This document shows, piece after piece, positions 1 through 64,000 of a stretch of 64,000 nt of DNA. The stretch is taken from positions 6,211,174 through 6,275,173 of the forward strand of contig CP151667.1 in the NCBI GenBank assembly GCA_038400315.1. Direction: 5' to 3'. Numbering within the stretch: position 1 is the first letter of the stretch; each line of letters begins with the position of its first letter. Below the pieces are notes generated by a model. That model had not been told where the DNA came from and searched no databases. It saw only the letters and a list, made by a program, of their open reading frames with translations. This stretch comes from Isosphaeraceae bacterium EP7. GTDB taxonomy: Bacteria > Planctomycetota > Planctomycetia > Isosphaerales > Isosphaeraceae. The position numbers were made by a program, and so were the translations under genes.

Positions 1-288
1 GCCCAGGGTCGCATCTCGGCCGATGGCCGGATGGAGTTGGAGCAATTCACTGCCCACCGCCAATGCGATCCCGGCGATGATCAACTGAGGCACTATCGAG
101 CGGGCGCCATCGACCCGCATCCAGAGAAAACCTAAGACGCCAAAAATCGCGGCATGGATGACCTTGTCCAGATGCTTGATCTCGCCGATCCCGTTGGCAC
201 CTTCGTTGACCGGCAGTCGATGGCTCGGCCAACCGCAGGCGACGATGACCACGGCGGTCCAGAGCAAGGCCATCAGCAGTCGATTCAT
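1..288 (-). CDS. VanZ-like membrane protein (partial, 3' end beyond the window)
   Basis: The 96 visible N-terminal residues start at an ATG and run off the left edge without a stop. Two hydrophobic helices are visible (about residues 4-20 and 44-80). The segment around residues 38-56 (KHLDKVIHAAIFGVLGFLW) and 'SELLQLHPAIGRD' near residue 80 match the usual VanZ pattern: Asp-Lys-x-x-His in an early helix, then Glu-x-x-Gln followed by Pro and Gly-Arg. VanZ-like proteins are small polytopic membrane proteins of mostly unknown role; some members affect glycopeptide susceptibility. The call is by motif; the missing half would carry the last helices. Confidence 0.7.
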   Translation of the reverse strand, partial: MNRLLMALLWTAVVIVACGWPSHRLPVNEGANGIGEIKHLDKVIHAAIFGVLGFLWMRVDGARSIVPQLIIAGIALAVGSELLQLHPAIGRDATLG

Positions 289-691
289 CAGTCAAAGTCC
301 CCGATTCCGCCAGGCTGCGGTGCCCGCGAGATGATCGCTGGCCCGTCTACAGGATGGGAAAGTCATCAAGGTCGGATGCCAGAGTCGGGAGGGCTTCCCT
401 GGCATGGTTCCGGCTGATCGACGCCGCGAACCATCTCCATCCTACGCTCCACGCAAAACATTTGGCCACGTTGCCTGTCGACACGAGCCCGGGTGTCCCG
501 GGGACATTTGACCGACTCGAACCGATCGCCGTTGCGTCCGAACCTATGACGGCACAGTCTCTTAAGCTCGTGCCGGGCGAGCATCCGGCGGCCGATTCGC
601 TTGACCCCTCCGGCGGGGCCAAACTACACTTGGGATTCGTCGAGCCTGCGCGGCCGGCAGTGAATCTTCGAGGTTTGGGGGATGCATCAAC
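289..691. other. Intergenic region with the promoter of the LarA-like gene
   Basis: There is no convincing gene in these 403 bases. Open frames that cross the region on both strands continue into other frames of the LarA-like gene and look like GC-rich shadows. The right end carries the promoter described at 601-630. Confidence 0.6.
601..630 (+). promoter_or_regulatory. Sigma70-like promoter of the LarA-like gene
   Basis: TTGACC at 601-606 and TACACT at 625-630 are separated by 18 bases. This would start transcription about 55 bases before the GTG at 692. The match is by eye only. Confidence 0.45.
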
Positions 692-1873
692 GTGGCGTTG
701 GAGTTCCGGGGCGGATCGATCGAACTTGACGCGGGGGATCGACTTATCGCGACCTGCACGGGCCCTCGCCTCTCGCAGGGCGCCGATCCCGCCGAGGCGG
801 CGTTTCTTGCCCTGGCCGCGCCGCTCGATTTCCCGCCGCTTCGCCATGCCGTGGTCCCGGGTGACATCGTGGTCATCGCCAATGATGGCGAGACGCCATG
901 CGCTCCGGCCGTGATCGCGGCCGCCTGCCAGGTCCTCTTCGATGCGGGAGTCGAGGCTGGGTCAATCACCGTGCTCTGCTCGTCGGCCCCCGAAGTTCCA
1001 CTGCAACTTCCGGAAGGTGTTGAGTTTGCGGTTCATAACCCGGACGACAAGGAGCAGATGTCCTACCTGGCGACGACCCAGGAAGGGCGGCGGGTTTACC
1101 TGAACCGAAGGCTGACCGACGCCGATTTCGTCCTGCCTGTTGGTCGTCTGACGTTCGATCCCGCGTTCGGCTACAGGGGGCCCTGGAGCACCCTGTTCCC
1201 GGGGATGAGCGACACGGAAACCCGCCGCTCGTTCGCCCTCAGATCCAGCGACGACACCCCGCCCGACCCGGACCTGCCCAGCCCCGCGTTACTCGAGGCG
1301 TCGGAGGTCTGCTGGCTGATCGGCTGTCAGTTCCACGTCGGGGTCCTGGGCGAGCCGTCGGGCCCGATCCGGGTGGTGGCCGGCCTCGAGTCGTCTGTGC
1401 AGCGACGAGGGGCCGAGGAACTGGACGCCAACCTCCGGTTCAGGGCGCCGAGCCGGGCCGAGGTGGTGATCGCGTCGGTGGAGGGGAGCGACCTGGATGC
1501 CCTGACGGCCGGCCTGAACAATGCGGTGCGACTGGCCCGCCGGGGGGGCAAGATCGTGATCCTCTCCGGGGTGGAAGGTGACGTGGGCATGAACCTGGCC
1601 CGGGTCCGCGATGCGGGCGATCCCCGATCGGCGCTCGCCGCCATCAAAGGGGGGGAGGGCCAGCCCGACTACTTCGCCGCCCGTGCGATCGCCGAGGCGA
1701 CCACCCATGCCGACGTCTACCTGCTGAGCAAGCTCGACCCCGATCTCGTCGAGGAAATGTCGATCACGCCGCTGAGCAAGCCCGAGGAATCTCGACGCCT
1801 GGTCGCCGCCGCCAGCGACGTCATCCTCGTCAATAAGGCCGATCTCGTGCGCTGTGACGCGGACGAGGACTGA
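692..1873 (+). CDS. LarA-like (DUF2088) protein lacking racemase catalytic residues
   Basis: This 393-residue protein begins with GTG. The N-terminal half follows the lactate racemase LarA fold order: a 'NDGETPC' turn (64-70), a beta-strand ending 'LCSSAP' (95-100), 'HNPDD' (115-119), 'YLNRRLTDADFVLPVGRL' and a Gly-rich turn ending in 'LFPG' (168-171). LarA uses an Arg in the first turn, His in the GxHR and PH motifs and a Lys in the GGxK motif to hold and use its nickel-pincer cofactor. None of these is present here: the PH region reads TFDPAFGYRGPWS. The C-terminal half (about 200-370) is the usual second domain. I infer a family relative that is not a nickel racemase. No larB, larC or larE is nearby. 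Confidence 0.7.
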   Translation: MALEFRGGSIELDAGDRLIATCTGPRLSQGADPAEAAFLALAAPLDFPPLRHAVVPGDIVVIANDGETPCAPAVIAAACQVLFDAGVEAGSITVLCSSAPEVPLQLPEGVEFAVHNPDDKEQMSYLATTQEGRRVYLNRRLTDADFVLPVGRLTFDPAFGYRGPWSTLFPGMSDTETRRSFALRSSDDTPPDPDLPSPALLEASEVCWLIGCQFHVGVLGEPSGPIRVVAGLESSVQRRGAEELDANLRFRAPSRAEVVIASVEGSDLDALTAGLNNAVRLARRGGKIVILSGVEGDVGMNLARVRDAGDPRSALAAIKGGEGQPDYFAARAIAEATTHADVYLLSKLDPDLVEEMSITPLSKPEESRRLVAAASDVILVNKADLVRCDADED

Positions 1874-1893
1874 AGGGGGCGGAACAGCCGGGT

Positions 1894-2072
1894 TGGGTTC
1901 GTTTCGTAAAAAGCAGGGTCAGCACGCCCAGAATGGGTTCGTTTCGTAAAAAGGCGGGATCACGACGTCCGAAATGGGTTCGTTTCGTAGAAAAGCGAGC
2001 TTACTTCGCCAGAAAATGGGGTCGTTCGGTTCGTTTCGTGATCTCGCGCCCGCAAGTGGGTTCGTTCGGCAC
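1894..2072. repeat. Five-unit ~41-bp repeat array (TGGGTTCGTTTCGTAAAAA core)
   Basis: Copies of a 19-base core begin at 1894, 1934, 1975, 2017 and 2057, giving a period of 40-42 bases. Units 1 and 2 are identical, unit 3 differs at one base, and units 4 and 5 are degenerate. The bases between cores are only loosely alike. Read on the minus strand, the core gives FYETNPF or FLRNEPI depending on frame. The array lies between the ends of two convergent genes (692-1873 and 2232-3620). Confidence 0.85.
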
Positions 2073-2231
2073 CGGTGAGGCCGTGAGGTTTTGGTGCGAA
2101 TTGCCAAAGATCGCGGTCGCCCCGAACGCGGGCTGGGTGAGCGCGGTCGAGGTCCATTCCTTAGAGTTGCGATCGGCGCGGAAAACCGGCGGAAATTCTC
2201 GGAATTCTTTTCGGGAATGGTTCGAGGGCCG
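2073..2231. other. Non-coding remainder of the convergent intergenic region
   Basis: Together with 1874-1893 and the repeat array this makes a 358-base gap between two gene ends. I see no gene and no clear terminator hairpin in it. Confidence 0.5.
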
Positions 2232-3620
2232 TTAGACGGCCTCGGCGGCCGTGTAGAGGGGGGCGATGACCTCGCCGCGGGCGAGTTGGATCGGGCGTCC
2301 CAGGCGGTCGCGGAGTTCGGTAGCCGGGTCGATTCCGAAGGCGTCATAAATGGTCGCGGCCAGGTCGCCGGGGGAATACGGGCGGCTGGCGGGATAGGCC
2401 CCGATCCGGTCGGAGGCGCCGATGGCCTGGCCGCCCCGGACGCCCGCGCCGGCAAGGACGGTGGAGAAGACCGACGACCAGTGGTCGCGACCGGGCACCG
2501 TCGAGCCGACGCTGAAGCCGATCTTGGGCGTGCGGCCGAACTCGCCGGTGATCACGACCAGGGTCTCGTCGAGCAACCCCGAGACATGCAAGTCTTCGAA
2601 GAGGGCGTCAAGCGCCTGGTCGAGCGGCGGCAGCATCCGGTCTTTCAAGGTCTTGAAGATGGCGCCGTGGTGGTCCCATGACTGGACCCGTCCCATGTTC
2701 GCCTGCACGATCGGCACACCCGACTGCACCAGGCGCCGGGCCAGCAGCAACGACTGGCCGAAGGGGTGACGGCCGTATCGGTCGCGCACCTTCGGGTCTT
2801 CTCGGCCCAGGTCGAAAGCGTGGCCGACCTTGCCCGAAAGCAAGAGCGCATAGGCCAGGTCGCGCTGCTTGGCCAGCGGGTCGGCGACGGGGCTGGCCTC
2901 CAGGGCGTCGCGCTGCGCCGACAGGTCGCTGAGCAGGGACCGACGCGAGTTCATCCGCTCGACGCTGAAGCCGACCGGCATGCTCAGGTCATCGACCCGG
3001 AACTTGGGGTCGTTGGGGTCCTGGCGGATCTGCCAGGGGTCGTGCTTCGGGCCGAGGAAGCCGGCGTGCTGGCCGGGCCAGACGAGCGGGCCTTCCATCA
3101 GGAACGTCGGCAGCATGACGCCGGTCGGGATGCCGTCGGCGCGCGGCTTCAGGTAGTCCAGGGCCGCGGCGTAGCAGGGGTAATCGTCGCGCGAGGCGAT
3201 CTTGTCGAAGAAGGCGCCCGGCTGCGAGTGCCCCGTCAGCAGCTCGTGAGTCCCGTTCAGGTGATTCGTGAAGCCGTGGGCCATCGACCGGATGACCGCC
3301 AGCTTGTCGGCATGCCCGGCCAATTTGGGCAGGTGCTCGCAGAACCTGAGGCCGGGTGCCCTTGTCTCGATCGTGGCGAACTCGCTGCGGATGCCGTCGG
3401 GGGCGTCGGGCTTGGGATCGAACGTGTCGATCTGGCTGGGAGCACCCGTCAGGAAGACGACGATCATCGACTTCGCCCTGGGCGACTTCGCGGCCAGCGT
3501 CGCACCGCGTGCCGCGCCCGCCAGCAGGCCCGACGTGCCCAGGCCCAGGAAGCCCGAGAACCCAACCTGGAGAAATTCGCGGCGAATGACCCCGTACGGG
3601 TGGCGATGGTCCGGAATCAT
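2232..3620 (-). CDS. DUF1501 domain protein, Tat-exported
   Basis: This 462-residue protein has a twin-arginine signal (IRREFLQVGFSGFLGLG, residues 12-28) followed by the DUF1501 pattern: 'MIVVFLTGAPSQIDTFDPKPDAPDGIRSE' near residue 51 and 'VVITGEFGRTPKIG' near the C-terminus, with the C-terminal GRDHW box. DUF1501 proteins are alkaline-phosphatase/sulfatase-fold proteins greatly expanded in Planctomycetota, usually exported and usually paired with a PSD1-type cytochrome c protein. This copy stands alone: no DUF1549/DUF1553 partner is adjacent, unlike the second copy at 23469-24932. Its substrate is unknown. The ATG follows a GGGGAC ribosome site. Confidence 0.88.
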   Translation of the reverse strand: MIPDHRHPYGVIRREFLQVGFSGFLGLGTSGLLAGAARGATLAAKSPRAKSMIVVFLTGAPSQIDTFDPKPDAPDGIRSEFATIETRAPGLRFCEHLPKLAGHADKLAVIRSMAHGFTNHLNGTHELLTGHSQPGAFFDKIASRDDYPCYAAALDYLKPRADGIPTGVMLPTFLMEGPLVWPGQHAGFLGPKHDPWQIRQDPNDPKFRVDDLSMPVGFSVERMNSRRSLLSDLSAQRDALEASPVADPLAKQRDLAYALLLSGKVGHAFDLGREDPKVRDRYGRHPFGQSLLLARRLVQSGVPIVQANMGRVQSWDHHGAIFKTLKDRMLPPLDQALDALFEDLHVSGLLDETLVVITGEFGRTPKIGFSVGSTVPGRDHWSSVFSTVLAGAGVRGGQAIGASDRIGAYPASRPYSPGDLAATIYDAFGIDPATELRDRLGRPIQLARGEVIAPLYTAAEAV

Positions 3621-3749
3621 CGGAGTCGTCCCCAGGTCTGAGCGCAGGTCCGGGCACCACAGGAGGCCTCAAAGTTCAGCTTATCTCAAACACGGCGGCG
3701 GGGCAATGACCCCTCCGAAAGCAGTGAAACAATGTTCAGTGGAATTTCA

Positions 3750-3778
3750 TTGACGCAGGATTAAGGGTCGCTTAGTGT
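3750..3778 (+). promoter_or_regulatory. Sigma70-like promoter upstream of the small secreted protein
   Basis: TTGACG (3750-3755) and TAGTGT (3773-3778) have 17-base spacing. Transcription would begin about 50 bases before the gene at 3838, which supports the plus-strand reading of that locus. Confidence 0.45.
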
Positions 3779-3837
3779 ACGCATGTCACTCGAAATCAGC
3801 CGGGAGATCGGCCCGGGTGCGGCGGAGGAATTCGGTG

Positions 3838-4380
3838 ATGACGATGCGTAGGACGTGCCTGGTGCGGGGCCCCCTGCTCTTGCCGGCGCTGCTGGCGGCC
3901 GGCTCGGCCTGGTCGGCCGGGCCGAAATCGGCGCCCGTCGTGGCGATGGCGGCGTTCGACATCCTGGGGAAGCTAGCCGGCGAGTCGGACCAGGCGAGGC
4001 CGGGGAGGGTGCGCCCGGGTCGCCTGTCGCGCCGACTGATTCGCGGGGCCTCGACGGTGGTGGCGGTCTTCTCCCCGGCAATCGGCCGGGAGATGGCGTC
4101 GGTGGATTTTCTCGACGGCGACCTGATGGCGATGAAGAACCCCGGCCCCAAGGAAAACCGGCAGACACCCAGGAGCGAACCGGTCGCGGCGAGGAAGGTG
4201 GTTGAACTCGGCCCCACATCCGAGAGCGATCCGAATCGAGACGAGTCGTCACCGACGCGAATGCGTCTCGTTCGGAACTGGGCGAGGGGGGTCAAGACGA
4301 TCGAGGCGAGCTGGAGCCCTCATGAGGTGGGCCGGCCCGCCCTCGCGCGGCGATTCCGGCTGTGCACCTCCTCGCGTTGA
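3838..4380 (+). CDS. Hypothetical secreted protein
   Basis: This 180-residue protein has a clear signal peptide (MTMRRTCLVRGPLLLPALL, then AAGSAWSA). I recognise no family. The mature part has an Ala/Gly/Arg-rich segment (ILGKLAG...RLIRGASTVVAVFSPAIGREMASVDFLDGDLM) and a polar C-terminus. The plus-strand reading is preferred over an overlapping minus-strand frame for three reasons: third codon positions are strongly GC, a GGAGGA ribosome site (about 3822-3828) precedes GTG 3835/ATG 3838, and a promoter lies upstream. It is transcribed divergently from the DUF1501 gene. The start could be the GTG three bases earlier. Confidence 0.55.
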   Translation: MTMRRTCLVRGPLLLPALLAAGSAWSAGPKSAPVVAMAAFDILGKLAGESDQARPGRVRPGRLSRRLIRGASTVVAVFSPAIGREMASVDFLDGDLMAMKNPGPKENRQTPRSEPVAARKVVELGPTSESDPNRDESSPTRMRLVRNWARGVKTIEASWSPHEVGRPALARRFRLCTSSR

Positions 4381-4479
4381 CGCCCTCACTCGACGGCGAT
4401 AAGGGGAGACGGGCGACGCCCATGCCTCGCGGGTGCCCGTCCCCCTCGTCTCGTCCGCTCGGTGCGAACGGCTGCGGCC

Positions 4480-6912
4480 TCACTCTCCCTTGCGGATGAG
4501 CCATACCTCGGCAACCTGGCAGCCCCTGCCGTTGCCGCCTCGACCCGGCTCGCGGGTCCAGGAGAGCGTGAGGCGACCGTCGGCGGTGGCCTGGCGCGGG
4601 ATGTCGAACTCGAGCGGGCGAGTCGGGCTTGGCTTGGGGATGGGGGGGTGGACGACGAGTCCTTCGGCCTTCAGCTCGATGGGGACCGGGTTCTGGTCGC
4701 CGGCGTAGACGACCCTGACGGTGTAGGCGGCGTGTGGGTCGAGGTCGTCGTAAGTCATCCGGTACGGGGCGTCATACAGGCTCTCGCCGTGGCGATACCA
4801 GGTGAGCGGCCATTCCGGGCGGGGCTGGAACCCCTGGCGGTCGACGCGGAGCATCGGGTCCGCCGAGACATCGGGTCCGCGTTCGACGTGCGGCCGTCGC
4901 GCGGGGTTCCCGGGGGCGTCATAGAACCCGCCCGGTCCCGGGTCGGTCCGATGGATGATCCGCTCGATCCCCCGCTTGCGCTCCGCCTCGTCGGGCAGGG
5001 CGGCGAGCCTGTCGAACTCGGCCTCCAGCCAGGCCCGGTTGTTGAGGGGCGCGTCGATGGAGTCGAGGTTCGCCCCGCGCTCCTCGCCGATCGCCTTGTA
5101 GCGCGGGACGCTCAGTTGCATGTGGATGCTCTGGAAGAGGGCCTCTCCCAGCTCGAAGACCCTCGCCCTGCGGTCGGCCGAGACCTTCGTCGTCCTGGCG
5201 AGGTCGAGATCCTCGCGGGCCAACTGGAGCGACTTGAGTGAGCCGAGTTCCTCGGCCCGCCTCAGGTCGTCCATCGCCCGGTCTTCCAGGCGAGTCTCGA
5301 AGATGAGCCGCTCGCGCACCAGGGCATCGTAATAGGCCCGATAGAGGGCCTGCTGGAATCGCCAGTTCTTGAGGTCACCTGGGGACGCCTGCCGCTCCAG
5401 ATCCTGGAATTGCAGGAGGGTCGTCTCGACGGCGGCGTTGCTCAGCAGCGGGCCGACCCAGTTCCGCTCCAGCGAGAGTAGCCCCTGGGCGAAGCCCTCC
5501 GCGAGCTTCGGGCTGATGAAGTAGCGGCCGTACTGGCGCAAGACTTCGACGACCGGCGTGTCGGGCTCGAAACCGAGGGCGCTCCAGACGACCTTGTTCA
5601 CGTCGTCGTTGCACCCTTCCGAGTAGGTGACGAAGCCGACGTGATCGCCGAGGGCCTTGATGATCTCCGCGCTTGCGCGGGGCCGGGGGATGATCGGCTC
5701 GCGGCCCTGGGTGACGAAGTAGGCCAGGTCCCAGTCGGGGACAGGGAACTGGCACTTCATGGTGTGGGTGATGTCGGGATAGAGGCGAACCGGATAGCGC
5801 CTTGGGACGCCCGCGCGGACTTCGGCCAGCGAATCGCGGGTGTGGGGCCCGTAGACGATGCCCGAGAGCCAGGCCGGCTCCTTGGCGACGATGGCGTAGA
5901 ACTCCTCGGTCCAGGCCTTGTCGAAGCCCTGCGTGGAGACCCAGAGCTGCGCCTTGGGGTGGGCGTGCCTGAGCACGGCGGCGGCCTTTTCCAGGTGGAG
6001 CATCAGGCCACCGGGCCGGGTATGGCCGGGGTCTCCGCCGGGCACGAAGACGGCGTCGACGCGCGGCAGCTTGCCCAGCACCTCGGCCCAGCGCTCGAGC
6101 GACAGGCGTGCCTCGTCCGGCTTGGTGTCGAGGGCGTCGGGCACCGGATACCAGACCCAGACGTCGAGGCCGTAGTCGTCCAGGAGCTTCGACATCCCGA
6201 CCATCATCTCCAGCGGCGGCCGGGGAAAATGGGGGCTTTCGGACTCGTCATCGGTCTCGGGAGGGAGGAGCTCGACGGCGTTGGTCCCGAAGACGGCCAG
6301 GTCGCGGATATACCGCTCCCACTGGTCGAGGTCCCAGCCGTCGTACGAGTTGGTCTTGGGACGGTAGCCGAGCTGGTGCCCCCGGATCGAGTCTTTTGGC
6401 GCCGAAGCGATCCGGAAGTCGGCCGGCAGGTCGACCCGGCCGGGGCTCATCCGCAGCTCGCGGAGCAGCCGGCCGACGCCGAAGAGGACCCCGCGTTCAT
6501 CGCGGCCCTCAACCCAGACGACGGGGGCCTTGCCGGCGACCCAGACGCGATATCCCTCGGGCCGCGCGGGGGATGCGGGGCCCTCGTCGAACCCGGGCTT
6601 TCCCGAAAACGCCGCGCCGGAAGCGGAGGAACCGACCACGACCAGCGGCCCCGGGGTCGCCGGCCAGTCCGAGGTCACCGACCAGCTCTGGCGAGTGCGC
6701 CGGCCGACTTCCTCGACCAGCATCGACACGGCCTTGCGCTCGCGGGCGGTCAAGCTGGCGGGGACCACGACGGTCGCATTGCCCAGCGCGATCATGCGCG
6801 TCTCGGGCGTGCCCTCGATGACCGCCCCCTCGGCCGATGAGAAGGCGGAGAGTAGGGCGAAACCAAGGAGAAGGCTACCCCAGAACGGGTGCTTCGTTGC
6901 CTTTTGTCTCAT
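4480..6912 (-). CDS. Secreted glycosidase-like protein (GH67/GH20-type N-terminal domain)
   Basis: This 810-residue protein has a signal peptide (about residues 1-29, ending AEGA). Residues about 40-165 (TVVVPASLTARERKAVSML, then VEEVGRRTRQSW; VVVGSSAS; 'EGYRVWV') look like the small alpha/beta domain that precedes the barrel in GH67 alpha-glucuronidases and GH20 hexosaminidases. Residues about 175-440 (IRGHQLGYRPKTNSYDGWD; 'YIRDLAVFGTNAVELLPPET'; 'LWVSTQGFD'; 'YPDITHTMKCQFPVPDWD') look like a TIM barrel. The C-terminal third is helical and ends in a beta-rich domain. The likely role is extracellular or periplasmic polysaccharide breakdown. I could not assign catalytic acids, so activity and substrate are open. 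Confidence 0.65.
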   Translation of the reverse strand: MRQKATKHPFWGSLLLGFALLSAFSSAEGAVIEGTPETRMIALGNATVVVPASLTARERKAVSMLVEEVGRRTRQSWSVTSDWPATPGPLVVVGSSASGAAFSGKPGFDEGPASPARPEGYRVWVAGKAPVVWVEGRDERGVLFGVGRLLRELRMSPGRVDLPADFRIASAPKDSIRGHQLGYRPKTNSYDGWDLDQWERYIRDLAVFGTNAVELLPPETDDESESPHFPRPPLEMMVGMSKLLDDYGLDVWVWYPVPDALDTKPDEARLSLERWAEVLGKLPRVDAVFVPGGDPGHTRPGGLMLHLEKAAAVLRHAHPKAQLWVSTQGFDKAWTEEFYAIVAKEPAWLSGIVYGPHTRDSLAEVRAGVPRRYPVRLYPDITHTMKCQFPVPDWDLAYFVTQGREPIIPRPRASAEIIKALGDHVGFVTYSEGCNDDVNKVVWSALGFEPDTPVVEVLRQYGRYFISPKLAEGFAQGLLSLERNWVGPLLSNAAVETTLLQFQDLERQASPGDLKNWRFQQALYRAYYDALVRERLIFETRLEDRAMDDLRRAEELGSLKSLQLAREDLDLARTTKVSADRRARVFELGEALFQSIHMQLSVPRYKAIGEERGANLDSIDAPLNNRAWLEAEFDRLAALPDEAERKRGIERIIHRTDPGPGGFYDAPGNPARRPHVERGPDVSADPMLRVDRQGFQPRPEWPLTWYRHGESLYDAPYRMTYDDLDPHAAYTVRVVYAGDQNPVPIELKAEGLVVHPPIPKPSPTRPLEFDIPRQATADGRLTLSWTREPGRGGNGRGCQVAEVWLIRKGE

Positions 6913-7228
6913 GTCCGGACGATTCCTTGGGGACCGACACCACTTGATGCGATGACTGCCTAAGTAAAGTGACTATAAGACCGGTGATTCTATTTGACTT
7001 TAGGACTATCATCTATCTAAGCTGACCGGCCCTGTCGAGGCTGTAGTTTCTTAATAGTTCGACCGCGATCGTCGCTGACGCTCAATCCAACAGATTGGCC
7101 CGGGCTCATCCGAGTCCAGGGTGCTGTGGGCTGCGCTTCGCCATGTCAGGAGCTATGTTGCTCCTGTCCTGGATTCATCGTTGCAGTTCAGGCCTCAGAT
7201 CATTTCTCCAGATCGAGGGAGTCTGTGC
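6913..7228. other. Divergent intergenic region with AT-rich core and a leader hairpin
   Basis: These 316 bases separate the minus-strand glycosidase-like gene from the plus-strand prepilin gene. The part from about 6955 to 7060 is AT-rich. TTGACT at 6994-6999 is a possible plus-strand -35, but the best -10 (TATCTA, 7014-7019) is only 14 bases away, so I do not call a promoter. An exact 7-bp hairpin (CAGGAGC / GCTCCTG, loop TATGTT) at 7147-7166 would sit in the prepilin leader. Confidence 0.45.
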
Positions 7229-8377
7229 ATGCGCGTTAATCACGAATTGAAGGGCCGGACCGGCCCGTCCCGCCGGCTCGTCGGCTTCACGCTGATCGAG
7301 CTGCTGGTGGTCATCTCGATCATCGCCGTCCTGATCGCGCTTCTGCTGCCGGCGGTGCAATCGGCCCGCGAGGCGGCCAGGCGGATGCAATGCGTCAACA
7401 ATCTCAAGCAGCTTGGGATTGCGATGCATAATTACGAGTCGTCCACCTTGTCGTTTCCCTGGGGGCACGGCGGTTACAACAATAACGACTGGGGCGCCTT
7501 CGCGTTATTGCTCGCGAATTTCGAGCAATCGCCCATCTATAACGCGATCAATTTCTCGGACACCGGCCGCGCGACCGCGAAGCCGAGCAACGAGAACGCG
7601 ACGGTCCAGTATGCGCGGCTGGGCGTCCTGGTCTGCCCGAGCGACCTCGACCGGCTGACCACGGGCTTCGGGCCGGTGAACTACGCGGCCAGCTTCGGGG
7701 CGACGCCCGCGGGGTTCGGCCTGCCGTCGCCCAACGGCCTGTTCGGCCACGTCGGCTGGACCAATATCGGCCCCGGCTACGGCCCCGACGAGCCCATCGT
7801 GCGGATCGCCGACGTCACCGACGGCCTGAGCAACACGGCGGCGTTCAGCGAGCGGGTCAAGGGGATCGGCACCTCGAACAGCTCCCAGCTGGACACCCTG
7901 ATCCCGAGTGCCACGGCCACCGCCGTCCTGACCTCGACGTATCCCGGCAACAATGCCGTCGACTCGAACAACAAGGCCCTGCTCGACCCCTCGCTGGCGA
8001 ACGGCCCGGCCCTGTATCAGAACCTCTGCCTGACGACGGGCAATCCGAGCAAGGTGCTAGGCGGGCTGCCCGCGGGCGGGCCGAGCCCTCCCTGGGGCCC
8101 GTCGGGGCCGGTCGGCGGCTACTGGTGGCTGGCCATCATGCCGTACGGAACGGCCTACAATCACGTCATGACCCCGAACACCTGGTCCTGCACCAACGGG
8201 ACCGGAGGCCGGCTCCTCGGCGGTGCCTGGACGGCGGGCAGCCGGCATCCGGGCGGTGTGAACGTCAGCTTCGGCGACGGCCACGTCCAGTTCGTCAAGC
8301 AGACGATCGGCCTGCAGGTCTGGTGGGCGATCGGCTCCAAGGCTGGCGGCGAGGTCGTCTCGTCCGACTCGTTCTGA
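7229..8377 (+). CDS. DUF1559 prepilin-like protein
   Basis: This 382-residue protein has a class III prepilin signal: short basic leader, cleavage Gly19-Phe20, Glu24, then a hydrophobic helix ([20 protein letters not shown]). It continues with '[21 protein letters not shown]', typical of DUF1559. The C-terminal H-X9-DG motif is present ([12 protein letters not shown]). The chosen ATG gives a normal leader; an upstream in-frame ATG at 7121 would add 36 residues with no pilin character. DUF1559 proteins form huge paralogous families in Planctomycetota and are thought to build type IV pseudopilus-like surface structures. It is followed 27 bases later by a small lipoprotein gene, the same arrangement as at 13915-15219. 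Confidence 0.93.
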
Positions 8378-8404
8378 ACGTTGAACTGGCGGAGAGTCCC
8401 GAAG

Positions 8405-8785
8405 ATGAATCGACGGAGTTTTCTCGAAGCCGCGGCCATGGCCTTCGCGCTGATGACGGCCGCGTCGGGATGCAACTCGGGCGGCTCGCCCGGCGGGACC
8501 ACGTCCGACGAGGCCAAGGTGGCCGGCAAGGTGACATTCCGCGGGAAGGTGCTGGACGGTGGAACCCTCCACTTCAACGCATCGATGCCCGGACGGATCG
8601 TCGGCAGCCGCGACGCCCCGATCTCGAAGGATGGTTCCTACACCATCAAGGCCCTGGCCGGACAGAACGTCGTGACCATCACGCCGAAGACGCGGACCAA
8701 GGCGACCTTCGGCCTGGAAGACGAGGAGAAGACCCTCCAGGTCCAGGCGGGCGAGAACTCCTTGAATCTCGACTTCATGCCCTGA
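8405..8785 (+). CDS. Small lipoprotein with transthyretin-like (carboxypeptidase-regulatory) domain
   Basis: This 126-residue protein has an N-terminal MNRRSFLEAAAMAFALM segment and a lipobox ending AASGC, so it is probably a lipoprotein; the RRSF could also allow Tat export. The mature part 'KVAGKVTFRGKVLDGGTLHF' ... 'ISKDGSYTIKALAGQNVVTI' has the 'G.V...G..l' ... 'dG.Y.i' rhythm of a transthyretin-like beta-sandwich. Proteins of this type regularly follow DUF1559 genes in Planctomycetota; the functional link to the pilin-like partner is inference from adjacency. Confidence 0.8.
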   Translation: MNRRSFLEAAAMAFALMTAASGCNSGGSPGGTTSDEAKVAGKVTFRGKVLDGGTLHFNASMPGRIVGSRDAPISKDGSYTIKALAGQNVVTITPKTRTKATFGLEDEEKTLQVQAGENSLNLDFMP

Positions 8786-8847
8786 TGGAACGAAGCCGCC
8801 CGGCCTTCGTCGCGACGAGCGGGTCGGGGACTTGGGCTTGAATCAAA

Positions 8848-8891
8848 CGGAAGGGCGGGCGGGGAGCATCGGCTCCCGGCCCGCCCTTCCG
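8848..8891. terminator. Bidirectional GC-rich terminator hairpin
   Basis: A perfect 13-bp stem (8848-8860 with 8879-8891) is continued, after one mismatch, by 6 bp closed with an ATCG tetraloop. It lies between the convergent lipoprotein gene and the DUF255 gene. There is no T-tract, so it may work with Rho or only stabilise the RNA 3' end. Confidence 0.65.
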
Positions 8892-8930
8892 GCGTTTCTG
8901 GTCCACGAATCAATCGGCCACCCGCAAGGA

Positions 8931-11015
8931 TCAGGGACGCGTGGGAACCAGTGCGGCTTTCAGGGGCTCCAGACCCGTGATGGGGGCCTGACAGGTGAAG
9001 CGCTCGCAGATGTAGGTGGTCGTCTTACCTTCGCGGGCGGCCCTGCGGGCGAGGAGCGGGACCAGATCGGCGGGGGCGGTGGCCTGGGGGCTGGCGGGGG
9101 CGACCACCTTGTGGGGGAGGAACCGGGCGGCGATGGCGGCCAGGACCGACCGGAATTCGTCGGGGTCGGCGCCGGCGAAGACGGCGAATTCGCGCGAGGG
9201 GGCGAGGAGGAAGTCGAGGGCGACCATGGATTGGCCGGCGGCCATGGGAACTTTCTCGAGGATGGTGTGGATCGACTGGAGCGTCGACCGGCCCAGGGCT
9301 TCGAGGTCGGCCCGGCCGGTCAGGGCGGCCAGGCGAAGCAGGCCGGTGGCGGCCATGGCGTTGCCCGAGGGGGTGGCGTTGTCGTAGGCGTCCTTCTGGC
9401 GGGTGATCAGGGCCTCGTGGTTCTTGCCGGTGTAGAAGAAGCCGCCGGCCTCGTCGTCGTGGAACTCGGCGATCATCTGGCCGGAAAGGTCGACGGCCGC
9501 GGCGATCCAGCGGGGCTCGCCGGTCGCCTCGTAGAGATGGGTCAGGCCGTCGATGAGATTGGCGTAGTCATCGAGGTAGCCGTTGAACCTGGCCTGGCCA
9601 TCTTTGTAGCTATGAAGCAGGCGGCCGTCGGGCTGGCGCATCCGGTCGAGCAGGAAGGCGGCGGCGCGGCGGGCGGCGTCGACATAGCGAGGTTCGCCCA
9701 GGATCGCGCCCGCCTCGGCGAGCGGGGCGATCATCAGGCCGTTCCAGGAGGTCAGGATCTTGGTGTCCTTGGCCGGCGGGATGCGCGTCTCGCGCAGGGC
9801 CAAAAGCTTGGCGCGGTCCTCGGCCAGGTCGGCGAGGAGGCCGGGCTCGTCGCGGTTGAGAACACGGGCGAGGTCGGACAATGCCCGTGGGAGGTTGAGG
9901 ATATTGCTGTGTTCCCAGTTCCCGGCCTCGCTGACGTCGTAGGCCTGGGCGAAGATGGCGGCGCGGTCGGCCCCCAGGGTCTCGCGGATCTCGGCCAGGG
10001 ACCAGACGTAGAACTTGCCCTCGACGCCCTCGCTGTCGGCGTCCTCGGTGGAGTAGAGGCCCCCTTCGGAATCGGTCATCCGGCCCAGGACATAGTCGAG
10101 GGTCTCGCGGGCGACGCGGGCGAACTCGGGCTCGCGAGTGACCTGATACGCTTCCAGGTAGACGGATGCCAACAGGGCGTTGTCGTAGAGCATCTTCTCG
10201 AAGTGGGGGACCAGCCAGCGGTCGTCGGTGGAGTAGCGCGCGAAGCCTCCGCCAAGGTGGTCATAGATCCCGCCATAGGCCATCTTGAGCAGGGTCAGGC
10301 GGACCATGGAGAGCGACTGAGAATCGCCGGTGCGGCCGTAATGGCGCAGGAGGACCCGCAAATCCATGGGGTGCGGGAACTTGGGGGCGGAGCCGAAGCC
10401 TCCGTTGGCGGGATCGAACTGCTTGGCCAAGGCCCAGGCCGCCCCGTCGAGGAGGCGCAGGGTGAGTTCGCCGTCGGAGGGAGGGACCTGACCCGAGGTC
10501 TCCAATCGCCGGAGCATCTCGCCGGCGCTGTCGACGATCTCAGCCCGCCGCTCGCGCCAGGCCTTCTCGACGCCGAGCAGGACCCTGGGGAACCCTGCCA
10601 TGCCGCGCGAGTCGACGGGCGGATAATACGTGCCGCCGAAGAAGGGGACGAGGTCGGGTGTGAGGAAGACGGACATCGGCCAGCCGCCGTGTCCGGTCAG
10701 GGCCTGGACGGCGGCCATGTAGATCTGGTCAATGTCGGGGCGTTCCTCGCGGTCGACCTTCACGTTGATGAAGTGCTCGTTCATGAGCGCCGCGATGGCG
10801 GGGTCTTCGAAGGACTCCCGCTCCATGACGTGGCACCAGTGGCAGGCGCTATAGCCGACGGAGAGGAAGATGGGCTTGTCTTCGGCCCGGGCCCGGTCGA
10901 TGGCCTCCTGGCCCCAGGGGTACCAGTCGACGGGGTTCGACTGGTGCTGGAGGAGGTAGGGGCTGGTCTCGCCCGCGAGTCGGTTGCGGGGGTGTTCGCC
11001 GTGCGTCTGGGCCAT
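8931..11015 (-). CDS. DUF255 / YyaL-type thioredoxin-fold protein
   Basis: This 694-residue protein begins with the family signature '[24 protein letters not shown]', then a thioredoxin-fold domain with a C58-H-W-C61 motif ([18 protein letters not shown]) and '[13 protein letters not shown]' ... '[12 protein letters not shown]' and 'GGTYYPP'. The rest (about residues 180-690) is a (alpha/alpha)6-barrel like glycan epimerases (LTSWNGLMI, 'NATPSGNAM'). The length matches the YyaL/spermatogenesis-associated 20 family. The biochemical role is not settled; it has been placed among thiol-redox proteins. An in-frame ATG 42 codons upstream gives non-conserved Arg/Pro-rich residues and was rejected as start. 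Confidence 0.9.
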
Positions 11016-11234
11016 GTCGGGTGCTCGTCTCGGCGGTCGCGAGGGCGTCGCCGATGCGGCCGGACGGAGCGGGCCGGCCCCGACTGCGTTGATGCCTTCT
11101 CGCCGAATCGACGGGCGCCCCTTGATATTTCCACCAATCATCGGGCCGCAACGGCCGAAACGGCAAGCCCCCAGCGATTGGAGGCCGCCGATCCGGTCGC
11201 TCGTTCGTTCAGGCGGGACAGTTTGGTCCGGGCG

Positions 11235-11861
11235 TTAGAAGCCGCCGCGGTCGATCAGGGGTAGGCGGCGGATCGCCCGCGAGATCAGGATGATTCCCGA
11301 GGAGAACGCATAGCCGCCGATCAGCCAGGCCAGGGCAAGCAGGCCAATGTGGGGGACGTGCACCAGGTAGAGGCCAAGCCCTCCGGTGATGGCCCCGCCG
11401 AGGGCGGGCATCCAGTGACCCGGGACTTCCCGGCTCGTGCTGGTGGCGGTGGACAGTTCGAAGAGCCCGACGGAGACGACCCAGCCAGCGATGATGTAGA
11501 GCAGCGCCAGCTCAGTAAGGCCGGGGCGCACGAGGGTGAGCACGCCGAGGCCCAGGACGATGAGCGTCTCGGACGTGAGGGGCTTGCGGTCGCCGACGAT
11601 CGCGGAGAGGACCTCGGTCAGTCCGTAGGCGGTGGCGCCGACGCCGAAGGCCAGGACCAAGGTCTGGACTGCGAGGCCCGGGTAGGCAAAGGTCGCCACC
11701 CCCAGCAGGAGCAGGGCCAGGCCGGGGGCACCCGCGACCCAACGGCTGGTCGCCGAGGAAACTTTCATGCTGGGCTGGGCCGGGCCGCCACCGACAGCTT
11801 CGTCGGTCCGCCCCGAGGAGTCACCCTGTTCGCCGAGATTTTCTTGGTTTGACGGAGTCAT
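11235..11861 (-). CDS. HdeD-family (DUF308) membrane protein
   Basis: This 208-residue protein has a polar N-terminus of about 42 residues followed by six hydrophobic helices in three pairs. The repeated pattern is 'GLALLLLGVATFAYPGLAVQTLVLAFGV' then 'LIVLGLGVLTLVRPGLTELALLYIIAGWVV', with the P-G-L turn typical of DUF308/HdeD. E. coli HdeD is linked to acid resistance; no regulator or hdeAB partner is present here, so the role is open. The gene is about 190 bases downstream of lpxB on the same strand. Confidence 0.8.
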   Translation of the reverse strand: MTPSNQENLGEQGDSSGRTDEAVGGGPAQPSMKVSSATSRWVAGAPGLALLLLGVATFAYPGLAVQTLVLAFGVGATAYGLTEVLSAIVGDRKPLTSETLIVLGLGVLTLVRPGLTELALLYIIAGWVVSVGLFELSTATSTSREVPGHWMPALGGAITGGLGLYLVHVPHIGLLALAWLIGGYAFSSGIILISRAIRRLPLIDRGGF

Positions 11862-12049
11862 GAGGAAGAAATCCCCCGATCCCGAAGACCGATCGTGGTC
11901 TTGGGGCCTGCCTTCGGGTGCCGAACCCGGGAAACGACGGACGCGGGAAGATCCCGACCAGGCCCGAAGATCCGCAAGACGAAACGAGGCGATGCAAGGC
12001 GATTCGAGTTTTTCGGCGGACGATTCGGGACGAGGAGGGTGGGGCGAAC

Positions 12050-13267
12050 TCAGCGGCCGGTCGCGTGAAGGTCTCGCGACGGGTGCGGACGGTTGCCGAT
12101 GGGGTGGAATCCTTCGGGCTTGGTCCGCGAGAGAGAGGAGAGAACTTCGACGATCCGGGTGGCAGCCCTTGCCGAGGCTCCGGGCTTGGCGACGTCCGCC
12201 CGGAGGTCGGCCAGCGTCTGCGACGCCAACTGCCTCGCCGCGGGATCACCCAGCCACCGACTCGCCCAGCCGGCGAGTTCGCCGGAGACGTCGTCGGCCG
12301 TCAGATACTCGGGCATCACTTCCCGGTCGGCCATCAGGTTCACCAGGCTGATGAACCGACTCTTGATGAACGGCCGGGCGATGATCAGGTCGATCCGGTT
12401 CACCTTGTAAAGGACGACAGAGGGAAGGGCCTCGACCATGAGTTCGAGCCCCACGGAGCCCGAGACAGCCCAGGCAACCTCCGCCATCCGAATTAATTCG
12501 GGCGTCCGCCCCGCATGCACGACGATGGGGAGCGTGAGCCCGGATTGGGCGATCTGATTAAGTATAAGCTGGCGGTGAGCCTCGTGAAGAGCACAAACCT
12601 CGAAATTTAACTCGAATTTCTCGCGAGCTAATTTCGAGGCCGCCTCCAGGAAGACGGGCATGTTGCGCAGGACTTCCTGGGTCCGCGACCCGGGGAGGAT
12701 CGCCACCTTGCGGCCGGGGATCGCCCGCCGCTCGGCGAGGAAGGCCTCGTCGAGCTCGCGGCCATCGAGCTCGTCGAAATAGGGATGGCCCACGAAGATG
12801 GCCCCCTCGACCCCGCGATCGCGATACCACTGCGGCTCGAACGGCAGGCTGCATAGCAAGTGATCGACGTATTTGCGCACTTTCTTCACACGCCAGCCCG
12901 CCCAGGCCCAGATTTGGGGGGGGACGTAGTAGAACACCGGCACGCCGTGCCGCTTGGCCCGCTTGGCCAGGGCCCAGTGGAACCCCGGATAGTCGATCAG
13001 GATCACAGCATCGGGCCGCTCATCCCGGAAGTAGCGCTCGGCCTGATTGGCCAGGCCGATGAACTTGTGGAGATTGAGCAGGACTCGCAAGAACCACATC
13101 ACGGCCAGGTCGACCAGGGGGAAGAGCAGCCTGGCCCCTTCCCGCTCCATGTGCGGGCCGCCGAACCCGACGATCTCGACGTCGGGCCGCAGACGCTTCA
13201 GCTCGCGAATCAGGTTCGCCGCGTGCAGGTCGCCGCTCGGCTCGCCTGCGGAGATGAATAACTTCAT
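12050..13267 (-). CDS. lpxB: Lipid-A-disaccharide synthase
   Basis: This 405-residue protein transfers 2,3-diacylglucosamine from UDP to lipid X in lipid A biosynthesis at the inner membrane. The N-terminus MKLFISAGEPSGDLHAANLI is diagnostic (GEPSGDLH at 8-15), as are 'DYPGFHWALAKRAK', 'YYVPPQIWAWAGWRVKK', 'GHPYFD', 'LPGSRTQEV' and 'VSGSVGLELM' (family: SGT.TLE). The start is the ATG of MKLF; an in-frame ATG 5 codons earlier is less likely. The C-terminal 25 residues (TKPEGFHPIGNRPHPSRDL...) extend past the usual end. No other lpx genes are in the window. Confidence 0.93.
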   Translation of the reverse strand: MKLFISAGEPSGDLHAANLIRELKRLRPDVEIVGFGGPHMEREGARLLFPLVDLAVMWFLRVLLNLHKFIGLANQAERYFRDERPDAVILIDYPGFHWALAKRAKRHGVPVFYYVPPQIWAWAGWRVKKVRKYVDHLLCSLPFEPQWYRDRGVEGAIFVGHPYFDELDGRELDEAFLAERRAIPGRKVAILPGSRTQEVLRNMPVFLEAASKLAREKFELNFEVCALHEAHRQLILNQIAQSGLTLPIVVHAGRTPELIRMAEVAWAVSGSVGLELMVEALPSVVLYKVNRIDLIIARPFIKSRFISLVNLMADREVMPEYLTADDVSGELAGWASRWLGDPAARQLASQTLADLRADVAKPGASARAATRIVEVLSSLSRTKPEGFHPIGNRPHPSRDLHATGR

Positions 13268-13524
13268 GATGTGCCTCTGCATCCTTGCCGGCGACGATGG
13301 CGCGAGTCCATTCGCGAAGATCCCTCTCAAGCTAGACGATCCCGGGCGAGTCGTGAAGGCGATTTGTCAAATTCGCGTGCCAATCCGAATGACGACCATG
13401 GCAAGCGGTCCTCCGCCTCAATCCCAGGCATGCCTCTTCAACCGAAGGACCGTCAAGGCTCCAACCCTTCCCAGGATCTCCCATTTTCTCTCGTGAGCTT
13501 AATTCACCGGGCCGGTCGACCAAC

Positions 13525-13553
13525 TTGACATCGCCGAGCGTGATGCTTAATCT
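13525..13553 (+). promoter_or_regulatory. Strong sigma70-like promoter of the prepilin operon
   Basis: TTGACA at 13525-13530 (a full consensus -35) is followed after 17 bases by TAATCT at 13548-13553. This is the best sigma70 match I noticed in the window. Confidence 0.6.
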
Positions 13554-13560
13554 GCTTTCT

Positions 13561-13577
13561 CTGAGATTGAATCTCAG
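13561..13577 (+). promoter_or_regulatory. 17-bp perfect palindrome at the predicted transcription start
   Basis: CTGAGATT-G-AATCTCAG is an exact 8+1+8 palindrome immediately after the predicted start site. Its core AGATTnAATCT recurs at 55955-55965 inside the ArsR-family gene's promoter. It could be an operator or an RNA hairpin. Confidence 0.45.
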
Positions 13578-13914
13578 TGTCTAAACCCTCCTGGCTGAGC
13601 TGCGTCGTGGTCTCGCTCGCTCAGCCAAATATGCGAAAACGCGGACGCTGATCCGAATCTCGAACGGGAACTGATCCACAACGCTGAACGACAACCGGCA
13701 GTCCGAGGCTCAACGGGCCTCGGGGCGATCCTGGACCGGCCGGCCCCCTCACGGGTCGGCCCTTCGCCCAGATCCGGTGCGTCGGGAGGCAAGGCCGTGA
13801 CGCCCCGACGGTGTCGCGGCTCGCTGGTGGATGGCCTGGTCCCCTGGCCTTCGACGATCTCGACTGTCGTCCGCGGACCGCACAACGCCCCTTCCCCCCA
13901 GGAGAGACCGACCG

Positions 13915-14859
13915 ATGCGACGTCAGAAGCCCCGCGGATTCACCCTGATCGAGCTGCTCGTGGTGATCTCGATCATCGCCATCCTGATCGCGTTGCTGCT
14001 CCCCGCTGTCCAGAGCGCACGCGAGGCCGCCAGGCGGGCGCAGTGCACCAATAATTTGAAGCAGATCGCCCTGGCGTTCCACAATTACCACGACGTCAAC
14101 GGCTGCTTCCCGTTCGCGCTCATCGGCCCGACCAAGTTCTCGGCCTTCACCGGCGTGCTCCCGTACATGGAGCAGACGCCCCTGTTCGCCACCTATAACA
14201 CGGGGATGGCGGCCAGCGCGGTCGACAACACGACCAGCTCGAGCACCATGGTCGGCTCGTTCCTCTGCCCGACGATGATCGTCCCCTACACCAAGCCCGA
14301 CTTCGCGGTGAGCGACTTCCTGGCCCCGACCAGCTACGTCACGTCCAACGGCAATGCCTACGCCAACCTCTACAGCGGCAGGCACCTCTACGGCCTGCCC
14401 ACCGGCGTGATCATCGGCGCCACCACGACCAACAGCGGTGACACCGCGGCCCCGCTGACGACCATGACCTCGCCGCAGATCAGCATCGGGTCGATCACCG
14501 ACGGGTCGTCCAACACCCTGTTCCTCGGCGAGCAAGACTACGGCTTGAAGAACGACTTCTTCAGCGCGACCAACAAGCGAGCGGGGCAGCTCCGCGGCGG
14601 CCAGGGCGTCTGGGCCCACGGCTATCCGCGCGGCCTGAACTTCTCCACCTGGGGGACGTTCAACCGCCACACCGTCACGGCCGACGTCACCAGCGAAGAC
14701 AACGGGATCTACTCGTTCCGCAGCCAGCACCCGGGCGGCGGCAACTTCGCCTTCGCCGACGGCACCGTCCGCTACCTGAAAGACACCGTCACCAAGGCGG
14801 TCTACCGCGGCCTCTCGACCCGCGCCAGCGGCGAGGTCATCTCGGCCGACAGCTATTGA
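13915..14859 (+). CDS. DUF1559 prepilin-like protein
   Basis: This 314-residue protein is a second member of the same family as 7229-8377. The leader is very short (MRRQKPRG, then [20 protein letters not shown]), followed by '[21 protein letters not shown]'. The H-X9-DG motif is [12 protein letters not shown] near the C-terminus. The ATG is preceded by GGAGAG at a good distance. The middle region (residues about 75-240) differs strongly from the first copy. It is followed by a 76-residue lipoprotein gene. Confidence 0.93.
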
Positions 14860-14887
14860 TCAGCCGGCCGCCCTTGAAGCCTCCGAC

Positions 14888-14922
14888 CCCCGGGTGCCTT
14901 CCCCCGAAAGTGGCACCCGGGG
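14888..14922 (+). terminator. Hairpin between prepilin and small lipoprotein genes
   Basis: There is an exact 11-bp stem (14888-14898 with 14912-14922) and a 13-base loop, 29 bases after the prepilin stop. It has no T-tract. It may attenuate read-through into the lipoprotein gene or protect the prepilin mRNA 3' end. Confidence 0.5.
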
Positions 14923-14988
14923 CGTGGGCCTCCGATCCCCCGATCGCCAACGACCGAAGACCGACGATCAGACCTGGACCCACCGACC

Positions 14989-15219
14989 ATGCGATTTCGA
15001 CGCACCCTCGCTTCGGCCACCGCGGCCCTCGCACTTCTGACCGCCGGCTGCGGCAACCCCACCGACCCCACGATCGTCTACAAGAAGCTGACCCCCGAGG
15101 AGTTCGCCAAGCTCCCGCCCGAGGAGCAGGAAACGCCCGAGGTCAAGGAGAACATGGGCGCCCTCTGGAAAGACCCGAACAACCCGAAGACCGCCACGAA
15201 CCCGAAGCGTCGGCGTTGA
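14989..15219 (+). CDS. Small lipoprotein
   Basis: This 76-residue protein has a lipoprotein signal (MRFRRTLASATAALALL, then TAGC with Cys21). The mature part is short, polar and lysine/proline-rich (LTPEEFAKLPPEEQETPEV; NPKRRR at the end). I recognise no domain. It follows a DUF1559 gene as 8405-8785 does, though the two lipoproteins are unrelated in sequence. A role in the same surface structure is only a guess. Confidence 0.75.
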   Translation: MRFRRTLASATAALALLTAGCGNPTDPTIVYKKLTPEEFAKLPPEEQETPEVKENMGALWKDPNNPKTATNPKRRR

Positions 15220-15250
15220 TCGGCCCGAGGCCCGGCGAGAAAGCCCCCCG

Positions 15251-17098
15251 ATGAGCCGACGCGTCCTGATCGCCTGCGTCGCCGCCTGCGTGGCCACCGC
15301 GGGCCTGGCCCTCGGATTGCGCGAGCCGAAGGAGCAAGGTTCGGGCAAGCCGTTCCTGGAAGAACCGTGGACGGCAAGGACCGTCTCGGGCACGAAGATC
15401 GACCTGCGCTCGCCCGACCGCGGCGCCTCCGTCGTCATCTTCAATGCTCCACGCGACCTGGCCTCGCCGCGCACCGCCGAGGCCCTGCGCCAGGCCCACC
15501 CTGCGAACCGCGTCCAGGTCGTCGACATCTGCGTGGGAGACGTCCCCCCTCAGGGGTTGCCCCCCTTGCTCTCGGTCATCGACGATCGAGACGCGAAGCT
15601 CGCGCGCCGGTTCGGGGTCGGGGACCTGCCCGAGGCGTTCGTCCTGGTCGGAGACGGCAGGCTCTCCTATCGTGGAACGCTCGACGGGATTGACGAGGCT
15701 CTCGCCTCGGCGCTCTCGGGGCATGCGCCGGCAGCCATTTCGGATCAGGCCATCGCAACCCATCGGCCGGCGCCACCCATCGTCACCACTCCCACGTTCT
15801 ATGGCGACGTCGAGCCGATCCTGCGGCGGAGTTGCCGGTCTTGCCACCAGCCCGGCCAGTCGGCCCCCTTCTCGCTGATCACGCACGCCCAGGCGGCCAA
15901 GCGAGCCGGCGACCTGGCCGACGTCGCGGAACGTCGGCTGATGCCCCCCTGGAAGCCCGACCCGGCCGAGTCGCCCCCCCTGCTCCACGACCGGACCCTG
16001 CTCGCCGACGAGATCGCCACTCTCCGCGCCTGGGCCGACGCCGGCGCCCCCGCGGGTCAGGCCCTTTCCAGAACGCCTGAGCCGGCCGCCGCGAGCATCA
16101 ACCCCTCGGGCTGGGCCCTGGGCGAGCCCGACCTGATCCTGGAGATGCCCGAGGAGTTCGCCATCCCGGCCGAGGGAGGCGACGTCTACCGCTGCTTCGT
16201 GATGCCGACGAACGAGCCGACCGACCGCGCGATCACCGCCATCGAGGTCCAGCCCGGCAACCCCAGGGTGGTCCATCACACATTCAGCTATCTGGACGTC
16301 AGAGGCCTGGGTCGGGAGCGTGACACGAGCGACCCTGGGCCCGGCTATATGTGCTTCTCCGGCTTCACCGGCGACCGGATCTTCGGCGCCCTGGGGGGCT
16401 GGACGCCGGGCAACGAGGCCCATTTCTACGGCGAAGGAATCGGCCTGAACCTGCCGAAAGGGGCCGACGTGGTGATGCAGGTGCACTATCACCCCAGCGG
16501 CAAGCCCGAGACCGACCGCACCCGGCTGGGCATTCACTTCGCACGCAAGCCCATCCGCCAGTCGCTGCAATGGATCTCCGCCTGCGCCGATCCCGAGACC
16601 TTCGAACTGCCCCCGGACGAGTCCAGGATCCTGGTCGAGGCCGAGCTGACGATCCCGATGGACGTCGACCTGCACGCGATCACGCCGCACATGCACCTGC
16701 TCGGCCGGATGATCACCGCCAGCGTGAACACCCCCGACGGCCGAACACGGCCGCTCATCCACATCGACGACTGGGATTTCAATCGCCAGGACACCTATTA
16801 CCTGCGCGAGCCGATGCACCTGCCCGAAGGCTCGGTCATCCGCGTCCTGGCCCGGTTCGACAACTCGGCCGGGAACGCGCGCAACCCGTCCAGCCCGCCT
16901 AAAGGCGTGCGCTGGGGCGAGGCGACCACCGATGACATGATGATCCTCTTCCTGGCGCTCACCCGATCGGGCCAGGACCTGACCCAGCCGGGTTCCAAGG
17001 ACGACTTCATGGACGAGTTCTTCCGCAGGGCTGCCAGCCTGCCCGGGACCTCGGCCGCGAAGACGACCGAAGCACCGCCCGACAAGCCCGCGAACTGA
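15251..17098 (+). CDS. Redoxin-cytochrome c-copper monooxygenase (PHM-like) fusion
   Basis: This 615-residue exported protein has three parts. After a signal/anchor (1-24), residues about 34-160 look like a thioredoxin fold without a CxxC motif. Residues 180-265 are a small cytochrome c domain with C195-R-S-C198-H199 and a possible distal ligand Met231 (RLMPPW). Residues about 285-570 match peptidylglycine alpha-hydroxylating monooxygenase. All six copper ligands can be placed: H342, H343 (VHHTFSY), H412 (MQVHYHPSG), H480, H482 (HMHLLG) and M563 (TTDDMM), with spacing like the animal enzyme (107/108, 172, 242/244, 314). This suggests an active type II copper enzyme at the membrane or in the periplasm, with the heme as a possible electron donor. 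The substrate is unknown. The C-terminus meets the convergent VOC gene with a 12-base gap. Confidence 0.82.
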   Translation: MSRRVLIACVAACVATAGLALGLREPKEQGSGKPFLEEPWTARTVSGTKIDLRSPDRGASVVIFNAPRDLASPRTAEALRQAHPANRVQVVDICVGDVPPQGLPPLLSVIDDRDAKLARRFGVGDLPEAFVLVGDGRLSYRGTLDGIDEALASALSGHAPAAISDQAIATHRPAPPIVTTPTFYGDVEPILRRSCRSCHQPGQSAPFSLITHAQAAKRAGDLADVAERRLMPPWKPDPAESPPLLHDRTLLADEIATLRAWADAGAPAGQALSRTPEPAAASINPSGWALGEPDLILEMPEEFAIPAEGGDVYRCFVMPTNEPTDRAITAIEVQPGNPRVVHHTFSYLDVRGLGRERDTSDPGPGYMCFSGFTGDRIFGALGGWTPGNEAHFYGEGIGLNLPKGADVVMQVHYHPSGKPETDRTRLGIHFARKPIRQSLQWISACADPETFELPPDESRILVEAELTIPMDVDLHAITPHMHLLGRMITASVNTPDGRTRPLIHIDDWDFNRQDTYYLREPMHLPEGSVIRVLARFDNSAGNARNPSSPPKGVRWGEATTDDMMILFLALTRSGQDLTQPGSKDDFMDEFFRRAASLPGTSAAKTTEAPPDKPAN

Positions 17099-17110
17099 TC
17101 GCGTGTGCGT

Positions 17111-17530
17111 TCAGACCCAGGGGTTGTAGGTGCCGATGGTCCAGACCTGCCCCTCGGGATCGCGGCAGGTGAAGCTTCGGCCGCCAAAGTCTTCGTCCTT
17201 GATCTCGATGACGATCTCAGCCCCCGCCTTCTTGGCGCTTGCGTAAACCGCGTCGGCGTCGTCGACGATCATGCAGACGCTCTGGGTCACGAAGCCGCCG
17301 ACCTGCTCGGGCCGCTTCATCAAGCGGCCGTATTCGGTGTCGCCGCACGACCCGAGCATGATCATCCCTCCACCGGAGGTCAGCTGGGCGTGGGCGATCG
17401 TCCCGTCATCGTTGCGGATGACGAGCTGGGCTTGCAGGCCGAAGGCGCGGTCCAGCCAGTCGATCGCAGCGGGAGCGTCGCGGTAGCGCAGGCATGAGAT
17501 CAGGCTCGACCTGGGCGATTGCTCCGACAT
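17111..17530 (-). CDS. VOC-family (glyoxalase/bleomycin-resistance fold) protein
   Basis: This 139-residue protein has the pattern 'LISCLRYRDAPAAIDWLDRAFG' ... 'DGTIAHAQLTSGGGMIMLG' ... 'CMIVDDADAVYASAKKAGAEI' ... 'FTCRDPEGQVWTIGTYNPW'. This is the PhnB/glyoxalase-like subgroup with one betaalphabetabetabeta repeat pair. The start is the ATG of MSEQSPRSS, because the in-frame extension upstream lacks family similarity. The substrate cannot be read from sequence. Confidence 0.88.
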   Translation of the reverse strand: MSEQSPRSSLISCLRYRDAPAAIDWLDRAFGLQAQLVIRNDDGTIAHAQLTSGGGMIMLGSCGDTEYGRLMKRPEQVGGFVTQSVCMIVDDADAVYASAKKAGAEIVIEIKDEDFGGRSFTCRDPEGQVWTIGTYNPWV

Positions 17531-17801
17531 TGACGGCTCCTTTTCCTGGGTCCGATCGATCCGAGATCCACCCCTCGAACGGGGCGGTCGGCCAGACAAT
17601 ACGGGAATCGGGACGACGTTCCAGCCCACTCTCGTTGCGACCGGTTCGCGCCCGGCCCAGGTTCGCCGCTTGCCGGCAGGCACGCGAGATGCAAGCGTCC
17701 CCACATCCAACGGGCGGCGAACGGTTGCCAACCACCCCCGCCTTCCTCGATAGTTGGCCCTGAACCTCGATCGCCCCCACCGGTCCCGAGCATCCCCACG
17801 C

Positions 17802-18554
17802 ATGATCGAGCTACGCCGCATCTCCAAGTCATACAACGGCAAGGTGGTCTTGCCCCCGCTCGACCTGACCTTCGCCACGGGCAAGACCACCGTCCTGATC
17901 GGCCCGAGCGGGTGCGGCAAATCGACGATCCTGCGGACGATCATCGGCCTGGTCGTGCCCGATGAGGGGACGGTCGTCATCGGCGGCAAGCTGCTGACGC
18001 CCGAGACCGCCGAAGCCGTCCGTCGTGGGCTTGGCTACGTGATCCAGGACGGAGGCCTCTTCCCCCACCTGACGGCGCGAGGCAACGCGGCGCTGCTGGC
18101 CCGCCACCTTGGCTGGGATGAGCCGAGGATCGCGGCGCGGATCGACGAGCTTGCCGAGCTGACCCAGTTCCCGCGCGACGGCCTCGACCGCCATCCCGGA
18201 CAGCTTTCGGGCGGCCAGAGGCAGCGTGTCGGCCTGATCCGCGCCCTGATGCTCGACCCCGACGTCGTCCTGCTCGACGAGCCGCTCGGGGCGCTCGACC
18301 CGATGGTCCGGGCCGAGTTGCAGGCCGACCTCCGGGGCATCTTCCGATCCCTGAACAAGACCGTCGTGATGGTCACCCACGACCTGGCCGAGGCCGGCTG
18401 GTTCGGCGACGAGATCGTCCTGCTCCGCGCCGGCCAGGTCATGCAGCGCGGGCCGCTGGACGCCTTGATCGAGTCGCCCGCCGACCCGTTCGTCACCCAG
18501 TTCGTCCGGGCCCAGCGTGGGCTGGTCGAGATCCCCCGCGGAGCCGACTCGTGA
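17802..18554 (+). CDS. Osmoprotectant-type ABC transporter ATP-binding protein
   Basis: This 250-residue ATPase has Walker A GPSGCGKST (34-42), the Q-loop 'VIQDGGLFPHLT', signature 'LSGGQRQRV', Walker B 'VVLLDEPLG' and the switch His in 'VMVTHDLAEA'. The Q-loop and overall length fit the OpuA/OpuC/ProV glycine-betaine/choline/carnitine subfamily, without the C-terminal CBS domains often found there. The stop overlaps the start of the next gene (GTGA), so the two are translationally coupled. Confidence 0.9.
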   Translation: MIELRRISKSYNGKVVLPPLDLTFATGKTTVLIGPSGCGKSTILRTIIGLVVPDEGTVVIGGKLLTPETAEAVRRGLGYVIQDGGLFPHLTARGNAALLARHLGWDEPRIAARIDELAELTQFPRDGLDRHPGQLSGGQRQRVGLIRALMLDPDVVLLDEPLGALDPMVRAELQADLRGIFRSLNKTVVMVTHDLAEAGWFGDEIVLLRAGQVMQRGPLDALIESPADPFVTQFVRAQRGLVEIPRGADS

Positions 18555-20023
18555 TCTATCTCGCGGCCTTCCTGCTCGTCGCCCAGGCGTCCCCCGCCGA
18601 CCATGAGGTCCGCGTCGGATCGAAGGTCTTCACCGAGTCGGTGATCCTCGGCGACCTGGCGACCCAGATGATCCGCGCCGAGGGGGGCAAGGCCGTCCAT
18701 CGTCGCGAACTGGGCGGCACCCAGATCCTCTTCCACGCCCTGGAGGCCGACGAGCTGGACGTCTATCCCGAGTACACGGGGACGATCTCGGGCGAGATCC
18801 TCGCCGGCAAGGTGGCCGCCGGCGACGACTCGCTGCGGGCCGCGCTGAAAGCCCGGGGGATCGGGATGAGCCGGCCGCTCGGATTCAATAACACCTACGC
18901 GATCGGCATGCGAGAGGACGTCGCCGCCAGGCTGGGCATCGTCAAACTTTCCGACCTGGCCGGCCATCCAACCTTGAAGTTCGGATTCGGCAATGAGTTC
19001 ATGGAACGCGCCGACGGCTGGCCCGGCCTGCGCGACCGCTACCGACTTCCCCAGCGCGACACCCGAGGCCTGGACCACGACCTCGCCTATCGGGCCCTGG
19101 AGGCGCGCGAGATCGACGCCACCGAGCTTTATTCCACCGACGCCGAGATCAAGGCGCAGAAGATCCGGGTGCTCGCCGACGACGAGGGGTTCTTCCCCCC
19201 TTATCAATGTGTCCTGCTCCACCGGCTCGACCTGGAGCGGCGTTCCCCCGAGGCGTTCGCCGCCCTGAAACGACTCGAAGGGACGATCGACGAAGGCAAG
19301 ATGATCGCGATGAACGCGAGGGCCAAGTTCGATCGGGTTCCCGAGGAGCGCGTCGCGGCCGACTTCCTGGCGAGCCGATTCGGCATCAATGCGGAAGTCG
19401 CCTCGAATTCGAGGATGTCGCGCATCCTGTCGAGGCTCGTCGAGCACATGGGATTGGTGAGCGTCTCCTTGACCCTGGCGATCCTGGCGGCGATCCCGCT
19501 CGGCATCGTCGCGGCCAAGCGACCGAGAATCGGGGCCTGGATCCTGGGCGCGACGAGCGTGATTCAGACGATCCCATCGCTGGCCCTGCTCGTGTTCATG
19601 ATTCCATGGCTGGGCATCGGGGCCAAGCCGGCGCTCGTCGCCCTGTTCCTCTACAGCCTGCTGCCGATCGTGAGGAGCACCGCGACCGGACTGCTCGAGA
19701 TCCCCCCGTCGCTCCGCGAGAGTGCGCAGGCCCTGGGGCTGCCCGCCTGGGCGCGATTGCGGCTCGTCGAGCTGCCGATGGCGACGCGCGGCATCCTCTC
19801 GGGGATCAAGACGGCCGCGGTCATCAACGTGGGGACCGCCACGATCGGCGCCCTGATCGGCGCGGGGGGCTTCGGCCAGCCGATCCTGACGGGCATCCGC
19901 CGCGACGACCTGGGCCAGATCCTCTTCGAGGGGGCCATCCCCTCGGCGATCCTGGCCCTGGCCGTGCAGACCGGGTTCGACCTCGCCGAGCGTTGGCTCG
20001 TCCCGCGCGGGATGAAGGGTTAG
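18551..20023 (+). CDS. Osmoprotectant ABC transporter: substrate-binding domain fused to permease
   Basis: This 490-residue protein starts at a GTG that overlaps the upstream stop. A short N-terminal hydrophobic segment (residues 1-14) is followed by an OpuAC-type binding domain (about 20-280: 'VRVGSKVFTESVILGDLA', 'DVYPEYTGTISGEIL', 'STDAEIKAQKIRVL'). From about residue 290 follow five or six transmembrane helices with the permease EAA-like loop (ESAQALGLPAWARLRLVELP). It probably takes up quaternary amines such as glycine betaine, choline or carnitine. The binding-then-permease order is the reverse of the permease-then-binding fusions in OpuABC and BilE. Confidence 0.88.
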   Translation: MIYLAAFLLVAQASPADHEVRVGSKVFTESVILGDLATQMIRAEGGKAVHRRELGGTQILFHALEADELDVYPEYTGTISGEILAGKVAAGDDSLRAALKARGIGMSRPLGFNNTYAIGMREDVAARLGIVKLSDLAGHPTLKFGFGNEFMERADGWPGLRDRYRLPQRDTRGLDHDLAYRALEAREIDATELYSTDAEIKAQKIRVLADDEGFFPPYQCVLLHRLDLERRSPEAFAALKRLEGTIDEGKMIAMNARAKFDRVPEERVAADFLASRFGINAEVASNSRMSRILSRLVEHMGLVSVSLTLAILAAIPLGIVAAKRPRIGAWILGATSVIQTIPSLALLVFMIPWLGIGAKPALVALFLYSLLPIVRSTATGLLEIPPSLRESAQALGLPAWARLRLVELPMATRGILSGIKTAAVINVGTATIGALIGAGGFGQPILTGIRRDDLGQILFEGAIPSAILALAVQTGFDLAERWLVPRGMKG

Positions 20024-20028
20024 CGAGC

Positions 20029-21003
20029 TCAGGCGACGGTGAGGTGCTGGACCGCGAAGTAGCCGAGCGGGTCGAGCCACTGACGGCCGAGCGACCAGCC
20101 TGCGTCGTCGGTCATCGCCCGGATATGTTCGAGCGAATACTTGTGCGAGTATTCGGTCAGGATCGTCTCCCCCTCGGCGAAGTCGAACGTGGCCGGGCCC
20201 ACCGTTACGGCCTGCGGCTTCAGGCTGACCAGGTGCATCTCGATCCGTTCATGCTCCGGGACGTGGACCGCTCGGTGCTCGAAGGCATCGAGGTCGAAGT
20301 CGGCCCCCAGCTCGCGATTGGCCCGGATCAGGACGTTGCGGTTGAACTCGGCCGTCACGCCCAGCCGGTCGTTGTAGGCGGGGATCAGGACCGCCGGGTC
20401 CTTGTCCAAGTCGAAGCCGATCAGGAGGCCTCCCCCCGGACCGACCATCTCGGCGATCCGGCGCAGCAGGCGGCGGGCCGCACGCGGTTGGAAGTTGCCG
20501 ATCGTCGAGCCGGGGAAGTAGACCACCCGTCGCGCCCGAGGGTCGCCGGTGTGCGGGATCGGCAGGTTCTCGGTGAAATCGGCCGCGACGGGCATGATCC
20601 GCAGGCCCGGGAACGTGTCGGCGAGCGAGCCGGCCGACCGCACCATATGCTCCGCCGAGATGTCGACCGGGATGTACGCACGGGGAGTGCGCAGGGCCGC
20701 CAGCAGGAGCCGGGTCTTCAGGCTGCTGCCGCTGCCCAGCTCGATCAGAGCGATGTCTTCCCCCAGCTCGTGGGCCATCTCGGGGGCGTGGTCGCGGAGG
20801 ATCGATAGCTCGGTGCGGGTGGGGTAGTACTCGTCGAGGTCGCAGATCTGGTCGAAGAGGTCCGACCCATGCTCATCGTAGAAATATTTACAGGAGATTT
20901 CCTTCTGGGTTCGGCCGAGGCCCGCGATCAGGTCGTCCAGGAAGGGGGCACGCGCGGAGGGGTTGCGCGCGCGGTCGCCCTTCGTGAGTGTCGTTGATTT
21001 CAT
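20029..21003 (-). CDS. egtD: L-histidine N(alpha)-methyltransferase (ergothioneine biosynthesis)
   Basis: This 324-residue enzyme trimethylates histidine to hercynine using S-adenosylmethionine. Diagnostic segments are 'QKEISCKYFYDEHGSDLFD', 'YYPTRTELSIL', the SAM loop 'IELGSGSSLKTRLLL', 'YIPVDISAEHM', 'FPGSTIGNF' and the C-terminal 'EYSHKYSLEHI'. The ATG overlaps the egtB stop by one base (TGATG), so egtB and egtD are co-translated. It ends 5 bases from the convergent transporter gene. Confidence 0.94.
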   Translation of the reverse strand: MKSTTLTKGDRARNPSARAPFLDDLIAGLGRTQKEISCKYFYDEHGSDLFDQICDLDEYYPTRTELSILRDHAPEMAHELGEDIALIELGSGSSLKTRLLLAALRTPRAYIPVDISAEHMVRSAGSLADTFPGLRIMPVAADFTENLPIPHTGDPRARRVVYFPGSTIGNFQPRAARRLLRRIAEMVGPGGGLLIGFDLDKDPAVLIPAYNDRLGVTAEFNRNVLIRANRELGADFDLDAFEHRAVHVPEHERIEMHLVSLKPQAVTVGPATFDFAEGETILTEYSHKYSLEHIRAMTDDAGWSLGRQWLDPLGYFAVQHLTVA

Positions 21004-22304
21004 CAATCTTTGGCCAATCTGATGCCGGACACTTGCCAACGTGTCTCGGCGGGGAAGAAGTTACGGTAAGTCGCCCGGATATGCGAGGCGGGGGTCAGGC
21101 ACGATCCCCCTCGCAGGACGAGTTGATTGCACATGAATTTGGAGTTGTATTCGCCCAGGGCCCCTTCGGCCGGCCTCGCGCCCGGGTAGGGGATGTAGGG
21201 GCTGCGGGTCCATTCCCAGGCGTCGCCGAACATCTGAGCAAGTCCCGGGCCGGCGGCGGCCTCGGGGTGGAACGCCCCGGCTTCCAGGAAATTCCCGGCC
21301 TGTTCAACCCGGCTCGCGGCAAACTCCCACTCCGCCTCGGTCGGCAGCCTGGCCCCGGCCCAGCGTGCGTAGGCGTCTGCTTCATAGTAGCTGACGTGGC
21401 AAGCGGGCTCCGAGTCGTCGAGCGCCCGGAACCCATTCAGCGTGAACGCCGACCAGCCCCCGTCGGCCCGCTCCCAGTACGTCGGGGCGTTCCATCCCAG
21501 CCTCTGGACCGCGCCCCAGCCATCGGAGAGCCAGAACTCGGGCTTCCGGTAGCCGTCCGCCCCGATGAATTCGGCATACTCGCCGACCGTCACCAGCCGG
21601 GAGGCCAGGGCGAAGTCTTCCAGGTAGACCCGGTGTCGCGGCCCCTCGTTGTCGAACGCGAACCCCGGCCCGTCCGTCCCCAGCCATTCCAGCCCCCCCT
21701 CAAACGGCAGCCAGGTTAGTTCGGGCGCCCGCCTGGACGGGCGAACGACCGGCTCGACGTAGGCGGGCCGCAGCGGATTCTGGGCGAATGCGTACTTGAG
21801 ATCGGTGAGGATCAATTCCTGATGCTGCTGCTCGTGGTTCAGTCCCAGTTCGACGACATCCGCGAGTGGGTCCCCCTCCGACAGGCAAGACTCCTCCATG
21901 AACGCGACCATGGCGTCATCGATCGCGCGGCGATACCGGTAGACGAAGTCGAGCGAGGGCCGGGTCATCAGGCCCCGTTGCGCCCTGGGGACGCGGTCGC
22001 CGATCGAGTTGTAATAGGAATTGAACAGGAAGTTGAACGCGGGATCGAACGGCCGGTAATCGGGCAGATGCGGGGTGAGGAGGAAGATTTCGAAGAACCA
22101 GGACGTATGTGCCAGATGCCACTTCACCGGGCTGGCATCGGGCATCGCCTGGACCTGGCAATCCTCGGGCGTGAGACGAAGAGAGATCGACTCGGTCATC
22201 GATCGCACGGCACGATAGCGGTCGACCAGCGACGGGCGGAACTCGGGCTTCTGGATGTCACTCCCAGGCAAAACTTCAGGTTCTCGATCAACTTGGATTG
22301 ACAT
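21003..22304 (-). CDS. egtB: Hercynine oxygenase / sulfoxide synthase (ergothioneine biosynthesis)
   Basis: This 433-residue protein has an N-terminal DinB-like iron domain with H66 (WHLAHTSWFFE) and H157-x3-H161-x-E163 (NHEQQHQE), followed by a formylglycine-generating-enzyme-like domain (about 215-433; 'PACHVSYYEADAYARWAGARLPTEAEWEFA', 'GDAWEWTRSPY', 'VLRGGSCLTP'). EgtB uses non-heme iron and O2 to join hercynine to a thiol. The pair lacks egtA (gamma-glutamylcysteine synthesis) and egtC in this window, so a variant using cysteine directly is possible, or those genes lie elsewhere. Confidence 0.94.
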   Translation of the reverse strand: MSIQVDREPEVLPGSDIQKPEFRPSLVDRYRAVRSMTESISLRLTPEDCQVQAMPDASPVKWHLAHTSWFFEIFLLTPHLPDYRPFDPAFNFLFNSYYNSIGDRVPRAQRGLMTRPSLDFVYRYRRAIDDAMVAFMEESCLSEGDPLADVVELGLNHEQQHQELILTDLKYAFAQNPLRPAYVEPVVRPSRRAPELTWLPFEGGLEWLGTDGPGFAFDNEGPRHRVYLEDFALASRLVTVGEYAEFIGADGYRKPEFWLSDGWGAVQRLGWNAPTYWERADGGWSAFTLNGFRALDDSEPACHVSYYEADAYARWAGARLPTEAEWEFAASRVEQAGNFLEAGAFHPEAAAGPGLAQMFGDAWEWTRSPYIPYPGARPAEGALGEYNSKFMCNQLVLRGGSCLTPASHIRATYRNFFPAETRWQVSGIRLAKD

Positions 22305-22632
22305 GTTTCATCCACCAGATCAAGCAAGACATCGGAGAGATCCGGTACGCCGGGAGTGGCCGCGAGCCGTCCATTTGATCCGTTCGGATTGCGGTTGCCC
22401 ACCCTGGCCCAGCATCAGGTCTGCAAGCAGCAGGCCGAACGGATCGAAAACCGGAGCGGGCCTGCGAGTCAGAATACGCGGCGGACCGGGTTCGGCCAGG
22501 GTCGATTGTCGAGTGAGGATGGACCGACCGCGGATCCATGACCTAGACTTGAACGGCGAAATCCCGAAGCGGGTTCGCGTCCGCACTCATCCGGTCTCCG
22601 TCCGTCGTCCGCAGGACTTGGAGGACGCCTTG
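22305..22632. other. Divergent intergenic region between egtB and the LEPR-XLL gene
   Basis: This region is 328 bases long. In-frame extension of the plus-strand gene through it is Arg/Pro-rich and non-conserved, so I treat it as non-coding apart from the promoter at 22520-22549. Confidence 0.5.
22520..22549 (+). promoter_or_regulatory. Possible promoter of the LEPR-XLL protein gene
   Basis: TGGACC (22520-22525) and TAGACT (22544-22549) are spaced by 18 bases, about 84 bases before the ATG. The layout resembles the promoter at 601-630. Confidence 0.35.
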
Positions 22633-23463
22633 ATGCCCGTCGCTCGCCGACCGAAATTCTCGCCCTCGTCCCTCGAGCTGCTCGAAGGCCGGACGCTGCT
22701 CAACGGGTCCCAGCTCGCACGCGTCGCGGCGGCCCATCCGGCGGCGGTCACGTTGCTGACGGCCTCGGCGATCAAGACCGATCCGGGCGCGGCCGCGGCG
22801 ATCACGTCCGCCCTCCGCGGGGGAATCGGCAGCGAGTGGGCGACCTTGATCCGCAAGCAGGTGCGCAACCCGCTGGCGGTCGTTCGCTCCTTCAGCACCA
22901 ATCAGGCGTCAACCTACACCGTCAACGGCCTGACCTTCCGCACCCCGGCCGCGCAGCCGGCCTTCACGGGCAGGGCATACGACCAGCTCCTGCCGACCGC
23001 GGCCGGCGCGGCCGTGTTCAAGCGGAATGTCTTCGAGCTGGCCGCCGTGATGCGCGGGGAGTTCCGCAATCCCGAGACGTCCTACTACGTCTTCGCCCTC
23101 GACCGAGGCGCCGGCGCCCGTCTGGGCCCGACGTTCGCCTCGCGGCCTGGCATCACGCCCGACGCCCTGGTCACGATCACCGTCGGCCCTTATGGCTCGT
23201 CGGCGTCGGGCACCATCCGCGACCTATCCGACGGCTCGACCCAATCGATCGACCCGGCACGCATCAAGATCCAGGGGGCCACGCTCCGGGTCTTCCTCGA
23301 TACCGGCCAGGTCCCCTCGCGGGGGGCGGCGCTTGCTCAATATCGGTTCTCGATGTGGACCCAGACCCAGCCGGGATCGGACCTCGCCAACGTCGCCGGC
23401 TTTGCGCCGGATTCGACGATGGTGAGGATCGCGGTCCTGAAGAACGTGGCCGCCCGCCGCTGA
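22633..23463 (+). CDS. Secreted/surface protein with LEPR-XLL-like N-terminal motif
   Basis: This 276-residue protein begins MPVARRPKFSPSSLELLEG then RTLL. The L-E-x-L-E-x-R-T-L-L pattern matches the N-terminal motif found on many large planctomycete extracellular proteins. The rest (AYDQLLPTAAGAAVFKRNV, 'ITVGPYGSSASGTIRDLSDG', 'IKIQGATLRVFLDTGQVPS') looks beta-rich and has no family I recognise. The start was placed at the ATG just before the motif. Surface location is inference from the motif. Confidence 0.7.
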   Translation: MPVARRPKFSPSSLELLEGRTLLNGSQLARVAAAHPAAVTLLTASAIKTDPGAAAAITSALRGGIGSEWATLIRKQVRNPLAVVRSFSTNQASTYTVNGLTFRTPAAQPAFTGRAYDQLLPTAAGAAVFKRNVFELAAVMRGEFRNPETSYYVFALDRGAGARLGPTFASRPGITPDALVTITVGPYGSSASGTIRDLSDGSTQSIDPARIKIQGATLRVFLDTGQVPSRGAALAQYRFSMWTQTQPGSDLANVAGFAPDSTMVRIAVLKNVAARR

Positions 23464-23468
23464 TCGGG

Positions 23469-24932
23469 TCAGGCGGGCGAGGAGGCCATGATCTCGCGGA
23501 CGATCCTGGCCTTCTGGCCGTTGGTCAGGCGCTGCTCGCGGCCGTTGGCGTTGTAGACCAGGGTCTCGTGGTCGAGGCCCATCAGGTTCAGGACGGTCGC
23601 CTGGAAGTCGTTGGGGGTGACGACGTTCTCGACGGCCTTATGGCCCACCTCGTCGGTGGCGCCATAGGTCATGCCGCCTTTGATCCCGCCGCCGGCCATC
23701 CAGAGCGAGAACCCCTGGCCGTTATGGTCGCGGCCCGAGGTGTCGTCCAGGTTCCCCTCGCTGACCGGCAGTCGGCCGATCTCGCCCCCCCAGTGCACAA
23801 TCGTGGTGTCCAGCAGTCCGCGTTGCTTGAGATCCAGGACCAAGGCCGCCGAGGGCTTGTCGGTCTTGCGGCAGATCGCGGGCAAGCCGGTGCGGATCGC
23901 CTGGTGATTGTCCCAGGGCTGGCCGCCCAGGAAGAGCTGGACGAACCGGACCCCGCGCTCGACCAGCCGCCGGGCGATCAGGCAGCGCGTGCCATACTCG
24001 CGGGTCAGGTCCTGGTCGAGCCCATACATCTTCTTGATGTATTCGGGCTCGTTGCTGACGTCGAGCGCCTCCTTGGCGGCCGTCTGCATGTGCGAGGCGA
24101 GCTCGTAGCTCTGGATGCGTGTCTCGAGGTCGGACTCGCCCGGGTGGGCCCCCTGGTGGCGTCGGTTGAGCGTGTTCAGGAACTCGAGGTTCTGCGCCTG
24201 GAGCGGCCCGCCCAGGTGCGGCGGCGGGTCCAGGTTCAGGATCCTCGGCTCTTGCGGGCGCAGGACGGTCCCCTGATAGAGCGGCGGCATGAAGCCGTTC
24301 GACCAGTTGTGGGAGGCGTCGACCGGGACCCCGTCGGGGTCGGACAGGACCATGTACGCGGGCAGGTCGCGAGACTCGCTGCCCAGGGCGTAGACGACCC
24401 AGCTCCCCAGGGTCGGCCGACCCGTGATGCCGGCGACCCCGTTGTGGAAATAGCGGATCGAGACCTCGTGGCCGTTGTGCCCGGTGTGCATCGATCGGAC
24501 GATGCACAGGTCGTCGACGATCTTGGCGGTCTCGGGGAGCAGCTCGGAGACCTCGGTTCCGCACTGGCCGTGCTTGGCGAACTTCCAGGGGGAGCCGAAC
24601 AGCTTCTTGCTGGCCCGGTTGACGAAGCTGAACCCCACCTCGCCGCCGTAGTCGGTGCCGTGGTGCTTGGTCAGGTCGGGCTTGGGGTCGAACAGGTCGA
24701 CGTGCGACGGCCCGCCGTGCATGAACAGCGAAATCATCGCATTCGCACGCGAGGGGGCCTGGGGGGCCCTCGGCCTCAGGTCGAGCGGCAGGTTCTCGCC
24801 CGGCTTCTTGGGCGTGTCGGCGGCGAGGAGGCCCTCCTGACGGAGCAGGTGGGCGAGCGCGAAGGCCCCCACGCCGAAGCCCGTCTCCGCCAGGAATTCC
24901 CGCCGGTTGCGTCCGCGAGGATCAATCCACAT
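23469..24932 (-). CDS. DUF1501 domain protein, Tat-exported
   Basis: This 487-residue protein has a twin-arginine signal (RNRREFLAETGFGVGAFAL) and the DUF1501 pattern: 'AMISLFMHGGPSHVDLFDPKPDLTKHHG', 'IVRSMHTGHNGHEVS', 'VQLFLGGQPWDNHQAI', 'TIVHWGGEIGRLPVSEG', 'SGRDHNGQGFSLWMAGGGIKGG'. It overlaps the upstream PSD1 gene by 11 bases, the classic planctomycete gene pair. The pair is thought to act on complex polysaccharides or sulfated substrates outside the cytoplasm, but the chemistry is not established. Confidence 0.92.
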   Translation of the reverse strand: MWIDPRGRNRREFLAETGFGVGAFALAHLLRQEGLLAADTPKKPGENLPLDLRPRAPQAPSRANAMISLFMHGGPSHVDLFDPKPDLTKHHGTDYGGEVGFSFVNRASKKLFGSPWKFAKHGQCGTEVSELLPETAKIVDDLCIVRSMHTGHNGHEVSIRYFHNGVAGITGRPTLGSWVVYALGSESRDLPAYMVLSDPDGVPVDASHNWSNGFMPPLYQGTVLRPQEPRILNLDPPPHLGGPLQAQNLEFLNTLNRRHQGAHPGESDLETRIQSYELASHMQTAAKEALDVSNEPEYIKKMYGLDQDLTREYGTRCLIARRLVERGVRFVQLFLGGQPWDNHQAIRTGLPAICRKTDKPSAALVLDLKQRGLLDTTIVHWGGEIGRLPVSEGNLDDTSGRDHNGQGFSLWMAGGGIKGGMTYGATDEVGHKAVENVVTPNDFQATVLNLMGLDHETLVYNANGREQRLTNGQKARIVREIMASSPA

Positions 24933-27900
24933 AGAGAAACTCGTTCGAGCTGAGGAGTTGCTGGCAGAGGTTCGTCAACGCGGTTCGCTCGCGATCGGCC
25001 GCCCCGGCCCGGGCCAGCGTGGTGAGCTGGCCCTCGACGAAGACGCAGGCCGCGTCGAGCTCGTCGGGGGTGATCGGCCGGCGATAGGTCAGGGGCCAGG
25101 CGTGCGCGATCATCTGGGGGATGGAAACCGTCATCGGCCCCTGGAAGTCGGCCGAGGCATCCCAGACTCCCGCCGGGTCGCCCGATGACTGGCTGAGCGT
25201 GACCTTGGGGGCCCACTCGAATGTGTCGCAGTCATGGCCTTCGACGCAATCGACGGCGAAGTCGATCGTGTCGCCGGCCTGCACCTCGATCCGGGGGACG
25301 TCGGTGGCCGCCTCGCCCCGGGTGGCCCGCCAGGTCCCGAGCAGGCCGGCCCTCGACGAGACGACGCGTGCACGGACGCCGTCGCCGGTCGCACCGCCGT
25401 GCTTGAGCTTGCCCGAGACGGCGACGAACCCCGCGGCGGGCGCCACCCATCGGCGGATCGTGGCGTGCTGGGCGTCGTTGCCCGCGTGGCCGCCGCCCGA
25501 GGTCAGCATGCTCCAGCCGGCCTCGGCGTCGGGGAGCGAGGCCCCCCCCTGCCAGGCCGTGCCGCTCCAGTGGGCCATGGGGGTGAACCCTGTGATGCGC
25601 TGGCTGGCCTCATCGAACGGGCCGTGGCCATACTGCCAGGCCGAGGCCGGCCGCGTGATCTGCCCCGAACGCGAGGCGGTCAGCTCGGCCGCGTATCCGA
25701 CGGGGGTCTCGACGGCGAGGCGTCGGGCGAGCATGCCGGCACGCTTGAGGATGAAGTCGCTATTCATGAGCATGAGCGACTGCATCGACGACGTGCTGGG
25801 AGTGCGCCGGTCGCAGTTCACCGCCATGATCGGGGCGTCGAAGGCGGCGAGGAACGAGACGGGCTTGGTTCGCAGCGACTGCAAGTAGATGCTCCGCCGC
25901 GCCGAGTCGCCCGCGGGCATGACCTGGCCGCCGATGTCTTCGGACACCGCGACCGGCGGCCCGAACTGGGTCAGGTCGAGCTGACCGCTGACCGCCAGGA
26001 TCCGGTCCCGCATCGATTCGGCGTCGAGCCGTCGCAGCGGGGCCCGGCCGTACAGGATGTTGTCCTGGTCGACCGCATCCTGGGCCGGATTCCTGCGCGA
26101 GGTCTGCCGGTAGGCGGTCGACGTCATGATCAGGCGATGGATCGCCTTGAGGCTCCACCCACGATTGGGCAACTCGCCGGCAAGCCAGTCGAGCAGTTCC
26201 GGGTGCGAGGGCCGCCTGCCCAGCACGCCGAAGTCCCCCGGGCTGTCGACCAGACCCCGTTCGAAGTGGTGGAACCAGATCCGGTTGGCGAGCACGCGAT
26301 TGACCAGCGGATGCGTCCCGTTCATCAGGTGACGGGCATACGCCAGGCGTCGGCCGGACGTGGGGAGCGAAGGGTCCTTGGGGGGGACGTCGAACCGCTT
26401 CCCCTCCTCGGCCGCGATGGTGAGGTCGCCGGGCTCGATCGTCTGGAGCGGCTGCCGATGATCGCCTCGGTGGAACAGCTTGGTCTCGGGGACCACGCCG
26501 GGGACCTCGTCGACCACGCTCACGAAGTCTTCGGGGGTCTTCTCGGCACGCTTCGCGGCGACCTTCTCCCGATCCTTCTTCAGCTCGTCGGCGGCCGGCT
26601 GGTTGTACTGGTAGAGGACCCCCTCGCTGATGTTGGCGCTCGGGTTGGCCGCGAGCAAGGCCTTCTGCTCCTCCGTCCGCTTGTCTGCGGGTGCCTCATA
26701 CGCGGCCTTCAGCGCGGCCCGCTGGGCCTCGGGGAACGTGGTCAGGTGCTTGTCGAAGGCCGCGGCCAGGAACTTGACGACCTTGGCGTTCACCACCGCG
26801 TCCATCGCCACCGCCTCGGCCTCGATCGCCGCGGAGCGGGCCCGGTCGGCGTCGTGATAGAGCGAGACGAGCCGCTGGCCCGGTCGACGCCAATGGTTGG
26901 GGTCGAGGGCGGGCTCGAACACGGCGCGGAGGCGGAAGTAATCCGACTGCGGGATCGGGTCGTACCGATGATCGTGGCACTGGGCACAGCCCACGGTCAG
27001 GCCAAGCAACGACGAGCTGACGATCTTCAGCGTGTCGGCCACCACCTGGTTCGAAGCCAGGGGCTCGTCGGGCGAGCCGGTTGTCGTCGCGTCGACGGCC
27101 GTCCGCAGATACCCGGTCGCGGCCAGGGTCTCGGCCTGGTCGGGGGCCAGGTTGGTCCAGGGGCGCGGGACCAGCTCGTCGCCGGCCATCTGCTCGATGA
27201 TGAACCGGTCGAGCGGCTTGTCGGCGTTCAGGGAACGGATCACGTAATCGCGATACTTGTACGCGTAGGGCCTCGGCGTGTCCTCGCCGCCGTTGCCGTC
27301 GGAGTCGGCATAGCCCGCGACGTCCAGCCAGTGCCTGGCCCAGCGCTCGCCGTACCGGGGCGACTCCAGCAAGGCGTCGATCATCCGCTCATAAGCGTCC
27401 GGCGAGGTGTCGGCCAGGTAGGCGTCGATCGACTCCTGCGAGGGGACGAGCCCCGTCAGGTCGGCGCTCGCGCGACGGATCAGGGTCAGGCGGTCGGCCT
27501 CGGGCGAGAACGCCAGCCCCTTCTCCTTGAGCTTCGCCACCAGGAACGCGTCGATCGGCGTCCGCACGCGGTCTTCGGGCTTCGCCTCGGGCGGTACGGG
27601 CTTGGAGATCGGCTGGAAGGCCCAGAAGGCGCGGTCTTCGGGGGTGATGTCGATGCCCGGCGGCAGGTTCTCCGGCTCGACCCTCGATGTCACCGCGCCC
27701 GCGGCGATCCAGCGCTCGATGATGGCGATCTGCTCGGGCGGCACCTTCTTCTCGCCGGGCGGCATCTCGCCGTCCTGCATCCGCATCAGCAGCAGGCTGT
27801 CGTCGGGCTGGCCCGCGACCAGGCCCGCGCCGGTCCTGCCCCCGCGCTCGGCGAGCCGCTTCAGCCGCAGGTCGAGCTTCCCCTTCGGCTTGCCGGTCCC

Positions 27901-28032
27901 GCCGTGGCAGTCCAGGCAATATGCCTTGAAGATCGGGCGGACGTCCCGCTCGAAGACCGGCGTCTCCCCGGCCGTTGCCCTCCCGAGCAGGCCCAGGACG
28001 CCGATCGCGACGGTCAGGCGGAGAGCATGCAT
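24922..28032 (-). CDS. PSD1-type planctomycete cytochrome c protein (DUF1549/DUF1553)
   Basis: This 1036-residue exported protein has a signal peptide (MHALRLTVAIGVLGLLG...TAG), a cytochrome c domain with CLDCH (FKAYCLDCHGGTGKPKGKLDL), then DUF1549 (about 125-350: 'IDAFLVAKLKEKGLAFSPEADRLTLIRRASADLTGL', 'YGERWARHWLDVAGYADSDG') and DUF1553 (about 560-800: 'NRVLANRIWFHHFERGLV', 'GDFGVLGRRPSHPELLDWLA', 'SYAYRQTS'-like 'STAYRQTSRR'). A further beta domain is inserted near 820-960. In-frame upstream starts (ATG 28104, TTG 28128) exist; 28032 gives the cleanest signal peptide. It forms an operon with the DUF1501 gene. Confidence 0.9.
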   Translation of the reverse strand: MHALRLTVAIGVLGLLGRATAGETPVFERDVRPIFKAYCLDCHGGTGKPKGKLDLRLKRLAERGGRTGAGLVAGQPDDSLLLMRMQDGEMPPGEKKVPPEQIAIIERWIAAGAVTSRVEPENLPPGIDITPEDRAFWAFQPISKPVPPEAKPEDRVRTPIDAFLVAKLKEKGLAFSPEADRLTLIRRASADLTGLVPSQESIDAYLADTSPDAYERMIDALLESPRYGERWARHWLDVAGYADSDGNGGEDTPRPYAYKYRDYVIRSLNADKPLDRFIIEQMAGDELVPRPWTNLAPDQAETLAATGYLRTAVDATTTGSPDEPLASNQVVADTLKIVSSSLLGLTVGCAQCHDHRYDPIPQSDYFRLRAVFEPALDPNHWRRPGQRLVSLYHDADRARSAAIEAEAVAMDAVVNAKVVKFLAAAFDKHLTTFPEAQRAALKAAYEAPADKRTEEQKALLAANPSANISEGVLYQYNQPAADELKKDREKVAAKRAEKTPEDFVSVVDEVPGVVPETKLFHRGDHRQPLQTIEPGDLTIAAEEGKRFDVPPKDPSLPTSGRRLAYARHLMNGTHPLVNRVLANRIWFHHFERGLVDSPGDFGVLGRRPSHPELLDWLAGELPNRGWSLKAIHRLIMTSTAYRQTSRRNPAQDAVDQDNILYGRAPLRRLDAESMRDRILAVSGQLDLTQFGPPVAVSEDIGGQVMPAGDSARRSIYLQSLRTKPVSFLAAFDAPIMAVNCDRRTPSTSSMQSLMLMNSDFILKRAGMLARRLAVETPVGYAAELTASRSGQITRPASAWQYGHGPFDEASQRITGFTPMAHWSGTAWQGGASLPDAEAGWSMLTSGGGHAGNDAQHATIRRWVAPAAGFVAVSGKLKHGGATGDGVRARVVSSRAGLLGTWRATRGEAATDVPRIEVQAGDTIDFAVDCVEGHDCDTFEWAPKVTLSQSSGDPAGVWDASADFQGPMTVSIPQMIAHAWPLTYRRPITPDELDAACVFVEGQLTTLARAGAADRERTALTNLCQQLLSSNEFLYVD

Positions 28033-28176
28033 GGCGGTCCCGGCGGCATGACGGCCGGTGTCGCCGGCCTTTCGAACCATCCCCGACGGCGGGACGGAGT
28101 GCATCGTCGCTGAATTATTGTTGGACAATCCGGCGAAAGCAACCCCGAACCGGTCGGGCGATGTTCGGACGCAACG

Positions 28177-29448
28177 TCAGGAGTTGGCGAAGCTGGGCTC
28201 CGGTGCGGGCTGGTAACGGACCGCCAGATGCGGCGTTTCGAGCCGGCGGCCATCGGCCTGCGACTGCAACGCGGCCGCGACGAGCCCGCTCGTCAGCAGC
28301 GTCCGCTCGACCGGATAGGGGGCCTTGCCGGTCATGAACATCGCCTCGGCGCCCGCCATCAGCGGAGCCGAGTACGCGACGTTGGGGTTGGGCGGCAGGT
28401 AGAACAACGTCGACAACGGCTGGGCCTGCCCCTTCAGGCGTGCGGCGAAGGTGAAGTCCTGCACCAGGCCGTTGAACTGGAGCATGGTCGCCTTCAGGCC
28501 GTCGGCGTACTCGATGCGATACGCGATCGGGGCCTTGACCCATTCGCGGATCTGCTCGTCATTGGGGTAGCGCTGACTGAACGTCTTGGGCTGGGCGATC
28601 GTCTGGCTGCGCGACAGCGCGGCCTCGAACAGGCGGGGGTCCCAGCCGCCGCCGGCCCACGATCCCGACGCCATCGCCTTCCAGACCGCGTCGCCGCGCA
28701 GGGCGTGCACTGCGGCCACGCCGGTCTCGCCCCCTTTGCGGCGTTCGGCCATGCACTGCATCATCTCCAGCGCGTGGAAGTCGTAGACATCGACGCCGCC
28801 GAAGGCGAGGCCCAGCACCTCCTCGATCTCGGCCCCCTGCGGCATGTCCACCGAGGGCATCCGCCAGGTCACGGCCAGCGACGACCCGGCCAGGAACGGG
28901 AAGCCCATGGTCTTCGACGTCTCGACCATCTCCTTGGCCCAGTCCCACTTCCAGGACAGATGCTTGTCGTTGAAGATCGGGGCCGTCTTGCCGTCCTCGC
29001 GATAGACGTCGGTGATCTGCTTGAACAGCTGATAACGCGGGTATTCCTTCTGGCCGATCGCGTTCGTCGGATACTCGCCGTGCTCGCCGATGACCAGGAC
29101 GGCATCAACGGCGAGCTTCCCCTGGCCGTGCCGCAGGGCCTCGGCGACGGTCGGATAGATCGTGAAGCCGAACTCCTTGGCCCGGCCGCGGCTCAGGTCG
29201 TCGTCGGGCGTCTGGTCGACGTAAGCCGAGACGACGTCGAGATTCGGCCGATGCCACCCCCCCTTGTACGGATAGCCGACCAGGAACCGCTCGGCCATGT
29301 GCCAGGCGTGCGAGCCTTCCTTCCAGACGGTCGTGACGATCGCCAGCCGCTTGCGGGGCTCGTCGCGCGCCCAGAGCGTCGACGGCGAGACCGCCGCCAG
29401 CCCCGCGCCAAGACCGATCCCGCCCAGGAAGTCGCGTCGAGTCAGCAT
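28177..29448 (-). CDS. Tat-exported protein of unknown function
   Basis: This 423-residue protein has a twin-arginine signal (MLTRRDFLGGIGLGAGLAAV). The mature part begins 'KRLAIVTTVWKEGSHAWHMAERFLVGYPYKGGWHRP' and contains 'DAVLVIGEHGEYPTNAIGQK', 'NDKHLSWKWDWAKEM' and 'LAFGGVDVYDFHALEMMQCM'. The first strand and 'VDAVLVIGEHG' resemble a nucleotide-binding or oxidoreductase-like alpha/beta domain, but no cofactor loop is clear. It sits 145 bases upstream of the PSD1/DUF1501 pair on the same strand, and such proteins are often found near these genes in Planctomycetota. No function is assigned. Confidence 0.75.
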   Translation of the reverse strand: MLTRRDFLGGIGLGAGLAAVSPSTLWARDEPRKRLAIVTTVWKEGSHAWHMAERFLVGYPYKGGWHRPNLDVVSAYVDQTPDDDLSRGRAKEFGFTIYPTVAEALRHGQGKLAVDAVLVIGEHGEYPTNAIGQKEYPRYQLFKQITDVYREDGKTAPIFNDKHLSWKWDWAKEMVETSKTMGFPFLAGSSLAVTWRMPSVDMPQGAEIEEVLGLAFGGVDVYDFHALEMMQCMAERRKGGETGVAAVHALRGDAVWKAMASGSWAGGGWDPRLFEAALSRSQTIAQPKTFSQRYPNDEQIREWVKAPIAYRIEYADGLKATMLQFNGLVQDFTFAARLKGQAQPLSTLFYLPPNPNVAYSAPLMAGAEAMFMTGKAPYPVERTLLTSGLVAAALQSQADGRRLETPHLAVRYQPAPEPSFANS

Positions 29449-29559
29449 CCGTTGATCTCCAGGAGACAGGTCGTGGGGGCGCATCCGATGCCGGCGCCGG
29501 GGCACGAGTGTCACTCAGGAGCGCGGCCGGATCAAGGACCGCCCGGAATCCGTCAGCGA

Positions 29560-30861
29560 TCAGTCATCCGTCGAGCACGACTGCGCCGCAAGCCAGCCCA
29601 TGCTCCAGGCCCCCTGGAAGTTGTAGCCGCCGATGGCCCCGTCGAGGTCGAGCACCTCACCGGCGAAATAAAGGCCGGGCTGACGCAGGCTCATGAGCGT
29701 CTTCGGGTCCACCTCGTCCAGGTTCACACCGCCGCTGGTTACCTCGGCCTTCTCGAATCCGAGCGTTCCGGTGATCGGCAGCTCGAGGCCCTTGGCGGCC
29801 CTGCCCAGGCGCTTACGCTCGTCACGCGAGAGGTCGGGGCCCGTGCGGTCCTGGGGAATCTCGGCGGCCTCCATCAGGCGGACGCCCAGGCGTTTGGGGA
29901 TCGCGTCGGGGAGGATCGAGAGGACCTGGCGGCGGCCTTCGCGGGCCGAGGCCTGGAGCTGGCGGTCGAGGGACTCGGCGTCGATGGCAGGCAGGAAGTC
30001 GATCCTCAGGCGGGGCTCGCCCACGTGCTCCCAGCGGGCCACCGCGCGGCTCACGTCCAGGATCGCCGGGCCGGTCAGGCCGAAGTGGGCGAACAGCAGC
30101 GACTCTCGGCGGCGCAGGACCGAGGCGCCCGCGCCGTCGATGACGCCGATGTCGGCGTCGGGCACGGTCAGGCCCTTCAGGTCGGGCACCCAGGCGGCCC
30201 CGACGCGGATGGGCACCAGGGCTGGGCGTGGATCCTTGATCGTGTGGCCGAACGAGCGGGCCCAGGAGTAGCCGTCGCCGGTGGTGCCGCTGCCCGGGAA
30301 CGACTTGCCGCCGACGGCCATGATGACCTTGCGCGCCTGGATCTCGCCGTCGGCCAGCCGCAGCGTGAAGCCCTCCTCGACCGCCTCGACGCCCAGCACC
30401 GAGGCCGCCGTGCGTAAGAGGGCACTCGTACGCCCCAGACGCCTGAGCAGTGCGTCCAGCACGTCGACGGCGCGGTCGGTGGCGGGGAAGATCTTGCCGT
30501 TGGCCTCGACCTTGGTCCGGACCCCTTCGCGCTCGAACATCTCGACGGATTTCTCCACCGAGAGGCAGCGCAGCGACGGGCCGAGGAACGCACCGCCGTC
30601 GCCGAACGCCTTCTGGATGCTGCGGGCGCCCAGCGACTCGCGCGGGTCGAAGGCGGGGTCGATCGGCCCGGTGACCACGCGCAGGTCACGCAGGCCGCGC
30701 GCATTGGTCAGGTTGCAGCGGGTGCCCCCCGACATCAGGATCTTCACGCCCGCCCTGCGGTTCTTCTCCAGCAGGACGACCGAACGCCCACGCTCCGCCG
30801 CATTGATCGCGGCGCAGAGGCCGGCGGCTCCGGCGCCAAGCACGGCCACGTCATACATCAT
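29560..30861 (-). CDS. BaiN/HI0933-like FAD-dependent oxidoreductase
   Basis: This 433-residue flavoprotein has an N-terminal dinucleotide loop (VAVLGAGAAGLCAAINAA), then 'RRAGVKILMSGGTRCNLTN', which is diagnostic of the HI0933/BaiN family, 'IMAVGGKSFPGSGTTGDGYSWA' and the C-terminal FAD contact 'GLYFAGEVLDLDGAIGGYNFQGAW'. BaiN of Clostridium reduces bile-acid intermediates; the role of the widespread cytosolic homologues is unknown. The start is one of two adjacent ATGs (30861 or 30858). Confidence 0.92.
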   Translation of the reverse strand: MMYDVAVLGAGAAGLCAAINAAERGRSVVLLEKNRRAGVKILMSGGTRCNLTNARGLRDLRVVTGPIDPAFDPRESLGARSIQKAFGDGGAFLGPSLRCLSVEKSVEMFEREGVRTKVEANGKIFPATDRAVDVLDALLRRLGRTSALLRTAASVLGVEAVEEGFTLRLADGEIQARKVIMAVGGKSFPGSGTTGDGYSWARSFGHTIKDPRPALVPIRVGAAWVPDLKGLTVPDADIGVIDGAGASVLRRRESLLFAHFGLTGPAILDVSRAVARWEHVGEPRLRIDFLPAIDAESLDRQLQASAREGRRQVLSILPDAIPKRLGVRLMEAAEIPQDRTGPDLSRDERKRLGRAAKGLELPITGTLGFEKAEVTSGGVNLDEVDPKTLMSLRQPGLYFAGEVLDLDGAIGGYNFQGAWSMGWLAAQSCSTDD

Positions 30862-30919
30862 GGGATCGAGGGGCCTGTTCCCGCGCCCGGCGTGTCGGGG
30901 CTAGCCCGACAGGCCCGGG

Positions 30920-31663
30920 TCAGTCGGTGCGAATGGGGTGCATCTCGGCGAGGCAATGCTGGTAGTGGCGGAAGATCATCTCGACGTCCATCATCGAGAG
31001 CCCGAAGGCCGAGGCGATGGCCCGATCGTCGGCCCCAGGCTCCATGTGGCTGCGCACCCGGTTGGCCAGCGGCCGAAGCCGATCGGGCAGTGCGGGGACC
31101 GGCGTGTGGCGGCGGTGTTCAACCCAGGGGTGGCCCAGGGCGCGGAACCCGTCTTCGAACCAGTACTCACGGCCCCCGACGTTCAGGAGCCGGAGGAACC
31201 AGGGGTTGAATCCGTCGGCGATCAGCCTGGGCTTGCTCTGGCAGAGGTCGTCGCCCGAGGTGAACAGCGGGCAGTCGCCGCCCGGCCAGGGGTAGGCCAG
31301 GTCGATGCAGACCGTCTCCATGTTCGGGTTGCCCAGCTCGAACCAGCTCTCCGGCTGCACCACCATCCCGGGAATCTGCGCGAACGGGACCATCGGGCCG
31401 ATGGCCCCGAGCGGGTGGATCAGGGGGCCTTGCGGCCCGTAGAATCCGTCGGAGATGTGCAGCCAGGCCCGCAGCCCTCGGGGCAGGCGGAACCCATGTC
31501 GACGCTCCCAATGCTCGATCGCACGGGTCGAGGCCGGGGGCCGGCACGCCTGAGGGGCGCCGTCGAACGCCGACCGCAGCGCATCGGGCGTGGGCAACGA
31601 AGCGGGGTCGAGGCCCATGGCCTCCCCCCATCGCCCGACCGCCTCGATCAGCCCGTTGGTCAT
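30920..31663 (-). CDS. SMI1/KNR4 (SUKH) family protein
   Basis: This 247-residue protein matches the SUKH pattern: 'AIEHWERRHGFRLPRGLRAWLHISDGFYGP' (about residues 65-95), 'IHPLGAIGPMVPFAQIP', then 'CIDLAYPWPGGDCPLFTSGDD'. SUKH proteins are often immunity proteins for toxins, but single house-keeping members are common. No toxin gene is adjacent. The start was placed at MTNGLIEAV, because a longer in-frame start would overlap miaB. It lies 67 bases downstream of miaB and may be co-transcribed. Confidence 0.72.
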   Translation of the reverse strand: MTNGLIEAVGRWGEAMGLDPASLPTPDALRSAFDGAPQACRPPASTRAIEHWERRHGFRLPRGLRAWLHISDGFYGPQGPLIHPLGAIGPMVPFAQIPGMVVQPESWFELGNPNMETVCIDLAYPWPGGDCPLFTSGDDLCQSKPRLIADGFNPWFLRLLNVGGREYWFEDGFRALGHPWVEHRRHTPVPALPDRLRPLANRVRSHMEPGADDRAIASAFGLSMMDVEMIFRHYQHCLAEMHPIRTD

Positions 31664-31730
31664 CGAGGTTGCCTCCCGCTTGCCCGCCGCGACCGATCGC
31701 CGCTCGCCCGCCGGCCAATCCAGGGTCCGT

Positions 31731-33173
31731 TCAATTTGCACCGGCCGGCACCCCTTCGGTCGTCACTACGCGGCCAAACAGCGACACAACGCCCGCCTCG
31801 TCCACCCGAACGTCGATAAACTGCCCGATCAGCCGATCGTGCCCCTCGAACAGCACGACCCGGTCGCACCAGGTGCGCCCCGTGAGCTGGCCGAACTCAG
31901 ACCCGGGCTCGCGATCCGGCCCCATCTTGCTCGGCCCCTCGACCAGGACCTCGACCGTCGTGCCGACGAACGGCAGGTTGTCCTCGCGACAGATGTCCGT
32001 CTGGGCCTTCAGAAGCTCGTTGTTCCGCCGCTTCTTCACGAGCTCGGGGACGTCGTCGTTGAACAACGTGTCGGCCTTGGTCCCCTGCCTGGGGCTATAT
32101 TTGAAAATATAGCTGTTCTTGAACCGGGCTCGCTCGACCAGCTCGACGCTCCTGCGGAACGACGCCTCGGTCTCGCCGCAGAACCCGACGATGAAGTCGC
32201 TGGAGACCGACGCGCCCGGGATCGTCTCGCGGATGCGGGCCAGCATGTCGTCGTACAACGCCACCGAGTACATCCTCTTCATGCGCGACAAGACCTCGTC
32301 GCAGCCGCTCTGCGCGGGGACGTGCAGATAACGCGAGACCTTGGGCAAATCCCGGACCGCTTGCAGCAAATCGTCGGTCATGTCGTTGGGAAAGTTGGTG
32401 ACGAACTTGATTCGCCGGACTCCTTCGATGGCATCAATTCGCGCCAGCAGGTCCGAGAGCCGGGTACGCCGGCCGTCACTCTCTTGATAGCGATAACTGT
32501 TGACCGTCTGGCCGATCAAAGTGATCTCGGTCGCCCCCTGGTCGGCCAGGATGCGGGCCTCGGCGACGATGTCGTCGGGGGGCCGGCTCTGCTCGGGCCC
32601 ACGCACCGACGGGACGATGCAGTACGTACAGAACTTGTCGCACCCCATCATGATGCGCAAATACGCCTGGAATGCGTTGGGACGCATCGCGGGCTCGCGC
32701 AGGGGGTCGTACTCGGCGAAGCTGGCCGTCACCGCGAGCCGCCCACCGCCGGTTCGGGGCAGGCTCACGGCCATCCTGGGCGTGCCGGTTTCCTTGGCCT
32801 CGGCCAGCAACCGGGAGACCTGCCCGAGCTGGCCGGGCCCGATGACCACGTCCACATGGGGGGCCCTGCGGAGGATGACCCCTTGGTCCTTCTGCGCCAT
32901 GCACCCGAGCACGCCGATCGACAGCGAGGGCTTCCGCTCCTTCAGCCGGCGGAGCTTGCCCAGGGCGCTGTAAGTCTTGTCCTCGGAACGCTGCCGGATC
33001 GAGCAGGTATTGTAAAGGATGGTGTCGGCCAGCTCGATGTCGTCGGTCAGCTCGTAACCTTCGCCGCGCAGCTTCCCCACGACGAGCTCGCTGTCGAGCA
33101 CGTTCATCTGGCAGCCGACGGTCTCGACGTAGAGCTTCTTGCGAGGCGGGGTGGGGCAATCGTCCGGCATCAT
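31731..33173 (-). CDS. miaB: tRNA-2-methylthio-N6-dimethylallyladenosine synthase
   Basis: This 480-residue radical-SAM methylthiotransferase modifies A37 of tRNAs. The N-terminal UPF0004 domain has the three auxiliary-cluster cysteines C21 (VGCQMN), C57 (NTCSIR) and C91 (GCMAQ). The radical-SAM cluster is C178-x3-C182-x2-C185 (CDKFCTYC), followed by 'VPSVRGPEQSRP', 'ITLIGQTVNSYRYQ' and 'VPAQSGCDEVLSRMKR'. The C-terminal TRAM domain follows. The length is standard. Confidence 0.96.
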   Translation of the reverse strand: MMPDDCPTPPRKKLYVETVGCQMNVLDSELVVGKLRGEGYELTDDIELADTILYNTCSIRQRSEDKTYSALGKLRRLKERKPSLSIGVLGCMAQKDQGVILRRAPHVDVVIGPGQLGQVSRLLAEAKETGTPRMAVSLPRTGGGRLAVTASFAEYDPLREPAMRPNAFQAYLRIMMGCDKFCTYCIVPSVRGPEQSRPPDDIVAEARILADQGATEITLIGQTVNSYRYQESDGRRTRLSDLLARIDAIEGVRRIKFVTNFPNDMTDDLLQAVRDLPKVSRYLHVPAQSGCDEVLSRMKRMYSVALYDDMLARIRETIPGASVSSDFIVGFCGETEASFRRSVELVERARFKNSYIFKYSPRQGTKADTLFNDDVPELVKKRRNNELLKAQTDICREDNLPFVGTTVEVLVEGPSKMGPDREPGSEFGQLTGRTWCDRVVLFEGHDRLIGQFIDVRVDEAGVVSLFGRVVTTEGVPAGAN

Positions 33174-33812
33174 GGCGGCTCCAGCACCCGGCGGAACTCA
33201 TCCGGGCTGGCGGCTCGGGGCACCTTCGACTCGCGAGGAGGGAGTCAAGCCCCTTCTCCGACCCGGTAGCGATCTTAGCACGCAGGCCCCCCATTGGGAA
33301 TGCCCGTGTTTGGCCGCCTATCCGATGCATGCGATCGGGAAATCCCCCTCTCAGATTCGTCAGGTGTGGATGACACAGGGCCAGGTCATCGGTGGCGTCA
33401 TTTCTGCCACTTTGATTCCGACACGGGAACCAATTTGCGCAAAACCGAATTTACATCCACCCTCTCCGTTTGCGCGTTTCATTCAATTTTTGAAATTCAT
33501 CTTCAGACAAGCACTCCAATTGCACGCAAGCAAGCGGAGGAATCCTTTCGTCATACTTCCCGTTAAACCAATATCCAGACGAGGCAAGCAAACGGTTTTC
33601 GACGATTGTTCAAATGACAATCATCCTCGATCCCTCTGTCATTCAAATCTTCAAAAATGCTTCTTCGATGCCCATCGGCTTCGCCCGAGAGGGCCGATCC
33701 GTGGCCGGAATTTTGCAAATGTGAGGCTCGTCAGAAGAGGTTGCCTGTCGCTGACGGCCTTGCTCAAATGTCTGGAGGCGTGCCTTCACCACGGTCATCC
33801 AGAGGGTGTTAC
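33174..33812. other. AT-richer intergenic island
   Basis: This gap of 639 bases is distinctly richer in A and T than its surroundings, especially from about 33370 to 33740. It has no intact gene; it contains the coding remnant at 33451-33609. A short-lived insertion or a decayed gene would explain the composition. Confidence 0.55.
33451..33609 (-). pseudogene. Possible remnant of a small protein gene
   Basis: A 52-codon stretch closed by TAA (33451-33453) has no ATG and is preceded in frame by TGA (33610-33612). It reads TIVENRLLASSGYWFNGKY then DERIPPLACVQLECLSEDEF and ends KLNETRKRRGWM. The amphipathic, protein-like composition in an AT-rich background is unlike the Arg/Pro-rich shadow frames elsewhere. 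I recognise no family. It could be the C-terminal part of a broken gene or a small gene with a non-standard start. Confidence 0.35.
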
Positions 33813-34211
33813 ATGGTGGCTTCGGACGAGGGAGAGTACATCCCCCCGGAGAATGTCCAGGAATTGCTGCGGCGATACGCGAGCGGCGAGCGCCAATTCC
33901 CCGGAGTTGACCTCAGCGATGCCGAACTCGCGGCTGCGACGCTGGACGGTGCCAACTTCGAAGGCTCGTGGTTCTGTGACGCCAGCTTCGAGGGGGCGAG
34001 CCTCCGGGGAACCAACTTCCGGCTGTGCAACGTGAAGTGCGCCGACTTCCGGCGGGCCGACCTGACCACGGCGTCGTTCCGACGCGCGGCGGTCGAGGCG
34101 ACCGACTTCGAAGGTGCCATCCTGACGGGGGCGAGCTTCGAGGGCGCGGGCCACTACGGTTACACGATCCATGACGGGGATGGGTTTCCGAACGGCGGAC
34201 CAGACGGCTGA
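33813..34211 (+). CDS. Pentapeptide-repeat protein
   Basis: This 132-residue protein has residues about 28-112 built of A(D/N)(L/F)xx-type pentapeptides (VDLSDAELAAATLDGANFEG, 'CDASFEGASLRGTNFRLCN', 'ADFRRADLTTASFRRAAVEA'). Such repeats fold as a right-handed quadrilateral beta-helix. Length is enough for about four coils, shorter than DNA-mimicking Qnr/MfpA proteins. There is no signal peptide. The ATG start follows AGAGGGTG. Function is unknown; many pentapeptide proteins are protein-interaction modules. Confidence 0.8.
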   Translation: MVASDEGEYIPPENVQELLRRYASGERQFPGVDLSDAELAAATLDGANFEGSWFCDASFEGASLRGTNFRLCNVKCADFRRADLTTASFRRAAVEATDFEGAILTGASFEGAGHYGYTIHDGDGFPNGGPDG

Positions 34212-34362
34212 TCCCGCGCGGTGACTATCCAGAATTCGACGGCAAGGCCGCAAATCGCCTCGTCCGACCGGGCCCTCCCGGGGCTCTTCAATGAGCGCAT
34301 CACCATCCAAAAGGCGGGGGCATACGCATGTCGCAGAATCGCTCCGCCGGGGTGCGTCCGAG

Positions 34363-35292
34363 TTAGCGAAGCGAGCGGGGGCCGCCGGCGTCTCCGATGA
34401 CGAGCCGCTCGATTGCCCCGACCAGGTCGTGCAGACGCTGAGCCGCCTCGGGCCTGGGGCGGGCTCCCGGGCCGGGCTGTTGGAGCATGATCGCGTAGAC
34501 GACCGGCCCGTTGGGCGATTCGATCCAGCCGGTGCGGCACCGGGTAATGGGGTCGGTATCAAGGCTGCCGGTCTTGGAGATGAGCGTGCGGCCGTTCACT
34601 TTCCGGGTCTCCATCGCACGCCGGATGGCCTCGTGGGTCGGCCCGGAAACCCCCTTGAGCGTGCCCGCGGCCAGGCGTTGAATGACGGCGGCGAGCGCCC
34701 GCGTGGTGGCCGTGTTGTCGCCGGGCTGGTCGCGAGGGGCGAGCATGTAGCGGCGGGCCTGGATGGGCGCGAAGGCGGGGTCGCGCGCGGCAATCTTCGC
34801 GGTGAGTGCCACCGGCCCGCCCAGCGCAGCGGTCACCAGGCTGGCCGCCGCGTTGTAGACGTCGTTGGGGGCCTCGAAGCCGCCCATCATCGTCTCGCCA
34901 ATCCGCCTCGTTGAGGCGCCCCGGAGCGACTTGCGGATCCCGGCACGCTGGTCGTCGGTGTAGGGGGCAAGCGCCGGATGGCCGGTCTCGTTGAGGATCG
35001 CGTCGGCGCCCGGCAGCGGGGCGTCCAGAGCATCCGGATAGGCGGCGAAAAGCTCGATGAGGTAGGCGGTCTTGATGGTGCTGGCGGTGGGCATCACGGC
35101 GTCAGGGCGGATGCTCAGCGATGGCTCGCCCTCGACTCCGCCGACCCAGATTCCCGCCTCGACTCCGTCGCCGTGCGCATCGATCATCCCCTTGAACGCG
35201 GCGCCGAGGTCTTCCGCCGCCTGGGCGCCGGTCGGGGCGAAGGTCGCCATGAGGAAGGCCAGCAGGAGCGAGGCGAGGGTTCGCGCGGACAT
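34363..35292 (-). CDS. Serine hydrolase of the class A beta-lactamase-like family
   Basis: This 309-residue exported protein has a signal peptide (ends GAQAA, about residue 26). It shows the beta-lactamase-fold motifs: S71-x-x-K74 (MPTASTIKTAYLIE), and 'ISKTGSLDTD' as the KTG box. The SDN and omega-loop Glu motifs are not recognisable, so hydrolysis of beta-lactams cannot be assumed; a peptidase or esterase role is equally possible. It is the last gene of the long minus-strand run that starts with the ABC-2 ATPase. Confidence 0.78.
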   Translation of the reverse strand: MSARTLASLLLAFLMATFAPTGAQAAEDLGAAFKGMIDAHGDGVEAGIWVGGVEGEPSLSIRPDAVMPTASTIKTAYLIELFAAYPDALDAPLPGADAILNETGHPALAPYTDDQRAGIRKSLRGASTRRIGETMMGGFEAPNDVYNAAASLVTAALGGPVALTAKIAARDPAFAPIQARRYMLAPRDQPGDNTATTRALAAVIQRLAAGTLKGVSGPTHEAIRRAMETRKVNGRTLISKTGSLDTDPITRCRTGWIESPNGPVVYAIMLQQPGPGARPRPEAAQRLHDLVGAIERLVIGDAGGPRSLR

Positions 35293-35362
35293 GATGTGGC
35301 CTCGGGAAATCAGGGGCGGCGAGGCGGTTGCGATTGTTCTCGAACGCCAACCGGCCGGGGGG

Positions 35363-36325
35363 CTAGCCCAGGCGTTCGCCGGAGAGCTGGAAGCCTCGCA
35401 GGAAGTCGGCGGCTGGCATTGACTTGCGGCCCGCCATCTGGACGACCAGGATGCTCACTGCGCCGCGGCCGGCGGCGATGACGAACCGGTCGCCGAGCGC
35501 CTCCAGCACGGTCCCGGGCTCGCCACGCTGGCCTTCGGCCTCGTCCACCTCGGTCTTGTGGATCATCAGGCGGAACTCGGCCGCCTCAATCCCCTCGCGT
35601 TTCCAGGGGGTCGACGCCCCCGGCCAGGGCTGCATGGCCCTCACCTGGTTGTGGACCTCCTGGGCCGACTTCGTCCAGTCGATCAGGCCGTCGTCCTTGC
35701 GCAGCTTGGGAGCTCGGGTGACTTTGGATTTCCGCTGCGGCAAGACCTGCGCGGTGCCGTCGACCAGCGACGGGATGGTCCCGACGATGAGCGGGGCGCC
35801 AATCCGCGAGAGCCGGTCTTCCAGCTCTCCGGCGGTCTCGGCGGGGTCGACCGGCGTGCGGGCGACGGCGATCATCCCGCCGGCGTCGATCCGGGGGGTC
35901 ATCCGAATGACCGTGACGCCCGCCTCGGTCTCGCCGTTCTGGATGGCGCGGGCCACCGGGGCGGCCCCTCGATAGGAGGGCAGGATCGATCCGTGCAGGT
36001 TCACCCCGCCTAGCGGCGGGATGCCCAGCAGGTCGGCCGAGAGGATCTGGCCGTAGGCCGCCGTGACGAACAGGTCGGGCGTCAGGGCCGCGATGTGCGC
36101 CAGGCTGTCGGCCGCGTTCACGTCCTCGGGCTGGAAGACGGGGATCCCCCGCCCGAGGGCGTACTGCTTGATCCGGCTGGGGATCAGCTCCTGCTTGCGA
36201 CCCTGCGGGCGATCGGGCTGGGTCACCAGGGCGCGGACGTCGTGGCCCGATTCGCAGAGCAGTTCGAAGGTCGGCAGGGCGAAGTCGCCGGTGCCGAACA
36301 TGACCAGGCGTGGCTTGGTGGGCAT
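35363..36325 (-). CDS. fmt: Methionyl-tRNA formyltransferase
   Basis: This 320-residue enzyme formylates initiator Met-tRNA. It has 'RLVMFGTGDFALPTFELL', 'VTQPDRPQGR', the catalytic region 'LGGVNLHGSILPSYRGAAPV' (Asn-x-His) and 'IRMTPRIDAGGMI'. The C-terminal OB domain follows. It lies 38 bases downstream of def, the standard bacterial order. Confidence 0.95.
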   Translation of the reverse strand: MPTKPRLVMFGTGDFALPTFELLCESGHDVRALVTQPDRPQGRKQELIPSRIKQYALGRGIPVFQPEDVNAADSLAHIAALTPDLFVTAAYGQILSADLLGIPPLGGVNLHGSILPSYRGAAPVARAIQNGETEAGVTVIRMTPRIDAGGMIAVARTPVDPAETAGELEDRLSRIGAPLIVGTIPSLVDGTAQVLPQRKSKVTRAPKLRKDDGLIDWTKSAQEVHNQVRAMQPWPGASTPWKREGIEAAEFRLMIHKTEVDEAEGQRGEPGTVLEALGDRFVIAAGRGAVSILVVQMAGRKSMPAADFLRGFQLSGERLG

Positions 36326-36363
36326 GGCGGAGAGAGCCTCGGTCGTTCGGGCGAGCCGCTCAC

Positions 36364-36960
36364 TCAGGTGAGCTTGGTGGCGGAGGCCGCGGCCATGGCC
36401 GCGAGCTGGCCCTCGATGGTGTCGTCGGCGGGGAAGATGCCCTCGAGCTGCGCCTTGCGGTAGCCGGCCTCGACCTCGCGCACCTTGGCGGCGGTGGCCA
36501 CGCGGTCGGCCTCGTCTAGCAGGTCGATGAACAGCTTGCCCGCCAGGTGGTCGGTCTCGTGCTGGATGGCCCGCGAGAGCAGGTCGTCGGCGTCGATCTC
36601 GACCGGCTTGCCGGCCAGGTCAAAAGCGCGGACCCGCACCTTGCGGGCGCGGCGCACCTTGGCGTAGATGCCCGGGAAGCTCAGGCAACCCTCCTCGTCC
36701 TCGACGGCCGAGTGCCGCTTGACGATCTCGGGGTTGACGAAGACCTGCTCCTGATCGGCCTGCTCGGGGTCGGCGGTGAGGTTCAGGATGAAGAACCGGA
36801 GCGGGATGCCCACCTGGTTGGCCGCCAGGCCGATCCCCTTGGCGGCGTACATCGCGTCGAACATCTGCCGGACCACCGCCCGGAAGTCGTCGTCGATGCG
36901 CGCCACCGGCTTCGACTCGAAGCGCAAGGCGGGGTGAGGATACGGGACGATGCGAAGCAC
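36364..36960 (-). CDS. def: Peptide deformylase
   Basis: This 198-residue metallo-enzyme removes the formyl group from nascent proteins. All three motifs are intact: GIGLAANQVG (42-51), EGCLS with metal ligand C92, and HETDH with H134, E135 and H138. No ATG fits; the GTG at 36960 with upstream GGGAGCC gives the conserved start MLRIVPYPHPALR. A long in-frame extension upstream reads into another frame of the DUF4340 gene and was rejected. It is followed by fmt. Confidence 0.95.
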   Translation of the reverse strand: MLRIVPYPHPALRFESKPVARIDDDFRAVVRQMFDAMYAAKGIGLAANQVGIPLRFFILNLTADPEQADQEQVFVNPEIVKRHSAVEDEEGCLSFPGIYAKVRRARKVRVRAFDLAGKPVEIDADDLLSRAIQHETDHLAGKLFIDLLDEADRVATAAKVREVEAGYRKAQLEGIFPADDTIEGQLAAMAAASATKLT

Positions 36961-37040
36961 GCCGGAGGCTCCCAGGTCGAGAGAAGTTAGGTCGTCCCCG
37001 ATTGTAGGAAAGCCAGCCAGCCCACGCCAGTCGAGCCGAC

Positions 37041-39428
37041 TCAGCGAGGCGCAACCGGCGCGTCGGGCATGAATGGGTCGAGCGGCAAATCCTCGGGGCG
37101 GGTCGGCGGGAACAGCAGTCCGCCGATCACGTTGCCGGACAGGAGGAACGCCGCCCCTTCGGCCCCTGCGTCCGTGGTCGCGTAAAACGAGCCGACCAGA
37201 TCCGGGGCCCCGACCCGCAGCACCTTCGGGCCGTCGTCGGATTCCAGGCTCAACGTCAGCAGCGGCGGAGTCAGGCCGAGCTTCCCGGGGAACGGGCCGT
37301 TTTGATGGACGAATTTGGTCGTGCGAAGCTCCTTCAGCGTCTCCAGCAACTCCGGGATCGGCGTCGGGTCGAAGCCGCTGCCGTCGAACCCCGACGCGAT
37401 CTGCCAGGCCCCGGCGCTGCCCAGCGGCCCCGGTTTCCGCTCCAGTGCCACCGTCCGGTCGGGCCACCCCAGGACGATCCGCCTGATTCGCGCCGGGTTG
37501 AAGGCGAGGACCCTGCGGTCGCGGAACTCGATGTTCAGGATCGCGCCGACGACCGGGTCGACCGTGAAGACGCCGGAACCGCCCAGGATCGCATAGCGAT
37601 CCTTGGAGCCCCCCCCCACCTCGCGGCCGATTTTCAGGCTTCGCGCCTCGGAGTCGGCCGAGTCGGGCGTCGAGCTCGCCTGCCAGCTCACCTCGGCGAG
37701 CGGCCGATCCAGGCCGTACGGGGTGGGCGAGGCGTCGGTTCCGGCCACGAACCGCTCGGCTCGCAAGGTGGACAGCATCCGGAGCACGGCGGCCACCGAA
37801 TCGGCATCGGCGGCAGCAACGGCCCGGCCGGGCAGGATCACCTCCCAACCACGGCCATCGAGGCCCGCGGGCGAACCTGGCGGTCGCCTCAGCCGGGTCG
37901 TTCCGTCGCCCGTCTTCACCGTCAAGCTCCAGACCGGCTTGTCCCCGACCGCCGCCAGCGTGCGGTTGCGGAACGGCCAGGGCTCCGAGGGGAGCGCATC
38001 GGCCAGGCTCTCCTGGACCGCCAGGGTCGCCGGATCGCCCTCAACGCGTGCGAAAATCACCTTCTTGAGCCGATCGCGGCGCCCCAGGGCCAGCGTCAGG
38101 TCGGCCGGACGGCCCGGGTCGGGCGAGATCGAGCCGGCCTTCGCCGTCGAGGGCGGGGAACCCGACCGGCCCGCGTTGGCCGGCGCCCACCAGAGCCGCA
38201 GGGTCGAGGAAGGCGGGTCCACTCCGGCCTCGGCCGCCTGCTCGGGGGCCAGCGATTCGCTGATCACGGCCTCGTTCAGGGCCTTCAGCAGGGCCGCCGC
38301 CCCCGCTTGATCGACGTCGAATCGCTGACCGTCCTGCTCGCCGCCGAAGGCTGGCTGCGACGTCATGCCGCCGGAGCCTGACGCGAAGAGCACCACGCTG
38401 GACCTCGGCGACTGGTATTCGATCCGCGTCACCTGCCCCGGCTCGACCGCCGCGAGCTTCCTGATGCGCAGCTCGGCCAGCCGCTTGCCCAGGTCGAGCA
38501 GCGGGCCGGGATCAATCTTCACCACGTCGTCCTGGCCCGGCCGATGGGCGAACAGGCGGCGGGCGTCCACCGAGTCCGCCGGGGCCTCGCCGCCAATCTC
38601 CAGCGTCTGCGTCGCCCGGGGCCCATGCACCTCGACCGTCAGCGTGGGCTTGTCCAGCCCATACGCATGCAGATCCTTGACATCGTCGGCAACGTACCCA
38701 GCCCGGCCGTCGGCCACCGCCAGGCCGGTAACCTGGGCCAGCAGGGCTTCCACCTTCTTCGTGTCGGCGGGGGCCGGATAGGGCCGGACGATGCGCCAGA
38801 CCTTGCCGTCGCGCTTCAAGGCGACGTCCAGGCCCTCCCCCTTCACCGTCAGGCCGTCGACCTCGTGCGCGGGCATCGCCAGCGGCCGGCTCTCGCGCCA
38901 GCGCCAGTCGGGAATGTCGGCCAGTGCCAGGGCCGCGGCGTCGACGACGTGAATGCCCGGCTCGCCGGGGACGCGCACGTAGCGGTTGCCGCGGACGACG
39001 TCGCCCAGCTCGATCGTCGCCAGCGGCCTCGCGCTGTCCGAACCGTACAGCCGGATCGTTTTCGGACGAGAGCCGAACCCGTAGGACTCGGGTGATCCGT
39101 CGACCGTCCCGGCGTCGGGCACCACGCGCAAGACTTTCAGGTTGTAGGCCAGGTTCTCGACTAGCGCGTCGTCGGCCAGAGTATCGACCGGGTTCATGAG
39201 CCTCCAGTGCCCCGATGGCTCACGCCTGGCCATGATCGAGGTCTCGCCGCCGTTAATCTCCAGCCGACGCAGGTCGCCCTGCCTCAACTCCACCAGCTCG
39301 GGCAGGACACGGCCGCTGAGCCCCGCGCGGTCGAGCGACGTGGGGACGCGCCAGTACTGGGCGACCCAGAGACCGAGCAGGCCGCCGAAGAAGAGGACCA
39401 GGAGCAACGCCGTCGATCGATTCTTCAT
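37041..39428 (-). CDS. DUF4340 protein of an ABC-2/GldG export cluster
   Basis: This 795-residue protein has one N-terminal transmembrane helix (STALLLVLFFGGLLGLWVA) and a large extracytoplasmic part with the repeated DUF4340 pattern 'W.L..P....AD...V..L...L..L': 'GHWRLMNPVDTLADDALVENLAYNLKVLRV' and 'GKVWRIVRPYPAPADTKKVEALLAQVTGLAV'. DUF4340 proteins are regularly encoded after GldG-like proteins in Planctomycetota and Bacteroidota. The ATG at 39428 is preferred over an in-frame TTG at 39446. The cluster probably exports or assembles something at the envelope; the cargo is unknown. Confidence 0.82.
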   Translation of the reverse strand: MKNRSTALLLVLFFGGLLGLWVAQYWRVPTSLDRAGLSGRVLPELVELRQGDLRRLEINGGETSIMARREPSGHWRLMNPVDTLADDALVENLAYNLKVLRVVPDAGTVDGSPESYGFGSRPKTIRLYGSDSARPLATIELGDVVRGNRYVRVPGEPGIHVVDAAALALADIPDWRWRESRPLAMPAHEVDGLTVKGEGLDVALKRDGKVWRIVRPYPAPADTKKVEALLAQVTGLAVADGRAGYVADDVKDLHAYGLDKPTLTVEVHGPRATQTLEIGGEAPADSVDARRLFAHRPGQDDVVKIDPGPLLDLGKRLAELRIRKLAAVEPGQVTRIEYQSPRSSVVLFASGSGGMTSQPAFGGEQDGQRFDVDQAGAAALLKALNEAVISESLAPEQAAEAGVDPPSSTLRLWWAPANAGRSGSPPSTAKAGSISPDPGRPADLTLALGRRDRLKKVIFARVEGDPATLAVQESLADALPSEPWPFRNRTLAAVGDKPVWSLTVKTGDGTTRLRRPPGSPAGLDGRGWEVILPGRAVAAADADSVAAVLRMLSTLRAERFVAGTDASPTPYGLDRPLAEVSWQASSTPDSADSEARSLKIGREVGGGSKDRYAILGGSGVFTVDPVVGAILNIEFRDRRVLAFNPARIRRIVLGWPDRTVALERKPGPLGSAGAWQIASGFDGSGFDPTPIPELLETLKELRTTKFVHQNGPFPGKLGLTPPLLTLSLESDDGPKVLRVGAPDLVGSFYATTDAGAEGAAFLLSGNVIGGLLFPPTRPEDLPLDPFMPDAPVAPR

Positions 39429-39470
39429 GGACAAATTCCGATCCAATCACGTACCAACGATTCGCTCAGC

Positions 39471-41264
39471 TCAGCGTCGCCGCGCCATCGCCGTGCCCAC
39501 CCCCAGCGCGATGATGATGGCGGCGGCCATCACCGTGGGGACGAACACCAGCTTCGTCCGCTTCTCGGGCCCCGACGTCAGCGTCAGCGCCACATGCGTC
39601 TTGGGCGCGATGCCCACAAGCTCGGGCTTGCCCCGCAGCCACTGGCTCGCGTTGATGAGGAGGTCCAGGTTGCTCGGCTCGATCCCCACGAAGGCGTCGT
39701 CTCCCAGGAAGGGCGACGAGAAGACGACCATCTTGGGCGCCCCGTCCGCCTGCCCTGTGGTCGTAGACGGCCCCGTGATCGCCAGCCCCACCACGATTGG
39801 CCCGGCTGCATCCTTGGCCGCGTCGCGCACCGGCGGCGAGACGTCCGGGTCGCTCTCCACCCACGACCCTGGGCTCGTCCAGAGGATCGGATAGGCCTCG
39901 CCCACCCCCGCGGGGCCGGGCCCTTTCAGCACCAGGGGAGCGGCCGACGGGACCAGCACCGCGCGATTGCCCAGGCCGTCGGCGATCGGGTGCGGCGGCC
40001 CGCCCGGCCCCATCGGCGGAGCGAAGACCATCGTCATCCGACCGTTATAGTTGTAGGTGGGATCGACGACCCGCCCGGGGCCGAGCCGCACCTCGTAGGG
40101 GTCGAGCAGGCCCGCGAGCCCCGCCGCCTGGGCCGAGTCCGTCAGCAGCAGCACGCCCCCTCCGCGATTCATGTGCTCCTGCACCTTGGCAAGCTCGTCG
40201 GGCTGGAAGGGCGATTTGGGCGCGACGATGATGAGCAGGGCCAGGTCGTCGGGAATCGGGTGCCTGGCCGTGTCCAGGTCGTCCAGCCGCATCCCCAGGG
40301 CGCTCATCCGCTGCTTCCAGAGCGCCAGGCTCGGCTGCCTGGGGTCGCCCGAGAGCCCGGTCGGCTCGCCGTGTCCCGCGGTGAAGGCCACGCGGACCGG
40401 CTTCCCCTCGACCAGCCGGATCAGGGCCGACGTCAGCGCGTCTTCACCATTGAACCGGGTCGTGAACCGATCGGGCACGGTTCGGCCCGACTCGTCGGCG
40501 ACCAGCGAGAACAGCTCGTCTCCCCGCACCACGGTGCGCCTGGCGTCGTCCCCCTCGCCATATTGCAGGATCACCCCGCCGGCAGGGCTGAGCGCCACCG
40601 AGGGCACATTCCTGGCCAGCTCTTCCCAGGCCGTCGGCTCGGCATAGGGGTTGATCGTCGACAGCCGGACCAGGTCGGGCCTCGCCCCCCGGTACAGGTC
40701 CGCAAGCTCGCCCACTCGCGCAAGCTGGGCCTGAGACCTCGCCGCACGGCCGTAATAGGTCGTCAGCGTGAGCGGCCTGTCCAGCGACCCCAGCGCCTTG
40801 AGCGTCAGGGGAGACAGGCTGTGCGAGCGCTCCACGGTCAGGTCGATCGGCCGGCCGCCGTAGCGGAACGCGACCAGGTTGCCCACCAGCAGCACGCCGG
40901 CCAGCAACGAGGCCGTCAGTGCGGCGTCGGCCGCCCCCACCACCCGGCGAATCGCCGGGCTCTCGTGCTTGAACCGCTCGTTGCGCCTGGCCAGAGTGAT
41001 CCAGGTGCCGAACCCGCCGGCGAACAGCGGCAAAGACGCCGCCACATAGTCCGACAGCAGCAGCCCCACCCCCGCCAGCACCAGCACCAGCCCCGCGGCG
41101 GCCCCCAGATAAAGCCGAAGCGCCAGCCGGCGCAGGCCCGCCGCGTCGTATTCGCCCGCCCTGGGGCGGCTCGCCCCGCGCAGCGACCAGCCGAGCATCC
41201 CCAGGGCGGCAAGCCCCAGGATCAGCAGCGATAGAACCGGCCTGGACAACCAGCCACCCATCAT
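39471..41264 (-). CDS. GldG-like ABC-associated membrane protein
   Basis: This 597-residue protein has several N-terminal helices (about residues 7-25, 50-95 and 115-140), a large periplasmic part with an IFT-like domain ('VERSHSLSPLTLKALGSLDRPLTLTTYYG', 'VAFTAGHGEPTG', 'DDLALLIIVAPKSPFQPDEL', 'GGGVLLLTDSAQ') and a C-terminal helix (VPTVMAAAIIIALGVGTAM). This is the Gldg_ABC_2/ABC-type uncharacterised transport arrangement. The ATG overlaps the permease stop (ATGA), showing coupling. Confidence 0.85.
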   Translation of the reverse strand: MMGGWLSRPVLSLLILGLAALGMLGWSLRGASRPRAGEYDAAGLRRLALRLYLGAAAGLVLVLAGVGLLLSDYVAASLPLFAGGFGTWITLARRNERFKHESPAIRRVVGAADAALTASLLAGVLLVGNLVAFRYGGRPIDLTVERSHSLSPLTLKALGSLDRPLTLTTYYGRAARSQAQLARVGELADLYRGARPDLVRLSTINPYAEPTAWEELARNVPSVALSPAGGVILQYGEGDDARRTVVRGDELFSLVADESGRTVPDRFTTRFNGEDALTSALIRLVEGKPVRVAFTAGHGEPTGLSGDPRQPSLALWKQRMSALGMRLDDLDTARHPIPDDLALLIIVAPKSPFQPDELAKVQEHMNRGGGVLLLTDSAQAAGLAGLLDPYEVRLGPGRVVDPTYNYNGRMTMVFAPPMGPGGPPHPIADGLGNRAVLVPSAAPLVLKGPGPAGVGEAYPILWTSPGSWVESDPDVSPPVRDAAKDAAGPIVVGLAITGPSTTTGQADGAPKMVVFSSPFLGDDAFVGIEPSNLDLLINASQWLRGKPELVGIAPKTHVALTLTSGPEKRTKLVFVPTVMAAAIIIALGVGTAMARRR

Positions 41265-42028
41265 CCGGCCGTCTCCCTCGAACGCAGGACTTGCACCGTC
41301 AGATAGAGAAACAGCACGCAGACCGAGACGTGAAGCGCCAGGAACCTGAGGTCGAGCTGCCCCACCCCCAGCGTCAGCGCCTGGCCGATCGGCGAGCAAT
41401 AGCGCGCCACCGCCGACCAGGGAGAGCCCCGCTCCACGGCCGTTCGCTCGCCGATGAACGTCACGAACAAGAGCAGGAACAGCGTGACGAACGTCGCGAT
41501 GGCCGCCAGCACTTGCTGACGCGTCAAGGCGCTATAAAACAGGCCGATCGCCGTGAACATCATCCCCAGCGTCAGCATCCCCAGGCCCAGGGCCAGCGGC
41601 GGGCCCAGGTCGAAGCGGTAGTCGGCCTGGAAGTAGAGGAATGGCAGGTAGAGCCAGAACGGGACCAGCAGGGCGACGAACATCGCCAGGCCCGCCAGCC
41701 ACTTCGCCATCACCACCTGGGCCTCGGTCACGGGGGCCGTCAGCAACGTCTCGATCGTGCCGCTCCGCCGCTCCTCGGCCAGCAGCCGCATCGTCAGCAC
41801 GGGCACGGCGAAGACCACCGCGAACCAGAACGGCATGCTGCCGGACAGGTACGCGTTGATGGGACTTTGCGCCACCGAGAGCGTGCGCTGGGGCCGCGCC
41901 AGCACGTCGACCAGGTCCCAGAAGTTTAGCCAGGCGACCGCCTGGAACGCCAGCAAGACGAGGTAGGCCGTGGGCGTCAGGAAGTAGGCCGCCAGCTCGC
42001 GTGAGCAGAGGGTGAACACATGCCGCAT
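41261..42028 (-). CDS. ABC-2 type permease
   Basis: This 255-residue protein has six predicted transmembrane helices. 'ELAAYFLTPTAYLVLLAFQAV' at the N-terminus, 'EERRSGTIETLLTAPVTEAQVVMAKWLAGL' (the conserved ABC-2 permease box, similar to NosY and GldF) and a final helix before SRETAG are visible. It lies 7 bases after the ATPase gene and overlaps the GldG-like gene. Confidence 0.88.
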   Translation of the reverse strand: MRHVFTLCSRELAAYFLTPTAYLVLLAFQAVAWLNFWDLVDVLARPQRTLSVAQSPINAYLSGSMPFWFAVVFAVPVLTMRLLAEERRSGTIETLLTAPVTEAQVVMAKWLAGLAMFVALLVPFWLYLPFLYFQADYRFDLGPPLALGLGMLTLGMMFTAIGLFYSALTRQQVLAAIATFVTLFLLLFVTFIGERTAVERGSPWSAVARYCSPIGQALTLGVGQLDLRFLALHVSVCVLFLYLTVQVLRSRETAG

Positions 42029-42035
42029 GATGGTC

Positions 42036-43001
42036 TCAGGCCGCCTCGCTCGGTTCCGTTTCGCCCAGATTCGCGACCAGGCTCGCCGCGCCCACCGCCT
42101 GCACGAACCGCTCCTCCAGCGTCGTCCGCCGCAGGTCCAGCCGCCGGATCGGCCAACCGCGACCGGCCAGCGCCAGGCCGATCGCCTCGCGAGGGTCGGC
42201 CCCCGGCTCGCTCCGCACGTCCAAGGTCAGATGCTCGCCGTCGCGGCTCGCGACCACCACCTGCGCGACGCCCGCCACCCCACCAACCGCGTCGAGCATC
42301 GGCCCGGCCGGCCCGCGCGCCTCGACCACCACTCCCTGCTCGCCCGCCCCGGCCTCCGTCGACGCATCCAGCGCGATCCGCCCACGGGCGATGATGATCA
42401 CGCGCCCGCAGGTCGCCTCGACCTCGGGCAAGATATGCGTGCTCAGCAGCACGGTATGCGACTGGCCCAGCTCGCGGATCAGGGTCCGCACCTCGCGCAC
42501 CTGCAACGGGTCGAGCCCCGCCGTCGGCTCATCCAGGATCAGGACATCGGGCTCGTGCAGCAACGCATCGGCCAGCCCCACCCGCTGGCGGAATCCCCTG
42601 GAAAGCTGGCCAATAATCCGGTCCCGCACCTCGTCAAGCTTGCAACGCTCGATGGCCGAATCCACCGCCCGCCGCCGCTGCCGCCACCGTACGTCCTTCA
42701 GCTTGGCCCGGAACACCAGATAGTCGCGAACCCGCATCTCGCCATAAAGCGGCACATTCTCGGGCAAATAGCCGATCCGCCGCCGAACCTCCAGCGGCTC
42801 GTCCAGCACGTCATGCCCCGCCAGCGCCGCCCGCCCGCTCGTCGGCGGCAAGAACGTCGTCAGCATCCGCATCGTGGTCGTCTTGCCCGCCCCATTCGGC
42901 CCGAGCAGCCCCACCACCTCGCCGCGGCCCACGTGGAAGCTCAAGTCCTCCACCGCCGCAACGCCGCCATACCGCTTGCAGAGCCGATCGACCCGAATCA
43001 T
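42036..43001 (-). CDS. ABC-2 type ATP-binding protein
   Basis: This 321-residue ATPase starts at MIRVDRLCKRYGG and has Walker A GPNGAGKTTT, Q-loop 'YLPENVPLY', signature 'LSRGFRQRVGLA', Walker B 'VLILDEPTAGLDP' and switch 'LLSTHILPEVE'. The C-terminal extension (about 230-321) is a small regulatory domain common in ABC-2 ATPases such as GldA/NatA/CcmA. It heads the cluster ATPase-permease-GldG-like-DUF4340. Confidence 0.93.
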   Translation of the reverse strand: MIRVDRLCKRYGGVAAVEDLSFHVGRGEVVGLLGPNGAGKTTTMRMLTTFLPPTSGRAALAGHDVLDEPLEVRRRIGYLPENVPLYGEMRVRDYLVFRAKLKDVRWRQRRRAVDSAIERCKLDEVRDRIIGQLSRGFRQRVGLADALLHEPDVLILDEPTAGLDPLQVREVRTLIRELGQSHTVLLSTHILPEVEATCGRVIIIARGRIALDASTEAGAGEQGVVVEARGPAGPMLDAVGGVAGVAQVVVASRDGEHLTLDVRSEPGADPREAIGLALAGRGWPIRRLDLRRTTLEERFVQAVGAASLVANLGETEPSEAA

Positions 43002-43254
43002 ACGCCGACCTCGCCCATGCCAACACGCACCGCACCCGCGCGGCCAAGCCCAGAGCTTAACCCCCGCCCCCACCCCTTGGCCACGCCCGCCGTCCCTTTG
43101 AGGCGCAACGCCGCCCCGAAGTTCCCGGCCTTCGTCGCAAACCAAGACGCACGACATCGCCCGTCGTGACTCAAAGGCCGGCGCCAACTGATCCATCCTG
43201 GATTTCCGGAACGTCCTGAGTCTTGGGCTGTCGTGCAAGCAAGAACCGCCGGCA

Positions 43255-43686
43255 TCACGGGACGTTAAAGAACGTCACGCCAGCGGCCAAGGCGGCGGCT
43301 TTCAGCTTTCCATCGAAGCAGGCCATCGGCAAGCCTCGCCTGATTGCCAGCTCCAGGTAAGCGGCGTCGTAAGACGAGAGCTGGTGTGACCGCGCCAGGT
43401 GTGTGATGGCGGTGAACGCCCGGCCGGTCGTGCCGTCATCGATGGCGATCGGCAAGCCGCTCAACATCGCGAGGAAGCGGCCGCTGCGGGCCTCGTCAAG
43501 CCGCTTGCGGCGTTCGCCCACGAGCAGGGCATTGGCCACTTCCAGCGGCCAGATGGCCGGAACGACCGCCCTGACCGATTTCAAGGCGTCCTGGACGCCA
43601 TCCGCGTAGAGGCTGGCTTCGTCCTCGAAGCACCAGGCCATCGTGACCGAGCAGTCGAGCACGAGACCATCCTTGGCGTCTTCCAC
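43255..43686 (-). CDS. vapC: PIN-domain toxin (VapC type)
   Basis: This 143-residue PIN-domain ribonuclease has Asp11 (GLVLDCSVTMAW), a central Glu in 'WPLEVANALLVGERR', 'LSSYDAAYLELAIRRGLPMACFDGKL' with the conserved D-x-x-Y and F-D acidic pair, and a normal length. VapC toxins cleave RNA, often tRNA or rRNA loops. It lies 22 bases downstream of the antitoxin gene, as expected for a type II module. Confidence 0.9.
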   Translation of the reverse strand: MEDAKDGLVLDCSVTMAWCFEDEASLYADGVQDALKSVRAVVPAIWPLEVANALLVGERRKRLDEARSGRFLAMLSGLPIAIDDGTTGRAFTAITHLARSHQLSSYDAAYLELAIRRGLPMACFDGKLKAAALAAGVTFFNVP

Positions 43687-43708
43687 GGTGAATCCTTTCC
43701 GGTGGCGA

Positions 43709-43957
43709 TCAGAAGCGGCGGCCGTCTTCGATCAGGTCACGAATGGTGAGGCCGTCACCGAGCGTGTTTCCTTTGCGGAAGGCACGCATCTCGTCGATCA
43801 ACTGCTGCACGTCGGGCCTTGCCTGAACCGGGCGGGCGGGGACCAAACGGGCCACCGGCTTGCCGTGCTTGGTAATCTCGATTTCCTCGCCTTTTGCCAC
43901 ATCGTCCAGAAGCTGGGGCAAATGGGTCTTCGCTTCGTAAGAGCCGATTGTACGCAT
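43709..43957 (-). CDS. vapB: Phd/YefM-type antitoxin (VapB partner)
   Basis: This 82-residue protein is the antitoxin of the PIN toxin. 'MRTIGSYEAKTHLPQLLDDVAKGEEIEITKHGKPVARLVP' is the Phd/YefM DNA-binding fold, and the C-terminal half (LGDGLTIRDLIEDGRRF) would wrap the toxin. These pairs usually repress their own promoter; a candidate operator is at 43979-43998. Confidence 0.9.
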   Translation of the reverse strand: MRTIGSYEAKTHLPQLLDDVAKGEEIEITKHGKPVARLVPARPVQARPDVQQLIDEMRAFRKGNTLGDGLTIRDLIEDGRRF

Positions 43958-43978
43958 GGCAGACCCCTAAACAATCTC

Positions 43979-44021
43979 GACTGGTCTGGACTAGTCTGAC
44001 ACGAATTGCCCAGTTTGCCAA
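43979..44021 (-). promoter_or_regulatory. Candidate vapBC promoter and operator
   Basis: On the minus strand TTGGCA (44021-44016) and CAGACT (43998-43993) are spaced by 17 bases. Two near-identical 9-mers, GACTGGTCT (43979-43987) and GACTAGTCT (43989-43997) on the plus strand, lie one helical turn apart and overlap the -10. The second contains the palindrome GACTAGTC. This fits an autoregulatory site. Confidence 0.45.
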
Positions 44022-44105
44022 GCGGTTTTGCTGAACAGGAACGCGACCGTGCGAGGGAAAATGAGCCGGGAGCTGCCTTATATCGATGAGCCAGCCTCGC
44101 ACCAT

Positions 44106-44675
44106 TCAAGTATGATGCAGCCCGATCAGTGCCATCGCCTCCGCCGCCAACTCGGGCTGGGTAACCAACTGACGCTTCATCTCCAGGGCGGCATTGATCG
44201 CCGCAACCCCGTTCGCCTCCTGGGCGAACCGATCGTCGGACAGGCCGCTCCTGAGCAGCCATTCGGCGACATCTTGCCAGTTCCAGGCGGGCGCGGGTCC
44301 CGAGATGCCGCCGACGGGCGGGGGGAATCCGCCGGGCCCGGTGGCGCCCGAAACATACTGGTGGACAAGCTGGCGGCTTCGACCGATCTTCCTGGCGATG
44401 TCCGATTGGCTCATGAGCCCTTCGAGATCCACCCGCACGATCTTCGGGCCGAGCCCCGCCTTCGCGACATCGGCGATGGCCGACAGGACGGCATCCTTGA
44501 ACGAGGGCGCCTCCCGGCAGAACGACAGGGTGAGTCGCCCATGTCGCTGCGAGACCGTCGCGTCGTCGCATCCCGCCTCGAAGAGCGAGTCGGTCAATTC
44601 GTCGGTGAAGGCCACGCCTTCGGCGAGGCAGATGTCGAAGTCGTGCTCCGTCGACTCGGCTCCCATGTCTTCCAT
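44106..44675 (-). CDS. HTH protein, candidate antitoxin of a HicA-like module
   Basis: This 189-residue protein has an N-terminal alpha/beta domain (about residues 11-80: 'DFDICLAEGVAFTDELTDSLFEAGCDDATV', 'LTLSFCREAPSFKDAVLSAIADV') and a helix-turn-helix (88-110: 'LMSQSDIARKIGRSRQLVHQYVSG'). A 'FPPPVGGISGPAPAWNWQDVAEWL' segment is the MerR/Xis-like recognition wing seen in many such regulators. The first domain is similar in rhythm to HicB-type antitoxins. It lies 14 bases after the HicA-like gene, and the ATG follows AGGGGAC. Function as antitoxin is inference. Confidence 0.68.
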   Translation of the reverse strand: MEDMGAESTEHDFDICLAEGVAFTDELTDSLFEAGCDDATVSQRHGRLTLSFCREAPSFKDAVLSAIADVAKAGLGPKIVRVDLEGLMSQSDIARKIGRSRQLVHQYVSGATGPGGFPPPVGGISGPAPAWNWQDVAEWLLRSGLSDDRFAQEANGVAAINAALEMKRQLVTQPELAAEAMALIGLHHT

Positions 44676-44689
44676 TCGAGTCCCCTTCG

Positions 44690-44914
44690 TCAGGGCTGGT
44701 AGGTGCATCTGGCGAGGTCGCTCCTGATCTTCCTGGCGTGATTGGCCGGGTTCCTGGGAGTGGACCACACGCTGAAACTGCAACCGTCGCGGTTCTTGGC
44801 CGGGCAATCGAGACGGCCCCAGGCATGACCGTTCGAAGCCTGCCAGGTCCACCCCAGGGCCTCAGCCTCCTGGACGGCCGCCTCGATCTCTTTGTTGGGG
44901 TGCCGTGGCCTCAT
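44690..44914 (-). CDS. Small HicA-like protein, candidate toxin
   Basis: This 74-residue protein reads 'NKEIEAAVQEAEALGWTWQ' then 'GHAWGRLDCPAKNRDGCSF', with 'SVWSTPRNPANHARKIR' near the end. HicA toxins share this order: an N-terminal helix, 'GW', a Gly-His turn with the catalytic histidine (here H30), a beta strand, then 'P.....H......I' (H59 here). Cysteines C37 and C45 are extra and could bind zinc. The upstream open frame is not protein-like, so I start at MRPRHPNKE. The RNase role is inference from fold-level resemblance and the adjacent regulator. Confidence 0.6.
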   Translation of the reverse strand: MRPRHPNKEIEAAVQEAEALGWTWQASNGHAWGRLDCPAKNRDGCSFSVWSTPRNPANHARKIRSDLARCTYQP

Positions 44915-45270
44915 CTGACCATTTTCATGCCGCCCTTGACATCCGTCAAGAGAACGCCGAGACGAATCTTCCGAGGGATTCACGCCCAAACCCTTGCCGC
45001 CCTCACCGCTGCGGCGTCCGGCCTTGCTCGCCCGATTCATTCGATCACTTCGCAAAACAGGACACCCGGATGGCTGGAATCGAACCTCCCCAAATCGCCT
45101 CATCAGGAGATTCTTACCAAACTTCCAAAATTTCATGATCGATTGAGACGCATTTCGTGATGAGATTTAGGCGTGTCCCGCCGCGCGACGCTTGCGCAGC
45201 CTGGCCAAGATCGCCAAAGTTAGCGATATTCACTCATTGAATCTCCACCCCAAGGAAGCGACGCAGCACC
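44915..45270. other. Divergent intergenic region
   Basis: These 356 bases separate the minus-strand HicA-like pair from the plus-strand STGPRT-family gene. I see no gene; the last 100 bases are AT-richer and probably hold the promoters, but no good -35/-10 pair stands out. Confidence 0.45.
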
Positions 45271-46377
45271 ATGGGCAGCACAGAAACCAGCCAGAAGCGG
45301 ATCGACGCCAATCGACGCAACGCCATGCGCAGCACCGGGCCGAGGACGGTCGAGGGCAAGGCACGGTCGCGCCGCAATAGCATGGTTCATGGACTGGCGG
45401 GCGCCGGGATTGTGGTGCCGGAGCAGGATGCCCAGGCCGTACGCGAGCGCGCCGAGCAGTGGAACTCGTCGCTGCGCCCTTATAACGCCTTTGAGATCAA
45501 CCTGGTCGAGACCATCGCCGTCGAATCGTTGCGCATCGAGCGGTGCCGGATCGAAGACCGGCTGGCTCGCGACTTCCGCGCCCGCAAGGCGGCTCACTGC
45601 TGGAGCGAGGAGCGCAAGGTCGCCATCGAGCGCGAGGCGAGCGCCCTGAGCGCCAAGCCCGCCGCGACGGCCAACCTGCTGGCCACGTCCGCCCCGGGCT
45701 GCGACTGGCTCATCGACCGATGGCGGCTGCTCGGTCATGCGCTCGACAAATCAGGTGTCTGGACCGACGAGCAACACACACTCGCCCTCGACCTGCTGGG
45801 CATCGCCGGTGCGCTGCGCGACCTGCCCAACCCGACGGATGCCGACGAGGGCGAGAGCCTGCTCGAACACCGACAGTGCCTCGTCGACGACCAGCTCGAA
45901 CGGCTCCTGACCCTCAAGGACGACGGCCACGACGACATCGAGGAGGAGCACCGCGAGGCCGCCATGCAGGGCCTGAACACGGTCGACGACCCCAAGCTCA
46001 TCTTGCTCCGCCGATATGAGACCGCCAGCCTGCGGCGGATGCGGTGGGCCCTCGACCTGCTGAACAAGGGGAAAGGGCTGCCCAACGACCAGAACCGAAA
46101 CCCCAAGTGGGACGACGACGGACCCGCCAGGTCGCCCCGCCGCCCGGGGCCAGGCGCGAATGCCGACGAAGGCGCCGAACGAAGCCAACCGCCGCCGGAA
46201 AACCTCTTCCACAAGGCCATGGAGGCCGCCCGGGCCCTGCCGCCGAGGCCTTCGACGCGGCCCGAGATCGCCTCGATCGCCAACCCGAAGCCCGAGAACA
46301 CCCCTCGCGCGGCCGATCGCCGGTCGCGGCAGGCCCGCAGGCGGCGGGCCGCGTCCTTGCAGCTCATGTCCTGCTGA
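45271..46377 (+). CDS. Planctomycete STGPRT-motif family protein
   Basis: This 368-residue protein starts with 'SQKRIDANRRNAMRSTGPRT' followed by 'VEGKARSRRNSMVHGLAG'. I know this N-x-x-N-A-x-x-S-T-G-P-R-T-x-E-G-K-x-R-S-x-x-N-x-x-x-H-G-L box from many multi-copy hypothetical proteins in Planctomycetota and Acidobacteriota. The basic box is followed by helical regions ('VERAEQWNSSLRPYNAFE'-like, 'INLVETIAVESLRIERCRIE') and a polar C-terminus (PENTPRAADRRSRQARRRRA). No function is known to me; the basic N-terminus could bind nucleic acid, and multi-copy occurrence hints at mobility. Confidence 0.8.
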   Translation: MGSTETSQKRIDANRRNAMRSTGPRTVEGKARSRRNSMVHGLAGAGIVVPEQDAQAVRERAEQWNSSLRPYNAFEINLVETIAVESLRIERCRIEDRLARDFRARKAAHCWSEERKVAIEREASALSAKPAATANLLATSAPGCDWLIDRWRLLGHALDKSGVWTDEQHTLALDLLGIAGALRDLPNPTDADEGESLLEHRQCLVDDQLERLLTLKDDGHDDIEEEHREAAMQGLNTVDDPKLILLRRYETASLRRMRWALDLLNKGKGLPNDQNRNPKWDDDGPARSPRRPGPGANADEGAERSQPPPENLFHKAMEAARALPPRPSTRPEIASIANPKPENTPRAADRRSRQARRRRAASLQLMSC

Positions 46378-46610
46378 CCAGATGATGCATATTCAGGTCG
46401 CCCCGGTGCATGCTTCGCGGCAAGGTGCGTCGCCCTGCGCAGTCACAGCGATTTGACCGGATGCGGAACCGGGGCAAGAGTTGCGTTCCCGTTCGGCGGC
46501 TAGCCTCCCGGACAATCTCGGGGGCCGGCCGACGAATCCTCTATCCACGCAGGCGCCCCAGATCGACCCGACCCGTCGGGTTGAGGCCGCCTGCGAGGGA
46601 GCCACCGACG

Positions 46611-48296
46611 ATGCAAGCGTTCGAGGATCGGAGACCGCCGGGCCGGCCCTATGGGGGCCTGGTCGACCGCCTGCTCCGCTACGGCCTTCCCGGCGTCGTG
46701 CTGCTGATAGCCGCCTGCGTTCTGGCGGTCATGGTGATGTACAACTCGTTCAAGATCGAGGTCGGCACCGGCGAGCAGGCCGTGCTCGTCCGCCTGACCG
46801 GGCTCGACCTGGAACCCGACATGGAGCTGGCCCCGCCCCCCAAGGCCGGCGCCTACTACAAGGGCGTGCAGGCGGGCGGGCCAAATAATGGCGTGCTCAC
46901 CGAAGGTAGGTATTTTTATAATCCGTACGTCTGGAACTGGGAGATCATGCCCCAGTTCGTGGTGCCCCAGGGCAAGATCGGCATCCGCATCGCGCTCGTC
47001 GGCGAAGACCTTCCCGCCGGCCACGCCCTGGCCGATCCCGGCCAGAAGGGGATCATCCGCGGCCAGGCCTTGAAGCCCGGCCGTTACCCGTACAACCCCT
47101 ACGCCGAGACCATCGAGACCCACGACCCGGTCACCGTGCCGGCCGGCTTCCGGGGTGTTCTCACCCTGCTCGCCGGCCGCGAGCCCAAAGACCCGAACGT
47201 CTTCCTGGTCGAGGACGGCGAGCGCGGGGTGCAGACGAAGACGCTGGAGCCCGGCACCTACTTCCTGAACCCTTACGAGACGCGGGTCAGCCAGGTCGAC
47301 TGCCGCTCGCAGCGGTTCAACCTGGGCTCGGAGACCGGCGGCACCGACTTCCTCTCGGCCGACGGATTCCTGGTGTCGCTCGACGGGGCCGTCGAGTTCC
47401 GCGTCCTGCCCGAGCGCGCCGCCGAGGTCTTCGTCAAGTACAACGAGGAGCACGACGGCGACGACATCAAGGACCAGATCATCTCCAAGATCATCACCCC
47501 CGAGAGCCGGTCGATCTGCCGGATCGGCGGGTCGAAGCTCACCGGCGGCCAGTTCATCAGCGGCACCGACCGCGAGGTCTTCCAGCGCGACCTGATCAAG
47601 TCGCTCACCGAGAACTGCAAGAAGCAAGGCGTCGAGATCCTCGCCGTCGCCATTACCTCGATCCAGCCCCCCGAGGAGATCGCCGGCCCGGTCCGTCAGC
47701 GCGAGGTGGCCAAGCAGGAGCGGAGCCAGTTCGTCCAGGAGCGGCTCCAGCAGGTCTCGGAGGCCCAGCTCAAGGTGCAGCAGATCCTCGCCGACCAGAA
47801 GCGCCTGCTCGTCGAGGCCGAGCAGCTCGTCGTCCAGAAGACGACCAAGGCCGAGGAGGAGCAGCAGGTCGCCGTCACCCTGGCCGAGCAGCAGCTCGCC
47901 GTCTCCAAGACCAAGCTGGAGGCCACCGTCGACCAGGCCGCCGCCATCCGGGCCAAGGCCGAGGCCGACGCCGAGGTCATCCGCTTCAACAACAAGGCCG
48001 AGCTCGCCGGCCTCGCCGCGCGGGTGCAAGCCTTCGGCGGCGACGGCGCGGCCCTGGCGCAGAACATCCTCGTGAGCAAGCTGGCCCCAGCCTTCCGCTC
48101 GATCCTGTCCAACTCCGAAGGCCCCCTGATGGACCTCTTCGGCCAGTTCACCGCCGAGCCCCCCCCGCGCCGGCCCGCGGCCGATTCTCCCCAGGCCGCC
48201 GCGAAGCCAGAAGCGAAGCCGGACTCCAAGCCCGAAGCCAAGGCTGACGCCGAGTTGCCCAAGTCGGTCTTCTCGAACACACGGGAGATGCCATGA
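46611..48296 (+). CDS. Membrane-anchored SPFH protein with three 58-residue modules
   Basis: This 561-residue protein has one transmembrane helix (24-44). Modules with a (P/E)GxYxxNPY turn begin at residues 98, 156 and 214, exactly 58 residues apart. An SPFH/band-7 domain follows (about 225-360: 'QRFNLGSETGGTDFLSADGFLVSLDGAVEFRV', 'EILAVAITSIQPPEEI'), then a long Gln/Glu/Ala-rich coiled coil (360-465) and a Pro/Lys-Ala tail (515-550). Band-7 proteins form large ring scaffolds at membranes. The module-SPFH-coiled coil order resembles major vault protein. The ATG follows GCGAGGGAG. It is translationally coupled to the next SPFH gene (ATGA). Confidence 0.85.
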   Translation: MQAFEDRRPPGRPYGGLVDRLLRYGLPGVVLLIAACVLAVMVMYNSFKIEVGTGEQAVLVRLTGLDLEPDMELAPPPKAGAYYKGVQAGGPNNGVLTEGRYFYNPYVWNWEIMPQFVVPQGKIGIRIALVGEDLPAGHALADPGQKGIIRGQALKPGRYPYNPYAETIETHDPVTVPAGFRGVLTLLAGREPKDPNVFLVEDGERGVQTKTLEPGTYFLNPYETRVSQVDCRSQRFNLGSETGGTDFLSADGFLVSLDGAVEFRVLPERAAEVFVKYNEEHDGDDIKDQIISKIITPESRSICRIGGSKLTGGQFISGTDREVFQRDLIKSLTENCKKQGVEILAVAITSIQPPEEIAGPVRQREVAKQERSQFVQERLQQVSEAQLKVQQILADQKRLLVEAEQLVVQKTTKAEEEQQVAVTLAEQQLAVSKTKLEATVDQAAAIRAKAEADAEVIRFNNKAELAGLAARVQAFGGDGAALAQNILVSKLAPAFRSILSNSEGPLMDLFGQFTAEPPPRRPAADSPQAAAKPEAKPDSKPEAKADAELPKSVFSNTREMP

Positions 48297-50032
48297 ACCG
48301 CCGCCTGACCGAGTTCCTGACCGGCACGGCGGTCGTCGTGGTCGCCGTCCTGGCCTTCGCCTACTTCGGCATCTGGCAGTGGATGTTCTGCCGGGTCGAG
48401 GTCCCCCCCGGCCAGAGCCTCCTGCTGCGTTACAAAGGCCCCTTCCCCTTCGGCCTCACCGAGAGCGCCCCGGAGGGAACGCTGGTCGACCTCGACTCCC
48501 GGGGCCGGCCCAAGCTGGTCGGCATCCTGGCCGCCATGCCCGGCCCCGGCCGCCACTTCTACTCGCCGCTCGAGTACGAGCGCAAGCTGGTACCCGACAC
48601 CGTGATCAAGCCCGGCGAGCTGGGCATCGTCAACTCCAAGGCGGGCAAGGCCAGCCCCGACGGCTCTTACCTGGTCGACGAGCCCGGCTACCGAGGCACC
48701 TGGCGCAAGGTGCTGACCCCTGGCCGCTACCGGATGAACGGCTACGCCTACGACGTGAAGGTGGTGCCCGCCGACGCCTGCGTCGACCCCGCAACCGCCG
48801 TGGTGCGCCGCGAGGGCGACCCCATCCTGATTCCCCCCGGCTACGTCGGCGTGGTGACCAACAAAACGGATAACCCCCGGACCAAGCAGGTGCAAGGAAT
48901 CCAGGACCGGGTCTTGCAGCCGGGCCTGTATTACATCAACCCCCAGGAAAAAGTCGTCAGCATCGTCAGCATCGGCTACAACGAGACCAGCCTGAGCGTC
49001 GAGCAGGACGTGGAGGCCACCGCCCGCGCCAACGCCGAGGCCGCCGCCCGTCCCGCGCCGGCCGCCGACGCCCGCCTCTTCGCCAGCAGGCCCGTCCCCC
49101 GCGACCCCATCTACAAGGCCGGCAAGGGGATCGAGTTCCCCTCCAACGACGGCTTCCTGATCCACCTGGACTACACCGCCATCTGGGGCATCGTCCCCGA
49201 CCAGGCCCCAGGCGTGGTCCGCCAGTTCGGCAACCTGAAGGACGTCGAGGACAAGGTGATCCTGCCGCAGATCGGCTCGATCTGCCGCCTCCACGGCTCC
49301 AAGCGAGGCGCCGTCGACCTTCTGGTGGGCGACTCCCGCGAGGCTTTCCAGGAGGAGTCGGCCGACGAGCTTGAGCGGGTCCTCGCCTCCAAGAAGCTCT
49401 CGCTCCTGTTCGGCTTGACCAGGCATATTTATGTGCCGGCGCAAGTGCGAGAGCCGATTCAGAAGGCCAAGATCGCCGACGAGCTGAAGCTGACCAGCGA
49501 CCAGAAGCAGCTCACCGCCAAGGCCCAGGCCGACCTCTCCGAGGCCAAGGCCAAGGTCATCCTCGAGGAGAACCGCACCCGGGCCGAGACCGAGAAGAAG
49601 GTCGCCCAGGTCGCCGCCGAGGGCGAGAAGATGGCCCGCGAGATCGAGGCCACCACCGAGAAGCTCCGAGCCCAGATCGACGCCAAGGCCGCCCTCACCG
49701 ACGCCCAGGCCTCCCGCACCATGGGCGAGGCCCGGGCCAAGACCATCGAGCTGTCCAACCAGGCCAAGGCCGAGCGCTACCGCCAGTACGTCGATTCCCT
49801 GGGAGGCCCCGCCGCCTACAACCGCTACGTCTTCGCCGAGGGCCTGCCCGACGACCTCCGCCTGAGCATCTTCTACGCCGGCCCCGGAACCTTCTGGACC
49901 GACCTGAAGGGCTTCGACCAGACCATGCTCGGCAAGCTAGCCTCCGACCAGACCACAACTCCGGCCCCGGCCAAGCCCCCCCGCGTCAATCCCTCCATCG
50001 CCCCCGCCGGCCTGGAGGCCAAACCTCGCTGA
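48293..50032 (+). CDS. Second membrane-anchored SPFH protein, coupled to the first
   Basis: This 579-residue protein has a transmembrane helix (about 8-30, 'FLTGTAVVVVAVLAFAYFG'). PGxxxxxP-type turns start at residues 85, 143 and 210 (PGRHFYSP, PGRYRMNGY, PGLYYINP), spaced 58 and 67. The SPFH domain follows (about 225-390: 'EFPSNDGFLIHLDYTAIWGI') and then a very long Ala/Glu/Lys coiled coil (about 385-500). The N-terminus overlaps the first gene's stop. The two probably form a hetero-oligomer, as HflK and HflC do, but no FtsH or NfeD partner is adjacent. Confidence 0.85.
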   Translation: MNRRLTEFLTGTAVVVVAVLAFAYFGIWQWMFCRVEVPPGQSLLLRYKGPFPFGLTESAPEGTLVDLDSRGRPKLVGILAAMPGPGRHFYSPLEYERKLVPDTVIKPGELGIVNSKAGKASPDGSYLVDEPGYRGTWRKVLTPGRYRMNGYAYDVKVVPADACVDPATAVVRREGDPILIPPGYVGVVTNKTDNPRTKQVQGIQDRVLQPGLYYINPQEKVVSIVSIGYNETSLSVEQDVEATARANAEAAARPAPAADARLFASRPVPRDPIYKAGKGIEFPSNDGFLIHLDYTAIWGIVPDQAPGVVRQFGNLKDVEDKVILPQIGSICRLHGSKRGAVDLLVGDSREAFQEESADELERVLASKKLSLLFGLTRHIYVPAQVREPIQKAKIADELKLTSDQKQLTAKAQADLSEAKAKVILEENRTRAETEKKVAQVAAEGEKMAREIEATTEKLRAQIDAKAALTDAQASRTMGEARAKTIELSNQAKAERYRQYVDSLGGPAAYNRYVFAEGLPDDLRLSIFYAGPGTFWTDLKGFDQTMLGKLASDQTTTPAPAKPPRVNPSIAPAGLEAKPR

Positions 50033-50052
50033 GCAATCCCGAAATCACCCGA

Positions 50053-50088
50053 GGACGCATGGGCAAGTTCCATTGTGCCCATGCGTCC
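50053..50088 (+). terminator. Terminator hairpin after the SPFH operon
   Basis: An exact 13-bp stem (50053-50065 with 50076-50088) and a 10-base loop lie 21 bases after the second SPFH stop. A T-tract is absent. Confidence 0.65.
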
Positions 50089-50159
50089 GCATTCTGAAAC
50101 CACGGGACGACCCTTCCCTGGTCTCCGCTGCGAACGGCGACTTCTCATGGGTATCCGTG

Positions 50160-50660
50160 ATGAAATTCAAACACGAACATATCATTGCAACAACAATCAT
50201 CTTCGTCGTGGCGGGAACCTATGCCTTCAAGACCTGGAAGGCTTGGCCCCCGCTGACGACCCTTGAACGCGGCCTCGTCGGCAATTGGGTCACTCGAGTC
50301 AGAGACACCAAATATTACAACGGGTCATCGACCAAATCCCGTGAACACTGGGAACTCCGGCGCGACCACACATATTCCAGGTCGGTCATCACGCCGGGCA
50401 ACCCGGAGTACGTGATGCTCAACGGCGAGGGCCGTTGGGCCGTCGAAGGTTCCAGGCTTCATCTCAAGGCCTTCAAAATCGACTCCCGAACCGTGAACGT
50501 GCCCCGAGACATCCTGAATTTCTTGCTCAGTCGCGGAAAGCCGTGGACCTTCCCTGGGGCCAACATCGGGCTGCTCGCCCCGATCCGGCTCATCGACGGC
50601 GAGACCTGGGAAATGGAAACCCCCTACAACCGGCCAATCATCTGGAAGCGTGTCCCCTAG
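50160..50660 (+). CDS. Small membrane-anchored hypothetical protein
   Basis: This 166-residue protein has an N-terminal helix (HIIATTIIFVVAGTYAF). The exported part has 'LERGLVGNWVTRVRDTKYYN' ... 'REHWELRRDHTYSRSVITPG' ... 'GEGRWAVEGSRLHLKAF', the rhythm of a lipocalin-like beta sandwich ('L.G.W......' then 'l..dgty' then 'G.W...g..l.l'). The start is ATG at 50160 with an in-frame GTG one codon earlier. Codon use is less GC-rich at third positions than neighbours, so recent arrival is possible. No function is assigned. Confidence 0.65.
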   Translation: MKFKHEHIIATTIIFVVAGTYAFKTWKAWPPLTTLERGLVGNWVTRVRDTKYYNGSSTKSREHWELRRDHTYSRSVITPGNPEYVMLNGEGRWAVEGSRLHLKAFKIDSRTVNVPRDILNFLLSRGKPWTFPGANIGLLAPIRLIDGETWEMETPYNRPIIWKRVP

Positions 50661-50767
50661 ACTTCAGGCCAGCCACCTTGCACACGACCAAAACCAACCT
50701 TCCTGGCACGACCGACGTATGATGGAATGGCCCAAACACTCTGGATCAGATCAGGGAGCGAAACCCC

Positions 50768-51067
50768 ATGGACCCGCAAGTGCAGGACCATCGACCGTCC
50801 GTCGAATTGCTGGAATCCCACCACATCTTCCCCGGCGTCTTCCGGATCAAGGTCATCGGCAACGTCGCCGACGACTTCGAAGGCCGGGCGCTGGCGGCGG
50901 TGCACCAGGAGGTCTCCGGGGTCAGCGAGGTCGACCACTCGATCCGCAATACCGTGAGCGGCCGGCATATCTCGCTGACGCTCGACATCAACGTCCAGAC
51001 CGCCGAGCAGGTGCGGGCGATCTACGGCCGGTTGCAGGAGGTCCAGGGCCTGAAGCTGCTGCTCTGA
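50768..51067 (+). CDS. DUF493 (YbeD-like) protein
   Basis: This 99-residue protein matches DUF493: 'FRIKVIGNVADDFEGRALAAVHQEVSGVSE', 'RNTVSGRHISLTLDINVQTAEQVRAIYGRLQEVQGLKLLL'. The ferredoxin-like ACT fold of E. coli YbeD has been linked to lipoate metabolism by gene context only, and lipA/lipB are not nearby here. The start is ATG, 26 bases into the AT-poor leader after AGGGAGCG. Confidence 0.85.
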   Translation: MDPQVQDHRPSVELLESHHIFPGVFRIKVIGNVADDFEGRALAAVHQEVSGVSEVDHSIRNTVSGRHISLTLDINVQTAEQVRAIYGRLQEVQGLKLLL

Positions 51068-51076
51068 AAAAGCACC

Positions 51077-51101
51077 GGCGCGGCCCCGATCGGGCCGCGC
51101 C
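51077..51101. terminator. Hairpin between convergent DUF493 and UXS genes
   Basis: A 10-bp stem (51077-51086 with 51092-51101) with a CGATC loop stands 10 bases after the DUF493 stop and 11 before the end of the convergent gene. It could serve both strands. Confidence 0.6.
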
Positions 51102-51111
51102 AGGTCCGTCC

Positions 51112-52044
51112 TCAGAGCACCGTCTTGAAGTAGTCCAGGGTGCGGACCAGGCCGTCGGCACGCTCGATCGTCGGGTTCCAACCGAGCAGGGTCTGGGCCC
51201 GGGTGATGTCGGGCCGGCGCCGCTTGGGGTCGTCCTGCGGCAGCTCGCGGTAGTCGATCGTGCTCTTGGTGCCGGGGACCATCGCGATGATCTCCTTGGC
51301 CAGCTCAAGCACGGTCAGCTCCGACGGGTTGCCGATGTTCACCGGCTCGACGAAGTCCGAATTCAGGAGCCGGTAGATGCCGTCGACCAGGTCGGTCACG
51401 TAGCAGAAGCTCCGCGTCTGCTGCCCCTCGCCGAAGACCGTGAGCTGCTCGCCTCGCAGAACTTGCCCCATGAACGCCGGCAGCACGCGCCCGTCATTCA
51501 GGCGCATCCGGGGTCCATACGTGTTGAAAATCCGCACGATCCGCGTCTTCACCCCGTGGTACCGGTGATAGGCCATGGTGATGGCCTCGGCGAACCGCTT
51601 GGCCTCGTCGTAGCACCCGCGCGGGCCGATCGTGTTGACGTTGCCCCAGTAGTCTTCGCGCTGGGGGTGAACCTCGGGGTCGCCGTAGATCTCCGACGTG
51701 CTGGCCAGCAGGAACCGGGCGTCCTTGTTCTTGGCCAGGCCGAGCGCATTGTGCGTGCCCAGCGAGCCGACCTTCAAGGTCGGGATCGGGTGCGCCAGGT
51801 AGTCGGCCGGGCTGGCCGGGCTGGCGAAATGGAGGATGTTGTCGACCGGGCCATCTACCGTAATCGGCTCGCTGATGTCATGCTCGACGAACCGGAAGGA
51901 GGGATTGTCCAGGATCTGGAGGATGTTGTTCCGGGAGCCGGTCAGCAGGTTGTCGACGCAGACGACCTCGTGCCCCTCGGCCAGGAACCGCTCGCAGAGG
52001 TGCGAGCCAACGAACCCTGCGCCGCCGGTGATGACCGTTCTCAA
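51112..52044 (-). CDS. UDP-glucuronic acid decarboxylase (UDP-xylose synthase)
   Basis: This 310-residue short-chain dehydrogenase-type enzyme converts UDP-glucuronate to UDP-xylose. It has '[16 protein letters not shown]', '[11 protein letters not shown]', '[13 protein letters not shown]', '[20 protein letters not shown]', '[16 protein letters not shown]' (YxxxK) and '[19 protein letters not shown]', all UXS hallmarks. No ATG fits. The TTG at 52044 follows AAGGAG and overlaps the stop of the upstream gene (TTGA), so it is translationally coupled to it. Confidence 0.93.
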
Positions 52045-52619
52045 TGTCCTGACTCCTTCTCGTCCCGAGGGTCGGCCGTCGACCCTGCATCGTGTTCGTC
52101 GTCCGCGGGGCGCCGTCCCGGCGCCAGCCGACCGAGGATCCGGCCGGCCCAGGCCGCCCATGTTCCATCGAGGGGGGCCCGCGATGAAAGCCCTTGACCC
52201 CCGAGTGCGGAGCCGTCCTCGTCACGGGTCACGCCGAATGGCCGGGCGACGGCGTGATAACCGGCCAGATCCAGCTGCATCGTCATGGCGAACGCCGCGT
52301 CCGGATTCCAGCTATGGACGACGAACCGAGTGGCCCGCAGGTGCGGCCTCGGGCCGTCCCGGCAGAGCCAGCGGACGACCTCCATGCCGCAGTCATCTCG
52401 ATGGCTCTGCACGAACGTCTCGCCGCCGAGGTCGTGATCAAGGTGCACCTCGTCCCACCCCTCGGCGGCCTCGAGCATCTCGATGCACTCGCCCACCGTG
52501 CTCACCCAGACGGCCTCCGGGCAGCCTGCGAGGAAGGCCCCCGCGCGGCCCGGATCGTCATCGAGGAACAGCACTCGCGCGGGTTCCGGCGTCGTCTCGT
52601 CCCCGGCCGGCTTCGTCAT
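52041..52619 (-). CDS. Cyclic-phosphate processing receiver-domain protein
   Basis: This 192-residue protein starts [20 protein letters not shown] then DDPGR, with '[16 protein letters not shown]' at 55-70 and '[18 protein letters not shown]' at 96-113. These are the marks of the receiver-like family annotated as 'cyclic-phosphate processing', which keeps Asp-rich metal-binding loops but is not a two-component regulator. Its C-terminus is polar. The ATG overlaps the upstream stop (ATGA) and the stop overlaps the TTG of the UXS gene. Role is inferred from family name only. Confidence 0.72.
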
Positions 52620-53002
52620 CGGGGCGCCTCGCCCTGCGCCGCCGCCCGCCATCGCTCGCGGACTTCGGGGAGCGGGTAATCGAGGAGACTGACGCCTTCC
52701 TGCCCCATCAGCTCGCAGAGCCGCAGGTAACCGCGCGTGACCCGCGTCTCCTCGGCCGAGACGAACTCGGGGTCGAGTTCGGCCTTGTCGAATGGCCCCT
52801 CGACGGCGACCGGCTCGAAGCCCTCGGCCACGATGAACTGGGCCCTCGACGGGTTGCAGCGGAGGTGCCGCTCGGCGACCTTGTGGAGCAGGTCGGGCTC
52901 GACCTCGCCCAGGACGTACCGCAGGTAGAGGTCGGAGTCGACGAGGTCGTCGACCTCCTGCCCGCAGACCTCGCAGAGATATCCCTGGTCGCAGACCGCC
53001 AT
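52616..53002 (-). CDS. Zinc-ribbon hypothetical protein
   Basis: This 128-residue protein has 'GYLCEVCGQEVDDLVDSDLYL' at residues 7-27 (C10-x2-C13 in the first zinc half-site) and 'HLRCNPSRAQFIVAEGFE' (C49, after H46). It lacks a clear second CxxC, so a zinc ribbon is tentative. The rest is acidic and helical. It is the first gene of a coupled trio with the receiver protein and UXS. I recognise no named family. Confidence 0.6.
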   Translation of the reverse strand: MAVCDQGYLCEVCGQEVDDLVDSDLYLRYVLGEVEPDLLHKVAERHLRCNPSRAQFIVAEGFEPVAVEGPFDKAELDPEFVSAEETRVTRGYLRLCELMGQEGVSLLDYPLPEVRERWRAAAQGEAPR

Positions 53003-53023
53003 GCACGTCGCCCCTTGTCCCGG

Positions 53024-53863
53024 TCAGATCGTGTCGCCGAGAAGGTCGGACATCGCGTAGAGCCCCGGACGCTTACCGGCCAGGAACGCCGCGGCGTCCA
53101 GGGCCCCGCGGGCGAACCCGTCGCGGTTCAGGGCCCGATGGGACAGCTCGAGGCACTCGCCCATCAGGCCGAAGACGACCGTGTGCTCGCCCGGATTGTC
53201 CCCGGTGCGCAGGGCGTGCAGGCCGATCTCGCCGCGGGGCCGCTCGCCCACCTGCCCCTCACGCCCATTGACGAACTTGCGGATCCCGATGGCGCCGGCC
53301 ACTTCCTCGGCCAGCCTGAGGGCCGTGCCGCTGGGGGCGTCCTTCTTGAAGTGGTGGTGCCGCTCGATGATCTCGACGTCGGCCTCATCCCCGAGCGCCT
53401 TGGCCGCCTCGCCCGCCAGCCTGATGAGCAGGTTGACCGCACGGCTGAGATTCGGCGAGATCAGGAGCGCGATCTCATCCTTGGCGGCCCGGATCTCTTC
53501 GAGCTGCTCGGGCTCGAATCCGGTGGTGGCGACCACGACCGGGATCTTCCGCAGCCGGCACGCCGCGACCAGGGCCACGCTCGCCGCCGGGGTGGAGAAG
53601 TCGATCACCGCATCAATAGGAACGGTCTCGGGCAGGGTGCAACTGAGCGGCACACCCAGCGGGCCAAGCCCCAGGACGACGCCCACATCTTCGCCCAGCT
53701 TGGGGTGCTCGGGGCGGTCTACGGCCGCGCCCAAGGTCATCCTGGGGTCGTCCTGGATGAGTTGGATCAGGCGAGTTCCCATCCGTCCGGTCGCGCCATG
53801 AATGGCGACCGAGATCGACTTCGTTTCCAAGGTATCCCGCCCTTCGATCGGCCTGTCAGACAT
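53024..53863 (-). CDS. dapB: 4-hydroxy-tetrahydrodipicolinate reductase
   Basis: This 279-residue enzyme of the lysine/diaminopimelate pathway has the N-terminal loop 'VAIHGATGRMGTRLIQLI', 'VIDFSTPAASVALVAACR', 'VVATTGF', 'ISPNLSRAVNLLIRL' and the signature 'IERHHHFKKDAPSGTALRLA' with catalytic His and Lys. Diaminopimelate supports peptidoglycan and lysine synthesis. It lies 33 bases downstream of the threonine synthase gene, which uses the same aspartate-derived precursor pathway. Confidence 0.95.
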   Translation of the reverse strand: MSDRPIEGRDTLETKSISVAIHGATGRMGTRLIQLIQDDPRMTLGAAVDRPEHPKLGEDVGVVLGLGPLGVPLSCTLPETVPIDAVIDFSTPAASVALVAACRLRKIPVVVATTGFEPEQLEEIRAAKDEIALLISPNLSRAVNLLIRLAGEAAKALGDEADVEIIERHHHFKKDAPSGTALRLAEEVAGAIGIRKFVNGREGQVGERPRGEIGLHALRTGDNPGEHTVVFGLMGECLELSHRALNRDGFARGALDAAAFLAGKRPGLYAMSDLLGDTI

Positions 53864-53896
53864 GAGAATTCGGCCTATTTAATGCGCGCCGACGGT

Positions 53897-55336
53897 TCAA
53901 GAGTCGAGCTCGGCCTCGGACGCCAACGAAATATGGCGGATGATCGCGTCCAGGTCGTTGGGCACGATCACGGGGCGGTTGGCGAACCCGGCACGCTTGA
54001 CCCCGCGCGACCCGAGCACCTTCTCGAACTGCTCCTGGTCAGTGCCATGATAGGCCACCGTCGCGGTCGGGTCCTTCAACTGGTGCCCGGTCAGGATGCA
54101 GACAACCCGGTCGGACGGGGCAATGACCCCCTCCTCGCGCAGCCGCTTGGCCCCGGCCACCGACGCCGCGCTGGCGGGCTCGCAGCCCATGCCGCCGGCC
54201 CCCACCCAGGCCTTGGCGTCCAGAATCTCCTGGTCGCCCACCTGGCGCACCACGCCGTCGCAGAAGTCCAGCGCCCGCAAGCATTTCTTGAGGTTCACGG
54301 GGCGGTTGATCTCGATGGCCGACGCGATCGTGTTCGCCTTCGCGTTGGCGTCGGTCATCCGCTGATAGAACGAGCTGGTCGTGTCGTCCGAGGGCAGGCC
54401 GTCGTTCCATCGAAGGTCGTGGCTGTTGACCAGCTGCTCGAGCGTCTGGGCGCCCGACGCGTTGATGACCGCGAGCCGCGGAACACGATCGATCAGGCCG
54501 AGGGCCTTCAGCTCGATGAAGGCCTTGCCGAAGGCGCTGGAATTGCCCAGGTTGCCGCCGGGGACCACGATCCAGTCGGGGGGCTCCCAGGCGAGCGACT
54601 CCAGGACCCGGTACATGATGGCCTTCTGGCCTTCGAGCCGGAACGGATTCACCGAGTTCATCAGGTAGATGCCAAGCCGGTCGGCCACCTCGCGGACGCG
54701 GGCCATGGCGTCGTCGAAATCGCCGACGATCTGGATCGTCAGGGCGCCGTGGTCGAGCGCCTGGGCCAGCTTCCCGTAGGAGATCTTGCCCGATCCGATA
54801 AAGATGATCGCCTTGAAGCCGAACGACGTGGCGGAGCAGTAGACCGACAGGGCGGCCGAGGTGTTGCCCGTGCTGGCACAGGCCACGCGGCGGGCGCCGA
54901 CCATCCGCGCGTGGGTGAACGCGGCGGTCATCCCGTTGTCCTTGAAGCTGCCCGAGGGGTTCATCCCCTCATATTGCAGCAGCAGGTTGCCGGGATTCAT
55001 CCCGACGTGCACGCCCACCTTATCGGCGACCTGGAGCGGGGTCTGGCCCTCGCCAATCGTCACGACCATCTCGGGCGGGGCGAACGGGAGCAGCTCGCGG
55101 AACCGCCAGACGCCTGAGTAGTTCAGGGGGTTGAGCCGGTCCGTCCACTTGGCCTCGAATTCCGAGAGGCTCCGGGGCACGGGCAGCCGGTCCCAGTCAT
55201 ACACCACGTCGATCAGGTCGCCGCAGCGCGGGCAGGCGAAGACGGCCTGGTCGACGGCCAGCGTCTGGCCGCAAGCCGGGTTGATGCAGCGCTGGTAGGC
55301 GCGATCGGTCAGGACGCCGCCGGTCACCACGGCCAT
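53897..55336 (-). CDS. thrC: Threonine synthase
   Basis: This 479-residue PLP enzyme converts O-phosphohomoserine to threonine. An N-terminal zinc ribbon (C17, C22, C35, C38) precedes the PLP domain with K132 in '[16 protein letters not shown]', then '[15 protein letters not shown]' and '[19 protein letters not shown]' (the phosphate-binding loop). The start is ATG at MAVVTGGVL; the longer frame is not conserved. dapB follows, forming an amino-acid operon. Confidence 0.93.
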
Positions 55337-55475
55337 CTCGATGCCTCGCCTCGCCACGCGGACGTTCAGTCGGTCGATTGCGGGGATGCGCCAGGGTGTC
55401 CGGACCCCGGCAAGCTCTCGACTACTGTAACGACGTCGACGAGCGCCGGGCAAGCCGAAACCGGCCGGGGGGCCG

Positions 55476-55700
55476 TCAGACAAATCGCGACGTCGGATCC
55501 TGGAGCGTGGCGCCATCGCCGCCCGCGACCGGCCCGCTGTCGGGGTTCAGCCGCTCGTAGACCTCGTGGCGATGCACCTCGACGTCCGCCGGAGCCTCGA
55601 TGCCCAGCCGGACCTTGTCCCCCTGAATCCGGACCACGGTCACGACGATCGATTCGCCGATGTGTATCCGTTCTCCTACCTTGCGCGTCAGGACGAGCAT
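55476..55700 (-). CDS. csrA: Carbon storage regulator CsrA
   Basis: This 74-residue RNA-binding protein has the classical start [20 protein letters not shown] then '[29 protein letters not shown]'. CsrA binds GGA motifs in 5' leaders and represses or activates translation. The ATG follows a GAGGAG ribosome site at normal distance. It is monocistronic here. Confidence 0.95.
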
Positions 55701-56053
55701 CGTTGTCTCACTCCTCGATTGGTGTCGGATCAAGGGCGTCTGCACGATGCATCCCGGCATTGGCCGCGCATCACGCGAGGTCTCCCGCGACGACTCCGAC
55801 GTCGGCGTGGACCTCAGCGTCCTCTGCATCACTTACGCCGAGCATGGAAGGATTGTGACGCCAGGCCTCGGGCCTCGAAAACCAGGACGTCAGGCACGAC
55901 CGGTTTAGGCGGCCAAGTTTGTCGAAGTTTCACTCACACAAGGGCTTGACGTTAAGATTCAATCTCATATGCTTTAACTTGCCTGGTTGATCTCTCCTCT
56001 ACGCTGGCATGTGCCTAAACACCAGTACTACACGAGACATCTTGAGGATTCTC
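55701..56053. other. Divergent intergenic region with ArsR-gene promoter
   Basis: This 353-base gap between csrA and the ArsR-family gene holds the promoter and palindrome at 55946-55973. Frames in the csrA-proximal part are shadows. Confidence 0.5.
55946..55973 (+). promoter_or_regulatory. Promoter and palindromic operator of the ArsR-family gene
   Basis: TTGACG (55946-55951) and TATGCT (55968-55973) are spaced by 16 bases. The spacer holds the exact palindrome AGATTCAATCT (55955-55965), positioned where a repressor would block RNA polymerase. It probably marks autoregulation. Confidence 0.55.
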
Positions 56054-56395
56054 ATGGCAGCGGCCCCCAAGAGCAGCACGTCTTCGAAGACCGTCAAGGT
56101 GGCCACTCCCGCCGGTCGCCCGCTGTCTGAAGTCCGTCGTGTCGCCGACCTGCTTAAGCAGGTCTCCGACCCCACCAGGCTTCAGATCCTGCTGCTGCTG
56201 GCCGAGAAGGAGCGGAATGTCTCGGAACTCTGCTCCGACCTGGGCACCCAGAGCCAGCCGGCCGTCAGCCATCACCTGGCCCTGCTCCGTCACGGTCGGC
56301 TGATCGAGCCCCGCCGCTCCGGCAAGCACAATTTCTACTACCTGACCGATGGCGGTCGCGACCTCACCGCGGTCGTCGACACCGTCATCGGCTGA
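56054..56395 (+). CDS. ArsR-family transcriptional regulator
   Basis: This 113-residue winged-helix protein has 'VADLLKQVSDPTRLQILLLLAEKERNVSELCSDLGTQSQPAVSHHLALLRHGRLIEPRRSGKHNFYYLTDGG', the complete ArsR fold. The alpha3 segment ELCSDLG has only one Cys (the arsenic sensor motif is ELCVCDL), so metal sensing by the classical site is unlikely. The N-terminus is Ser/Thr/Lys-rich. The start is ATG at 56054 after GAGGA. Confidence 0.9.
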   Translation: MAAAPKSSTSSKTVKVATPAGRPLSEVRRVADLLKQVSDPTRLQILLLLAEKERNVSELCSDLGTQSQPAVSHHLALLRHGRLIEPRRSGKHNFYYLTDGGRDLTAVVDTVIG

Positions 56396-56406
56396 CACCA
56401 GCCGTC

Positions 56407-56446
56407 GGGCCCACGAGCGATGACGCTCGCCCGTCACCCGGCCCGT
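56407..56446. terminator. Nested hairpin between convergent genes
   Basis: CGAGCG-ATGA-CGCTCG (56415-56430) is flanked by CGGGCC (56407-56412) and GGCCCG (56441-56446). It lies between the ArsR-family gene end and the convergent Sua5-YwlE gene end. It is weak evidence for a shared terminator. Confidence 0.35.
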
Positions 56447-56470
56447 GCATCTCGAGTCGAGTCGGCACCG

Positions 56471-57595
56471 CTAAGCCTGCCCCCGGGCGATGACGCCCAA
56501 TTCATCGAGCAAGTGACGCAGGTGCGACTCGATCTCGCGGGCCGTTTCCAGGTAGACCTCGCGCCCGGACCCGATCGGGTCGTCCAGATCGCCCCCCCTC
56601 GGGTCGAGGAGCCTCGCCTTCGGCCTCGCCTCGGGCGCCTGCTCGAGCAGGATCTCCAGGTGGTCGGCCGTCATCGCCAGGACATGGTCCGCGGCCGAGG
56701 CCAGCGAGGCCGTGATCATCCGGCTGGCGTGGTCCTTCAGCGACCCGCCGCGTGACCGGACCACCTCGACGGCGTACGCCGCGGCCGGCATGCCCGGGTG
56801 GGCCGCCACCCCGGCCGACATCACCACGAACCCGTGGTCCTCGAGCGCCCCGGGATCGCAGCCGAGACGACGCGCCAACTCCGCCTTACAAAGCGCCTCG
56901 GCCATCGGACTGCGGCAGGTATTGCCCGTGCAGACGAACAGGATCAACGTGCCCGACATCCTCTTTAACTCCTCGGGACCGGCCGCCCCTTCGCTCAGGA
57001 TCGTCCAGCGCTCGCCCTCGACGAGCACGACCGTCGGCGCGTGACCCCGCTCGGCCGGGCCATCATCGATCAGGATGTCGCACCGAGGTCCCGCCTCCAG
57101 GTCGTCCACCCGGGCGACGGTCCCCGACAGCACGACCGGCCCCGGCAGCAGCCGCAAGACCTCGCGCAGCAACGGGTGGGCGGGCGCCCTCAGCGAGATC
57201 GACGAGTCGCGGACAACCTGGGCCCGCACCGTGCCGGGCAGGCGCGACGCCAGGCCGTCGGCGACTTGGCCCCGGAAGACCAGGGTCAGGGGACCGGGCC
57301 AACCTCGCCTGGCCAGCCTGAGGGCAGCCGGACTGACATCAGGCACCCAGTCGGCCACCTCGTCGGCCCCCTTCACAAAGAGGGACGGCAATGGCCCTTC
57401 GGCCCCTTCGGGCATGCCCAGGCGTGCCACCGCATCGGGCTTCAGCGCGCTGGCGACCAGGCCGTAAGCGTCGCCCGTCGGCAGGCCCACGACGCCCCCC
57501 TGAGCCAGGCAGGCGACCACCCGATGCACCACGTCCCGGGGGTCGTCCGCTCGCCTCAAGTCGATGCGTTCCGGCTTGGTTCCGGGCTCGGCCAT
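56471..57595 (-). CDS. Fusion of a Sua5/YrdC-like domain and a YwlE-like arginine phosphatase
   Basis: This 374-residue protein joins two parts. Residues about 20-205 are a Sua5/YrdC-type domain (VGLPTGDAYGLVASAL, 'GWPGPLTLVFRG', 'SISLRAPAHPLLREVLR'). From residue 213 a low-molecular-weight phosphatase follows: 'LFVCTGNTCRSPMAEALCKAEL' with nucleophile C222, R228 and T226, and a C-terminal 'LLDPRGGDLDDPIG' acid loop. The Thr in CTGNTCRS is what marks YwlE-type protein-arginine phosphatases. The Sua5 part lacks the K-x-R and SAN signatures, so it may not make threonylcarbamoyl-AMP. Confidence 0.82.
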   Translation of the reverse strand: MAEPGTKPERIDLRRADDPRDVVHRVVACLAQGGVVGLPTGDAYGLVASALKPDAVARLGMPEGAEGPLPSLFVKGADEVADWVPDVSPAALRLARRGWPGPLTLVFRGQVADGLASRLPGTVRAQVVRDSSISLRAPAHPLLREVLRLLPGPVVLSGTVARVDDLEAGPRCDILIDDGPAERGHAPTVVLVEGERWTILSEGAAGPEELKRMSGTLILFVCTGNTCRSPMAEALCKAELARRLGCDPGALEDHGFVVMSAGVAAHPGMPAAAYAVEVVRSRGGSLKDHASRMITASLASAADHVLAMTADHLEILLEQAPEARPKARLLDPRGGDLDDPIGSGREVYLETAREIESHLRHLLDELGVIARGQA

Positions 57596-58170
57596 GAATC
57601 GTCCGCCGTCGTGATCGGGAGCCGGTGAACCGAGCCCGCGCCGGCGCGGACTCGCCTCCCCCACTCTACGAATTCGCCACTCGGCCGGTCAATCCGGCCC
57701 GCCCGGCCTGCGATCAACCGGGCCTGCCGCCCCTCGCTCACGCGCGTGAATGGGGTCAATTGGCATTGCCACGCCTAAATAATCAGTCGCTTCCCTATGA
57801 GCCGTCGAAATCGGCCGAAGATCGCCGGGCCCGCCTTCGTTCTCTCAGACCGATTTAAACTTGTGCAATCTTGGGTCGATGAGGAGGCCCCGGGCGTCGA
57901 CGACATCACCGGGACCCCATCAAGCCCAGGGCTCGGCCCCCCCGCCGGGGATGAGAAACCACCGACGTCCGATCCGAAGGCCGACGTCAGATGGCGATGT
58001 CCTGGAGGTTCAACCTCCCGCCCGAATGATCCGAGGCTCGGGCCCCTGCCCGGCGCGCGAGGGCAAGTCCGCCGGACCGTCGTCGCTCGCTCGTTTTGGT
58101 GTTAGAATCCGTGAGACCATCGCCGGTCGGACGGTCGACCGGCCAGGTTTCCCGGGAGGTCGTCGTTCTC
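57596..58170. other. Divergent intergenic region before galE
   Basis: This region is 575 bases long. Short frames (for example 57797-58105 plus) lack family similarity and strong third-position GC. A TAGAAT box at 58103-58108, 63 bases before the galE ATG, is a candidate -10 without a clear -35. Confidence 0.5.
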
Positions 58171-59160
58171 ATGCGCATCCTGGTCGTCGGCGGTGCGGGA
58201 TATATCGGCAGCCACGCAGTCCGCAGCCTGATCGGGGCCGGGCACTTCGTCAAGGTGTTCGACAACCTCGACGCGGGGCACCGCGCGGCCGTGCCCGAGG
58301 GGTTGCTCATCCGGGGCGACCTGGCCGAGCGCGAGGCCGTCGAGGATGCGCTGCTGGCCCACCGGATCGACGCGGTGATGCACTTCGCCGCGTTCACGTC
58401 GGTGCCCGAGAGCGTGGCTGACCCGTCCAAGTATTATCGCAATAACCTCATCGGCACCCTCAACCTGCTTGAGGCGATGCGTTCGACGGGCGCCCGATCG
58501 ATCGTCTTCTCCAGCACCGCGGCCGTCTACGGAGCCCCCGACGCCGGGGCGATCTCCGAGCAGAGCCCGACGCGGCCCATCAACCCTTACGGCTTCACCA
58601 AGCTGACGATGGAGCGGGCCCTGGCCGACTACGCCGCCGCCTACGGCTTCGGCTTCGCCGTGCTGCGTTACTTCAACGCCTGCGGCGCCTCCGCTGACGG
58701 CACGATCGGCGAGGACCATTCGCCCGAGACCCACCTCATCCCGATCATCCTCCAGGTCGCCCTCGGCCAGCGCCCGCATCTCTCCGTCTTCGGGTCCGAC
58801 TACCCGACTCCCGACGGCACGTGCATCCGCGACTATATCCACGTCGAAGACCTGGCCGAGGCCCATCGGCTGGTGCTCGGGCAGATCTCTCCCGGCAAGG
58901 GCCTGACGTATAACGTCGGGACCGGCAAGGGGTTCAGCGTCCGCGAGGTCATCGAGTCGGCTCGCCGCGTCACCGGCCGGCCGATCGCGGTCGTCGAGCA
59001 CGACCGCCGGCCGGGCGACCCGCCTTCCCTGGTGGCGTCGTCGGACGCGATCAAGCGTGACCTCGGCTGGACGCCCCGCTACGACGAAATCGACGCGATC
59101 GTCGCCTCGGCCTGGGCCTGGCACTCGTCCCACCCCCGGGGCTATGCCGATACTCGCTGA
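58171..59160 (+). CDS. galE: UDP-glucose 4-epimerase
   Basis: This 329-residue enzyme interconverts UDP-glucose and UDP-galactose. It has 'VVGGAGYIGSHAVRSLI', 'VMHFAAFTSVPESVADPSKYYRNN', 'IVFSSTAAVYGAP', YxxxK in 'NPYGFTKLTMERAL' and 'RYFNACGASADGTIGEDH'. The ATG start has GGGAGGT upstream. It and the UXS gene supply nucleotide sugars for envelope polysaccharides. Confidence 0.95.
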   Translation: MRILVVGGAGYIGSHAVRSLIGAGHFVKVFDNLDAGHRAAVPEGLLIRGDLAEREAVEDALLAHRIDAVMHFAAFTSVPESVADPSKYYRNNLIGTLNLLEAMRSTGARSIVFSSTAAVYGAPDAGAISEQSPTRPINPYGFTKLTMERALADYAAAYGFGFAVLRYFNACGASADGTIGEDHSPETHLIPIILQVALGQRPHLSVFGSDYPTPDGTCIRDYIHVEDLAEAHRLVLGQISPGKGLTYNVGTGKGFSVREVIESARRVTGRPIAVVEHDRRPGDPPSLVASSDAIKRDLGWTPRYDEIDAIVASAWAWHSSHPRGYADTR

Positions 59161-59351
59161 GGCCAGGGCGTCGCCCTTCACCGGGCTCGCCCATGCTAGG
59201 GTGGTCACCTGATCACCTTGATGGGAACAGGCGATCATGGTATTCCGATGAACCGTATGGTCGCTGCGTGTTACGCCGCGACCAACGGCCGTTGCGCGCC
59301 CGACCGCGTCGGGGTGCCTCGGGCAGATCGGGGTCGGGACGAGGGGGCGTG

Positions 59352-60419
59352 ATGGCCGACACGGAGTCGTCGCTGGCGAAGATGCTGCTAGGGGAGCTCT
59401 CGACGCTCGAGCCGGGGCAGGAGGCGGTCTGCTACGCGGCGCTCGCGGAGAAGACCCGGGCCTTCACGAAGATGCAGTCTCCCTATTGGAAGTGCGTCTT
59501 CTCGGACCGCTACGCCAAGCGAGACTTCATGCTCTGGTCGGACGACCCCCTGCACGAGCGGGCCGCTACCTGGGCCGACGGCCTGGTCTATCGCCTTCAC
59601 GTCGCCAGCCGCAGCTCGCCGCGAGGGACCACGGTCCGGGTCCTCAGCATCCGCGAGGTCTCGATCGAAGATGCCGAGGAAGGCTACAGGGTCTCCGACG
59701 TCTATGAGGCGTCGAGGTTCGAGCCCGAGGAGTCGATCCAGGCGATCTACAAGATCGTCGGCGAGTGTATCGACGATAAGTATCTCCGCGAACTGGTCTT
59801 GCGGATCTTCCAGCAGCACGACGCGGCGATCCGCGAGATGCCGGCGGCCAAGAGCATGCACCACGCCTTCACCGGCGGCCTGCTCGAGCACATCCGCAGC
59901 ATGGCCCGCGTCTGCGCCTCGTTGGCCAAGCATTACGGCCGCTATTACCACGACCTCGACCCTCCCTTGAATTGCAGCCTGATCGTGGCCGCGGGCATCC
60001 TGCACGACGTCGGCAAGCTTTACGAGCTGGAATATCACCCGGTCGCCGCCCGCTACACCACGCTCGGCCAGCTGATCGGCCACGTCGTGATGGGCCGCGA
60101 CATGGTCCGCGCGGCGGCCGCCGAGATCGAGGGGTTCCCCGTGGAGACGCTGCTTCAGCTGGAGCACGCGATCCTGGCGCACCACGGCAAGCGCGAGTTC
60201 GGCGCCCCGGTGCTGCCGGCGACCCTGGAAGCCCTGATCGTCTCGTATGCCGACGACCTCGACGCCAAGATCAACCAGGCCGCGCAGGCCCGCCTGCGGT
60301 CCAACAGCACGGCCGAGTTCACCGAGGACATCTTCTTCGGCGCGGAACGCAGGCGCATTTACAAGGGCGTGCGATCCGAGCAGGAACGCGACACAGGTCC
60401 GTGCGACCCCGACTCCTGA
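59352..60419 (+). CDS. YhaM-like HD-domain protein
   Basis: This 355-residue protein has an N-terminal domain that fits an OB-fold ('YWKCVFSDRYAKRDFMLWSDDP', 'VRVLSIREVSI') and an HD phosphohydrolase domain (HHAFTGGLLEHI...'VAAGILHDVGKLYELEY'...'HAILAHHGKREFGAPVLPATLEALIVSYADDLDAKIN'). The order OB then HD is that of YhaM 3'-5' exoribonuclease; the HD metal ligands are present. The start is ATG with a GTG one codon earlier. It stands alone between galE and the lipoprotein gene. Confidence 0.85.
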   Translation: MADTESSLAKMLLGELSTLEPGQEAVCYAALAEKTRAFTKMQSPYWKCVFSDRYAKRDFMLWSDDPLHERAATWADGLVYRLHVASRSSPRGTTVRVLSIREVSIEDAEEGYRVSDVYEASRFEPEESIQAIYKIVGECIDDKYLRELVLRIFQQHDAAIREMPAAKSMHHAFTGGLLEHIRSMARVCASLAKHYGRYYHDLDPPLNCSLIVAAGILHDVGKLYELEYHPVAARYTTLGQLIGHVVMGRDMVRAAAAEIEGFPVETLLQLEHAILAHHGKREFGAPVLPATLEALIVSYADDLDAKINQAAQARLRSNSTAEFTEDIFFGAERRRIYKGVRSEQERDTGPCDPDS

Positions 60420-60448
60420 GCCTTCCGGAAACCCCCGGACAATGCCCG

Positions 60449-60477
60449 TTGGCGACGGCCCGCCCCGGCCTTACAAT
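60449..60477 (+). promoter_or_regulatory. Promoter of the metal-binding lipoprotein gene
   Basis: TTGGCG (60449-60454) and TACAAT (60472-60477) have 17-base spacing, about 80 bases before the ATG at 60558. Confidence 0.5.
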
Positions 60478-60557
60478 GAGGCCTCCTCCGCCCCCGGCGT
60501 CCGCTGGAAGCCGTGGAGTCGGCGGACGAAACACGACCCACGGGATATCACACCGCG

Positions 60558-61133
60558 ATGAAACTCGAACGATCCTTGATGTGGGCGGCCCTGCCCCTGA
60601 TCGCCCTGGTCGGCTGTACCGACCCGAACATGACCAACGAGCCGCCCGCCAACCCGCCCGCCGTCACGGCCCCCGGCACGGCCCCCGGCACGGAACCGAT
60701 CCAGCCCGAACACGCCGAGGGCAAGGACAAGCCGGGCACGCCCGCCCCCGCGCCGGTCGAGGCCGTCCCGACCCCCGCACCGGCCGAGGTCAAGCCGGCC
60801 GAGCCGACCCCGACCCCCGCTCCGACCCCGGCCCCGGCCCCGGCCGAACCGAAGGACGCCCCCGCGCCGGCCTCCGCCGACCCGAAGGACGCCCCGAAGA
60901 GCGTCGAGCTCAGCGCCGACGAGATCGACGCGATCAAGAAGCTGCCCGAGGCCGACCGCGGCATCGCCCTGGCGCAGCTGGTCTGCCCGGTGAGCGACGA
61001 GCACCTCGGCTCGATGGACGTGCCGGTGAAGGTCTCCAGCGACGGCAAGGTCGCGTTCCTCTGCTGCAAGGGCTGCAAGAGCGACTTCGACAAGGACCCG
61101 AAGGCGATCTTCGACAAAATCGCCAAGAAATGA
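60558..61133 (+). CDS. Lipoprotein with Pro/Ala-rich linker and Cys-rich metal-binding domain
   Basis: This 191-residue protein has a lipobox (ALVGC, Cys20). Residues 36-115 are a low-complexity Pro/Ala/Glu linker (PTPAPAEVKPAEPTPTPAP and PAPAPAEPKDAPAPASA). The C-terminal domain (about 143-188) has 'QLVCPVSDEHLGSMDVPVKV' and 'VAFLCCKGCKSDFDKDP': CPVS...LGSMD and CCxxC are typical of a small heavy-metal-binding domain common in Planctomycetota. Copper handling is a guess. It has its own promoter (60449-60477). Confidence 0.75.
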   Translation: MKLERSLMWAALPLIALVGCTDPNMTNEPPANPPAVTAPGTAPGTEPIQPEHAEGKDKPGTPAPAPVEAVPTPAPAEVKPAEPTPTPAPTPAPAPAEPKDAPAPASADPKDAPKSVELSADEIDAIKKLPEADRGIALAQLVCPVSDEHLGSMDVPVKVSSDGKVAFLCCKGCKSDFDKDPKAIFDKIAKK

Positions 61134-61634
61134 CCTGAGAGCCCGCCCTCCGGTCTGCCCTCGAATTGTCGGGGGCAGGCCTCCCCGTCCCCGATCCTGC
61201 GCCGGCTGGGAGATTCGGGGAACTTCTCTCCGGGGCTGGCGATCCCGCGAACTGCTTGCTAGAATGCGCCCCCGGTGATAGAGGTGTTCGCGCGCGATCC
61301 GAGGTTGTCCCCGCCGCAGGCGCGGCGGTCGCCGCCCAGGATCGCATGCGGACCTGCCTGGCCGGATCCCCTCCGAAAGGCAACCCGGCGTCCCACTCGG
61401 GACGTCCGAGCCCGCCTCGACCGAGGCCGACGTCGGCCGCCAACTCCCCCTTCGCCTCGTGTGCTTGGCCCTCCCGCTGATGCGTCCGGTTTCCCGGCCT
61501 CTCCCGCATCGCCAGGACGAGCCCGACCGCCCCGCTCCGGCCCATGCCGGGCCCGATCTTCGCCGATCGGCCTGCCCGCCATGCCGCACTCGTCCTCCCA
61601 AACAACCCCTCGCTCGCTCGGAGTCCTCGGACCC
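61134..61634. other. Leader region of the glutamine synthetase gene
   Basis: This region has 501 bases without a gene. A TAGAAT box at 61260-61265 with TGGCGA 17 bases upstream (61237-61242) is a weak promoter, which would leave a leader of about 365 bases. An in-frame ATG at 61581 adds 18 residues to glnN and cannot be excluded. No riboswitch-like structure was recognised. Confidence 0.45.
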
Positions 61635-63821
<2,187 letters not shown>

Positions 63822-63864
63822 TCGTTCGACCTTAAACGTCGATGATCTTTCTTGATAGAGTTTA

Positions 63865-63897
63865 AGGGCCCGGCCGGGCGACGTTCGGCCGGGCCCT
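63865..63897 (+). terminator. Terminator hairpin after glnN
   Basis: There is an 11-bp perfect stem (63865-63875 with 63887-63897) and an 11-base loop, 44 bases after the glnN stop. It has no T-tract. Confidence 0.7.
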
Positions 63898-64000
63898 GTC
63901 GCATGAACGCCCGAGAATCTGCTGATTCGAGCAGCCAAGATCACTGGCAAAAACCGGTGGCGAATATCTTCGACGATTCGGGCAGGCTAAAGGAGGCTAT
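63898..64000. other. Right edge, no feature seen
   Basis: These 103 bases after the glnN terminator hold no recognisable gene start before the window ends. Confidence 0.4.

What the first reader, a model, noticed from the sequence alone, without database searches (positions are those of the whole stretch)
46611..50032. Coupled SPFH pair with vault-like 58-residue modules
Both proteins carry an N-terminal transmembrane helix, then three repeated modules marked by a PGxYxxNP turn, then an SPFH domain, then a long coiled coil. In the first protein the turns start at residues 98, 156 and 214, an exact 58-residue period; in the second at 85, 143 and 210. Major vault protein has the same order: tandem beta modules of similar length, an SPFH-like shoulder domain and a coiled-coil cap helix. 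The two genes overlap by ATGA and share a terminator, so they are likely made in fixed ratio. I suggest a membrane-tethered, hetero-oligomeric vault- or HflKC-like cage.
Basis: partly seen in the sequence, partly recalled or inferred. Interest (0 to 1): 0.72.

Follow-up and report, generated by a model that had tools for sequence, protein, structure and literature searches.

The report
Paired membrane proteins with vault-like modules
Two neighbouring genes of a planctomycete bacterium encode a conserved pair of membrane-anchored ring-forming (SPFH) proteins whose first SPFH unit is repeated three times, so that their predicted shape matches the wall-shoulder-cap stretch of the eukaryotic vault protein, although their sequence shows no relation to it.

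Summary
Genes A (46611-48296) and B (48293-50032) overlap by ATGA. Each encodes an N-terminal membrane helix, three homologous ~58-residue modules, an SPFH domain and a ~120-residue helix. Turns start at 98/156/214 (A) and 85/143/210 (B). Correction: the third module is the SPFH domain's own N-terminal subdomain (SPFH1), so each protein has two extra SPFH1-like units.

The pair occurs across Planctomycetota, always A then B on one strand, without conserved neighbours. A and B form two separate clades, so the pair is an old duplication kept together.

The vault comparison is half right. In predicted structures the major vault protein (MVP) is the only PDB family that aligns through modules, SPFH and helix together (A 48-503 to MVP 323-798: repeats 7-9, shoulder, cap). 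By sequence there is no MVP signal (no Pfam Vault or shoulder match; profile scores at the level of shuffles), and true bacterial MVPs exist separately in the phylum. These proteins are not MVPs. MVP's own repeats mostly fail the same sequence test, so distant homology stays open.

Most likely function: a hetero-oligomeric, HflK/C- or prohibitin-like cage on the outer face of the inner membrane, with a taller wall. Assembly is inferred, not shown.

The parts
46611..48296 (+). Gene A: SPFH protein with three tandem SPFH1-like modules, 561 aa
   Evidence: Band_7 at residues 200-380, E 1e-29; SD-like GAGGGAG at 46595-46601; homologs across the phylum
46683..46751 (+). A: transmembrane helix, residues 25-47
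   Evidence: Hydropathy 2.63 over 19 residues, more K/R before than after it across homologs; helix in the model
46752..46958 (+). A module 1, residues 48-116
   Evidence: Profile comparisons, model
46959..47129 (+). A module 2, residues 117-173
   Evidence: Profile comparisons, model
47130..47309 (+). A module 3 = SPFH1 subdomain, residues 174-233
   Evidence: hhalign to prohibitin-1 92.8% and HflC 76.4% at the right place; PHB1 structure starts to align at residue 172
47310..47672 (+). A SPFH2 subdomain, residues 234-354
   Evidence: Pfam, VIA with stomatin SPFH at 232-354
47673..48032 (+). A long helix (coiled coil), residues 355-474
   Evidence: Model, low confidence from about residue 400
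48293..50032 (+). Gene B: second SPFH protein with three modules, 579 aa; ATGA overlap with A
   Evidence: Band_7 at residues 180-413, E 2e-19
48299..48385 (+). B: transmembrane helix, residues 3-31
   Evidence: Hydropathy, model
48386..48601 (+). B module 1, residues 32-103
48602..48787 (+). B module 2, residues 104-165
48821..48982 (+). B module 3 = SPFH1, residues 177-230
   Evidence: Best profile partner is A module 3; prohibitin structures align from about residue 160-175
49130..49438 (+). B SPFH2 subdomain, residues 280-382
49439..49801 (+). B long helix, residues 383-503
   Evidence: Model, low confidence from about residue 440
50053..50088 (+). 13-bp hairpin after B, possible terminator without T-run
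   Evidence: not found by the T-run scan

Best explanation
A and B are the two subunits of an SPFH complex that is conserved in Planctomycetota. Each is anchored by one N-terminal helix in the inner membrane, with the rest probably outside it (periplasm), as in HflK/HflC. Alternating A and B subunits would form a closed ring or dome: long parallel helices make the cap, SPFH domains the shoulder. Two extra copies of the SPFH1 beta unit, inserted between membrane and SPFH domain, would lengthen the wall as MVP repeats 7-9 do, giving a taller chamber over a membrane patch that shields or sorts membrane proteins, perhaps with a membrane protease such as FtsH. Shown: gene pair, conservation, repeats, module 3 = SPFH1, phylogeny. 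Predicted: fold. Inferred: orientation, hetero-oligomer, cage, partner and function.
For: Band_7 in all 37 A and all 33 B homologs. A precedes B on the same strand in all 51 locus entries holding both (overlapping loci included), often with a 4-base overlap. No other neighbour family is widely shared in 20 genomes plus the window. A and B are separate clades (support 94/82 and 100/99). Each module of A matches best the module of B at the same position, so the three-module array predates the A/B split. Predicted helices are of equal length (120 and 121 residues). More K/R before than after the membrane helix across homologs. The best structural matches are hetero-oligomeric cages: prohibitin 1/2 Z 16.8 (A) and 17.1 (B), Erlin 1/2 Z 15.0 and 14.0, HflK/C Z 14.0 and 13.9; MVP aligns over modules, SPFH and helix.
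Against: No experiment and no complex prediction was possible. Helix models are below pLDDT 70 over much of their length. Homo-oligomers of A and of B are not excluded. HflK and HflC equivalog models are far below cut-off. Nearby genomes often carry HflK as well as the pair, so it is not a simple replacement. No genomic link to FtsH was found.
Confidence: 0.65

Rival explanations
1. A and B are divergent relatives of major vault protein: MVP repeats and these modules descend from the same tandem SPFH1 array, and the pair forms a membrane-tethered half-vault.
For: MVP is the only PDB family that aligns through modules, SPFH and helix (A 48-406 to MVP 323-698, rmsd 5.7 A over 287 residues, Z 11.1; B 30-456 to 280-719, rmsd 6.2 A over 312, Z 10.6). 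B matches an MVP fragment of repeats 1-7 only, E 1.8e-5. True MVPs occur in the phylum, in 5 of 6 cases in genomes that also carry the pair.
Against: No sequence signal at all, no Vault or shoulder domain, 3 modules instead of 9, membrane helix present. Modules in A/B are far more alike than MVP repeats are to each other, so the duplication may be independent.
Confidence: 0.25
2. A and B work apart: two flotillin- or stomatin-like homo-oligomeric scaffolds that only share a promoter.
For: Some SPFH complexes are made of a single protein (stomatin, vault, QmcA; PMC12624060); A and B are only about 25% identical to each other.
Against: Strict A>B order over a whole phylum, recurrent 4-base overlap, equal helix length and module number.
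Confidence: 0.15
3. The modules are not structural wall units but a peptide- or glycan-binding beta region of a periplasmic receptor that happens to sit on an SPFH base.
For: Extra beta modules in bacterial surface proteins often bind ligands (general knowledge, not tested here).
Against: Modules are copies of SPFH1 itself and align in register with the MVP wall repeats.
Confidence: 0.08

Closest known systems
HflK/HflC (bacterial FtsH regulator cage)
   Same: Two adjacent genes for two SPFH subunits, N-terminal membrane helix, SPFH1-SPFH2, long helix; structure match Z 14.0 (A) and 13.9 (B)
   Different: Two extra SPFH1-like modules per subunit; below the HflK and HflC model cut-offs (17.0 of 159.4 and 15.8 of 134.4 bits for A, none for B); no FtsH link shown
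Prohibitin 1/2
   Same: Best structural match of both proteins (Z 16.8 and 17.1) and best sequence match of A (PHB1 E 1e-8); known hetero-oligomeric dome (PMC12624060)
   Different: Prohibitins have a single SPFH1 unit directly at the membrane
Major vault protein (MVP), repeats R7-R9, shoulder and cap helix
   Same: Same order of beta modules, SPFH/shoulder and long helix; only PDB family aligned over all three parts
   Different: Nine repeats, no membrane helix, one gene; no sequence similarity to the pair detected
Planctomycete SPFH proteins of about 800 aa with four modules (L051-L058)
   Same: Four modules before and including SPFH1
   Different: A separate, very distant clade with a different C-terminal region

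Membership tests
SPFH / Band 7 superfamily | Band_7 domain over the curated cut-off | tested here: met
   A 104.3 bits, B 70.8 bits, cut-off 23.6; matched in all homologs
SPFH / Band 7 superfamily | Long helix after the SPFH domain | tested here: met
   Models: A 355-474, B 383-503; confidence low in the distal part
SPFH / Band 7 superfamily | Ring- or dome-shaped oligomer | not testable with these tools
   No complex prediction and no experiment available
Major vault protein | Pfam Vault repeat and MVP_shoulder domains | tested here: not met
   No match at E up to 10 in A or B and not among the listed families of the homologs; own genome has no MVP_shoulder. The same models do find human MVP and bacterial MVPs
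Major vault protein | Nine N-terminal repeats and no membrane anchor | tested here: not met
   Three modules per protein and an N-terminal hydrophobic helix
Major vault protein | Repeat-shoulder-helix fold in this order | tested here: met
   VIA and Foldseek alignments of A and B to MVP 323-798 and 280-719; predicted models, rmsd about 6 A
Major vault protein | Common ancestry of the repeats | tested here: inconclusive
   No profile signal, but most MVP repeats do not find each other by this method either, nor does the A SPFH region find the MVP shoulder
HflK/HflC | TIGR01933 / TIGR01932 over cut-off | tested here: not met
   A: 17.0 of 159.4 and 15.8 of 134.4 bits; B: none
HflK/HflC | Two adjacent co-directional SPFH genes | tested here: met
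HflK/HflC | Binding and regulation of FtsH | not testable with these tools
   Needs an experiment

The most novel reading that the evidence does not exclude
Vault wall repeats are duplicated SPFH1 units, and this bacterial pair keeps an intermediate state: a membrane-anchored, hetero-oligomeric SPFH cage with a wall of three such units, i.e. a tethered half-vault. [quoted passage not shown]
Probability: 0.25. Interest if true: 0.82.

Novelty: new variant of a known kind. Interest (0 to 1): 0.56.

Why it matters
The vault is a giant SPFH cage whose function, and how it relates to the cage shape, is unknown. A 2026 in situ study describes the MVP domains as unique to the vault, and vaults as unlike the membrane-anchored SPFH half cages (PMC13100048). 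A conserved bacterial pair that combines a membrane anchor with tandem SPFH1-like units, in the fold order of MVP, would give a tractable system for two questions: can SPFH1 units be stacked into a wall, and did the vault wall arise that way. It also adds a phylum-wide hetero-SPFH pair to planctomycetes, bacteria with unusual membranes.

Tried and rejected
MVP by sequence: hhalign of modules against human MVP gave scores no higher than shuffled MVP; a profile of human plus six bacterial MVPs, and a pooled MVP-repeat profile, gave the same. The only weak signal (75%) is in the helical tail and is not specific. Control: the method finds A module 3 in prohibitin and HflC, but fails between most MVP repeats, so the negative is not decisive.

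Plasmid and virus collections gave no relative of A; plasmids gave no MVP.

Conserved neighbours giving a function: none. Replacement of canonical HflK: this genome lacks HflK over cut-off, but most relatives with the pair have HflK-like genes. The large minus-strand ORFs across A and B were taken as spurious, since the forward proteins are conserved across the phylum.

Full report
What is there. Gene A (46611-48296, 561 aa) and gene B (48293-50032, 579 aa) lie on the plus strand and overlap by ATGA. The start of A at 46611 is supported by an SD-like GAGGGAG 9 nt upstream and by the starts of homologs. Pfam finds Band_7/SPFH in both and no Vault or MVP domain at E up to 10. The genome holds only four Band_7 matches; two of them are this pair.

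The repeats. The turns start at residues 98, 156, 214 (A) and 85, 143, 210 (B). Only three of six match PGxYxxNP strictly; a relaxed form is expected 0.002-0.004 times per shuffled protein. Profiles of the six modules, built from 33-37 homologs each, match one another with hhalign probabilities of 92-99.8%. Each module of A matches best the module at the same position in B (scores 100, 130 and 109), so the array of three predates the split of A and B. The third module is the SPFH1 subdomain: its profile finds prohibitin-1 (92.8%) and E. coli HflC (76.4%) at the proper place, and solved prohibitin structures begin to align at A residue 172. The accurate description is therefore TM, two extra SPFH1-like units, SPFH1-SPFH2, helix.

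Distribution and history. In 294 Planctomycetota genomes, 82 have some match to A; 42 of these have E of 1e-20 or better (counted from the table). A precedes B on the same strand in all 51 locus entries with both (some of them overlapping the same place); a 4-base overlap recurs in distant families. In 20 genomes plus the window no other gene family is shared widely around the pair. A maximum-likelihood tree separates A and B into two clades (94/82 and 100/99) that both span the sampled families. This is an old duplication kept as a pair, as expected for two subunits of one complex. Three modules per protein is the rule (108 of 121 ORFs with module hits; six had two, seven had four).

Structure. 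AlphaFold2 models have pLDDT mostly above 85-90 over modules and SPFH, and lower in the distal helix and tail. Module 3 of A is three main strands plus two short ones; published MVP repeats are antiparallel three-stranded sheets (PMC13347060). The highest Z-scores are SPFH cages: prohibitin 16.8 (A) and 17.1 (B), Erlin 15.0 and 14.0, HflK/C 14.0 and 13.9; for A these cover only module 3 onward. MVP is the only PDB family whose alignment also spans modules 1 and 2. A 48-406 aligns to MVP 323-698 (9bw6, Z 11.1, rmsd 5.7 A, 287 residues) and A 48-501 to 323-798 (9z4w, Z 11.7, large rmsd over 377 residues, probably because of the helix). B 30-456 aligns to 280-719 (9z4w, Z 10.6, rmsd 6.2 A, 312 residues). 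Pfam places R8 at 379-437, R9 at 457-518 and the shoulder at 519-647 of human MVP, so the register is modules 1-3 to R7-R9. B also matches murine MVP R1-R7, which has no SPFH part, at E 1.8e-5. Caveats: these are predicted models, rmsd is about 6 A, and ranges give only the first and last aligned residue.

Sequence test against MVP. The human MVP sequence was written from memory and then found to match PDB entry 11dr letter for letter. Modules against it gave noise. Six true bacterial MVPs were then found in the same phylum by the MVP_shoulder model (L118-L123), and profiles including them still gave no match. The control is sobering: most MVP repeats do not find each other by this method, and the A SPFH region does not find the MVP shoulder either, although they share a fold. 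The sequence negative shows that A and B are not MVPs; it does not settle distant ancestry.

How it probably works. Hydrophobic N-terminal helices have more K/R before than after (mean 4.0 vs 2.1 in A homologs, 2.5 vs 1.5 in B), which suggests N-in, C-out, as in HflK/C. Equal helix lengths (120 and 121 residues), equal module numbers and strict pairing suggest an alternating A/B ring capped by the helices. The extra modules would raise the SPFH ring off the membrane and enlarge the chamber. Known SPFH cages are implicated in membrane organisation and protein quality control (PMC12624060); a similar role is the most likely one, with a protease partner possible. This genome has no HflK over cut-off and no other clear HflK/C pair, but relatives often have both, so the pair is not simply a substitute.

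The order of parts, the repeats, the coupling and the HflKC-like cage idea stand. The vault analogy is right about predicted fold and wrong if taken as membership. [quoted passage not shown] In the searches made here no paper turned up that describes this pair; the library is limited to open-access papers.

Noticed in passing
L118-L123 (genomes G123, G191, G134, G065, G178, G081): True bacterial major vault proteins (MVP_shoulder over cut-off, no detectable sequence relation to the pair) in 6 of 294 Planctomycetota genomes; 5 of these 6 genomes also carry the SPFH pair. Three of the six are from one family, so these are not independent cases.
   Followed up: partly
L051-L058, ORFs of about 735-855 aa (L051, L052, L053, L054, L056, L058; L055 676 aa, cut by the locus end): A second type of planctomycete SPFH protein with four SPFH1-like modules, a separate clade far from A and B, in relatives of this genome that mostly lack the pair.
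   Followed up: partly
G297:C318, G310:C182, G323:C809 and others: Many related genomes have HflK-like genes next to ORFs of about 1035-1300 aa that also match the HflK model; this genome has none.
   Followed up: no
window 50053-50088: Perfect 13-bp inverted repeat with 10-base loop after gene B, z -3.7, without a T-run.
   Followed up: partly
L093 (G000:C1:1492536-1493096): Another SPFH protein of this genome ends in two CxxC pairs (zinc-ribbon-like).
   Followed up: no
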